From assembly GCA_030833925.1 (NCBI GenBank), contig JAURGE010000020.1:1-43963 (forward strand): a stretch of 43,963 nt of DNA. The letters are read 5' to 3'. Shown in pieces: positions 1 to 43,963 of this stretch. This DNA is from Alphaproteobacteria bacterium. Its GTDB lineage: Bacteria; Pseudomonadota; Alphaproteobacteria; Bin95. A program made the translations under genes and the position numbers. How positions within the stretch are numbered: position 1 is the stretch's first letter; each line of letters opens with the position of its first letter. The notes below the pieces were generated by a model. That model saw nothing but the letters and a program-made list of their open reading frames with translations. It had not been told where the DNA came from and searched no databases.

Positions 1-2420
1 CTGAGGCTGGGGGCCTTGCACCTGGATCTAGCGCTGACGCTTCTTTAGATGCCAACCAAGCTGAAGATAAAACTCAGCTTGATGCGACCGCTCCGCCTCC
101 CGAGCCAGAGCTATCTCCTGAAGAACGAGAGCTTTTAGAGCTTAAAAGAGCTGAGGAAGAGGAGCGTGAAAAGCAAGCCATTGCGCAACGTGAGGCTGCA
201 GAACGAGCTCAAGCTACTCCTCCAAGCAGACGTCCAGAAGGACGTCGTCCTGGTGGCCCTGCAGATGGGCGCCGTCCTGGTGGCCCTGCAGATGGGCGTC
301 GTCCTGGTGGTACTGCAGAAGGCCGACGAGCTGGTCCAGCGCCCGGTGGGCGCACTGGTCAGAACCGTCCGCCACCACGCAGGCCGGGGCCATCTGAACC
401 ATTGATTCCGATTGATGTTCCGCTTGAGGGCAGAGCCGCCCGGGATGAGGATCGCCGTCGCGAGCGCATCACTCCTGAAGAAGAGCGCCGTGCAACTCGT
501 CGCGGGGATCGTGGTGATGCCCGCAGGCGAACTGGAAAGCTCACAATTTCTCAAGCGCTCGACGATGAGGTTGCAGAAGAGAGAACGCGTAGTTTGGCAT
601 CTATGCGACGCGCGCGTGAACGTGAACGTCAGCAGCGTCAACAACGTTCGACAGATGAAGGCTTTGTCGTGCGAGAAGTTGTATTGCCTGAGGTTATCGT
701 TGTTAGCGAATTGGCCAATCGAATGGCCGTTCGAACAGTCGATGTTGTTAAAAAGATGATGCAGCTTGGCGTTATAGCAACTGCTAATCAGTTAATCGAT
801 GCGGATACGGCTGAGCTCGTAATAGGAGAATTCGGTCACCGCATTCGCCGTGTTTCAGAGTCTGATGTCGAGATTGGCTTAGATGCTTCTGTTGATTCGG
901 GCGCAGACTTGGTCGGACGTCCACCAGTGATAACCATCATGGGGCACGTGGACCATGGTAAAACTTCTTTGTTGGATGCGATCCGAAAAACTAAAGTAAC
1001 CGAGGGTGAAGCTGGTGGGATAACCCAGCACATCGGCGCATATCAAGTTGATGTGAATGGGGCGAAACTTACATTCCTTGATACCCCTGGACATGCGGCA
1101 TTCTCCGCAATGCGCCAGCGTGGAGCAAAAGTTACTGACATCGTTGTGTTGGTTGTTGCGGCTGATGATGGTGTTCAGCCTCAGACGGTTGAGGCTATTA
1201 ATCATGCTAAGGCCGCAGAAGCACCAATGATAGTTGCGATAAACAAAATTGATAAACCGGACGCCGATCCAAGTATCGCGAAGCAGGGGCTTCTGACGCA
1301 TGAAATTGTGGCTGAGGACTTTGGTGGTGACGTTCAGATGGTCCCAGTTTCGGCCATAACTGGACAGGGGCTTGATGATTTGCTCGAGGCCATTGCTCTG
1401 CAGGCTGAGTTGTTAGAGCTCAAGGCTAATCCAGTTCGTGAGGCACGTGGAGCTGTCATTGAAGCTCAACTTGATCGTGGCCGGGGTGCTGTTGCGACCG
1501 TGTTAGTTCAGTCTGGTACGCTCCGTCGAGGCGATGTTTTGGTTGCTGGTGCCGAATGGGGCCGGGTGCGAGCTATGCTGAACGAGCGAGGTGAGCAGGT
1601 GGACGAAGCTGGGCCATCAACACCTGTTGAAGTTCTTGGGCTTTCTGGTGTTCCTATGGCTGGTGACGAGGTTGTTGTTGTTGATAGCGATGCTAGAGCT
1701 CGTGAAGTTAGTGAGTATCGTCAAAGGATTGAGCGGGATAAGAGGACTGCTACGGCTCCACGCGGAACCATTAATGAAATGTTTGGTCGGATTGCGTCGG
1801 GCGCGAGCAAGGAATTGCCTGTTGTAGTCAAAGCTGACGTGCAAGGCAGTCTGGAAGCAATCGTCGGCTCTCTTGAAAAATTCCAAAACGACGAAGTGTC
1901 AATTCGTGTGCTCCATTCTGGGGTTGGAGCGATTAGTGAATCTGACGTAACACTGGCGTCATCCTCTGGTGGGTTCCTGGTTGGCTTTAATGTTCGTGCT
2001 GGGGCATCAGCTCGAAACCAGGCTCAGCAAGATGGTGTAGACATTCGTTATTATTCAATAATTTACGAGCTTCTGGATGACATGAAGGCAGCCGTGGAAG
2101 GTCTGCTGGCTCCTGAGCAACGTGAGAAATTCATCGGCAATGCGGAAATCCGCGAAGTGTTTAACATCACTAAAGTCGGTAAAGTTGCGGGCTGCAGAAT
2201 TATCGATGGTATCGTGAAGCGCGGCGCAGGTGTGCGTTTGCTGCGCGATAATGTGGTCATTCATCAAGGTAAACTCGGAACTTTGAAGCGCTTCAAAGAA
2301 GAAGTCCGGGAAGTTCGCGAAGGTTTTGAGTGTGGCATGGGCTTCGAAAACTATCAGGACATCAAAGAAGGCGATGTCATAGAGTGCTTCGAAGTCGAAG
2401 AAGTCGCTCGCGTGCTTTGA
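1..2420 (+). CDS. infB: translation initiation factor IF-2 (5' partial)
   Basis: GTPase that places initiator tRNA on the 30S subunit and promotes subunit joining in the cytoplasm. The reading frame is open from base 3, so the true start lies upstream; 805 residues are visible. In order: a charged low-complexity N-terminal region with RRPGG-type repeats (243-323), the IF2_N helical domain ([17 protein letters not shown]), the G domain with GHVDHGKTS (P-loop), DTPGHAAF and NKIDKPDAD, then the beta-barrel and C-terminal domains ending in [10 protein letters not shown]. It is followed 12 bp later by rbfA, the usual order. The TTG at 402 is not a start, because the same frame continues upstream without a stop and the protein would lose half of its N-terminal region. 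Confidence 0.97.
243..323 (+). repeat. three 27-bp tandem repeats inside infB
   Basis: Three head-to-tail 27-base units at 243-269, 270-296 and 297-323. The first two differ at one base; the third is diverged near its end. They are in frame with infB and encode RRPGG(P/T)A(D/E)G, so copy-number change would alter only the length of the flexible N-terminal linker of IF-2. Confidence 0.9.
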
Positions 2421-2432
2421 TCGGCGATTTCT

Positions 2433-2846
2433 ATGGCGGTGCGAACTCAATCTAGGCGCGGTGGTGCGCCTACTCAGCGTGCGCTTAGAATGGGCGAAGT
2501 CGTTCGTCATGCGCTCTCCGAAGTTATTTCGCGTGGAGACCTTCGTGATCCTGAGTTGGCAGGGCAGGTAATAACGGTGACTGAGGTGAAGCCTAGTCCC
2601 GATCTTAAATCTGCAACGGTATTCGTAACCCCGCTAGGCGGTGGGGATGCCGATGCAATCGTCAAGGCTCTGAAAAGGGCGCGCGGGTATCTCCGCGCTG
2701 AGCTTGGTCGAATGATAGAATCTAAGTTTACTCCTGACCTACGATTTGTGGCCGATAGGGCTTTTGACCAAAGCCAGCGAATATCTCTTGTCTTGCGCGA
2801 ATTGTCGGATGATGAGGACGATAAGGTTTTTATCGATGGCGCGTAG
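2433..2846 (+). CDS. rbfA: 30S ribosome-binding factor RbfA
   Basis: Small KH-fold protein that binds the 30S subunit and helps 16S rRNA 5'-end maturation and cold adaptation. It has 137 residues, normal for the family, with the conserved core (RMGEVVRHALSEVI, ITVTEVKPSPDLKSATVFV, LRAELGRMIESKFTPDLRF) and an acidic tail (LSDDEDD). The ATG lies 12 bp after infB, and the 3' end overlaps truB by 11 bp, so the three genes are probably co-transcribed and translationally coupled. Confidence 0.96.
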   Translation: MAVRTQSRRGGAPTQRALRMGEVVRHALSEVISRGDLRDPELAGQVITVTEVKPSPDLKSATVFVTPLGGGDADAIVKALKRARGYLRAELGRMIESKFTPDLRFVADRAFDQSQRISLVLRELSDDEDDKVFIDGA

Positions 2847-3771
2847 AAGACGGAAACCTGCCCCGGACGCTCCGAACGGATGGTTGGTTATAGATAAGCC
2901 ATCTGGAATGACCTCTACTGCAGTGTCTAATGTTATTAAACGCATAAGCCTTGGGGCGAAGTGTGGTCACGGTGGAACTCTTGACCCGCTGGCAACAGGT
3001 GTTCTGCCAATTGCCCTTGGTTCTGCAACCAAAACTGTTCCGTATGCAATGGACGGAAGAAAGTCGTACCGTTTCACCGTGCAGTGGGGTATCTCCACAA
3101 CAACAGATGATTCAGAAGGTGAGCCGATCGAAACCTCAGACTTAAGGCCAAGCCGAGATGATATTTTGGCGGTCTTGTCGCAATTTCGTGGCTCTATTAT
3201 GCAAACCCCTCCTCGCTACTCCGCAATCAAGGTGGAGGGTAACCGAGCTTATGATCTTGCCCGTGAAAATGAAAGTTTTGAGCTAAAGGCTCGTGAGATT
3301 CAAATCTTTAAATTTGACCTTGTCGAAATTCCCAGTGTCGATTGCGCCATCTTTGACGTTGAAAGCGGAAAGGGTGCGTATATGCGTGGCTTAGCCCGTG
3401 ACTTAGGGATGGCGTTGGGTTGTTTTGGCCATATAGCGGCTTTGCGCCGCACACGTGTTGGTCCGTTTAACCTCGACCAGGCACATGATCTCGAATACTT
3501 GACATCCCTTGGGCGCATCGACGATGTTTGCCCAGCGGTACTGCCGGTTAAGACCGCGCTGGACGACATCCCGGCGCTGGCCGTTTCCGACAGTGAAGCA
3601 GCGGACATTCGCAATGGGCGTAGTGTCCGTCTTTTACGTAAAGGCGATCTCGATAGAGTTGCTGCCCTCCCAGAGGGTTGCCAATTCCGCGTAGAGGCGC
3701 ATGGCAATCTGATAGCGATTGCGCGCATCGAAGCGAATGAGGTCAAGCCAGAGCGTGTTCTCAACTCTTAA
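2836..3771 (+). CDS. truB: tRNA pseudouridine-55 synthase TruB
   Basis: Forms pseudouridine 55 in the T-loop of tRNAs. It has 311 residues. The catalytic motif [13 protein letters not shown] carries the nucleophile Asp50; KPSGMTS near the N-terminus and [12 protein letters not shown] and RTRVGPF further on are family motifs. The open frame extends 30 codons upstream, but the ATG at 2836 gives the usual basic N-terminus (MARRRRK) and an 11-bp overlap with rbfA, so I take that start. rpsO follows 17 bp downstream. Confidence 0.95.
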
Positions 3772-3788
3772 CGAATAGGAATAGATCG

Positions 3789-4058
3789 ATGTCGATCACC
3801 AAAGAACGTACTGAAGAGTTAGTTAAGGAATATGGTAAAAGCGAAGGCGACACTGGCGCGCCAGAGGTACAGATAGCGATTCTAACTGAACGCATCCGCA
3901 ACCTTACCGATCACATGCAAGATCACAAAAAAGACCTGCATTCGCGAAGGGGCTTATTAGTGATGGTTGGTCAGCGGAGACGTCTGCTTGATTATCTTCG
4001 TCGCAAGGATGACGCTCGTTATCAGGATGTCATTCAGCGTTTAGGCCTCCGCCGCTAG
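3789..4058 (+). CDS. rpsO: 30S ribosomal protein S15
   Basis: Primary 16S rRNA-binding protein of the platform of the 30S subunit. It has 89 residues, the exact family length, with the S15 signature ([18 protein letters not shown] and [20 protein letters not shown]). An AGGA ribosome-binding site precedes the ATG. It lies between truB and pnp, the classical order; S15 and PNPase mRNAs are often processed in the spacer between them. Confidence 0.97.
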
Positions 4059-4065
4059 CTTCAGA

Positions 4066-4092
4066 AGTTGTGGGGCGATGGTCGCCCCCAAC
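4066..4092 (+). other. hairpin after rpsO
   Basis: An inverted repeat with a perfect 7-bp GC-rich core (ggggcga, 3-nt loop, tcgcccc), extended by an outer gttg/aac after one mismatch, starts just after the rpsO stop. There is no T-run, so it is more likely an attenuator or a processing or stability structure than a full terminator. Confidence 0.55.
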
Positions 4093-4148
4093 TATGCCGT
4101 GGATAGGCAAAAAAACAGAAGTGGCGCCGGGGGTGCTGCAAAAACAGC

Positions 4149-4181
4149 GGAGCACAACATGATGGCCAGGGGCCGTGCTCC
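4149..4181 (+). promoter_or_regulatory. stem-loop in the pnp 5' leader
   Basis: The 7-base arms ggagcac (4149-4155) and gtgctcc (4175-4181) are perfectly complementary. Inside them a ggcc/ggcc helix (4164-4167 with 4171-4174) closes a 3-nt loop, leaving an 8-nt bulge. The structure ends 19 bases before the pnp ATG. In E. coli the pnp leader hairpin is cut by RNase III and is the basis of PNPase autoregulation; a like role here is inference. Confidence 0.5.
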
Positions 4182-4200
4182 GTCGGAAGGATTCTGAGTT

Positions 4201-6324
4201 ATGTTTAATATTGTCCGTAAAGAGATCGATTGGGACGGCCGCAAACTTGTCCTGGAAACAGGACGTATGGCGCGACAGGCCAACGGTGCGGTGCTGGCTA
4301 CGCTTGGTGAGACGGTGGTGCTTTGCGCTGTTACGGCAGAGAGGGCTCCTCGTCCAGGATTAGATTTTTTCCCGCTAACGGTTCACTACCAAGAGAAAAC
4401 CTATGCAGCAGGACGAATTCCAGGGGGCTTTTTCAAACGCGAATCTCGGCCTTCCGAAAAAGAAACGCTAACCTCTAGGCTCATTGACCGTCCAATTCGA
4501 CCATTGTTTGCACCTGGCTTTAAATGCGAGACGCAGGTGTTGGCAACGGTCCTGTCTCACGACATGGAAAATGATCCAGACATCCTAGCGATGATCGCCG
4601 CTTCGGCCGCGCTCACAATATCAGGTGTTCCATTCATGGGCCCGATAGGCGGTGCCCGGGTTGGCGAGGTAAACGGTAACTTAGTACTGAACCCCACATT
4701 AGATCAGATGGAGGAATCCACGCTTGATCTAGTCGTTGCCGGCACTCAAGAAGGCGTGTTGATGGTTGAGTCTGAGGCTCAAGAGCTTTCGGAAGAACGG
4801 ATGCTTGAGGCCGTGATGTTCGGTCACAAAGGATTCCAGCCCGTCATTGACCTTATCATCGACTTGGCGGAGGCCGCTGCTAAAGAGGCGTGGCCTGCTC
4901 CTGAGAAACCAGAGGCTGAGGAGTCAATGCGCTCTAAGCTCGAAGGACTTGTTGGTGATGATCTAAAGTCGGCATATGCAATCGTTGCTAAACAAGACCG
5001 CCAATCTGCTGTTGGCGCAGCTAAAGAAAAGGCAATCGCCGCAATTGTGGCAGAAGAAGGTGATGAAGGTCTGGCTAAGAACGTCTTGAAAGATCTGGAA
5101 AAGGATATCGTTCGCGGTGCCATTCTAGATACCAAGTTGCGTATCGATGGTCGTGATACTGAGACTGTCCGCCCAATTGTGGCGGAGGTAGGAGTGTTGC
5201 CACGAAGCCATGGCTCAGCCTTGTTCACGAGAGGTGAAACTCAAGGCCTGATTGTCTGTACGCTTGGTACAGGGTCCGATGAACAGATTTTGGATCGACT
5301 GGAAGGTGAAACCAGAGAGCGTTTCATGCTGCATTACAATTTCCCGCCATTTTCAGTTGGCGAGACCGGCCGAATTGGTGCGCCTGGTCGTCGGGAAATT
5401 GGTCATGGCAAGCTAGCTTGGCGGGCGTTGCGTCCAATGCTGCCTAAGCATGAAGATTTTCCCTACACCATTAGGTGTGTTTCGGAAATTCTTGAGTCGA
5501 ATGGTTCATCATCAATGGCCACAGTCTGCGGCGGCAGTCTTGCCATGATGGACGCTGGTGTCCCTTTAAAGAAGCCAGTAGCAGGCATCGCTATGGGCCT
5601 TATTAAAGAAGGGGATCGGTTCGCAGTTCTCTCAGACATATTAGGTGACGAAGACCATCTCGGAGATATGGACTTTAAAGTTGCCGGTACTGCCGATGGC
5701 ATTACCAGTCTTCAGATGGACATCAAGATTACCTCAATCACCGAGGAAATCATGAAGGTCGCTTTGGCCCAAGCTAGGGATGGCCGCAAGCATATTTTAG
5801 GGGAAATGGACAAAGGACTAGGTCAAGCACGTACAGAAGTTTCTAGCCACGCCCCCCGAATTACGACCATGACAGTACCCAAAGAAAAAATTCGGGAAGT
5901 TATAGGCTCTGGCGGCAAGGTGATCCGTGAGATCGTAGAGGTCTCTGGTGCTAAAGTAGATATCGAGGATGATGGAACGATCAAAATCGCCTCGGTAGAT
6001 TCATCTGCTGCTGAAAAAGCCCGTCAAATGATTGAGGCAATAGTTGCAGAGCCTGAAGCTGGCAGGATCTATGAAGGTAAGGTGGTGAAGGTACTAGACT
6101 TCGGTGCCTTTGTGAATTTCCTGGGTCCGCGCGATGGATTGGTTCACATTTCTGAGCTAAGGCCAGAGAGAGTTCGCGCCGTCACTGATATTGTTAACGA
6201 AGGCGATATAGTGAAGGTAAAGTGTCTTGGGTTCGATGATCGTGGCAAGGTACGCTTGTCCATGAAGAATATCGATCAGGAGACTGGTGAGGAAATTATT
6301 ATTGAAGAAGCTGATGACGAATAA
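4201..6324 (+). CDS. pnp: polyribonucleotide nucleotidyltransferase (PNPase)
   Basis: Phosphorolytic 3'-to-5' exoribonuclease of mRNA decay, part of the degradosome in many bacteria. It has 707 residues, a normal length. Order: first RNase PH domain ([25 protein letters not shown]), helical domain, second RNase PH domain ([18 protein letters not shown] through [10 protein letters not shown] and the [10 protein letters not shown] metal site), KH domain with the GSGG loop ([12 protein letters not shown]), and S1 domain ([24 protein letters not shown]). A weak GGAAGG ribosome-binding site precedes the ATG. The gene is last in its block and is followed at once by a strong terminator. Confidence 0.97.
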
Positions 6325-6328
6325 AAAT

Positions 6329-6366
6329 GCTAGGTCCTGGTATTAAAAACCAGGACCTAGCGTTTT
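6329..6366 (+). terminator. strong terminator after pnp
   Basis: A perfect 13-bp stem (6329-6341 with 6349-6361, gctaggtcctggt/accaggacctagc) with a 7-nt loop is followed by gtttt. An A-run just before the stem makes it a possible terminator on the minus strand as well. It begins 4 bases after the pnp stop. Confidence 0.93.
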
Positions 6367-6493
6367 AAATCGGCTAAACTGCCCAGCTGCGTCGCAGAAT
6401 GCGTTGCTGTCTTTAGGTCATTTAGCATAAAAAGCGAGGCTTTGGTTCAGTTGTCTAGCTGGGTCGTGCTACGCTTAGGAGATAGCAGCTCGC

Positions 6494-7888
6494 ATGATTG
6501 TACAGGCAAGGAAAATGTCGGGTGCTGAAGTTTTGCCACTTGTTGAAGGTGGTAAAGGAGTATCGGCGACTAACGGTGTGAGCGCGGGTGCATGGGCTAG
6601 GGCAGGTGGAATTGGAACATTCTCGGGGGTGAACGCCGATAGTTTCAGTCCCAACGGTGAGCTTATTCCGCAAACATATTATGGGCGAACTCGTAAAGAT
6701 CGCCATGAAGAACTGATTGCTCATGGCATTCGCGGAGCAATTCATCAAGCCCGGGTGGCTTGGGAGACGGCTGGGGGCAATGGCCGTATTCATATGAATG
6801 TCCTATGGGAAATGGGTGGCGCGGAGCAGGTTCTGCTGGGTGCACTTCAAGGTGCCAAGGGTCTTATTCATGGTGTCACTTGCGGTGCGGGTATGCCTTA
6901 CCGGTTAGCCGAAATCGCTGCATCTTTTGGAGTTTACTATTATCCAATTGTTTCGTCCGCTCGGGCTTTCCGGGCACTTTGGAAGCGTTCGTACCACGGT
7001 TACTCAGAATGGCTGGGCGGAGTGGTATACGAGGATCCATGGCTTGCCGGGGGACACAATGGCCTCTCTAACAGCGAAAACCCTGTCGAGCCGCAATCGC
7101 CTCGGGGAAGGGTAGCTGACCTTCGGAGAACTATGAACGAGGTTGGCCTCAGCAATGTTCCCATTGTTATGGCGGGTGGTGTCTGGCGGCTAGACGAATG
7201 GGAAGACTGGATCGAAGATCCTGACCTTGCACCGGTAGCATTCCAGTTTGGTACACGACCACTGCTTACACAGGAAAGTCCAATACCCGATGTTTGGAAA
7301 AAGAAGCTTCCAACATTGATGCCTGGTGATGTTCTCCTTCAGAGGTTCAGCCCTACCGGGTTCTACTCATCAGCAGTCAGAAACACCTTTCTTGATGCCC
7401 TTGAGGCGAGGTCTCAGCGTCAAATTGGATATTCCCTAGGGCCCGAGGGTGATCAAGTTGCTGAACTTGTAGTGGGAACACGCGGTCGAAAAATTTATGT
7501 TACGTCAGATAATAAAAAACGCGCTGAACAATGGATAGCTTCTGGCTATACCGAAGGTTTGCGAACGCCAGACTCCACTATGGTGTTTACTACACCGCAG
7601 GAAGCAAGGCAGATCCATAAAGACCAAGTAGGTTGCATGGGGTGCCTGTCTCAGTGTCGTTTTTCTAATTGGTCTCAAGGAGAGTCAGGTTCGACGGGTC
7701 GAAAGCCGGATCCAAGATCATTTTGTATTCAAAAAACGCTTCAAGCCATTGCTCATGGAGATCCGCCTGAGGATCATCTGATGTTTGCTGGCCATAATGC
7801 GTACCGGTTTGGACAGGATGATTGGTATGCAAACGGGTTTGTTCCTACTGTTAAGCAGTTAGTGGAGCGCATCGCTTCTGGTCAATGA
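6494..7888 (+). CDS. nitronate monooxygenase-like flavoprotein with C-terminal Cys cluster
   Basis: TIM-barrel FMN enzyme of the nitronate monooxygenase/2-nitropropane dioxygenase family, 464 residues. Family features: the N-terminal EGGKGVSATNG and AGGIGTFSGVN, LIHGVTCGAGMPYRL in the middle, and the phosphate-binding PIVMAGGVWRLDE and FQFGTRPLLTQE. An unusual C-terminal extension carries C381-x2-C384-x3-C388-x22-C411, which could hold an Fe-S cluster or metal. The oxidised substrate cannot be told from sequence. An AGGAG lies 12 bases before the chosen ATG; the ATG at 6515, seven codons on, is a possible alternative. irr follows 96 bp downstream on the same strand. Confidence 0.85.
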   Translation: MIVQARKMSGAEVLPLVEGGKGVSATNGVSAGAWARAGGIGTFSGVNADSFSPNGELIPQTYYGRTRKDRHEELIAHGIRGAIHQARVAWETAGGNGRIHMNVLWEMGGAEQVLLGALQGAKGLIHGVTCGAGMPYRLAEIAASFGVYYYPIVSSARAFRALWKRSYHGYSEWLGGVVYEDPWLAGGHNGLSNSENPVEPQSPRGRVADLRRTMNEVGLSNVPIVMAGGVWRLDEWEDWIEDPDLAPVAFQFGTRPLLTQESPIPDVWKKKLPTLMPGDVLLQRFSPTGFYSSAVRNTFLDALEARSQRQIGYSLGPEGDQVAELVVGTRGRKIYVTSDNKKRAEQWIASGYTEGLRTPDSTMVFTTPQEARQIHKDQVGCMGCLSQCRFSNWSQGESGSTGRKPDPRSFCIQKTLQAIAHGDPPEDHLMFAGHNAYRFGQDDWYANGFVPTVKQLVERIASGQ

Positions 7889-7984
7889 TCAATCTATTTT
7901 TTTAAAGAATAGTTTGATATCTGAATTAAGCGCGTTATCTCTATTAGCAATCGAGTTCAATTTAACAGGGAGCAACGTCTAAAA

Positions 7985-8407
7985 ATGGGGATTGAGACAG
8001 TTATCTCTGACGAAGTCCTCGAACAACGAATTCGCGTTGCAGGATTAAAACCAACTCGTCAGAGATTGGGTCTGGGTAGGTTATTGTTCAATGGGATTAG
8101 CCGTCACGTAACAGCCGATGAACTTTTTGGCGAGGCTGTCAATACTGGCGTCCCGGTATCTCTAGCAACGGTTTATAATACCCTTCGCCAGTTTGTTGAC
8201 GCAGGTCTCCTTCGAGAAGTGCTTGCTGGTCCTGGTCGTTCATATTTTGATACAGATATCAGCCATCACCATCATTTCTACCATGTTGATGAAAACCGCT
8301 TAGAGGATTTGCCAATCGGGGTTGTATCGGTGGAAAGTCTGCCACAACCTCCTACCGGCTCCGAGATAGAGAGGGTTGACGTGGTAATCCGGTTAAGACG
8401 GCAGTAG
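7985..8407 (+). CDS. irr: Irr-type iron-responsive regulator (Fur family)
   Basis: Fur-superfamily repressor/activator that in alphaproteobacteria senses iron through haem availability. It has 140 residues. The winged helix shows LKPTRQRLGLGRLL and the recognition helix LATVYNTLRQFVDAGLLRE; the signature is SHHHHFYHVDENRLEDLP, where the HHH stretch is the haem-binding motif typical of Irr. It lacks every cysteine, so it has neither the N-terminal haem regulatory Cys-Pro motif of Bradyrhizobium Irr nor the zinc cysteines of Fur or PerR. An ICE-like operator lies just downstream, before the rubrerythrin gene, making that gene a likely target. Zur, Mur and PerR are less likely because of the HHHH motif. 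Confidence 0.9.
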   Translation: MGIETVISDEVLEQRIRVAGLKPTRQRLGLGRLLFNGISRHVTADELFGEAVNTGVPVSLATVYNTLRQFVDAGLLREVLAGPGRSYFDTDISHHHHFYHVDENRLEDLPIGVVSVESLPQPPTGSEIERVDVVIRLRRQ

Positions 8408-8442
8408 AAACAGCATTAGCCCACAGTTCTAAATTTTTTTAA

Positions 8443-8459
8443 TTTAGAATAGTTCTAAT
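8443..8459 (+). promoter_or_regulatory. Irr-binding (ICE) box
   Basis: tttagaa-tag-ttctaat is a 7-3-7 inverted repeat with one outer mismatch and matches the TTTAGAA-N3-TTCTAAA-like ICE motif known for Irr. A further half-site ttctaaa lies at 8428-8434. The box sits 36 bases after the irr stop and directly upstream of a TTGACT element, as an Irr operator for the rubrerythrin gene would. Confidence 0.75.
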
Positions 8460-8462
8460 CCA

Positions 8463-8492
8463 TTGACTTCGTGCTAATTGCCTCCACATTAG
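8463..8492 (+). promoter_or_regulatory. possible rubrerythrin promoter
   Basis: TTGACT (8463-8468) is a good -35; the best -10 at normal spacing is CATTAG (8487-8492, 18-bp spacer), a poor match. The ICE box abuts the -35. This is a tentative call from position and the -35 only. Confidence 0.3.
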
Positions 8493-8500
8493 ATCATGTA

Positions 8501-8543
8501 GACCAGCAATAGTGTTGGTCCCTCTGCAACCATTTGCAGAGGG
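8501..8543 (+). promoter_or_regulatory. two tandem hairpins in the rubrerythrin leader
   Basis: Hairpin 1 pairs gaccagca (8501-8508) with tgttggtc (8513-8520) around a 4-nt loop, including one G-U pair. Hairpin 2 pairs ccctctgcaa (8520-8529) with ttgcagaggg (8534-8543) around a 4-nt loop: ten perfect pairs. The two share base 8520, so they are back to back or compete at the junction. No T-run follows. They end 31 bases before the rubrerythrin ATG. Confidence 0.7.
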
Positions 8544-8574
8544 CTAAATTCAAATTTGTGTGAGGGAGATTTCA

Positions 8575-8991
8575 ATGTCGCTAAAGGGTAGCAAGACAGA
8601 AGATAATCTAAAGGAAGCTTTCGCCGGTGAAAGCCAGGCTAACCGTCGGTATCTATATTTCGCTCAAAAGGCCGACATCGAAGGTTATAACGACGTAGCT
8701 GCAGTTTTCCGTTCTACAGCTGAAGGTGAAACAGGCCATGCTCATGGTCATCTTGAGTATCTCGAAGAGGTTGGCGATCCTGCAACTGGCCTCGCGATTG
8801 GTGCGACCGCAGACAACCTCAAAGCTGCTGTTGCTGGCGAGACACATGAGTATACCGACATGTACCCGGGTATGGCTCGTACAGCTCGCGAAGAAGGCTT
8901 TGACGAAATTGCGGATTGGTTTGAGACGCTCGCAAAGGCTGAGCGCAGCCATGCTGGTCGTTTCCAGAAGGCATTAGACGATATCGGCTAA
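8575..8991 (+). CDS. rubrerythrin-type diiron protein without rubredoxin domain
   Basis: Ferritin-like diiron protein, probably a cytoplasmic peroxide reductase. It has 138 residues. The ligand set of rubrerythrins is complete: Glu19 (AGESQAN), Glu52 and His55 (EGETGH), Glu89 and Glu92 (GETHEY), Glu123 and His126 (AERSH). The C-terminal rubredoxin domain (two CxxC knuckles) is absent and the protein has no cysteine, so it needs an external electron donor. GAGGGAGA at 8562-8569 fixes the ATG at 8575, rather than the in-frame GTG at 8560. It lies downstream of irr and an ICE box and upstream of an Fe-S protein gene, with a terminator in between. Confidence 0.92.
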
Positions 8992-9008
8992 TTAATAGCC
9001 CAAGAAGC

Positions 9009-9045
9009 TCGGGGGCGTTCAATAAGGGCGCCCCCGATTTTTTTT
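9009..9045 (+). terminator. terminator after rubrerythrin gene
   Basis: A 9-bp GC-rich stem (9009-9017 with 9029-9037) and an 11-nt loop are followed by eight T residues (9038-9045). It should end most transcripts of the rubrerythrin gene before the Fe-S gene that follows. Confidence 0.92.
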
Positions 9046-9074
9046 ACCTGTGAAATGTTTTGGGAAACTCACCA

Positions 9075-10439
9075 ATGAGCGAAGGCAGCTTAGAAGCCCC
9101 AACCAGGCACCCCATCGACTTTAATCATCCAGATTTCACTGACCCGGTTAAACTCGATGAAGAGATGCGCAGAATATTTGACATCTGCCATGGTTGTCGG
9201 CGCTGTTTTAATCTTTGCGACAGTTTTCCTCGTCTTTTTGACCTGGTCGATGCCGCTCCATCCGAAGAATTGGACACGGTAAATAGCGCCGATTTCAAAG
9301 GGGTCGTAGACGCATGTACACTTTGCGATCTCTGCTTCATGACAAAATGTCCTTATGTGCCGCCTCATGAGTTTGATCTAGATTTTCCCCATTTAATGCT
9401 CCGTTACAGGCATATGGAATTTAAGCAGGGGCACAGAAGCAAAATAGAAAGTCAGCTCACAGAGACTGATCGGAATGGTAAGATTGGTAGTCTGGTATCA
9501 GGTATTGCTAACTGGGCAACCGATACTGGAAATAAGGTAACCCGACCTCTTATGGAAAAAGCTGTTCACGTGCACCGGGACGCTGCCTTACCAAAATTTT
9601 CAGGCCAAACGTTGGTAAAAAAAGCAGCGCAGAATCCTGTGCAGTTGAACGCTGCTGCTCCCGCCTATGGGAGAAAAGCGGTAATTTATGCAACCTGTTT
9701 TGGTAACTATAATGAGCCGGATCTGGGGTTAGCTGCACGGGCTGTCTTAGCCAAAAACGGTGTTCAAACCGAGGTGACCTATGCCGGTTGCTGCGGAATG
9801 CCCCAAATGGAACAGGGCGATGTTGAACGCGTAGCGCAGCGCGCAAAATCAATTGCTGCAGACATGATGAAGTGGGTTGATGACGGTTTTGATGTTATCG
9901 CACTCGTGCCGTCTTGCGCATTAATGTTGAAATTTGAGTGGCCACTGCTTGTTCCTGACGATGAAAATGTCAAGCGCCTCGCAAACGCCACGCGTGACGT
10001 AGCTGAATACGTCGTTGATATTTCTAAGAAAGAGGGGCTCGCAGAAGGTCTGAACCCTCTGAGCGGAGACATAACTGTTCATCTTGCTTGTCATGCTCGC
10101 GCTCAGAACATGGGGCCAAAAGCAGCAGAAATGTTGCGCCTCATCCCTGAAACACGCGTAGCGGTTATTGAGCGGTGCTCGGGTCATGGTGGCTCTTGGG
10201 GTGCCATGAAAGATAATTTTGAGGTTGCACTTAAGGTGGGCAAGCCAGTGGCGCGACAGGCAGCCAAGGCAATCAACGAGGCAGCAGCAAAAGGTAAGAT
10301 CCGTTATGTGGCGTCAGAGTGTCCGCTGGCAGGACACCACATTGTGCAGGGGATCGAACGTGAAGACCCTGAAGCAAAAATTTCTGAAGCCCCACATCCG
10401 ATCAAACTGTTTGCCGAAGCTTATGGGCTAAAATATTGA
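9075..10439 (+). CDS. Fe-S protein with two 4Fe-4S motifs and CCG domains (GlpC/HdrD-like)
   Basis: Electron-transfer protein of the GlpC/heterodisulfide reductase D type, 454 residues. Two cluster motifs at the N-terminus: C38-x2-C41-x2-C44-x3-C48 and C81-x2-C84-x2-C87-x4-C92. The C-terminal half has cysteine-rich CCG-like domains: YATCFGNY with AGCCGMPQMEQGD, and LACHARAQNMG with ERCSGHGGSWG, where the second CCG reads CSG. No signal peptide or membrane segment is seen. The ATG at 9075 is preferred to the TTG at 9060. Genes of this kind commonly sit with rubrerythrin and DUF3501 genes; the tail lies 17 bp from the DUF3501 start. Feeding electrons to the rubredoxin-less erythrin is an inference. 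Confidence 0.88.
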   Translation: MSEGSLEAPTRHPIDFNHPDFTDPVKLDEEMRRIFDICHGCRRCFNLCDSFPRLFDLVDAAPSEELDTVNSADFKGVVDACTLCDLCFMTKCPYVPPHEFDLDFPHLMLRYRHMEFKQGHRSKIESQLTETDRNGKIGSLVSGIANWATDTGNKVTRPLMEKAVHVHRDAALPKFSGQTLVKKAAQNPVQLNAAAPAYGRKAVIYATCFGNYNEPDLGLAARAVLAKNGVQTEVTYAGCCGMPQMEQGDVERVAQRAKSIAADMMKWVDDGFDVIALVPSCALMLKFEWPLLVPDDENVKRLANATRDVAEYVVDISKKEGLAEGLNPLSGDITVHLACHARAQNMGPKAAEMLRLIPETRVAVIERCSGHGGSWGAMKDNFEVALKVGKPVARQAAKAINEAAAKGKIRYVASECPLAGHHIVQGIEREDPEAKISEAPHPIKLFAEAYGLKY

Positions 10440-10456
10440 GAGGCTTAGATAGCGTT

Positions 10457-11044
10457 ATGACAAAACGTCAAATCACTTCCGAAGACATAATGGACTTAGA
10501 TGCTTATCTCGCTATTAGGAAAGATAAGCGTCGAGAAATGTCATTGATTAAAAAAAATCGGCGGGTGGAGGTAGGTCCTTTCGCAACTTTCTACTTTGAA
10601 AGTTATGAGACGATGTGGCACCAAGTCCATGAGATGCTTGCCATCGAAAAAGGTGGCGCTGAACAGGTGCCCGATGAGCTGGAAGCTTACAACCCTCTTA
10701 TCCCTCAAGGGAATGAGCTCATTGCTACTGTAATGTTCGAGATTGATGATCCCTTGCGCAGGAAAACTGTTCTGAGTCGCATGGGAGGCGTTGAGCAGAA
10801 CATGTACCTAGAAGTTAATGGTGAACGTGTTTCAGGTCAGGCGGAAGAAGACGTTGACCGCACTGCTGCTGACGGTAAGGCTTCTAGTGTGCAGTTTGTT
10901 CACTTTCCTCTTACACCTTCTCAAGCTGTCGCCCTCAAGGGAAAGGGGGCTCGCGTGATAGTTGGTATAGATCACCAAAATTATTCGCACATGGCAGTTA
11001 TGGCTGAACCAACCCGTGATGCAGTCGCTAACGATTTAGACTGA
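10457..11044 (+). CDS. DUF3501 family protein
   Basis: Protein of 195 residues of the uncharacterised DUF3501 family, recognised by ITSEDIMDLDAYLAIRKDKR, KKNRRVEVGPFATFYFES, MLAIEKGGAEQVPDELEAYNPLIP and the C-terminal FPLTPSQAVALKG with GIDHQNYSH. It has no cysteine, membrane segment or signal peptide. It follows the Fe-S/CCG gene by 17 bp, almost certainly in one transcript. The link to rubrerythrin suggests a role in peroxide or iron stress; the biochemical function is unknown. Its 3' end overlaps the converging hyuA-like gene by 17 bp. The in-frame TTG at 10436 is a less likely start. Confidence 0.88.
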   Translation: MTKRQITSEDIMDLDAYLAIRKDKRREMSLIKKNRRVEVGPFATFYFESYETMWHQVHEMLAIEKGGAEQVPDELEAYNPLIPQGNELIATVMFEIDDPLRRKTVLSRMGGVEQNMYLEVNGERVSGQAEEDVDRTAADGKASSVQFVHFPLTPSQAVALKGKGARVIVGIDHQNYSHMAVMAEPTRDAVANDLD

Positions 11045-13079
11045 AGTTTGAGTTCATGACTCGGAGAATGAGGTTGCCGTAAGCGTCAACCTCAGCTCTC
11101 CACGCAGGTGGGATAACTGTAGTGGCCGTCTTTTCTGTTACGATGGCCGGGCCTATTATGTCTGTGCTAGGACCTATTTTTGAGCGTTCGTAGATGCTCG
11201 TATCAATTCGGGTTTGTCCATCAAAGCAAACTTTGCGTGTCTCAGTCGAATAGTTTGAAAAACCGCTTTTGTTTAAATGGCTTGGATTTGACTTAAAACC
11301 TGTTGCCGTAGCGATCACCCGGCAGTTAACAATTTCCACTTTGCGCGAACGTATTTCATAGCCGTGTTCGGTGTGATGAGTTTTGTGAAACCTTTCAATG
11401 AATTCTGAAAGAGTGTCCCCCTCACGGGTCTCAGTTGCAGCTTCAAAGCCTTGGCCCAGATAACGGGCTTCGATAATGCGTGAAATCTTATGTCTTGTTT
11501 GGTCGGGTGTTTGATTGTTAAGCCAACCTTTTGCTGATTTAGTCATGCGGCTAAAAGCTGTTTCAGTTGATTCCCAGCCATTGTCATCAGCTGGCGCAAG
11601 GACTGTTTCGACAAAATCTGTTGTTGGATCTGACATCAGAATACCACGGGCACATAAAGTTCCCGGTGCTGGCGGAATAATAACCACCGGGCAACCACAT
11701 TCGTGGGCAACGTCCGCCGCTAAAAGCGGGCCAGCACCTCCGTATGCTACTAGCGCCATTTCTCTAAGGTCATGTCCTCGTTCCGAGGTGGCCGACCGGA
11801 TGGCTCGTGCAATATTTGCGGTAGCTACAGCAAGTACTCCTGCCGCTGCTTTTTCAAGAGTAATATCAAGTGGGATAGCAACATTCTCGCTTAATGCAGA
11901 TTCTGCCGCCTCTAAATCAAGCTTAGTAGTCCCTTCAACTAAACCAGAATTTGGGTCTAGCCGACCAAGAATAAGGTTTGCATCAGTAAGAGTGGCACCT
12001 TTACCGCCTAGTCCATAGGCGGCCGGGCCGGGGTTGGCTCCGGAGCTCTTTGGGCCAACGGTAAGGCCTCCAGCATCATCAACTTGTGCAAGAGAACCAC
12101 CACCTGCGCCTATCACAGCGATATCGAGGCTGGGTGTCCTCACGGGATACCCTGCAACCTCACGCTCTGCAGCTATGCGGATGGTCCCATTGGTTATAAG
12201 AGCAATATCAGTTGATGTTCCTCCAACATCGAATGTTGCAATATTTGGGAACCCTGCTTTCAATGCAATTGTTGCAGCTGCAGCTACACCCGCTGCTGGA
12301 CCCGAAAGGCATGTGCGTACTGGAATGTGCTCAGCAGTTTGAAGGGTCATCAGGCCACCGCCAGAATGCACTATGTAGGGCTCAACCTTGATTCCAAGGT
12401 CAGTTATCCTCCTGCGGAAGTCCTTGAAGTATGAAGACATCCGTGGCCCCACAAATGCATTCAACACTGTTGTGGAAGTGCGCTCGAATTCACGAAATTC
12501 AGGAGAAACCTCAACTGAACAGCTAATAAATGCATGAGGGAGTAATCGCTTTAAAATGTCTACAGCGTGTTTCTCGTGGGTGGGATTGCGGTAGCTGTGG
12601 AGAAAAACTACAGCCACAGCTTCGATTCCCGCTTTAGAAAAGCTGCTGCTAGCATCTTCGACAGCCGTCTTGTCGAGAGGAATTAAGACGGAACCTTCTT
12701 CGTTTAAACGTTCAGCCACTTCGATCCGGTAACGTCGTGCGGCCAAAGGGGGCGGGCGAGTTATTCGGTAATCATAAAGATTAGGCCGGGTTTGACGACC
12801 GATTTCAAGTACATCACGAAAGCCTTTAGTGGTCACTAGCGCAGTTTTAGCTCCAGTTCTCTCGATCGCCATATTAGTGGCAACAGTGGTGCCATGTCCG
12901 ATCCAGCTAACCTCTTCCGGTTTTGCTGCTGCGAGTTCCATAATTTCTTGAAGACCTTTTTCTATGGCGCGAGCAGGCTCTTCCGGTGTCGAGGGTGTCT
13001 TATGGTGAATAGCTTGATTGCCATTAAGCAATGTGAGGTCCGTAAACGTACCTCCGACGTCGATACCTATTCTGATCAT
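11028..13079 (-). CDS. hydantoinase/oxoprolinase A family protein (HyuA-like)
   Basis: ASKHA-fold ATPase subunit of the HyuA/5-oxoprolinase/acetone carboxylase family, 683 residues. Motifs: N-terminal GIDVGGTFTDLTLL, GHGTTVATNMAIERTGAKTA, SGPAAGVAAAATIA, FDVGGTSTDIALI, GAGGGSLAQVD and VGPKSSGANPGPAAYG. In such enzymes it normally works with a HyuB subunit, but no hyuB lies beside it; upstream on the same strand (61 bp gap) is a molybdenum hydroxylase subunit. AAGG ahead of the ATG supports the start. It shares the fold and motifs of the second HyuA at 27679-29760 but is a clearly different sequence. The substrate is unknown. Confidence 0.88.
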   Translation of the reverse strand: MIRIGIDVGGTFTDLTLLNGNQAIHHKTPSTPEEPARAIEKGLQEIMELAAAKPEEVSWIGHGTTVATNMAIERTGAKTALVTTKGFRDVLEIGRQTRPNLYDYRITRPPPLAARRYRIEVAERLNEEGSVLIPLDKTAVEDASSSFSKAGIEAVAVVFLHSYRNPTHEKHAVDILKRLLPHAFISCSVEVSPEFREFERTSTTVLNAFVGPRMSSYFKDFRRRITDLGIKVEPYIVHSGGGLMTLQTAEHIPVRTCLSGPAAGVAAAATIALKAGFPNIATFDVGGTSTDIALITNGTIRIAAEREVAGYPVRTPSLDIAVIGAGGGSLAQVDDAGGLTVGPKSSGANPGPAAYGLGGKGATLTDANLILGRLDPNSGLVEGTTKLDLEAAESALSENVAIPLDITLEKAAAGVLAVATANIARAIRSATSERGHDLREMALVAYGGAGPLLAADVAHECGCPVVIIPPAPGTLCARGILMSDPTTDFVETVLAPADDNGWESTETAFSRMTKSAKGWLNNQTPDQTRHKISRIIEARYLGQGFEAATETREGDTLSEFIERFHKTHHTEHGYEIRSRKVEIVNCRVIATATGFKSNPSHLNKSGFSNYSTETRKVCFDGQTRIDTSIYERSKIGPSTDIIGPAIVTEKTATTVIPPAWRAEVDAYGNLILRVMNSNFSLNR

Positions 13080-13140
13080 GCTAACCTTCGGGTTGATATC
13101 CGCATCTTCGTGATGAAATTCACGCCTAACTTAGTGATAG

Positions 13141-15507
13141 TCATGCGCTTTGCGAGGCATCCTTGATCGCCTGCCAGACTCGCTCAGGTGTTGCGGGCAT
13201 TTCAATGTGTTTAATGCCATATTCCTTCAGCGCGTCGACTATTGCAGAGATAACGACAGCAAGAGCTGGTGTTGTACCTCCCTCGCCGCCGGGTCTGACC
13301 CCAAAGGGGTGCGAACTCGCTGGAATTTCGGAAAGTACTGTTTGCATTGGTGGGGTTACATCAGCGCGTGGAATTGCGTAGTCCATGAATGATCCTGCAA
13401 GGAGCTGACCTGTTTCTGAATCATACAGACAGTGTTCAGAAAGCGCTTGGCCAAGGCCCTGAGTTATAGCCCCATGGGCCTGGCCGTGCAGAACCATTGG
13501 ATTTATGGCAACTCCGACATCATCAACACCCGTCCATCGCAGTATTTCAACCACCCCCGTATCCGGGTCGACCTCGACTTCACAGACATGAGATCCATAG
13601 GGATACCCACCGGCACGATTAGTGATGTCGCCAAAGCTTTCAAAATGGCCCCTTAGGTCACTAGGTAAGCTATTCAATTTTTCAGCCACTTCCGCCACTT
13701 GCCACAGATCTAAGCTTTGGCTTTTAGGGCCGTTGAATAAACCCTCGGCATAAGTGATTTCTTCAGGCAGTGCCATCATCGCATGTGCAGCGATAGCCTT
13801 TCCTCGATGTATGAGAGCTTTTACAGCTTGGTCTAGAGCAATGGTCACCAGCCGCATCGAGCGGCCAGAATGCGATCCTCCACCAACGGTTACTCTATCT
13901 GTATCATTAGCAATAAATCGAATTTTTTCGAATGGTATCTCCAGCCATTCGCTTGCAACTTGTGGGAATGTGGTCTCATGACTCTGGCCGCTAGACATAG
14001 TCCCAACAACGAACTCCACCATTCCATCGCCAGTTACTCTTAGCTCCACTCGCTCTCTAGGAATACCGCTAGTTACCTCTATATAATTGGCAACAGCGAT
14101 TCCGCGTTTCTTTCCAGAAATTGCGGATTTTTCGCGCCTTTTTGGGAAACCTGCCCAGTCAGCCATTTCAACGGCACGCCGCATAGCGGCCTCATAGTCA
14201 CCATTGTCATAGGTGACGCCGACAGGTGTAGTGAAGGGCATTGCTTCAGGCTTAATTAAATTGCGGGTTCGAAGCTCTATCGGGTCAATGCCCATCTCAA
14301 GGGCCGCTATATCAATAAGCCGTTCAATTATGAAAATTGCTTCAGGTCGTCCTGCACTTCGATAAACAGCAGTCGGCGGCAAGTTAGAAAAAACTGCTTC
14401 ACCACGGAAATGCACGGCTGGGATATCGTACACCCCTTGCATCATCGATAGCCCTTTGCGAAGAGGCCAGAAATAAACCGAGTAGGCCCCAAGATTCATC
14501 ACATTATGACCGCGAAGCCCAAGAAAACGACCATCTTCTGACAAAGCAAGTTCGGTCTTAGATCGAAGGTCTCTACCTTGGTAATCTGATAGGAAGCACT
14601 CGCTTCGTGTTCCTACCCACTTTACTGGACGACCTACGCGTTTTGCGGCCCATGGGATGAGTGCAAATTCTGGTGAGAAGGCATTACGCGTTCCAAAATT
14701 GCCACCCATATCACCGAATACCGCACGACACTGACTTAGAGATACGCCTAAGACGGTTGCAAGCCGTTCCCTCGTTTGCACAGCGCCCCGCCCTGATGCA
14801 GCATGCAGGGTATAGTGGTCATTCAGGGGATCATATTCTCCGACGACGGATCTTGGTTCCATCGGAGTGCCATTGATACGATTAACCCAGGTCTCTAGTT
14901 CAACAATATGAGTGGCTTTTTCAAACGCCTTGGTGACATCATCTGCATTACCAACTTCGGCTCGAAGTGCCACATTTGACGAACAGCCCGGCCAAATTTC
15001 ATAAGCACCTACCTGAACAGAAGCTTTTGAATCAGTATAGGCGGGAAGAGTTTCAAATTTTACGTCCAGTGCCTCGACAGCGTCATGAGCCTGTGCAGTG
15101 GTTTCTGCGATAACCACTGCGATGGGTTCGCCAATATATCGAACGATATCTGGCGGCATTGGTCGGTTTTCAGAGATAAAAACCTCAAAATCTAATGGAA
15201 GACAAAGTTCAGCATCTGGTGGGCCTTTCCAGTCAGGGTTATGTGGGATGGGCTGCATCCCGTCAGCCGTTGCATCTCGCCCAGTTAAAACAGCTAGAAC
15301 CCCCGGCATAGATGCTGCAACAGAAGTATCTATCTCAACAATTCGTGCATGGGGGTGAACCGAGCGCAGAAAAGCCGCGTGTGCCATATGATCCAGTTTT
15401 AAGTCGCTAGCATAACGCCCACGGCCACGTGTCAGACGAAGGTCCTCTGTACGTTTTACAGATGCACCAATGCCGTTTGGCCTGCGTGGAGTTTGGGTCG
15501 TCACCAT
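13141..15507 (-). CDS. xanthine dehydrogenase/CoxL-type molybdopterin-binding subunit
   Basis: Large, Mo-cofactor-binding subunit of the xanthine oxidase/aerobic CO dehydrogenase family, 788 residues, a normal length. N-terminal a/b-hammerhead domain (RGRGRYASDLKLDHMAHAAF), then the cofactor domain with GDMGGNFGTRNAFSPE, GGGSHSGRSMR and the C-terminal GVRPGGEGGTTPA, whose Glu fits the catalytic base. The active-site loop reads AVYRSAGR, nearer to the form II AYRGAGR than to AYxCSFR, so CO oxidation is unlikely. The usual FAD and 2Fe-2S subunits are not encoded in this window. AAGGAAA precedes the ATG. The hyuA-like gene follows, suggesting hydroxylation of an N-heterocycle or related compound (inference). 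Confidence 0.9.
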   Translation of the reverse strand: MVTTQTPRRPNGIGASVKRTEDLRLTRGRGRYASDLKLDHMAHAAFLRSVHPHARIVEIDTSVAASMPGVLAVLTGRDATADGMQPIPHNPDWKGPPDAELCLPLDFEVFISENRPMPPDIVRYIGEPIAVVIAETTAQAHDAVEALDVKFETLPAYTDSKASVQVGAYEIWPGCSSNVALRAEVGNADDVTKAFEKATHIVELETWVNRINGTPMEPRSVVGEYDPLNDHYTLHAASGRGAVQTRERLATVLGVSLSQCRAVFGDMGGNFGTRNAFSPEFALIPWAAKRVGRPVKWVGTRSECFLSDYQGRDLRSKTELALSEDGRFLGLRGHNVMNLGAYSVYFWPLRKGLSMMQGVYDIPAVHFRGEAVFSNLPPTAVYRSAGRPEAIFIIERLIDIAALEMGIDPIELRTRNLIKPEAMPFTTPVGVTYDNGDYEAAMRRAVEMADWAGFPKRREKSAISGKKRGIAVANYIEVTSGIPRERVELRVTGDGMVEFVVGTMSSGQSHETTFPQVASEWLEIPFEKIRFIANDTDRVTVGGGSHSGRSMRLVTIALDQAVKALIHRGKAIAAHAMMALPEEITYAEGLFNGPKSQSLDLWQVAEVAEKLNSLPSDLRGHFESFGDITNRAGGYPYGSHVCEVEVDPDTGVVEILRWTGVDDVGVAINPMVLHGQAHGAITQGLGQALSEHCLYDSETGQLLAGSFMDYAIPRADVTPPMQTVLSEIPASSHPFGVRPGGEGGTTPALAVVISAIVDALKEYGIKHIEMPATPERVWQAIKDASQSA

Positions 15508-15783
15508 GATTTTCCTTATGGAAATTCTTTGACCAAAAATTTAGGGATATTAGGGCAGAAATGCCATCTATAAGATCTAATGGCTTATGACGGAGGCAAT
15601 TCACTTAATTCAAAAAATTAACAGGTATTATAATTTTGCGCCGCGATCTTTAGGCATGAGATCGTTTAATAAATAGCAAAGAGTTTGATGCTTTAATATG
15701 CGGATTAAGTCTGCACGCCCCGAAAAGTAGGGGAAGCTAGAATGGTCAGATAAACTTAGAATTTAAATTTTCGATTAATCAGC
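15508..15783. other. AT-rich spacer without a gene
   Basis: 276 bases between the molybdenum hydroxylase gene and ihfB. I see no ORF with a credible start, no tRNA and no strong hairpin with a T-run; a short cccc/gggg pairing around 15717-15734 is weak. It separates the ihfB end of the housekeeping block from the catabolic pair and should hold the promoter of the latter. Confidence 0.6.
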
Positions 15784-16065
15784 TCAAACAGGATTCAACC
15801 TGTCTCGTAGTTCTTTCCCTGTTTTGAAATACGGAGACCTTTTGCTCTCCACATCTACGGTTTGACCGGTCCTTGGGTTCCTGCCTTTTCGAGAATCCCG
15901 TTCTTTTACGGAAAACGCTCCAAATCCTCGAAGCTCTACGCGGTCGCCTCGCGATAAGGCGTCTGATATTTCATCAAACACGGTTCCTACAACCTTTTCA
16001 ATGTCATCCGTTGTAAGATGAGGGTTGCGCTCCACCAAGCGCGCGATCAACTGCGAGCGGGTCAT
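15784..16065 (-). CDS. ihfB: integration host factor beta subunit
   Basis: DNA-bending HU/IHF-family protein, beta subunit, 93 residues. It matches the family from [18 protein letters not shown] through [23 protein letters not shown] to the DNA-minor-groove arm [18 protein letters not shown] nine bases before the ATG at 16065 fixes this start, not the in-frame TTG at 16080. It lies downstream of rpsA, a conserved pair in proteobacteria. Plain HU is the alternative, but the rpsA context and the extended N-terminus favour IHF-beta. Confidence 0.93.
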
Positions 16066-16177
16066 TAACGTCGCCTCCAATTTCTTTTTATTTCGTAAAG
16101 TCTAGCGCAAGCGACTAGGGGGCGACAATGGGTATTGATTCTTTTGAAAATGGCTCATTGTCTGGAGCAATTTTATT

Positions 16178-16217
16178 CTCTGGAACCGGCCGGTCGGGGG
16201 ACTGGCGGGTTCCAGAG
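16178..16217 (-). other. long hairpin between rpsA and ihfB
   Basis: Outer stem of ten perfect pairs (ctctggaacc 16178-16187 with ggttccagag 16208-16217), a G/G mismatch, then an inner stem of seven pairs with one G-U (16189-16195 with 16200-16206) and a 4-nt loop. No T-run follows on either strand, so it may act in RNA processing or mRNA protection after the rpsA stop rather than as a full terminator. Confidence 0.65.
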
Positions 16218-16270
16218 AGTTCAGAGAGTAAGAATTGGGTGTACTTGCCAGATTACAATCAGGTGACGAT

Positions 16271-17992
16271 TTATGCATCGTCCTCTTCTTGTTGGCGGTT
16301 CCGCAGCGCTGCACCCAGAATATCGCCAAGGCTGGCACCAGAGTCTGATGAACCAAATTGCGCCATGGCCTCTTTTTCTTCAGCAATTTCACTTGCCTTA
16401 ATGGACAGAGTGATTTTGCGATTATTCCGATCAATTTGCATTACCATAGCGTCTACTCGTTCGCCGACCGCAAACCGATCAGTCCGCTGTTCGTTGCGTT
16501 GACGGGCTAGGTCTGATCTGCGAATAAATCCAGTAAGTTCATTTCCAAGATCTAGCTCTAAGCCGTTGTCAGTAACAGCAGTGACGGTTCCAGTGATTAC
16601 AGCGCCACGACGCACCTGATCTCCATCACCAAGAGCAGCTTCGAACGGATCCTCAATTAACTGCTTAATTCCGAGGCTAATGCGTTCCTTCTCTGGATCA
16701 ACGTCTAGAACCTTAGCTTTGAGGGTTTGTCCACGCTCATAATCTTTGATTGCTTCATCCCCAGAGCGTCCCCAATCCAGGTCGGATAGATGAACCATTC
16801 CGTCGATTTCACCAGGAAGACCGAGGAATAGACCGAATTCTGTGATGTTCCGGACTTCACCTTCAATCTCGGATCCAACTGGATGGCCCTCCAAAAATAC
16901 TTCCCAAGGATTCCGCTGGGTTTGTTTAATGCCCAGGCTGATCCGGCGTTTATCGGAATCTACTTCTAGAATTTGTACTTCGACTTCCTGACTGGTTGAG
17001 ACGATTTTTCCAGGATGTACGTTCTTTTTCGTCCAGCTCATTTCAGAGACATGGACTAACCCTTCCACGCCTGGTTCTAGCTCAACGAATGCACCGTAAT
17101 CTGTGATATTTGTCACTCTGCCTGAGAACTGAGCATCGACTGGGTACTTAGCCAAGGCACCTTCCCATGGATCCGCTTCCAATTGCTTCATGCCAAGGCT
17201 GATGCGCTGGGTTTCAGAGTTGAAACGAATTACTTGAACAGTAACACTTTGCCCGATTTGAAGGGCATCAGATGGGTGATTGACCCGGCGCCAAGCAATG
17301 TCTGTCACATGCAGGAGGCCATCAACACCGCCTAGATCAATAAATGCACCGTAGTCAGTGATATTTTTAACAACGCCTTGGAGGACTTGGCCTTCTGCAA
17401 GATTGGCAATTAATTCACCGCGGGCCTCGGCGCGGCTTTCTTCAAGAACAGCACGACGTGAAACTACAATGTTTCCGCGTGCACGATCCATCTTAAGGAT
17501 TTGGAATGGCTGAGGCGTGCCCATGAGTGGGCCAATATCGCGGACTGGTCTAATATCGACTTGGCTTCCTGGTAGAAATGCGACGGCGCCGGAAAGATCA
17601 ACTGTGAAACCGCCTTTTACCCGGCCAAAAATAACGCCTTTGACACGTGTGGTGCTATTATAGGCATTCTCAAGCTGTTGCCAGGACTCTTCTCTGCGAG
17701 CTTTGTCGCGGGACAGAACGGCCTCTCCATTTCTGTCTTCAAGCCGCTCGACGTACACATCGACAACGTCGCCAATTTTTAATTCCGCGGGTTGGCCAGG
17801 AGCTCCAAACTCTTTTAAGGCAACTCGACCCTCAGCTTTCAACCCAACGTCGACAAGCACGCTATCGTTATCTACAGCGATCACTACACCTTTTTGAACG
17901 GTTCCCTCGAACCCATCCATTTCGGTGAGTGAATCTTCTAGCAAACTAGCAAAGTCTTCATTGTTAGCGGGCATTGTCTGCGTATCGGCCAT
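16271..17992 (-). CDS. rpsA: 30S ribosomal protein S1
   Basis: RNA-binding protein that brings mRNAs to the 30S subunit. It has 573 residues with six S1 (OB-fold) repeats, including GVVKNITDYGAFIDLGGVDGLLHVTDIAW, GRVTNITDYGAFVELEPGVEGLVHVSEMSW and GEVRNITEFGLFLGLPGEIDGMVHLSDLDW. The ATG is preceded by an A-rich tract with only GAGAT and no real Shine-Dalgarno sequence, as is common for rpsA, whose start region is autoregulated by S1 in E. coli. A 211-bp leader with short hairpins (for example ggcgc/gcgcc at 18157-18175) separates it from cmk. Confidence 0.97.
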   Translation of the reverse strand: MADTQTMPANNEDFASLLEDSLTEMDGFEGTVQKGVVIAVDNDSVLVDVGLKAEGRVALKEFGAPGQPAELKIGDVVDVYVERLEDRNGEAVLSRDKARREESWQQLENAYNSTTRVKGVIFGRVKGGFTVDLSGAVAFLPGSQVDIRPVRDIGPLMGTPQPFQILKMDRARGNIVVSRRAVLEESRAEARGELIANLAEGQVLQGVVKNITDYGAFIDLGGVDGLLHVTDIAWRRVNHPSDALQIGQSVTVQVIRFNSETQRISLGMKQLEADPWEGALAKYPVDAQFSGRVTNITDYGAFVELEPGVEGLVHVSEMSWTKKNVHPGKIVSTSQEVEVQILEVDSDKRRISLGIKQTQRNPWEVFLEGHPVGSEIEGEVRNITEFGLFLGLPGEIDGMVHLSDLDWGRSGDEAIKDYERGQTLKAKVLDVDPEKERISLGIKQLIEDPFEAALGDGDQVRRGAVITGTVTAVTDNGLELDLGNELTGFIRRSDLARQRNEQRTDRFAVGERVDAMVMQIDRNNRKITLSIKASEIAEEKEAMAQFGSSDSGASLGDILGAALRNRQQEEDDA

Positions 17993-18203
17993 GTTTTTTT
18001 ATCTCATATCGGCGTTTCGCACTAAAGCGATCCGCCTGTTGTTGAACGCCCAGAAAAACGGAAGGCCACGGCGGCTCCGCCTCCGAACGAAGGGTTGGAT
18101 TGATTTGTGATCCGCGCGAACCTTAATTGGGCGTGGTTGATCGGGATCAGATCCTTGGCGCCCTCCTGAAGCGCCCCGAAACAGCGACCGGGAAGATCAG
18201 CTG

Positions 18204-18848
18204 TTAGGTTCCGCGGCGTCTATTGGCTGCAATCTGCTCACCGATCGTTTCAACCGCAATCTTAAACACCATTTCAGCGTTAAGATTATCAGTATCGAGG
18301 CATATTGCATCCGACGCTGGTTTCAGTGGAGCTGTGCTGCGCCCACTGTCCCGTTCGTCACGCGCCCGAAGGTCGCTTAGAACGGCGCTGTATATAACCT
18401 CTTCGCCGCGCGCCTGCAACTCTTTCACACGCCTCTGTGCTCGGACTTCGGGCGATGCTAACAAAAAGATCTTCGCATCTGCCATTGGGCACACCACTGT
18501 ACCAATGTCTCTGCCATCGAGAACAGCGCCAGGAGGCATTGCAGCAAAATCTTGCTGAAATGCGAGAAGGGCAGCGCGTACCTGAGGGATTGCTGCAACC
18601 TTCGATGCTGCTATCGCTGCTGCTTCACTGCGAAGATCGCCACGATCTAAGTCAGCAGGGGTCAGCGCTTTAGCTGCTCGGGTTGCCATCACTGTGTCAG
18701 ATGCGTCTTTTCCTTGAGCCAGAACAAGCGCACCAACAGCTCTGTAGAGGAGGCCAGTATCCAAATAATTAAGCCCAAAATGCCGCGCTAGTTTGCGAGC
18801 AAGAGTTCCTTTACCTGAAGCAGCTGGACCGTCTATGGCCACTATCAT
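18204..18848 (-). CDS. cmk: cytidylate kinase
   Basis: Phosphorylates CMP and dCMP with ATP. It has 214 residues with the P-loop GPAASGKGTLARKLA, the substrate segment YLDTGLLYRAVG, DGRDIGTVVCP, and the lid region RRVKELQARGE followed by RDERDSGRSTAPLKPA. The start codon overlaps the aroA stop by 4 bp (ATGA), so the two are translationally coupled; aroA-cmk-rpsA-ihfB is a conserved order. Confidence 0.96.
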   Translation of the reverse strand: MIVAIDGPAASGKGTLARKLARHFGLNYLDTGLLYRAVGALVLAQGKDASDTVMATRAAKALTPADLDRGDLRSEAAAIAASKVAAIPQVRAALLAFQQDFAAMPPGAVLDGRDIGTVVCPMADAKIFLLASPEVRAQRRVKELQARGEEVIYSAVLSDLRARDERDSGRSTAPLKPASDAICLDTDNLNAEMVFKIAVETIGEQIAANRRRGT

Positions 18849-20218
18849 TTAATAGGTTTCCTAAACTCAGCTCCAAGACTTTCCATTAATGACTGAAAAC
18901 TTGGAAAGCTAGTAGTTATGGGGCTCGCATCATCAACAACTACTGAACGCTTTGAAACGAGGCCTAATATCAGGAAGGACATAGCGATTCTGTGGTCAAG
19001 CGCAGTTTTGACGATGCAGCCACCCGCTATCTGGGAAGTGCCGGTTACAACTAACTCGTCTGCACTTTCACTTACTTTTATTCCTGCGGCTGTGAGCCCT
19101 TGAGCCATCAGAGCAATCCGATCGCTTTCTTTTACCCGTAGCTCGCCTATCCCCTGCATTGTTGTTTGACCTTCAGCTACCGCAGCTGCAACGGCTAGTA
19201 TTGGATACTCGTCGATCATTGATGCGGCGCGTTCTGGTGGCACAAAAACACCTTTTAGGTTCGAGGCGCGAACGCAGAGATCACCGACGGGCTCGCCGCC
19301 GACGTCGCGCTGGTTCATTATCTCGATTTCACCTCCCATTTCCTGGAGGGTTGTAACTAAACCAGCCCGCGCGGGATTAAGGCCAATATGATTAAGACGA
19401 ATCTCTGAGCCTGGAGTAATGAGTGCTGCGACCATTGGAAAAGCGGCTGAAGACACATCCGCTGGTACGTCCACGTCAATTGCAGTCAATTCAGGTTGGC
19501 CCTTTAGGCAAACCTCCCATCCACTGCCATCTGAGTTTGTGCCACTTCCAATAGATGCCCCCATGCGACTCAAAAGGCGCTCAGTATGATCGCGGCTCAT
19601 GGTGGGCTCTACTATTCGGGTTTCGCCCGGTGCGGCCAGCCCAGCTAGTAGCAACGCGGATTTTACCTGTGCGGATGCTACAGGGGATGTGTAATCCAGA
19701 GCCATTGGAGCAGTTGCACCCTTAATTGCCATTGGCAATCGTCCTTTAGATCTGGTCCAGAAACGAGCACCCATTCGAGTTAACGGTTCGGTAACGCGAG
19801 CCATTGGGCGGGAGCGTAAAGATGCATCTCCCGTCATCACTGCAAAGGTTGCAGAGCCTGCTATGGCGCCCGCAAGAAGCCTTGCTGCTGTCCCGGAATT
19901 GCCCATGTTCAGAATGTTTTCTGGCTCTAGAAAGCCCTGTATGCCGACTCCATCGACATGCCATTCGACCCCATTATTTCCCTCGCGTCGCTCTATACGT
20001 GCGCCTAGTTGCCGAAGTGCTTCTGCCATGTCCAAAACATCTTCGCCCTCTAACAAACCTGTAACGCAAGCGTGGCCAACTGCCATTGCGTTCAGAATTA
20101 ACGAACGATGGGAAATTGACTTGTCTCCAGGAGGTCGAGCAACTCCCGACAGACCAGCTTTTGCGTGTAAAGCGAAGAGAGGACCCGCGAGCCCCGCGGC
20201 GGTTAAAGGGGATCCCAT
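18845..20218 (-). CDS. aroA: 3-phosphoshikimate 1-carboxyvinyltransferase (EPSP synthase)
   Basis: Shikimate-pathway enzyme joining PEP and shikimate 3-phosphate. It has 457 residues. Motifs: GDKSISHRS, ASAQVKSALLLAGL, MSRDHTERLLSRMGA, DEYPILAVAAAVAEG, ELRVKESDRIALMAQGL and DHRIAMSFLILGLVS. These follow the class II (CP4-like) pattern more than the E. coli class I pattern, but the PEP-site loop reads GNSGTAAR, with Gly109 where CP4 has its tolerance-linked Ala, and NPARAG replaces NPTRTG. It is the first gene of the minus-strand block. Confidence 0.96.
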   Translation of the reverse strand: MGSPLTAAGLAGPLFALHAKAGLSGVARPPGDKSISHRSLILNAMAVGHACVTGLLEGEDVLDMAEALRQLGARIERREGNNGVEWHVDGVGIQGFLEPENILNMGNSGTAARLLAGAIAGSATFAVMTGDASLRSRPMARVTEPLTRMGARFWTRSKGRLPMAIKGATAPMALDYTSPVASAQVKSALLLAGLAAPGETRIVEPTMSRDHTERLLSRMGASIGSGTNSDGSGWEVCLKGQPELTAIDVDVPADVSSAAFPMVAALITPGSEIRLNHIGLNPARAGLVTTLQEMGGEIEIMNQRDVGGEPVGDLCVRASNLKGVFVPPERAASMIDEYPILAVAAAVAEGQTTMQGIGELRVKESDRIALMAQGLTAAGIKVSESADELVVTGTSQIAGGCIVKTALDHRIAMSFLILGLVSKRSVVVDDASPITTSFPSFQSLMESLGAEFRKPIK

Positions 20219-20357
20219 GGTGGCTTAATACTTCCTTTATTAATAGCTGCGGCGATACGGCGTACAGAGGGTATTTGACAGGTCGCGACCTTTCTGGCAA
20301 TTCCGCGCCCTCTTAAAGGTATAGAACACAGTCAACTCTGAGTTGGAGTGCCCCCCT

Positions 20358-20687
20358 ATGGAGCTTGCTGCCCGAGGAAAAAAGCGCCGTTGTCTTGAAT
20401 GCGGTGATCAATTCTATGACCTAATGCGTGATCCCGCTCCTTGCCCCTCCTGTGGTCATTTGAATCCATTGGAGGCTTTTATTGAGGGTAAACGTCCGCA
20501 GTCATCTGAACCAAAGGTAACGAAAAAAGATCGCAAGACTGAAGTTGAAGACGATCTAGACATTGATGATGATGACATTCTTGATGATGATGAAGACGTT
20601 GTCGTCTTAGATGACGACGAAGATGAAGACGATGAAGATCCCGAATTCTCGCGGGTCAGCGTCAGTGGAGATGATGAGGAAGATTAG
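20358..20687 (+). CDS. TIGR02300 (FYDLN acid) family protein
   Basis: Protein of 109 residues of an uncharacterised, largely alphaproteobacterial family. The N-terminal half has a zinc-ribbon-like pair (RRCLECGDQFYDL and PCPSCGHLNP) with the FYDL motif; the C-terminal half is almost entirely Asp and Glu (DDDDILDDDEDVVVLDDDEDED). GGAG at 20345-20348 places the start at the ATG at 20358. It is divergent from aroA and 84 bp upstream of tRNA-Ala. Function is unknown; the acidic tail suggests binding to a basic partner. Confidence 0.9.
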   Translation: MELAARGKKRRCLECGDQFYDLMRDPAPCPSCGHLNPLEAFIEGKRPQSSEPKVTKKDRKTEVEDDLDIDDDDILDDDEDVVVLDDDEDEDDEDPEFSRVSVSGDDEED

Positions 20688-20771
20688 GTCTGGTGCAACA
20701 GTCCCCTTGCGCTTCTTAGGCTTCGGGGCTAAATCCAGGTTTCTGCCGCCAGAGAAGTTGGGCGGATACAA

Positions 20772-20843
<72 letters not shown>

Positions 20844-20847
<4 letters not shown>

Positions 20848-20868
20848 TCTCTTGAAAGAGATGGTTTT
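20844..20868 (+). terminator. terminator fused to the tRNA 3' end
   Basis: A 9-bp stem (20844-20852 with 20857-20865) with a 4-nt loop, followed by TTTT (the first T is the last stem base). The left arm begins inside the encoded CCA of the tRNA, so termination and 3'-end formation overlap. Confidence 0.8.
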
Positions 20869-20994
20869 ACGAATATCGGTATTTTATAGGGCCGAGACGC
20901 TGTCGCTATATCAAGCTTGATCTTTGCATCACGGCGCACTCAGGTGTGATCGATTCGATAATTAGGGCCCAAGGTCTATGTTTTTGACGGGGCT
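20869..20994. other. spacer after tRNA-Ala without a gene
   Basis: Part of the 307-base gap between the TIGR02300 gene and the dipeptidase gene, which otherwise holds the tRNA and its terminator. I see no ORF and no clear regulatory element in this remainder. Confidence 0.6.
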
Positions 20995-22173
20995 CTACGT
21001 TGGACTATGGTGAATAGACGCCCTTGCTTGAACCTCATCCATGACCCGCATGATATTTTCGCCCCACAATTTTTCTAAATCAGCTTCATCATAACCGCGG
21101 CGTAGCAGTTCGAGGGTGACGTTAGGACTTTCGTCAACACTATCCCAGCCACCTATTCCTCCGCCGCCATCAAAATCACTGGCAATACCCACGTAATCGA
21201 TACCTATTGTTTTCACGGCATGGTCTATGTGATCGACAAAGTGTTTGACTGTGATGTCTTCGTGTTTGGAATAGATTTCTGCTCGTTCCCTTCTGAAGGC
21301 CTCGAGTTGTTGGGGACTGGTATTGAGTGCATTAGACGGTGAGATAAGTCCAAGACGATTTCGAAGTTCTGCTAAAGCTGACGAGATAGCTGGGTCGGCA
21401 GCGCCCAGATAGCCACGAAATGCGCACATTTGAGCAACCCCACCTCTATCGCGGATTGCACAAAGCTGCTCGTCGTCAAGATTGCGACTGTTTTTGAAAA
21501 CAGCATTTGCACTCGAATGCGACGCAATCACTGGGGCCTTGGACGCTTCAAGAGCCTCAAGTCCAGTGCGCCTCCCAACATGGCTCAAATCTACCATGAT
21601 CCCTGAGTCATTCATGGCAGTAACAAGTCGTTCACCAAAAGCAGTTAGGCCAGTGTCGTCCCCGCTATCACCTCGGCCATGATTGGGGTTGCTGCTACAG
21701 CCGAACTGGTTGTGGCCGAAATGCGTTATTGAAATGTAACAGACCCCTCTGGCTGCCCATACTGGAATGTCCGCTAGTGAATTTCCCAATGGGTAAGCAT
21801 TTTCCATACCTATGAGGCCAACTAATCGCCCCGAGGCATGGATTTCCTGAACTTCTTTTACAGTTCGCGCATGAGCAATCTCTTTTGGGTAAGCCCGGAA
21901 CATGCGGGATATCCCTGAGTATTTTGCTTCCGCAGCCAACCTGGCCGACGCGTAGCCTTCCGCGTCACAAAGTCCTTGTCCGGTGTAGACAATAAAGAAG
22001 CCAGCATCGAGGCCGCCAATTCTCATTTTAGGCAAGTCAACCTGTGCATGTGTAATGCGACCCGGGTCTAGCAATTCGGTCATAAAGCCAGTGCCAGTGT
22101 CAATGTGGGTATCAATAGTTAACAGCCGGTCATGTATTGCTCTGGCTTCGGCTTTTAGGGCTTCATCAGTCAT
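20995..22173 (-). CDS. membrane dipeptidase family (peptidase M19)
   Basis: Zinc-dependent dipeptidase related to renal dipeptidase, 392 residues. Metal and family motifs: LLTIDTHIDTG near the N-terminus (HxD), GLIGMENAYPLG (Glu bridge), CYISITHFGHNQF, MVDLSHVGRRTG, VIASHSSANAV, and VDHIDHAVKTIGIDYVGIASDFDGGGG. There is no signal peptide, so it acts in the cytoplasm on dipeptides or a related amide. The open frame runs 23 codons further upstream, but the ATG at 22173 overlaps the SDR stop by only 8 bp and begins the conserved part; I take it as the start. Confidence 0.9.
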   Translation of the reverse strand: MTDEALKAEARAIHDRLLTIDTHIDTGTGFMTELLDPGRITHAQVDLPKMRIGGLDAGFFIVYTGQGLCDAEGYASARLAAEAKYSGISRMFRAYPKEIAHARTVKEVQEIHASGRLVGLIGMENAYPLGNSLADIPVWAARGVCYISITHFGHNQFGCSSNPNHGRGDSGDDTGLTAFGERLVTAMNDSGIMVDLSHVGRRTGLEALEASKAPVIASHSSANAVFKNSRNLDDEQLCAIRDRGGVAQMCAFRGYLGAADPAISSALAELRNRLGLISPSNALNTSPQQLEAFRRERAEIYSKHEDITVKHFVDHIDHAVKTIGIDYVGIASDFDGGGGIGGWDSVDESPNVTLELLRRGYDEADLEKLWGENIMRVMDEVQARASIHHSPT

Positions 22174-22939
22174 CACGAGGGAAGACCCGGTCTGATGCTC
22201 CGATATATCCTCGGTTCCATGTCGGCGTAATGTGAAATTCATTTACACATACGTGAGCTGGGGTTTCCGCAATGAACTGAATTGCCCGGCCCATGTCGGC
22301 CTCTTGTATCATCCGAGCCTGATCTTCGGCACTTGGAGGAACGGGTCTCTTTGCTAAAATCTCTGTTGCGACTTCTCCTGGACAGAGAGCACAGGCGCGT
22401 ATTCCTAGATGACAATGTTCGTGATTGATGCTCTCATTTAGAGCATTCAGGCCGGTTTTTGCCGTTGTATAGGCAAAGCCAGAAACACCACCTACACGTT
22501 GGCTCGCCATAGACGAGACATTGATAATGAGACCATCTCGCTGTTTACGCATAGGTTTTAGGGCTGCCTGACAAACATTGAAAGCACCTGCAAGGTCTAC
22601 GTCCAAGACCTTGCGCCAGTCTTCATAGGAAATTTCCTTCCATTTCCTTTTTGGTACATTAAGCCCTGCGCTGTTAACCACGATATCGAGCCGTTTATGC
22701 GTGCTAAGAATTTGGCTAACAACAGCGTCACAAGCTTCAACATCGACTATATCTAGTGGTGCTGTCTCAGCTATTCCTCTGGCGGCTTCAATTGCCTTTT
22801 TCACGTCTTGAAGTTGCTCGGTTCGTCGACCGGACAAAATAACCACAGCGCCAGCCTGGGCTAGTGCTAGTGCGCCTCCTCGACCAATGCCTGTTCCTGC
22901 TCCGGTTATCCAAGCAATTTTGCCTTCCAAGGTTTTCAT
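22166..22939 (-). CDS. SDR family oxidoreductase
   Basis: Classical short-chain dehydrogenase/reductase of 257 residues. The cofactor motif TGAGTGIG starts at residue 12, NSAG follows at about 89, and the catalytic pair is Tyr157 and Lys161 (YTTAK) with Ser142/143. SGRR at the end of beta-2 favours NADP. The substrate is not evident; it is coupled to the dipeptidase gene by an 8-bp overlap and lies 145 bp downstream of a GMC oxidoreductase gene, so the three probably serve one catabolic route. Confidence 0.9.
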   Translation of the reverse strand: MKTLEGKIAWITGAGTGIGRGGALALAQAGAVVILSGRRTEQLQDVKKAIEAARGIAETAPLDIVDVEACDAVVSQILSTHKRLDIVVNSAGLNVPKRKWKEISYEDWRKVLDVDLAGAFNVCQAALKPMRKQRDGLIINVSSMASQRVGGVSGFAYTTAKTGLNALNESINHEHCHLGIRACALCPGEVATEILAKRPVPPSAEDQARMIQEADMGRAIQFIAETPAHVCVNEFHITPTWNRGYIGASDRVFPRDD

Positions 22940-23084
22940 ATAGCCCGCCCCAAAAAATTCTAAATTTCCTGACCCTAAGGTTTGCTGTTGTGCAGCGTGG
23001 GCGTCAAGGTTGCGCTCCCAGAATTGCCAAACTCAAAATGCCTTATTCGATTCCGGTAAGGTTAGCGAGTTGGCCTCTAATGGC

Positions 23085-24698
23085 TCAAGCTGCATCCTCC
23101 AGGACCATCGCAGCACATTTCTCGCCAATCATTATGCTTGGGATGTTAGTATTCCCAGATGTTAGTGTGGGCATGATGGAAGCGTCTGCAACACGAATGC
23201 CCTCTAAGCCGTGAACTCGTAGACGATCATCGACAACAGCCATTGTATCATGACCCATTTTGCAAGTGCCGATCATGTGGTGGGTGATAGTACCTTCGTT
23301 TCTTACATATTCGAGAATTTCTTCATCACTTTGGATACTTGCGCCAGGGGCCAGCTCCTCAGCAATTGTATCAGCGAGAGGAGGACTCTCGACGATTTCG
23401 CGGGCCATACGAATAGAGGCAATAGCTAGTAACCGGTCGTTCACAGTTTGGAGAAAACGAAACCCAATCTTTGGTGCTGCTGCTGGGTCTGCTGAACGGA
23501 TATGCATTGAACCCGTGCTTTCCGTCCGTTGAGCGTGGGAATACATAAAAAAGCCTTCCACCGGTGACATCCGTCGGCTTCGACCTCCACGCATCTCAAT
23601 CATATACGGTGCAACCACCATCATGACATCTGGATTTTCTAATTCAGGCCTAGATCGAGCGAATACTCGAAGGGTGCCAATTCCCTGTGAAATGAATCCT
23701 TTCCGAAATGCCACGTATTTTGCGATCTCCATTGCAAAGCGCGCTCCCTGCCCACGTTTGGCAAGAGATAAGCCTTGTTGATTGAAACGCCACTTTAAGA
23801 TTGGGCCAAAATGATCGCGTAAGTTCTCTCCTACACCTTTCAGTTCATGGAATGTTTGGATGCCATGCTCGGACAGGGTTTCTGCATTTCCGATACCTGA
23901 CAATTCTAATAACTTCGGTGAGTTAGCTGTGCCACATGACACAATTACCTCGCGTCCAGCATATGCTTCCTCTACATGGCCATTCTTCCTGTAACGGACA
24001 CCGATGCACCGTTTCCCTTGGAATAGAAGCTGTTCCGCCTCAGCGCCCGAATGAATGGTCACATTTGGTCGCCTTCGAGCAGGTTCTAAATATTTAGTAG
24101 CCGTGCTTTCTCGTTCACCCCTGAACACCGTCTGCTGAGCCATTGCAACGCCTTCTTGCGTTGCGCCACTATAATCTGGGTTGTGTGGTAAGCCTTTGGC
24201 TTTTGCCGACTCAATAAATAAATCATAAAAAGGGGTAAGCTTCGCAGCTTCTGTTACTCGTATTGGCCCGTTTCTGCCCCTGTGGTTATCATCTCCTAGA
24301 TTTGTACTCTCGATTTTTTTCAAGAATGGCAGAACATCTTCGAAGTTCCAGCCGCGGCACCCCATTTGACCCCAAGTGTCATAATCTGCTTTTTGGCCAC
24401 GATTGTAGATGGTCCCATTGATTGCGCTTGAACCGCCGAGGATCTTTCCTCGAGGAACATATATCTGGCGATTGCCGTGACCTTCATGAATTTCAGACTG
24501 ATAACGCCAATTGGCAGAAGGGTTATCGACGAGATTGGCAGCACCTGCTGGTGGGCGAGTCCAAATATATTTGGCACCTTTGGTCCCAGCCTCAAGGCAA
24601 AGAACTTTGTAGCGACCACTCTCTGATAGCCTCCCAACTACGGCCCCGCCAGCGGAGCCAGAGCCGATAACAATATAGTCAAATTGGGTGTCAGCCAT
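23085..24698 (-). CDS. GMC family FAD-dependent oxidoreductase (choline dehydrogenase-like)
   Basis: Flavoprotein alcohol oxidase/dehydrogenase of 537 residues. The FAD-binding N-terminus reads YIVIGSGSAGGAVVGRLSESG; the GMC signature is VPRGKILGGSSAINGTIYNRG; the catalytic region has THHMIGTCKMG and SGNTNIPSIMIGEKCA, giving the His/Asn pair. AAGGAAG before the ATG at 24698 decides the start, 14 codons inside the open frame. It is a paralogue of the GMC gene at 38734-40377. The alcohol substrate is unknown; choline is only one option. Confidence 0.92.
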   Translation of the reverse strand: MADTQFDYIVIGSGSAGGAVVGRLSESGRYKVLCLEAGTKGAKYIWTRPPAGAANLVDNPSANWRYQSEIHEGHGNRQIYVPRGKILGGSSAINGTIYNRGQKADYDTWGQMGCRGWNFEDVLPFLKKIESTNLGDDNHRGRNGPIRVTEAAKLTPFYDLFIESAKAKGLPHNPDYSGATQEGVAMAQQTVFRGERESTATKYLEPARRRPNVTIHSGAEAEQLLFQGKRCIGVRYRKNGHVEEAYAGREVIVSCGTANSPKLLELSGIGNAETLSEHGIQTFHELKGVGENLRDHFGPILKWRFNQQGLSLAKRGQGARFAMEIAKYVAFRKGFISQGIGTLRVFARSRPELENPDVMMVVAPYMIEMRGGRSRRMSPVEGFFMYSHAQRTESTGSMHIRSADPAAAPKIGFRFLQTVNDRLLAIASIRMAREIVESPPLADTIAEELAPGASIQSDEEILEYVRNEGTITHHMIGTCKMGHDTMAVVDDRLRVHGLEGIRVADASIMPTLTSGNTNIPSIMIGEKCAAMVLEDAA

Positions 24699-24925
24699 TT
24701 TTGCTTCCTTGGGGTTCGTGACGGTAGGTTGTTCAGTCATTTTTTAAAGCTGAGCCATTAGTTGGTTTTTTGGTTTATTAGGTTGTTTCAAACAAATTTT
24801 TGCCGGGACTGCGAGCTTTCTATCACCCCTCAAGATAATCCATTTTATTGGGCAACCTCTCCATGTGAATTCGCTCTTTACATGATAGCATCGTAAGATG
24901 TTGGTTCATCAAGAGAGACAAGTTT

Positions 24926-25942
24926 ATGGAATACGGCTTCAGTATGCGGGGGCAGTATCCTGCTGGTACGGATATGCAGGATGCGTTTGCTAAAGCTTGC
25001 GAAGCAGCTCGATTGGCGGACAAACTCGGCTACAGTTACCTCACTAAAGGTCAGCACTATTCAATGTCACCTGTGCAGGCCCTGCAGCAGACACCATTTT
25101 TAGCACGCATCATGGTTGAAGCTCCGAATATCAAGCTTGTTACCGGCATTGTTTTGCTTCCACTTCACAAACCCCTTGATATTGCTGAACAGCTTGCAGC
25201 AATTGATGTGATGTCAGGTGGTCGCTTGATCTTTGGATCGGGTATTGGCTATCGCGAGGTTGAATTCAAGGCATTTGGAATGGCCTCTAAGGAAAGGGGG
25301 CGACGTTTTGAAGAAAACCTAATTGCCATCCGTCGCCTTTGGACTGAAGAAAAAGTCGATATGCTAGGGTCGCATTTCGAGTTGGATGGCGCTTCTTGTT
25401 CAGTGAAGCCACTTCAAAAACCTACACCGCCTTTCTGGATTGGGGCTAATGTAGATGCCGGTATTGAGCGTGCAGCAAGGATGGCTGATGCATGGTTCAT
25501 AAACCCACATCAGACCATGGCGACTATCGAACGTCAGCTCGATATTTATCGACGTGCGCTTGAGAGTGCAGGGAAGCCTGAGCCAAAAGTCTTGCCAATC
25601 ATGCGGGAGTGTTATCTTGCAGAAACTGAGGCCGAGGCGATCCGCATAGCGCGGCCCTCGCTTGAGGCAAAATACAAGTCATACCATGCCTGGGGACAAG
25701 ATAAGTCTATGGCTGCAGGAGATAACAATCTTGATATGCCGTTTGAGCAGTTGCTTGAGGATAGATTCTTACTTGGGTCTCCGGATCAGGTTGCAGAACA
25801 GTTAATCGTTTATAGTCGCCGCCTTGGAGTGACGGCTGTGATTCCCGCATTCCAGTCCTTGGGGACTCCTCATGCTCAGGTGATGGAGTCGATGGAACTT
25901 TTTGCTAAGGAAGTTATGCCACGCGTCCAGCAGGGACTATAA
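24926..25942 (+). CDS. LLM class flavin-dependent oxidoreductase (luciferase-like)
   Basis: Bacterial luciferase-like TIM-barrel protein of 338 residues using FMNH2 or F420. Characteristic segments: EYGFSMRGQYP, LVTGIVLLPLHKPLDIAEQLAAIDVMSGGRL, FGSGIGYREVEFKAFG, RRFEENLIAIRRLWTEE and PFWIGANVDAGIERAARMADAW. The gene stands alone, divergent from the GMC gene and convergent with hyuB (9-bp gap, no terminator visible). Such enzymes oxygenate small organic compounds; the substrate is not evident. Confidence 0.9.
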   Translation: MEYGFSMRGQYPAGTDMQDAFAKACEAARLADKLGYSYLTKGQHYSMSPVQALQQTPFLARIMVEAPNIKLVTGIVLLPLHKPLDIAEQLAAIDVMSGGRLIFGSGIGYREVEFKAFGMASKERGRRFEENLIAIRRLWTEEKVDMLGSHFELDGASCSVKPLQKPTPPFWIGANVDAGIERAARMADAWFINPHQTMATIERQLDIYRRALESAGKPEPKVLPIMRECYLAETEAEAIRIARPSLEAKYKSYHAWGQDKSMAAGDNNLDMPFEQLLEDRFLLGSPDQVAEQLIVYSRRLGVTAVIPAFQSLGTPHAQVMESMELFAKEVMPRVQQGL

Positions 25943-25951
25943 TTTCGCAAC

Positions 25952-27682
25952 TTATGCCCTAAGTGTTGCTGTTGCCTCGAGATCGACCTCGCCATCATCG
26001 GCTACTGCGACGCCATAGTCGCGAGCTGCGGCTTCTTTGGTGACTAAGCCAGCTTTTACGTCAGCGGCTACAGCATTAGGTTCTCGCTCGAATGCGAGAC
26101 CTATACCACCACCACCAGGCATTTCGATTATGAGGCGCTCACCGGCTGGGATTGTCTGGAAGCCTTTATTTCGAAGGTGGCGTTGCTCTTTTTGCAAACT
26201 AATACGGCCTTTTGCGCCGTTTGAGCCACCAGCCCGACCTCGCGGGGGGTAATGAACGCGCTCGAACGTAGCAAATATACCAAAAGGGGTTCCTTCTCGG
26301 TTCTCTATTTCCATGATTTGACCAAGGCCACCACGGTGGCGACCTGGTCCACCTGAGTTTTGTCTAAATTCTTTCCGCCAGATAACGATAGGGGTGATTG
26401 CTTCGGTAGCTTCCACTGGAACATTCCGTACACCGCTCGGATATGGGGTTGCCGAGAGACCATCTTGTGATGGACGGGCACCAGCACCACCAGAATGGAA
26501 CGAATTCACCATGAATGGTGTGCCTTGTTCTGAGCCAATCATGCCCATCCCATGACCAGCCCCCAGTTTGATAGTCCAGAGGTTGGACGTTCCTTCGGCT
26601 GGTACAACACCCGGGATAGCCTGCTCAATGCAGCCAAAAACAACGTCAGGCAGCATGTGACCTATTGTTGATCGTGCAACGACCGCTGCCGGGTGCAGTG
26701 CATTGACGATCGTATTCTTTGGCGCTGTTACCTTTATCGCATCTAAGGTGCCTGCGTTATTTGGAATTGAGGGTGCAACTACACATTTCACCCCGAAAGA
26801 CGTGTAAGCTTCGGTGTAACAAATAGGACAGTTTATTCCACGTCCGACGGCACGTGAGGTGCCTGTAAAATCGACTGAAATTTCACCATCACGTATCGCG
26901 AGTGTGGCAACAAGATCGATAGGCTCTTCATAACCATCGATGCGCATGGAAGCCGTCCACTCACCCTTGGGCAGCTTATTAATCGCCTCCGACATGCCCT
27001 TGCGGCTAGTGTCTATTATGTACGAACCCAGGTCATTCAGATCATTAAGCTCATACTCATTCATCATTGAGAGTAAACGTTTAGATCCGGTTTCATTGCA
27101 CGCAGCTAGGGCATAGATGTCACCTTCAACCTGAATTGGTTCTCGAACATTGGCGCGAATTAGCTTCAACAGCCAATTTTCCATTTTGCCATTCTTCATA
27201 AGCGGTAAAATCGGGATATAGAGACCCTCGTGGTATACCTGTCTTCCATCAGGTGATTGTCCAACCCCACCAATGTCGACCAAATGGCTGGTGCAGGCGA
27301 AAAGTGCGACCATCTTGTCGCCTTTGTAGCACGGTGAAACAACGGTTAGGTCATGCAGATGGCCTGTGCCCATCCAAGGGTCATTAGTGATGTAAGCATC
27401 ACCAGGTGACATGCTGTCGACGGGGAATTCATTAATAAAATGGACAACAGATCTGGCCATGGAATTTATGTGGCCGGGTGTACCCGTGACTGCTTGTGCG
27501 AGCATTTTGCCATCAAGATCGAAGACACCTGCGGAGACGTCTCCAGCTTCTCGTGTCGATGTTGAAAAGGCTGTGCGAACTAATGTTTGTGCTTGCTCCT
27601 CTACAACTGACAGCAGACGCTCCCACATGACCTGCCAACGAATCTTGGCCATTGTATCACCGGCACTGATTGTTGAACTCAT
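25952..27682 (-). CDS. hyuB: hydantoinase B/oxoprolinase family protein
   Basis: Beta subunit of a HyuAB-type ATP-dependent cyclic-amide hydrolase or carboxylase, 576 residues. Family segments: FSTSTREAGDVSAGVFDLDGKMLAQAVTGTPGHI, ITNDPWMGTGHLHDLTVVSP, SVDFTGTSRAVGRGINCP, and the C-terminal RQNSGGPGRHRGGLGQ and MPGGGGIG. Its ATG overlaps the hyuA stop by 4 bp (ATGA). No strong ribosome-binding site is seen, so translation likely depends on hyuA. Candidate reactions are hydrolysis of hydantoins, N-methylhydantoin or 5-oxoproline; sequence alone does not decide. Confidence 0.92.
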   Translation of the reverse strand: MSSTISAGDTMAKIRWQVMWERLLSVVEEQAQTLVRTAFSTSTREAGDVSAGVFDLDGKMLAQAVTGTPGHINSMARSVVHFINEFPVDSMSPGDAYITNDPWMGTGHLHDLTVVSPCYKGDKMVALFACTSHLVDIGGVGQSPDGRQVYHEGLYIPILPLMKNGKMENWLLKLIRANVREPIQVEGDIYALAACNETGSKRLLSMMNEYELNDLNDLGSYIIDTSRKGMSEAINKLPKGEWTASMRIDGYEEPIDLVATLAIRDGEISVDFTGTSRAVGRGINCPICYTEAYTSFGVKCVVAPSIPNNAGTLDAIKVTAPKNTIVNALHPAAVVARSTIGHMLPDVVFGCIEQAIPGVVPAEGTSNLWTIKLGAGHGMGMIGSEQGTPFMVNSFHSGGAGARPSQDGLSATPYPSGVRNVPVEATEAITPIVIWRKEFRQNSGGPGRHRGGLGQIMEIENREGTPFGIFATFERVHYPPRGRAGGSNGAKGRISLQKEQRHLRNKGFQTIPAGERLIIEMPGGGGIGLAFEREPNAVAADVKAGLVTKEAAARDYGVAVADDGEVDLEATATLRA

Positions 27683-29760
27683 CTGTGGGGCTCCCGGGTT
27701 AGTAGAATGTGTTCACCGGAGTTAATTTCGGCAGTGAAACCAGGTGGGACAACAGTTGTTGTCTCGTCTTCAAGGATAAGAGCGGGACCTCTTAACCTGG
27801 AACCAACAGCGAGCGCAGTGCGATAGTAACACTGAGCGACATGGCTGGCGCCGGTTCCAGGGTCAAAGACATTTCTTTGGTTTTCTGATTTTGGCGTCGT
27901 GATTTTTTGAGGTGATGCTAATTTGTTAACAACGGGTGGTTCCGTGCCAAGTGCGAGTGTGAAAGTTATTGCTTCAACTTCTAAGTTTGGAATTATCCGT
28001 CCAAACAGAAGCGAGTATTCTCGCTCAAAAGCCTGCGTTAAAGTCCGTGCATCTTCCGGACCATAGTTGCCGTTAGGCATATTTACTGCAATCTCGTGGC
28101 CTTGGCCGCGATATCTCATATAGGCAACCCGGCGTTCTATCAGATGAGCTGAGGGTGCTCCCAGTCTTACAACGGCTTCAGCTTCGGCTCTCATTTCGTC
28201 AAATAAGTCCGAGAGTACTTGATAATCAAAATTCATTAGCTCAATTAATCGCGAGCGGGCTACTTCATAGGCAATCGGTGCTGCGAGGAAGCCGAAAGCT
28301 GAGCCCACACCTGCACCTTTAGGAATAATAACTCGACTGATCCCTAACTTATCTGCAAGTCTTGCAGCGTGGATTGGTGCCGCACCTCCGAAAGCGATCA
28401 TGGTTCTACCTTCAGTGTCTTTGCCGTTTTCGACCGCATGAACACGTGCAGCATTTGCCATGTTTTCGTCAACTATTTCTCCGATTCCGGCTGCTGCAGT
28501 AATCACTTGAATTTGCAATTCTTCAGCGATGTCTCGCGAAACAGCCGCCTCTGCGCTCACCGCGTCAATTTTGATGCGCCCTCCCGCAAAATGAGCAGGA
28601 TTAATTCGACCCATTATGACATCAGCATCAGTGACGGTTGGTTGGACCCCTCCTTTACCGTAGGCTACCGGTCCAGGAGACGCTCCTGCACTATCGGGGC
28701 CAACAGAAATTCGTTTCAGGTTGTCGAGGCGAGCAATTGAGCCTCCTCCAGCCCCAATCTCAACCATGTCAATTACTGGAATACGCAAGGGAAGGCCGCT
28801 GCCCTTTAAAAAGCGATGCGCTCGGGCAACCTCGAAAGATCGAGCGTATTGCGGGGACATATCATCGATAAGCGTTAACTTCGCGGTTGTGCCCCCCATG
28901 TCAAAGGCAAGAGCGCGAGACTCGTTATTCTCTTGTGCAATTCTTGTTGCAAGTATAGCCCCACCCGCTGGGCCAGATTCGACGAGCCGGACAGGCTCCG
29001 CCACCGCAGTCTCTACTGTGACCACTCCACCTGCTGATGTCATCATTAGAAGCGGACAACTTACTTTAGCCTGCTTTAACCCGTCGGCTAGACGTCGAAG
29101 ATAACCCGCCATCAGGGGCTGAACATAAGCGTTCGCTAGGGCAGTAGAGGTTCGTTCATACTCTCTAATTTCTGGGCAAACTTGATGGCTTAAGGTGATT
29201 GCCACGTCCGGAAGAGCTTCTGCGAGAATCTCACCGGCACGAAGTTCATGCGTGGGATTTACATAGGAATGTAAAAATGTGATCGCGACCGCTTCTACTT
29301 CCTCTGCCTTGAAAATTTCGATGGCGGAGTTAAGGGAGGCCTCTTTCAAAGGAAGAAGGATCGACCCATCGGAAGCAACACGTTCTTCTGCTTCCAGGCG
29401 CCTGTAGCGTGGCGCGAGGACAGGAGGTCTCTCCATGTAGAGATCGTACTGGTCGAAACGATGCTCATATGCCATCTCAATGGAGTCACGGAAACCTGCA
29501 GTGGTGAGAAGCCCTGTTTTTGCTCCCTTTCTCTCAATTATGGCATTCGTCGCCAGGGTTGTGCCATGGATGACGATTGATACGTCTTCAGGTTTGACCT
29601 GTGCGGTCGGGAGGATCTTGGTAATTCCCTCGATAACAGCACGCTCTGGAGAATCGGGAGTCGTCAATAATTTATGGGATCTGCGACCAAAGGGGCCTTC
29701 AAGCGCAAGATCTGTGAAAGTTCCGCCAATATCGACGGCGAGGCGAATTTTATCAGTCAT
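27679..29760 (-). CDS. hyuA: hydantoinase/oxoprolinase A family protein
   Basis: Alpha (ATPase) subunit partner of the adjacent HyuB, 693 residues. ASKHA motifs: LAVDIGGTFTDLALEG, IHGTTLATNAIIERKGAKTG, ESGPAGGAILATRIA, FDMGGTTAKLTLIDD, EIGAGGGSIARLDNL and VGPDSAGASPGPVAYG. The gene order hyuA-hyuB with ATGA overlap is typical. The 117-bp gap to the divergent chvI should hold promoters for both. Confidence 0.93.
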   Translation of the reverse strand: MTDKIRLAVDIGGTFTDLALEGPFGRRSHKLLTTPDSPERAVIEGITKILPTAQVKPEDVSIVIHGTTLATNAIIERKGAKTGLLTTAGFRDSIEMAYEHRFDQYDLYMERPPVLAPRYRRLEAEERVASDGSILLPLKEASLNSAIEIFKAEEVEAVAITFLHSYVNPTHELRAGEILAEALPDVAITLSHQVCPEIREYERTSTALANAYVQPLMAGYLRRLADGLKQAKVSCPLLMMTSAGGVVTVETAVAEPVRLVESGPAGGAILATRIAQENNESRALAFDMGGTTAKLTLIDDMSPQYARSFEVARAHRFLKGSGLPLRIPVIDMVEIGAGGGSIARLDNLKRISVGPDSAGASPGPVAYGKGGVQPTVTDADVIMGRINPAHFAGGRIKIDAVSAEAAVSRDIAEELQIQVITAAAGIGEIVDENMANAARVHAVENGKDTEGRTMIAFGGAAPIHAARLADKLGISRVIIPKGAGVGSAFGFLAAPIAYEVARSRLIELMNFDYQVLSDLFDEMRAEAEAVVRLGAPSAHLIERRVAYMRYRGQGHEIAVNMPNGNYGPEDARTLTQAFEREYSLLFGRIIPNLEVEAITFTLALGTEPPVVNKLASPQKITTPKSENQRNVFDPGTGASHVAQCYYRTALAVGSRLRGPALILEDETTTVVPPGFTAEINSGEHILLTREPHR

Positions 29761-29846
29761 GACTTAAATGGAAGCATTCCAGCGATTGCCGCGCAACGGG
29801 CACCTATTTGACTAATTGTAGTCACATTCTGGAGTCATCGATTATA

Positions 29847-29860
29847 CTAACGTTTGTTAG
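29847..29860. promoter_or_regulatory. inverted repeat in the chvI leader
   Basis: ctaac-gttt-gttag is a perfect 5-bp inverted repeat with a 4-nt spacer. It starts inside a -10-like TATACT (29843-29848) and ends 17 bases before the chvI ATG. It could be an operator or a small hairpin; nothing else supports a function. Confidence 0.3.
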
Positions 29861-29877
29861 CAAGAGACGCCCTTACA

Positions 29878-30576
29878 ATGGTTCATCGAATTGCACTGGT
29901 TGATGACGACCGAAACATCCTCACTTCTGTCTCCATAGCGCTAGAGGCAGAGGGTTTTGGTGTGGATGCATATACCGATGGTGAGCAAGCATTGCGCGGC
30001 ATCAGACAGGTGCCAGTTGATCTTGCCGTGTTGGATATAAAGATGCCTCGCATGGATGGGATGGAGCTCCTTCAAAAGCTAAGAAGTAGGTCGACGGCCC
30101 TTCCTGTTATCTTTTTAACATCCAAAGATGACGAGGTTGACGAAGTCCTGGGACTGCGATTAGGGGCAGATGATTACATTCGTAAACCATTCTCTCAGCG
30201 ATTATTGGTTGAACGCATTCGTACACTATTACGCCGAGTGGAGCTTGGAGAGGAAACTACGCAGGCTGGGGCAGAGCAGTTCACACGAGGCGACTTAGTC
30301 ATGGATGGAGCTCGGCACCTTTGTCTTTGGAAAGGTGGTCAGGTCAATCTAACGGTTACAGAGTTTCTGCTCTTAAAAGCGCTGGCAATTCGGCCTGGTT
30401 TCGTCAAAACACGTGATCAGCTGATGGATGCTGCATACGGGGACAGTATTTACGTAGACGACCGAACAATTGATAGCCATATCAAGCGCCTTCGAAAAAA
30501 GATGAGACAAGCGGACTCCCAATTTAGCCACATCGAGACTTTGTATGGTGTCGGTTATCGATACAAGGCCGAATAA
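29878..30576 (+). CDS. chvI: OmpR-family response regulator, ChvI-like
   Basis: DNA-binding response regulator of 232 residues. Receiver domain with acidic pocket VDDD, phospho-acceptor Asp53 ([15 protein letters not shown]), switch Thr in VIFLTSKDD and Lys in DDYIRKPF; C-terminal winged helix ending in [18 protein letters not shown] and [10 protein letters not shown]. With ChvG it forms the alphaproteobacterial envelope/acid-responsive system. The ATG at 29878 gives the standard N-terminus ([11 protein letters not shown]); the TTG at 29854 is discounted. chvG follows 23 bp downstream. Confidence 0.9.
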
Positions 30577-30599
30577 ATCCATTGGCCCGGGGGGAATTT

Positions 30600-32294
30600 A
30601 TGGCGGGCAAGATGGCGCGGTGGAGGCGATTAAATCAACGTAAGCCCCAACTCCTTCAACGACGGAAGCGCGGATGGTTTTCTCCCTTGGTCCGAGGCAT
30701 GTTGTTGGTCAATTTGGTTGGGCCAGGTATTCTGCTTTTTGGATTGCTTTACCTTGAGCGATACGAAACCCAGTTGATAGAGAGTGAACTTGGAGTTTTA
30801 AAGGCTCAGGCCACATTGGTTGCGGAGGCTCTTGGTGAAAGCGCAGGGATAGAGCAGGGGAGTGACCGCGGAGTAGAGGCATTTCTCCAACCAGAACTTG
30901 CTAAACGTTTGGTTAACCGATTTGCCGGTGCAGACCGTCCGCGAGTAAGAATTTTCACACCAGCATCTGGTCTCTTAGTCGATAGCCGTCGTGTATTGGG
31001 TGGAACAGGGCTCATTCAAATTGAAAACCTTCCTCCTCCAAACTCTGCGGAGGGCTTCGAGGCTTTTTTCAATAAGATTTATGATGGAATAACCCCAATA
31101 TTGGAGAGGTTTATACGAAGGCAACCTCTCTACAGTGAGGGGCCAAATCAGATTGCTTTTGACTATCCTGAAGTTGTTTCAGCATTGTCCGGAAAAATTG
31201 ATGGGGCTGTGCGACGTCTGCCTGATGGACGTCTGATCTTAAGTGCAACGTCGCCAACCAGACGCTTCAAGCAGGTAATTGGCGCCGTAATGCTGTCCCA
31301 GGAGGGTAAGCGAGTAGCAACGGCCGTTAGAGCGGTTCGCTACGACATCCTTCGTGTTTTTGCGATCGCGGTGTGTTTGTCATTTTTAGCTTCTCTTTAT
31401 CTTGGGAGTGCAATTTCTCGACCATTGAGAGCTTTGGCTAATGCCGTTGATAGAAATCGGGGCAGGGGTTCTTTAGATCAGTCCATACCAGACCTATCTT
31501 CCCGTAATGATGAAATTGGTGATCTTTCACTAGCCCTCAGGGAAATGACAGAAGCAATAAAGAATCGCATGACCGCAACGGAACAGTTTGCCGCTGATGT
31601 CGCCCATGAAATTAAGAACCCACTTACATCATTGAAGAGCGCAGTAGAAACCGTTTCTCGCGTTAGTGATGAAAGCCAACGTCAGCGGTTGCTGGAAGTG
31701 ATTCGAAACGATGTTGATCGTCTAGATCGATTAATTAGTGATATTTCCGATGCCTCACGGCTAGACGCTGAAATGTCCAGAGAAGAATTGGAACTCGTTG
31801 ATCTTCTCGAGATGCTAAGGACATTGATGGAGATTGAGACTACTACCCTTGGTGCCCCACAGAATCCGCAACTTCAATTAGATATTTCTGAGTCTTTGGT
31901 GGACGGGGCGCCGGTGAAGGGTGTCGAATTACGGCTTGGTCAGGTTTTCCGAAATTTGATCGCTAATGCCCGCTCTTTCAGCCCAAAAAATGGACGAATT
32001 GATCTGCGATTGTCGCGTGTCGGAAATACTTATGTTGTTGCAATAGAAGATAATGGACCTGGTATCCCAATAGGGAAAGAAGACGCCATCTTTGATAGAT
32101 TTTATTCTGAACGACCAGCAAACGAGGCGTTTGGAGAACACTCAGGACTTGGGCTTTCAATTTCAAGGCAAATTATCGAGGCACATGGAGGCTCTATCAT
32201 CGCTGAAAATCGACGAGGTGCTGATAATGCTGTTATTGGAGCACGTTTCGTCGTGTCCTTGCCGGCAGCACCTGGAGAGTTAAGTCGAAATTAA
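30600..32294 (+). CDS. chvG: sensor histidine kinase, ChvG-like
   Basis: Inner-membrane kinase partner of ChvI, 564 residues. Basic N-terminus, first membrane segment at about residues 33-53 (MLLVNLVGPGILLFGLLYL), a periplasmic domain of about 200 residues with the ChvG-type segments VRIFTPASGLLVDSR and VVSALSGK, second membrane segment (VFAIAVCLSFLASLYLGSAI), HAMP linker, dimerisation domain with His336 in DVAHEIKNPLTSLKSAV, and an ATPase domain (NLIANARSFSP, EDNGPGIP). A GGGGGGAA site decides the ATG at 30600. The next gene in most alphaproteobacteria is hprK; here it is the EIIA gene. Confidence 0.9.
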   Translation: MAGKMARWRRLNQRKPQLLQRRKRGWFSPLVRGMLLVNLVGPGILLFGLLYLERYETQLIESELGVLKAQATLVAEALGESAGIEQGSDRGVEAFLQPELAKRLVNRFAGADRPRVRIFTPASGLLVDSRRVLGGTGLIQIENLPPPNSAEGFEAFFNKIYDGITPILERFIRRQPLYSEGPNQIAFDYPEVVSALSGKIDGAVRRLPDGRLILSATSPTRRFKQVIGAVMLSQEGKRVATAVRAVRYDILRVFAIAVCLSFLASLYLGSAISRPLRALANAVDRNRGRGSLDQSIPDLSSRNDEIGDLSLALREMTEAIKNRMTATEQFAADVAHEIKNPLTSLKSAVETVSRVSDESQRQRLLEVIRNDVDRLDRLISDISDASRLDAEMSREELELVDLLEMLRTLMEIETTTLGAPQNPQLQLDISESLVDGAPVKGVELRLGQVFRNLIANARSFSPKNGRIDLRLSRVGNTYVVAIEDNGPGIPIGKEDAIFDRFYSERPANEAFGEHSGLGLSISRQIIEAHGGSIIAENRRGADNAVIGARFVVSLPAAPGELSRN

Positions 32295-32462
32295 TAGTAT
32301 TGAAATTGAATTAAGCTGGACTGATATTGAAGCAGACTCCTGGTTGGTTCTTCGTGACCAAGATCCCGCTTTGCTTTTTAACTATAAGATCAGAAAAAAA
32401 TTTGTTTTAGGTAACAGCAGATATAACCGCATGGCTCAGGTAAATGAGCTGGAGGGAAGTTT

Positions 32463-32867
32463 ATGATCGGCATCGTAGTCGTCTCTCACGGGGCTTTGGC
32501 AGATGAACTCTTGAAAGCGGTTATTCATGTTGTCGGTGATTTGCCCAACGCAGAAGCAATTGCGATTGGGCCTGAAGATGATCCCGTTAAACGCCGCAAA
32601 GACATTTCCAAAGCAGTTCGCAAAGTGGACTCTGGCAACGGAGTAATCCTGTTAACTGATATGTTTGGCGGCACGCCATCGAATTTGGCTATTTCTATCA
32701 TGGAGGGGCAAAAGGTTGAGGTTATTGCTGGTGTAAATCTCCCTATGCTCGTCAAGCTAGCACAAACTCGTGACAAGTTGCTCCTAAAGGATTGTGCTGC
32801 TCAAGCTGAAGAAGCAGGTAAAAAATATATTTGCATGGCTAGCCGTGTTTTAGGCGACGGCGATTGA
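32463..32867 (+). CDS. PTS EIIA component, mannose-type (ManX-like)
   Basis: Cytoplasmic phosphocarrier of the EIIA-Man family, 134 residues, with the phosphorylatable His9 in VVSHGALADELLKA and the conserved GVILLTDMFGGTPSN and VEVIAGVNLPML. No EIIB or EIIC transporter genes are near, so it is probably part of the regulatory (PTS-Ntr-like) phosphorelay rather than of sugar uptake. GGAGGGAAG lies just before the ATG. The stop overlaps the start of the HPr gene. Confidence 0.92.
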   Translation: MIGIVVVSHGALADELLKAVIHVVGDLPNAEAIAIGPEDDPVKRRKDISKAVRKVDSGNGVILLTDMFGGTPSNLAISIMEGQKVEVIAGVNLPMLVKLAQTRDKLLLKDCAAQAEEAGKKYICMASRVLGDGD

Positions 32868-33139
32868 GTTCGGCTGTGATTAAAGAGACAGTGATCTGTA
32901 ATCCGAAGGGGTTGCATGCTCGACCGGCTGCTAAGGTATCTCGGCTGGTACAGACCTTTGAGGCTGAGGTGTCCATAAAATGTAATGGAGAGGTGGCTCA
33001 AGCCAGCTCTATCATGGACCTTTTGATGTTGGGAGCTGATCTCGGAACCCGCGTGACCATATGCGCAGAAGGTCCCCAAGCGAATGAGGTTGTTGAAGCC
33101 CTGGTGGGCCTGATCAATCAAGGATTTGACGAAATTTAA
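32864..33139 (+). CDS. ptsH: HPr family phosphocarrier protein
   Basis: Relay protein between Enzyme I and EIIA, 91 residues, with the active His18 in NPKGLHARPAAK and the region around the regulatory serine, ASSIMDLLMLGAD. The frame allows a TTG start at 32864, overlapping the EIIA stop (TTGA), or a GTG at 32876; the first is preferred because of the coupling and the length. The possible phosphoserine (Ser48/49) is kept although no hprK is present here. Confidence 0.9.
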   Translation: MSSAVIKETVICNPKGLHARPAAKVSRLVQTFEAEVSIKCNGEVAQASSIMDLLMLGADLGTRVTICAEGPQANEVVEALVGLINQGFDEI

Positions 33140-33224
33140 CATTAAGAAGACACTGTTCGGGTAACACTAGCCTCTATAGCTTACGATTTAGAAACGTCAG
33201 AATGCTGTTTTAGAAGTTAAAGTT

Positions 33225-33251
33225 TAGATCTTGCTGCAGTAGACAGATCTA
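33225..33251. other. inverted repeat between converging genes
   Basis: tagatct and agatcta are perfect 7-base arms around a 13-nt loop, in the space between ptsH and the converging kinase gene. There is no T-run, so a terminator role is only a guess. Confidence 0.25.
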
Positions 33252-33255
33252 TTCA

Positions 33256-34263
33256 TTAAGCTAGCAAGTGGGTTTCTAACCAAGTCGCCCAAATGGCAAA
33301 AAGGCTTTGATTGGGTGTGTTTATCATTAAGGAAGCAAAATTTCGAATTCTTGCTTTGTCTTCCGGCTTTTTCACATATTCGGCTGGTGACTTCCCATCT
33401 ACGCGGGCTAACAAAAGTGCGGGCAAAAGGGTTGCAGCACGCATTTCTAGCTCTTTCCTGGGCTCCCAGTCGACGCCTTGTAGGTAGGATGCTGACAGCT
33501 CTTCAAAGCTTTTGCCAAGAGCCTCAAACTTATCCGGCCGAGCTATACATTTCAGCAGCAAATGATTGAGACAGAAGGCCAAATCAAAAGCCGGATCTCC
33601 TGCCCATGCGCATTCTGCATCGATAAAGACCGGACCTAATGGACCCACCAAAATATTTTTTGGACTAACATCACCATGAACTAGACAGCGTTTTGTTGAA
33701 GCCGTCCTATTAACAAGGAATTCAAGTTGATTTGCTAATTTAGGCCATACAGAGCAGAGCGCCACGAGGTAAGGTTCAAGCCGGATGGCGTGAAAAATAG
33801 AATCGGTGGGGAAGTCTGTTTCTACTGAAGGGTCCTTTGATAAGGCTGTTAGGGAGTGAATTAGCGCTAAGCGTCTACCTACCTCTGCAGCGAACTTTGG
33901 TGAGATGCGGCCATCCAATAACTCGGCTTTCCATACTGGGTGATGCTCAGGCGCAAGCCATTCGAGAGCTATCACACCCGTTGCTTCATCCTGTCCAAGC
34001 ATTTTTGGCGCAGCACCGGGTAAAGCGGTTGATACTCGCGAGAGCCAGCGCGCCTCGTAGATGCTCCGCTCTACTGGAGCTCGCCAGTCCGCTGCTACCT
34101 TTAGCTTTTCAAGAGCTCTCTTAGCGCATACTGGACCTTTAGGCCCTTCAACTCTCCATATGTCAGATGAAACGCCACCAGCAAGCGGTTCACCCAAAGC
34201 AGGTTTATCAATCAAGTTAAGGCGCATCAGCGCCTCGCTAATTTCACTTGGCGGGTAACCCAT
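33256..34263 (-). CDS. aminoglycoside phosphotransferase/choline kinase-like protein (APH family)
   Basis: Small-molecule kinase of the APH fold, 335 residues. Catalytic loop HGDVSPKNILV (HGDxxxxN) and metal motif IDAECAWAGDPAFDLA are intact; the N-terminal lobe has GGVSSDIWRVEG and a Lys in VCAKRALEKL. The target is unknown; choline, ethanolamine, sugars and hydroxy-acids are options, and drug resistance is unlikely given the operon. The ATG at 34263 is preferred; a TTG at 34272 would overlap the preceding stop by 4 bp. Last gene of the DUF2244-SDR-dehydrogenase operon. Confidence 0.85.
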   Translation of the reverse strand: MGYPPSEISEALMRLNLIDKPALGEPLAGGVSSDIWRVEGPKGPVCAKRALEKLKVAADWRAPVERSIYEARWLSRVSTALPGAAPKMLGQDEATGVIALEWLAPEHHPVWKAELLDGRISPKFAAEVGRRLALIHSLTALSKDPSVETDFPTDSIFHAIRLEPYLVALCSVWPKLANQLEFLVNRTASTKRCLVHGDVSPKNILVGPLGPVFIDAECAWAGDPAFDLAFCLNHLLLKCIARPDKFEALGKSFEELSASYLQGVDWEPRKELEMRAATLLPALLLARVDGKSPAEYVKKPEDKARIRNFASLMINTPNQSLFAIWATWLETHLLA

Positions 34264-34268
34264 TACAC

Positions 34269-35234
34269 TCAAACGATATTCTCAGGGTTACCAGCCTCGA
34301 ATGCTTCTATGTTGCCTATAAGCATATCGGCTGCCGATTGCATCGCAGCTTGGCTGGCCCAGCCGACGTGAGGCGTGATCATTACATTTGGGCGATGAGC
34401 CAACTTTAAAAAAGGATTAGTATCATGTTTGCTAGGGGGTTCTTTTGACAGAACGTCAAAGCCAGCGGCAGAGATTTGTCCACTATCTAAAGCTTTAACA
34501 AGAGCTGCCTCGTTCACCAATCCTCCGCGGCCACAGTTGATCAAGATAGGGCGTCTATGCATTTTCGCGAAGGCGGTCTCGTTTATCATTTCGCGAGTTG
34601 AGGCGATGAGAGGGCAGTGCAGACTAATTATATCGGCGATAGCTAATGCTTCATCAAAGGCAACATAATTTGGACGAACCTTGTCAGCGTCCTGCCGCTC
34701 AGCATAGATCACCTTCATTCCGAGAAGACTAGCTAGACGACCAGCTTCTGCCCCGATAGCACCTCGGCCAAAAACAGCAAAACATGACCCTAACAAGTCC
34801 CGTATTTCGCCTCCCCCATGCCAACAAAATGCGTCTGCCTCTGACCAGCGACCTTCTGTAACCGCGTTACTATAACTCTTGAGATTTCGGGCAAGTGCAA
34901 ACGACATGGCGATTGCGTGCTCAGCTACAGCGCGCCACGCATAGCCTCTAAGGTTTGCTACCGTTATTCCTCTCAAGGCAGCAGCTTCTAAATCGATGTG
35001 GTCTGTTCCAGCACCTGCAATTGCAATCATCCGTAAGCTGGGTAATGCATCCATGTCAGCAGCACGGATCGGGATTTTACTCGTGACCGCAATATTACAC
35101 CCATTAAGGCGCGTAATAATTTGATCAGTATCTGTAACATCGTAATTAGACCATTCGTGGTTGAATGAAGGCGAGCGCAGCTTAACTGAGTCTGCGAAAA
35201 TTGCCCGGTCTAGAAATACAATGCGCATGGTCAT
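34269..35234 (-). CDS. D-isomer-specific 2-hydroxyacid dehydrogenase family protein
   Basis: NAD(P)-dependent 2-hydroxyacid dehydrogenase/2-ketoacid reductase of 321 residues. The NAD-binding motif is VFGRGAIGAEAGRL; catalytic residues are Arg236 (NCGRGGLVNE), Glu265 (FDVLSKEPP) and His289 (ITPHVGWAS). Best compared with hydroxypyruvate/glyoxylate reductases. The ATG at 35234 overlaps the SDR stop by 4 bp (ATGA), which decides the start against an open frame 26 codons longer. Confidence 0.92.
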   Translation of the reverse strand: MTMRIVFLDRAIFADSVKLRSPSFNHEWSNYDVTDTDQIITRLNGCNIAVTSKIPIRAADMDALPSLRMIAIAGAGTDHIDLEAAALRGITVANLRGYAWRAVAEHAIAMSFALARNLKSYSNAVTEGRWSEADAFCWHGGGEIRDLLGSCFAVFGRGAIGAEAGRLASLLGMKVIYAERQDADKVRPNYVAFDEALAIADIISLHCPLIASTREMINETAFAKMHRRPILINCGRGGLVNEAALVKALDSGQISAAGFDVLSKEPPSKHDTNPFLKLAHRPNVMITPHVGWASQAAMQSAADMLIGNIEAFEAGNPENIV

Positions 35235-35989
35235 TTTGCGGTCCAGCCGCCGTCTATCAATATACTTGTACCCGTAGTCATAGCAGCGAGGGGAGAACAG
35301 AGATACACGCACGCTGCGGCGACTTGCTCCTCAGTAGCGAGTTTCCCCATAGGGATCGAGCCGATTACGAATTCCTTGAAGCTTTTTTCTTCTAAAAATT
35401 TGGATGCGAGCGGTGTTTCTACAAAAGTTGGTGCCACTGTATTCACTCGGATACCATCGCTGGCGAGGTCTACCGCCATCGCCTTAGTCATTCCTTCCAA
35501 GCCGAATTTTGTCATGCAGTACACGCTTCGGAGAGGTCCTCCTACATGACCCATCTGGCTAGACATATTAACAATTGAGCCTTTGATTCCCTCTCGCTTG
35601 AACCGTCTAGCTGCCGCCTGAGCAACTGCGAATGTGGCACGAAGGTTAATATCGATCATTGCATCAAAAGTGGTGTCATCGACATCCAACACATGCTGAG
35701 GATGGTTCCATCCGGCATTGTTTATAACGGCATCTAACTTAGGCAGCTTGTTTATAAAACTGCGGACAGCATCAAGGTTGGTGACATCTAGCGTTGCTAT
35801 TTCAGCCCAACCCCCATCTTGCTCAATTTCATTCTTTAGGTTTCTTAATTCAATTTCGGTTCGGGAGACGCCAATTACTTTTGCGCCGCATCCTGCCAAC
35901 ATTTTTGCTGCAGCCTTACCGAGCCCACGGCCAGCTCCAGTTACCAGTATATCAAACCCTGTGAGATCGGATGGATTAATAGTCGGCAT
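35231..35989 (-). CDS. SDR family oxidoreductase
   Basis: Short-chain dehydrogenase of 252 residues with cofactor motif VTGAGRGLGKAAA, NNAG at about 90-93, and catalytic Tyr157 and Lys161 (YCMTK) after NMSS. The end reads TGTSILIDGGWTAK, the usual C-terminus of the classical family. The ATG at 35989 lies 2 bases after the DUF2244 stop; a TTG at 35995 overlapping that stop is possible. Coupled by ATGA to the 2-hydroxyacid dehydrogenase. Confidence 0.9.
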   Translation of the reverse strand: MPTINPSDLTGFDILVTGAGRGLGKAAAKMLAGCGAKVIGVSRTEIELRNLKNEIEQDGGWAEIATLDVTNLDAVRSFINKLPKLDAVINNAGWNHPQHVLDVDDTTFDAMIDINLRATFAVAQAAARRFKREGIKGSIVNMSSQMGHVGGPLRSVYCMTKFGLEGMTKAMAVDLASDGIRVNTVAPTFVETPLASKFLEEKSFKEFVIGSIPMGKLATEEQVAAACVYLCSPLAAMTTGTSILIDGGWTAK

Positions 35990-35991
35990 CG

Positions 35992-36495
35992 TCAATATTG
36001 TCCCGGTTTAGCGCGGCAACGAGAGAGTGCACTGTTCAGTGCATTTGAAAAGTCTGTCCGTTCATTATCGGTAAGGAAGCGACCTAGTGAGAGAGTTTTT
36101 CCATGACTTGATAGACGAATTTCTGCCTGTGGAGTTCCTATCTCTTCAGCAGTAGGTATCGTGTTCACACGGAGCCAATACGGCTCCAGCCGCCATTCTT
36201 CGATCATGCCGCTCGGGTGAATTCGGCGTATTAAAAGCTCTTCTCTTGTGAGCCGGACGGTTTCTAACAGTCTGCCAGAGCGATAGTTTAGCCGGAAGGC
36301 GATGAAAAAAAACAGCACGTCTAGACCAAAGAACCCCATAATTGGCCAAGCCCCTATCGAGGCAAAAACCAATCCGGTAGTAAAGCTCACCCCTGCGATT
36401 CCAGCCATTAACCACCAAAAAACCTGTGGGGGCAGGCTCCGATGAGGATACAGTGTGGCTTCGAAGAGCGGGATGCTCTTGGTGTTATTTTCCAT
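35992..36495 (-). CDS. DUF2244 family membrane protein
   Basis: Protein of 167 residues with two adjacent membrane segments (about residues 24-70, from VFWWLMAGIAGVSF to LDVLFFFIAFRLN) and a cytoplasmic domain containing VRLTREELLIRRIHP and LEPYWLRVNT, typical of DUF2244. Function unknown. GAGG before the ATG at 36495 fixes the start. It is divergent from nth with 45 bp between the starts, an arrangement I believe is common in alphaproteobacteria, and leads a four-gene operon. Confidence 0.88.
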   Translation of the reverse strand: MENNTKSIPLFEATLYPHRSLPPQVFWWLMAGIAGVSFTTGLVFASIGAWPIMGFFGLDVLFFFIAFRLNYRSGRLLETVRLTREELLIRRIHPSGMIEEWRLEPYWLRVNTIPTAEEIGTPQAEIRLSSHGKTLSLGRFLTDNERTDFSNALNSALSRCRAKPGQY

Positions 36496-36540
36496 GTACA
36501 CCTCTTGCATAGCTCTCTCTATAGCTCAGGATAGCGCATT

Positions 36541-37191
36541 ATGCCGAGACCAATGCCAAAGACTGAAGTGGCCGAATTTTACCGACGCCTTGCGGCTTTG
36601 AATCCAGAGCCTCGGGGTGAGCTAAATTATGTGAACCCATATACCCTCCTAGTGGCAGTGGCCCTGTCAGCGCAGGCAACTGATGTGTCTGTAAATAAGG
36701 CTACAGAAAAACTCTTCCAGGTTGTGCAGACACCGCAAGCAATGATTGCGTTAGGGGAAGGGGGGTTAAAGGAGCATATCAAGACAATTGGGCTTTATAA
36801 TTCCAAGGCAAAAAATGTCATAAAGCTCTCTGAGATTTTAGTTTCGCAGCATGGTGGTGAAGTTCCGGATGATCAGGATTCCCTAGAAAAATTGCCTGGT
36901 GTGGGTAGGAAAACGGCTAACGTGGTACGAAATATGGCCTTTGGTGCCCCGACTATGGCCGTTGATACTCATATTTTCAGAATAGGAAATCGTACTGGTC
37001 TAGCGCCCGGCAAGACACCGCTTGCTGTGGAGCTTCAGCTTCTAAAGCGGACTCCAGCTGAGTTCATGTTGCATGCCCATCATTGGCTCATCTTGCATGG
37101 TCGTTACCTTTGCAAGGCAAGGAAGCCTGAATGTTGGCGATGTCCGGTTGCTGACCTCTGTCGCCATAAGGATAAAATTCCTGCACCATGA
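36541..37191 (+). CDS. nth: endonuclease III
   Basis: DNA glycosylase/AP lyase for oxidised pyrimidines in base-excision repair, 216 residues. Helix-hairpin-helix LPGVGRKTANVV with the catalytic Lys124, catalytic Asp142 in AVDTHIFR, and the C-terminal 4Fe-4S loop CKARKPECWRCPVADLC (C-x6-C-x2-C-x5-C). All key residues are present. Confidence 0.96.
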   Translation: MPRPMPKTEVAEFYRRLAALNPEPRGELNYVNPYTLLVAVALSAQATDVSVNKATEKLFQVVQTPQAMIALGEGGLKEHIKTIGLYNSKAKNVIKLSEILVSQHGGEVPDDQDSLEKLPGVGRKTANVVRNMAFGAPTMAVDTHIFRIGNRTGLAPGKTPLAVELQLLKRTPAEFMLHAHHWLILHGRYLCKARKPECWRCPVADLCRHKDKIPAP

Positions 37192-37231
37192 AATCAGGAA
37201 TGAATTTAAATTTATCAAGGAAGGGAATTGT

Positions 37232-37708
37232 ATGCGCGTCGTTGGCTTAGGAATTGGCTGGGATGAATTGAAGGCCGGTGATCGTTTTAGGACTATCAAC
37301 CGCACTATTACTGAGGCTGATCTTGTGAATTTCATTAATGCCACTGGAATGGTCGAAATGATTTTTACTGATGCCACTTTCTCCGACAGGCATGGGGCAA
37401 TCAAGGGTGGTCGACCGGTTCCTGGAGCCCTCGTTTATTGTTTCTGTGAAGGTTTATTAGTGCAAGGCACCATGCAAATGACCGGGCTTGCCATGCTTGA
37501 AACAACAATGAGAATGACGGGTCCCACCAATGTCGGAGACACTATTTATTGTGATGTTGAGGTTCTGATGGTTCGCGAAACAAGTAAGGGCGGGCGTGGA
37601 ATAGTAAAAACTCTCAACCGTGCGATAAACCAAAAGGGTGAAACTGTTTTAGAGTATGAAGTCGCGCGCATGGTTGCCAGCTCGGCACAGAGGGATGCTA
37701 GTGTGTGA
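37232..37708 (+). CDS. MaoC-like hotdog-fold protein with altered active site
   Basis: Hotdog-fold protein of 158 residues related to (R)-enoyl-CoA hydratases. It has FRTINRTITEADLVNFINATG at the N-terminus and later GRPVPGALVYCFCEGLLVQ and NVGDTIYCDVEV. Where hydratases read GDxNPxH the sequence reads GMVEMIF, so the catalytic Asp and His are replaced by Met and Phe. It may be a binding protein or a thioesterase-like relative. AAGGAAGGG before the ATG at 37232 decides the start, not the longer frame that overlaps nth. The nearest neighbour downstream is a PhyH dioxygenase. Confidence 0.82.
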   Translation: MRVVGLGIGWDELKAGDRFRTINRTITEADLVNFINATGMVEMIFTDATFSDRHGAIKGGRPVPGALVYCFCEGLLVQGTMQMTGLAMLETTMRMTGPTNVGDTIYCDVEVLMVRETSKGGRGIVKTLNRAINQKGETVLEYEVARMVASSAQRDASV

Positions 37709-37811
37709 TTTCAATCTTCTGCAAGCTGATGCGAAATGCTGTGAATTAGCTGATAAGGTAGATTAGTGCTGACGAAATAGCTCGAAAGTGGATGTTTAAG
37801 GAGCAGGCCTA

Positions 37812-38642
37812 ATGTCACTGAATCAAGATCAGGTTTTCCAATACGAACAAGAAGGCTACGTCTTTCCCATCGATGTATTAACCCCAGCTGAGGTGGCGAC
37901 CTGCCGAGAGAGCCTAGAGGCGGCTGAGATGGAGAGTGGTGGCAAGCTGCCACCTGCTTACCGGGCTAAGTCGCATTTGCTATTTAAGTGGTTGGATGAT
38001 GTCATTCGTGATCGGCGAGTTTTGGATCCAATTGAGCAATTAATAGGACCCAATATTTTGTGCTGGAACACGATCTTTTGGATCAAGGATGCCAGCTCTG
38101 AGAGCTTTGTGTCATGGCACCAGGACAATACCTATTGGGGCCTATCAAGTGATAAGGTTATCACGGCTTGGCTGGCGCTTTCGCCTGCGCAGACAGAAAA
38201 CGGTTGTATGCGAGTAATGCCTGGTACCCACCGAGGCGAAGGCCTACTTCATGAAGATCGATATCATGCTGATAATATGCTCACCAGAGGGCAAGAGATC
38301 ACCCAAGGTGTTGATGATGCGAAAGCCGTTCACATGCCACTCAAGCCAGGTCAAATGTCTATTCACAACTACCGCCTAGCCCATGCAAGCGGGCCAAACC
38401 GTGGTTTGGATCGGCGGATCGGTGTGTCGATGCACTTCATGCCCGTAGAAACTGAGCAAATTGTTGGAGAGTGGGACTCAGCAGCGCTTGTGAGCGGCGA
38501 GGACCGTTATCAAGCCTTTGAGCATACACCGCGTCCTGCGCGTGATTTCGACCCGGAGATCATGGCTTTTCAGGCTAAGGCAGCGGATGCTGTTAGTCAG
38601 ATACTTTACAACGGTGCTACCACGAACACTGCAAAACTATAG
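37812..38642 (+). CDS. phytanoyl-CoA dioxygenase (PhyH) family protein
   Basis: Fe(II)/2-oxoglutarate-dependent oxygenase of 276 residues. The iron ligands His103 and Asp105 lie in SWHQDNTYWGL; the distal His is in RLAHASGPN, followed by the Arg that binds 2-oxoglutarate (DRRIGVSMHFMP). It hydroxylates an aliphatic carbon; the substrate is unknown. It precedes a GMC oxidoreductase that could oxidise an alcohol product, a plausible two-step pair. Confidence 0.92.
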   Translation: MSLNQDQVFQYEQEGYVFPIDVLTPAEVATCRESLEAAEMESGGKLPPAYRAKSHLLFKWLDDVIRDRRVLDPIEQLIGPNILCWNTIFWIKDASSESFVSWHQDNTYWGLSSDKVITAWLALSPAQTENGCMRVMPGTHRGEGLLHEDRYHADNMLTRGQEITQGVDDAKAVHMPLKPGQMSIHNYRLAHASGPNRGLDRRIGVSMHFMPVETEQIVGEWDSAALVSGEDRYQAFEHTPRPARDFDPEIMAFQAKAADAVSQILYNGATTNTAKL

Positions 38643-38733
38643 CGAGATTTTTCAAGGCTGAAGTTGATGACGGTAAGAAGTCCTTTGCCTAACTTCATAT
38701 CCTCTCGCTCGAATATTAATCGAAGGTGGAGTT

Positions 38734-40377
38734 ATGGCTGAAACATTCGATTACATCATCGTAGGGGCCGGGTCTGCTGGTTGTATTCTGGCCAATCGCC
38801 TTACTGAGGATGGCAAATCTAAAGTCTGTTTGCTGGAGGCAGGACCGCCAGATTGGAATCCTTACCTTCATATTCCAGCTGGCTTTATAAAAACTTTGAC
38901 TGATCCCAAAGTGAATTGGCTATATGAGGCAGAACCCAGTTATTGGACAGCAGGTCGCTCAATAGGTGTTCCACGTGGCAAGACGCTTGGCGGGTCCTCC
39001 TCAATCAATGGCCATATCTATAATCGTGGCCAAAGGATGGATTTTGATGGCTGGGCACAACGGGGGAACAAGGGCTGGGGCTATGCTGATGTCCTGCCGT
39101 ATTTCAAGCGCTGCGAGCAGAAGATAGGCAACGGTGATGATTTTTTTCGCGGTCGTGAGGGGAATCTTTCGGTAACAGACCTCGATTACCAACATCCTCT
39201 ATGCGAAGCCTTTATGAGGGGCGCAGAGGAAGTCGGTATTCCTCGTAATTCTGATTACAATGGTATGGACCAGGCTGGTGTTTCTTATGTTCAGAGGACA
39301 GTTAGAAGCCGGAGGCGTGTAAGCACAGCCAGGGCATTTCTGAAACCAGCGCGGGGGCGCCCTAATCTAGTAGTTAAGACCCGTGCACATGCGACGCGCC
39401 TTATTTTGAAGGATAAGCGTGCAGTCGGTGTCGAGTTTACAAAAGGTGGTCGAGGAGGCGCTCTTACCGAAGTTAGGGCTACGCGAGAAGTTATCGTGAG
39501 TGGTGGGGCGATTAATTCTCCCCAGCTTCTTCAACTCTCTGGGATTGGGCCGGGCGACCTACTTCATGAACTTGGTATTCCTGTTATTCATGAGCTTCGA
39601 GGTGTCGGCGAAAACCTTCGCGATCACTATGCGCCGCGATTTGCCGTAAAGGTTAAAGGTATTGAAACCTTGAATGAACGAGCAAAAGGTATTCGATTGG
39701 TCGGCGAGATTGCTAAATACCTGGCGGGCGGAAAGAGCATTGTTAATCTCAGCCCATCGATGGTTTATGGTTTCTGGCATACGGACCCTTCAATAAAAAG
39801 TAATGACCTCCAGTTCATATTTACGCCAGCAAGCTACAAGCTGGGTGTGCATGGGCTTTTGGATGACCACCCCGGCTTTACCATTGCAGCATGGCAACAT
39901 CGGCCTGAGAGTTTGGGATATGTCCGAGCTAGGTCTAATGATCCGTTTGAGGCACCAGCTATCCAACCAAACTACTTGGACGCAGATGAAGACCGCCGGG
40001 TTGTCGTTGGGGCGATGAAGCTTGCTAGACGATTAATCCACACTGAAGCTCTTAAACCTTTCGTTGATGTGGAGAGCTACCCTGGAGCCGATGTCCAATC
40101 TGATGAGGAGCTATTGGAGGCGGCTCGTCATTTTGGGAACACAACCTTTCACGTTATGGGCACTTGTAGGATGGCTCCATCAAGTGATCCCACTAGCGTC
40201 GTCGATGATCAACTTCGAGTGCGCGGAATTGAAGGGCTGCGAGTCATTGATGCTTCGGTTATGCCAACGATGCTCTCTGCTAATCTGAATGCCGGCACAA
40301 TGATGATCGCCGAGAAGGGGGCTGATCTTATTTTGGGCAAGCCAGCTTTAGAGCCGATCATCCCACCTTCAATTTAG
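38734..40377 (+). CDS. GMC family FAD-dependent oxidoreductase (second copy)
   Basis: FAD alcohol oxidoreductase of 547 residues with YIIVGAGSAGCILANRLTEDG, the GMC motif VPRGKTLGGSSSINGHIYNRG, and catalytic FHVMGTCRM and ANLNAGTMMIAEKGA. Clearly related to the copy at 23085-24698, but diverged. GGTGGAG precedes the ATG. It sits 91 bp downstream of the PhyH gene and ends 1 bp before the end of the converging TauD-type gene. Confidence 0.92.
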   Translation: MAETFDYIIVGAGSAGCILANRLTEDGKSKVCLLEAGPPDWNPYLHIPAGFIKTLTDPKVNWLYEAEPSYWTAGRSIGVPRGKTLGGSSSINGHIYNRGQRMDFDGWAQRGNKGWGYADVLPYFKRCEQKIGNGDDFFRGREGNLSVTDLDYQHPLCEAFMRGAEEVGIPRNSDYNGMDQAGVSYVQRTVRSRRRVSTARAFLKPARGRPNLVVKTRAHATRLILKDKRAVGVEFTKGGRGGALTEVRATREVIVSGGAINSPQLLQLSGIGPGDLLHELGIPVIHELRGVGENLRDHYAPRFAVKVKGIETLNERAKGIRLVGEIAKYLAGGKSIVNLSPSMVYGFWHTDPSIKSNDLQFIFTPASYKLGVHGLLDDHPGFTIAAWQHRPESLGYVRARSNDPFEAPAIQPNYLDADEDRRVVVGAMKLARRLIHTEALKPFVDVESYPGADVQSDEELLEAARHFGNTTFHVMGTCRMAPSSDPTSVVDDQLRVRGIEGLRVIDASVMPTMLSANLNAGTMMIAEKGADLILGKPALEPIIPPSI

Positions 40378-40378
40378 A

Positions 40379-41284
40379 TTATCCTGGAATAATCGCTTCC
40401 CCTTTGATTAACGTGCGATGCATTTCCCTAGCTTGAGTCGGATCTATCTGGGTGCGGGCATGCAGAGTGCACCTGTTGTCCCACATTAGAACATCTCCAG
40501 GGCGCCAGTCGGAATGCGTCCAGGTAATTTCTGGTTTCGACGCAGCAGTCCAGAGCTCATCTAATAGAACTTCGCTTTCGTCATCACTTAATTCGACGAT
40601 GTGACTAGATGGCCATGCATAGCGACGGCCAAGATATAGTGCTGTTTTTCCTGTGCCTGGATGAATACGTAGCAGAGGATGCACCGGGCCCGTGACTTCC
40701 TCACGAGATTTCGCTGAGACCCGGGTAGGTCGAAGTCCTCCTGCTGTATTGCGACTGTCGTCATGAAGAATATGCAAACCACTTAGCTTTGCCTTTAGCT
40801 TGTCTGGCAAGCTCTCATAGGCAAGGTATTGGTTCGCAAAGCTCGTATGCCCCCCGCCATTTGTAGGCGTTTGAAGTGCGTGAAGTATGCTTCCTTTGGG
40901 GGGGGTCTCAACATAAGAATTATCGGTGTGCCAGTGGAGCTCTTGACTGCCGCTGCCTGCATGCAGGGCAACGGGTTTTCCATTGTCGTCCAAGTTTGAG
41001 ATAATTGAGATGCCGGGGACAGAGGATAATCGAGCAGATTTTTCTGTAAAACCAGCCTTAACGTAGAAGTCTCTTGATTTCGTCGCCTGGGCCCCACCTA
41101 GACTTTCGGCCATATTCAATAGTTGATGGTCGTCAATGGTTTGGTCACGAAAAATCAACACTAAGTGCTCTAACCAAGCTGCCTCGACTGCTTTGAGTTC
41201 ATCACCCTCGAGACCTTTTGAGAGGTCAATGCCACGAACTTCAGCGCCCAGTGTTTTTCCACTCGCGATGACTTCTAATGCCAT
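40379..41284 (-). CDS. TauD/TfdA family dioxygenase
   Basis: Fe(II)/2-oxoglutarate oxygenase of 301 residues. Iron site His119-x-Asp121 in ELHWHTDNSY and distal His in RCTLHART, followed by REMHRTLIKG with the 2-oxoglutarate-binding Arg. The N-terminus shows the family pattern GAEVRGIDLS. Relatives act on taurine, 2,4-D, alpha-ketoglutarate-dependent sulfonates and carnitine precursors; the substrate cannot be chosen here. A GTG start at 41296 is a possible alternative. It follows the FMO gene by 23 bp. Confidence 0.9.
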   Translation of the reverse strand: MALEVIASGKTLGAEVRGIDLSKGLEGDELKAVEAAWLEHLVLIFRDQTIDDHQLLNMAESLGGAQATKSRDFYVKAGFTEKSARLSSVPGISIISNLDDNGKPVALHAGSGSQELHWHTDNSYVETPPKGSILHALQTPTNGGGHTSFANQYLAYESLPDKLKAKLSGLHILHDDSRNTAGGLRPTRVSAKSREEVTGPVHPLLRIHPGTGKTALYLGRRYAWPSSHIVELSDDESEVLLDELWTAASKPEITWTHSDWRPGDVLMWDNRCTLHARTQIDPTQAREMHRTLIKGEAIIPG

Positions 41285-41307
41285 GTTGGTTCTCACTCTT
41301 CCTGGGG

Positions 41308-43104
41308 TTAGGCATGGGGATCAGTGTCGACTAGGTTTTCCTCTAAGGCTTTGATCTGGAGTGCAAGATATTTCGAGTACACGCGGACTTGGGTCAGGCT
41401 GCCAGCAATAAACCACACTCCTTCCTGAGGGGTGCGTTTAAACATATTGGCAAGTTCCCCATCTTTGTCTTCACCCCAAATGGGCCCTATTTTTTCTGCC
41501 ATGCTCTCGCCGAGAGCCCTGCGGACAAGTTCCCCCTGAGGATAGTACCCAGTGCTGAGAACGATAACATCAGCCTCCACGATCGAACCGTCTTTCATGA
41601 GAGCACCTTGGGCGCAGTACCTATCGATATCGTCGTTTTGTATAAGGCCAATTTCCCCCTTAATCATGAGGGCAGAACTGCCAGCGTCTAGGTTGTAACC
41701 TCCGCCACGCCTCCGGTACTTCATCTGATGGCCGGTGCCATCTTCACCGATGTCATATTTAAAACCAATCTTCTCCAGGCCCTCGATCATTTCTTTATCG
41801 AGGTCCATCATTCTTTTGACGGCGAGTTGGTAGGCCTTAATTACAAGGGGAGGAGTGGCTGCAAGACCGATCAGGTCACATTCCTCAACAGATAAACCCT
41901 CATCGTAGAGAGCGTAGTTTAGTTTAGCGGATGGTTCGATAGAAACGACAGTGGTAGAGCCGCGTTGGACGATGGTCGTATCCACGTCGAAGCTATGCAG
42001 GTCCAAAGCGATATCATTGCCACTCGAGCCAGTGCCTATGACAATTGCTTTTTTCCCTGCGTAAGGGGCGCCACTATCAAAGCCCTCTGAATGGATGACA
42101 TCGCCTTTGAAATCTTCAAGTCCCGGGATCTCTGGTTTTAGCGGATAGCTGCTAACCCCGTTTGCAAAAACGATGTGCCGTGGTTTTAAAACCCGCTCCG
42201 ACCCATCGGCGAGTTTTAGTGTTGCTTTCCAGTGTTTTGCTGAATCATCCCATTCCCCCTTAGTAAATTCCGTCGATGTCCAATGGTTGATTTCCATGAT
42301 TTGGGCGTAGGACTCGAACCATAAACCCAGCATGTCTTTGGGGATGTAATTTGGCCAGGTGGGCGGGAACGGCATATAAGGAAGATTATTAACGTGGATA
42401 GAATTGTGAAGCGCTAACGAGTGGTAACGTTTCCGCCAGCTGTCCCCAATACGTGGCCATTTTTCGACGACTAGGGTGTCGACGCCGATTTGGTTCAATC
42501 GAGCTGCTATGGAAAGCCCTGCCTGTGCGCCGCCAACCACGAGAACGGTTGGATCATGATTATCATATGCTTGAGCGCGTCGACGGGCATCTTCCCAGTT
42601 GTCACCGCCAAAATTTCGAGAATAAGCAGCGCCACTGGGTCGGTTTGCGCCGATTTTTTCTTCGAAACCTTTTAGTTCTTCTAATGAGGTCGAGAGTGCC
42701 CAGGCTTTAGGAGTGGAGCCTTCTTCCTCTACTAGTCGAAGAACACCTTCGCCACGGCCAAGCTTAGTTTCAAAGCGAAACATTGCTTCTATGCAATCTT
42801 TTTGCAGGCGTTTGACGCGTCGTGGAGCACTGCGTCCTGGATTGACTTCAAAATTGTGTGCGAGAACAACCGATTGTCGCTTTGCTAAACCAACGCCGAT
42901 TTGGTTCGCGCCAACGAATGGGGTGAGGTGCCACGTGAAAGCGAGAACATCCCGCCAGTTTCCGTCCTCTGTGAAGCACTCTGCTATTTTATCGGCATCG
43001 CACTCAGCTAAGGCAGCTTCGAATTGGTTCAGCCAGCTGTCTATCTGATTCCGAATTTCGATCGTGTCGCGTGCTTTGAAGTCGGCAGGATCTGTGTAGT
43101 TCAT
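41308..43104 (-). CDS. NTF2-like domain fused to a flavin-containing monooxygenase
   Basis: 598 residues. Residues about 20-140 form an NTF2/SnoaL-like domain (LNQFEAALAECDADKIAECFTEDGNWRD), followed by an FMO/NAD(P)-binding two-Rossmann enzyme: FAD motif VLVVGGAQAGLSIAARL, NADPH motif VIGTGSSGNDIALDL, and FANGVSSYPLKPEIPG near the linker. Probably an N-, S- or Baeyer-Villiger-type oxygenase in the cytoplasm. The ATG is preceded by GAGAT. It lies between the enoyl-CoA hydratase and TauD-type genes on the same strand, suggesting one catabolic unit. Confidence 0.88.
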   Translation of the reverse strand: MNYTDPADFKARDTIEIRNQIDSWLNQFEAALAECDADKIAECFTEDGNWRDVLAFTWHLTPFVGANQIGVGLAKRQSVVLAHNFEVNPGRSAPRRVKRLQKDCIEAMFRFETKLGRGEGVLRLVEEEGSTPKAWALSTSLEELKGFEEKIGANRPSGAAYSRNFGGDNWEDARRRAQAYDNHDPTVLVVGGAQAGLSIAARLNQIGVDTLVVEKWPRIGDSWRKRYHSLALHNSIHVNNLPYMPFPPTWPNYIPKDMLGLWFESYAQIMEINHWTSTEFTKGEWDDSAKHWKATLKLADGSERVLKPRHIVFANGVSSYPLKPEIPGLEDFKGDVIHSEGFDSGAPYAGKKAIVIGTGSSGNDIALDLHSFDVDTTIVQRGSTTVVSIEPSAKLNYALYDEGLSVEECDLIGLAATPPLVIKAYQLAVKRMMDLDKEMIEGLEKIGFKYDIGEDGTGHQMKYRRRGGGYNLDAGSSALMIKGEIGLIQNDDIDRYCAQGALMKDGSIVEADVIVLSTGYYPQGELVRRALGESMAEKIGPIWGEDKDGELANMFKRTPQEGVWFIAGSLTQVRVYSKYLALQIKALEENLVDTDPHA

Positions 43105-43164
43105 GGGTTATCTCAGCTGCAATTTTTTAATGTTTCGTCGGATGGTAGTAGGGTCTTGTCCCGA

Positions 43165-43884
43165 TCAAAAGCCACGCATCACAGTCAGGCTATCTGCTGC
43201 GAGGCTGTGAGCTTGTGAAAGTGTCATTTCAGATGAGCGTCGGATCATGCGTTTCGTCATCCATAGCGCGTCGTGGTTATGACCTGCCAGGGTAGAGGCC
43301 CAGGTTTTTGCACATGTCATCAATTCTTGACTGGGTACAACCCGGTTAATCAGACCAATTTCTAACGCGCGCTGCGATGTAATGTTTTCCGCCAGAAGCA
43401 ATAATTCACTTGCGGGCTTTCGGCCTATTTGGGCAACGAGGGTTGGCGATACTGCAGTTGCGGCGAGACCGTGTTTTAGCTCCGGATATCCAAGAACGGC
43501 ATTATCACTTGCGATTACGAGATCACAAGAAATCGCAATTGCTGAACCGGCACCAAGCGCATAGCCATTGACTGCAGCTATCACGGGTTTGTCGCAGGCA
43601 ATCAGTGCTTCGTATATGGCGGTTGAATTACTAGCTGCCTGCAATGATTGACGTTGCGACCGTTCCCCATTTTTTGCTGCTTCCTTTAGGTCGGCACCGG
43701 CTGAGAATGCCCGGCCGGAACCAGTTAAAATCACTACAGCAATTTTATCGTCATGAGCTGCATTTGTTATTGCTTGGCGAAGGTTCTGTGATAGCGCTTC
43801 GTTAACAGCGTTAAGCTTATCAGGCCTATTTAAGGTCAGAATCTGAACAGGTCCGTCTGTTTCGATGAGAACTTCATTGGGCAT
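43165..43884 (-). CDS. enoyl-CoA hydratase/isomerase family protein
   Basis: Crotonase-fold protein of 239 residues. LNRPDKLNAVNEAL, GRAFSAGADLKEAAKNG and GYALGAGSAIAISCDLVIAS give the CoA-binding and oxyanion-hole segments; YPELKHGL keeps the Glu of PE, but the usual GGTQRL stretch reads ATAVSP, so the exact reaction (hydration, isomerisation or other) is open. It starts 3 bp after the CoA-transferase stop on the same strand. Confidence 0.88.
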   Translation of the reverse strand: MPNEVLIETDGPVQILTLNRPDKLNAVNEALSQNLRQAITNAAHDDKIAVVILTGSGRAFSAGADLKEAAKNGERSQRQSLQAASNSTAIYEALIACDKPVIAAVNGYALGAGSAIAISCDLVIASDNAVLGYPELKHGLAATAVSPTLVAQIGRKPASELLLLAENITSQRALEIGLINRVVPSQELMTCAKTWASTLAGHNHDALWMTKRMIRRSSEMTLSQAHSLAADSLTVMRGF

Positions 43885-43887
43885 AGG

Positions 43888-43963
43888 TCATATCGCCCCT
43901 TCTGCCTTAAGTTTGGCCTGAGCTTCTTCATCATAGCCAAGTGCCGCGAGCGTTTCCGATGTT
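43888..43963 (-). CDS. CaiB/BaiF-type CoA-transferase, C-terminal end (partial)
   Basis: Only the last 24 codons and the stop lie in the window. They read TSETLAALGYDEEAQAKLKA then EGAI, which fits the conserved C-terminus of class III CoA-transferases (LRELGYSEEEI type). The gene continues past the window end. A CoA-transferase in front of an enoyl-CoA hydratase is a common catabolic pairing. Confidence 0.7.
   Translation of the reverse strand, partial: TSETLAALGYDEEAQAKLKAEGAI

Follow-up and report, generated by a model that had tools for sequence, protein, structure and literature searches.

A probable loss of hprK from the chvIG–EIIA–HPr locus of an alphaproteobacterial genus and an HPr residue that varies with HPr kinase

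A genus of Alphaproteobacteria has probably lost hprK, the gene of HPr kinase, from a conserved locus, and its HPr has in most members changed at the residue three positions after the kinase-target serine (serine+3). We consider it likely that the genus lost hprK, that one line within it then lost rapZ, and that the phosphorelay was kept without a serine brake, with the serine of HPr retained and a nearby glycine replaced by aspartate. What is new here is the single-residue marker, which was unexpected; the loss of hprK occurs at a well-known locus.

hprK and rapZ at the chvG–EIIA locus

The window, that is, the whole stretch of 43,963 nucleotides that was analysed, belongs to a 2.78 Mb MAG (G000; 181 contigs, 90.9% complete). 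Four other genomes of its genus were compared (G001 and G002, 99% complete; G004, 96%; G003, 83%), together with genomes of the sister genus, g2. On the forward strand of the window, chvI, encoding a response regulator (29881–30576, +; Pfam Response_reg and Trans_reg_C; 88–96% identity in G001, G002 and G004), is followed by chvG, encoding a sensor histidine kinase (30600–32294, +; Pfam HATPase_c, HisKA, Stimulus_sens_1, HAMP and Sensor_TM1). Downstream lie the genes for a mannose-family EIIA (manX/ptsM; 32463–32867, +; Pfam EIIA-man, 3.7e-29), in which His9 is kept, and for HPr/NPr (ptsH/ptsO; 32864–33139, +; Pfam PTS-HPr, 4e-25), in which the catalytic histidine is kept.

An earlier note on this DNA had pointed out that hprK is missing between chvG and the EIIA and HPr genes. 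The 168-base gap that it described at 32295–32462 is indeed delimited by the chvG stop codon TAA (32292–32294) and the EIIA start codon ATG at 32463, and it holds neither HprK nor a conserved ORF, confirming the absence. A whole-genome search for an HPr kinase, using PF07475 or a 15-sequence HprK profile, likewise gave no match in this 90.9% complete MAG. PF07475 (HprK) matched in none of the five genus genomes, with every first-look candidate scored, and the best E values of the 15-sequence profile in these genomes were 0.0027 to 0.046, versus 4e-56 and 1e-55 in two g2 genomes.

The relatives carry hprK at the same locus. The gene was found in seven of the eight g2 genomes, the contig of the eighth (G011) beginning 445 bases before EIIA, and the locus order in g2 is chvI-chvG-hprK-rapZ-EIIA-HPr. 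Among 80 named alphaproteobacterial loci, hprK lies near EIIA in 76; three of the other four (L117, L135 and L148) begin at a contig end, and the fourth is L090. Because g2 and the 76 named loci carry hprK at the locus, the polarity is that of a loss, and the objection that relatives might never have had hprK there fails. The L090 locus, from a Hyphomicrobiales MAG, contains EIIA and HPr (with Gly) and no chvG, hprK or rapZ in the 3.7 kb upstream.

In four g2 loci, about 1.4 kb separate chvG from EIIA, with hprK and rapZ inside; in G001 and G002 the interval is shorter, about 1.0 kb, and holds rapZ alone. In G000, the 168 bases at 32295–32462 (no strand assigned), in which an HprK signal is absent, appear to be a scar where g2 has both genes. 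Since rapZ follows hprK in the g2 order, rapZ is missing from G000 too; the earlier description of the usual gene order, kept except for hprK, was thus right on hprK and incomplete on rapZ, which lies between hprK and EIIA in the family. G001 and G002 lack only hprK at the locus, and G000 and G004 lack both genes. RapZ matches were present in G001, G002 and G003, and none was found in G000 or G004, either at the locus or elsewhere in the genome. The loss of hprK is therefore genus-wide in this sample and probably belongs to a two-step process; the simplest order, as we infer from five genomes, would be that hprK was lost first, in the ancestor of the genus, and rapZ afterwards, in the G000/G004 line.

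It is very unlikely that hprK was relocated, or escaped assembly in this MAG, with the serine branch still at work. The incompleteness and fragmentation of G000 would allow for a hidden gene, and one genome of the broader survey described below, G186, was first scored as HprK-negative until part of an hprK turned up at the end of one of its contigs. Against this, the four other genomes of the genus, two of them 99% and one 96% complete, are also without a match. Moreover, chvG and EIIA stand on a single contig in G000, G001, G002 and G004, so the local absence of hprK in these four of the five genomes is not due to a contig break. In addition, four of the five genus HPr proteins carry Asp at serine+3, as discussed below. 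Loss of the gene remains our preferred explanation.

Within the same family, chvG adjoins rapZ in L185 (G006:C207:1-9518), from genus g3. No HprK, EI, HPr or EIIA match was found in this genome (G006), which is a further step of PTS loss; as it has no HPr match, it provides no HPr contrast.

The 168-base gap and a probable rapZ stub

The open frame reported earlier at 32284–32466 exists, with 60 codons and an ATGA overlap with the EIIA start at its end. It was said to have no ATG start; in fact, it includes a late in-frame ATG at 32431, plus two TTG codons. The 60 open codons and the ATGA overlap might be taken to indicate a small gene coupled to EIIA, which we consider extremely improbable. 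The frame is interrupted by three stops in G004, the nearest sister of G000, and a Pfam search at E values up to 1 matched nothing in it; for these reasons it is not a convincing gene. Furthermore, open runs of at least 55 codons in any of the three forward frames occurred in 801 of 20,000 composition shuffles of the gap. The frame was accordingly dismissed as a gene. A ribosome-binding-like site of EIIA, GGAGGG, can be read at 32451–32456 (+). Scanning revealed one weak promoter-like site in the gap (2 in the scanned stretch vs 1.4 in shuffles) and no terminator within 32295–32462.

The earlier note had left it between a decayed remnant and a coincidence. For hprK no resemblance was detected: the best alignment of the gap with HprK fell within the range of shuffled sequences, both for three g2 HprK (49/200) and for fifteen HprK (46/60), and a hprK remnant was rejected. 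For rapZ the suggestion of a remnant holds weakly. The rapZ genes of G001, G002 and G003 end in an ATGA overlap with EIIA, like the gap frame of G000, and the last 12 codons before the overlap (32428–32463, +) resemble the RapZ C-termini of G001 and G002 with a fixed-register BLOSUM score of 25. This score was reached in 0 and 2 of 3000 dinucleotide shuffles that kept the ribosome-binding part, the stretch lengths having been picked after the sequence had been seen. Judged from this similarity, the 12 codons are probably a stub of the rapZ 3' end. When the gap was aligned freely to rapZ over its entire length, the result was not significant (13/200 shuffles), and the whole gap was rejected as a rapZ remnant; only the terminal codons in fixed register pass. 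No rapZ stub was visible in the G004 gap.

HPr at the target serine and serine+3

The HprK-target serine (Ser46 equivalent; alignment residue 48, and helix N-cap in the structure model) is encoded at 33008–33010 (+), in agreement with the earlier remark that HPr keeps the serine region. To place this HPr, 387 alphaproteobacterial genomes with completeness of at least 90% were surveyed. An HprK match was found in at least 255 of them, with at most the best 8 first-look candidates per genome considered, and an HPr match in 285. On the best 8 HprK candidates per genome, 30 genomes had HPr without an HprK match, namely three of the G000 genus and 27 others. Among these 27, G186 is a false negative, with the partial hprK at L298:5224-5472 (G186:C316) and an HPr with Gly. 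Six of the 28 HPr domains in the other HprK-negative genomes sit in large fusion proteins.

Of the 26 single-domain HPr whose genomes lack an HprK match, 24 still have the target serine; this retention therefore says little about kinase control, and was dropped as proof of such control. As to the earlier alternative, that hprK lies elsewhere or the serine branch is lost, loss of hprK is supported and no hprK was found elsewhere in the 90.9% complete MAG; the retained serine is uninformative. Replacements of the serine were seen in two genomes without an HprK match, by Ala in L171 (G359) and by Glu in L170 (G376).

Serine+3 behaves differently from the serine itself. This position is Gly in every one of the 115 HPr assigned to the HprK-bearing group (93 families), versus 4 of the 26 single-domain HPr without an HprK match (18 families), in which Asp (14), Glu (5) and Ser (3) account for the rest. 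The 115 were hand-picked with at least one per family, from 110 of the 255 HprK-positive genomes plus five of g2; they include G011, in which hprK is not visible and which was scored as bearing because its genus, g2, bears hprK. Left out of the 26 were the six large fusion proteins (L159, L164, L165, L166, L169 and L184; Ala or Ser) and L162, the HPr of G186 with its partial hprK (Gly). With these rows included, the HprK-negative count becomes 14 Asp, 6 Ser, 5 Gly, 5 Glu and 3 Ala of 33. Serine+3 was the best discriminator among 81 alignment columns (p 5e-22; next column 4e-12), with a p value that overstates the effect because the rows are not independent. The column of residue V18 of the window's HPr contained Phe in 105 of the 115 HprK-bearing HPr versus 6 of the 26 others.

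The HPr of G000 has Asp at serine+3 (codon 33017–33019, +) in place of the Gly of HprK-bearing HPr, and Asp occurs in four of the five HPr of the genus. Gly was kept without an HprK match in G002, of the same genus, and in G131, G279 and G327; reading 6.5 to 16 kb around each of these HPr genes revealed no hprK. In the 80 named loci, 78 HPr rows have Gly at serine+3, one has Asp and one is a fragment, and four of the 78 Gly rows come from named loci without a visible hprK.

The sole Asp beside an hprK is in L092, from Asticcacaulis sp. AC460. The signature segment of its hprK frame (L092:3429-3830) is deleted in frame; the segment is present in the congeners L094 and L125, the latter with Gly at serine+3 of its HPr. 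The sequence pattern that defined the HprK signature had been drawn too narrowly, as 17 of the 76 named hprK failed it, of which 16 keep the segment with substitutions and L092 alone has it deleted.

The association of Gly loss with kinase loss might instead reflect shared ancestry or a general drift of HPr in reduced genomes, an explanation that we regard as unlikely, with several observations in its favour. Many HprK-negative genomes are small, and serine+3 is not the sole column that differs (the p value of the next is given above). Yet HprK-bearing genomes of 1.1–1.4 Mb keep Gly (e.g. G098, G269, G394, G334, G021, G145 and G226), the change is found next to HprK-bearing relatives within families f1, f13 and f98 (not f118), and within Asticcacaulis it accompanies a broken kinase. 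An EIIA+HPr tree of 83 rows, built with the trait segment left out, bears on both sides. The best tree regardless of support gave 10 edge-disjoint pairs, of which 8 changed in the same direction and 0 in reverse, and other random pairings gave 5 to 8 in the same direction and 0 in reverse; supported branches alone left 3 independent pairs, and the test was not significant. Support for phylogenetic independence of the association is thus weak.

A relay without the serine brake and its known counterparts

The genes of the histidine relay from EI to EIIA-Man are kept in G000. EI, located on another contig, has a frame of 764 residues that includes a GAF domain, and EI, HPr and EIIA-Man matches were present in all five genus genomes. 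G000 accordingly shows the PTS-Ntr relay features of an EI with GAF and the active histidines of HPr and EIIA-Man. In Brucella, NPr is phosphorylated on its serine by HprK, and P~EIIA-Ntr is described in an hprK mutant and not in the wild type (PMC2937029). By analogy, the relay EI -> HPr -> EIIA-Man in G000 presumably runs without the serine brake, and phosphate may flow more freely.

In the structure model of the G000 HPr (mean pLDDT 96.4), residues 49–55 form a helix and serine 48 stands just before it; since the helix begins right after the serine, serine 48 is modelled as the N-cap and Asp 51 as N3. Ser-x-x-Asp/Glu is the classical capping box. 1KKL, listed by its HPr chain, is the HPr–HprK complex. 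Our reading is that Gly may be kept for kinase docking and that a stabilising acid may take over once the kinase is gone.

The proposed sequence of events is as follows. The genus would have lost hprK, encoding the short alphaproteobacterial HPr kinase, from a conserved chvIG-hprK-rapZ-EIIA-HPr locus. The later loss of rapZ in the G000/G004 line would have left the 168-base scar with its probable 12-codon stub. The PEP-driven relay from EI with its GAF domain through HPr to EIIA-Man would have been retained with the serine brake gone. The serine would then stay as a helix cap while Gly gave way to Asp, possibly because the docking constraint was lost and an S-x-x-D/E capping box gained. The best reading is thus a decay of the kinase-recognition site of HPr after a lineage-specific loss of the serine brake. 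We regard as evenly balanced the broader proposal that HprK holds Gly in place and that, once the kinase is lost or inactivated, the residue becomes mostly Asp or Glu, forming an ordinary capping box, so that a lost serine switch would be difficult to regain.

If this is true, one HPr residue would show from sequence whether a bacterium retains serine control of the PTS, and the earlier question on the serine branch would become testable in this way. Such a marker of a functional HprK would offer both a cheap sequence test and a direct mutational test of HprK substrate recognition. The regulatory PTS of alphaproteobacteria reports the carbon and nitrogen state, with HprK thought to be a brake, and natural lineages with the relay and without the brake show what the relay does alone. 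Titles and abstract openings yielded no paper on Gly at serine+3; as subscription journals lay mostly outside that search, we make no claim to a first description.

A chvI-chvG (bvrR-bvrS)-hprK-ptsM-ptsO locus is described in reports on Brucella, Sinorhizobium and Agrobacterium (PMC2937029, PMC13104625 and PMC3665714). G000 resembles these genera in gene order and in its relay proteins, HPr/NPr, EIIA-Man and an EI with GAF encoded elsewhere, and differs from their locus in the absence of hprK. It also lacks the rapZ that stands beside EIIA in 24 of the 80 named alphaproteobacterial loci. The other HprK-negative alphaproteobacteria belong to different families; L158 (family f111) and L170 (f50) have EIIA and HPr directly after chvG, like G000, whereas several others keep rapZ beside EIIA or HPr. 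In L179 and L180 (G123 and G210, one genus without an HprK match), HPr comes after rapZ, and no EIIA match separates the two. Beyond this class, HprK is absent from most gammaproteobacteria, according to one report (PMC2405797). As a system, the relay of G000 can also be likened to that of enterobacteria. There, too, NPr and HPr operate in a relay without HprK.
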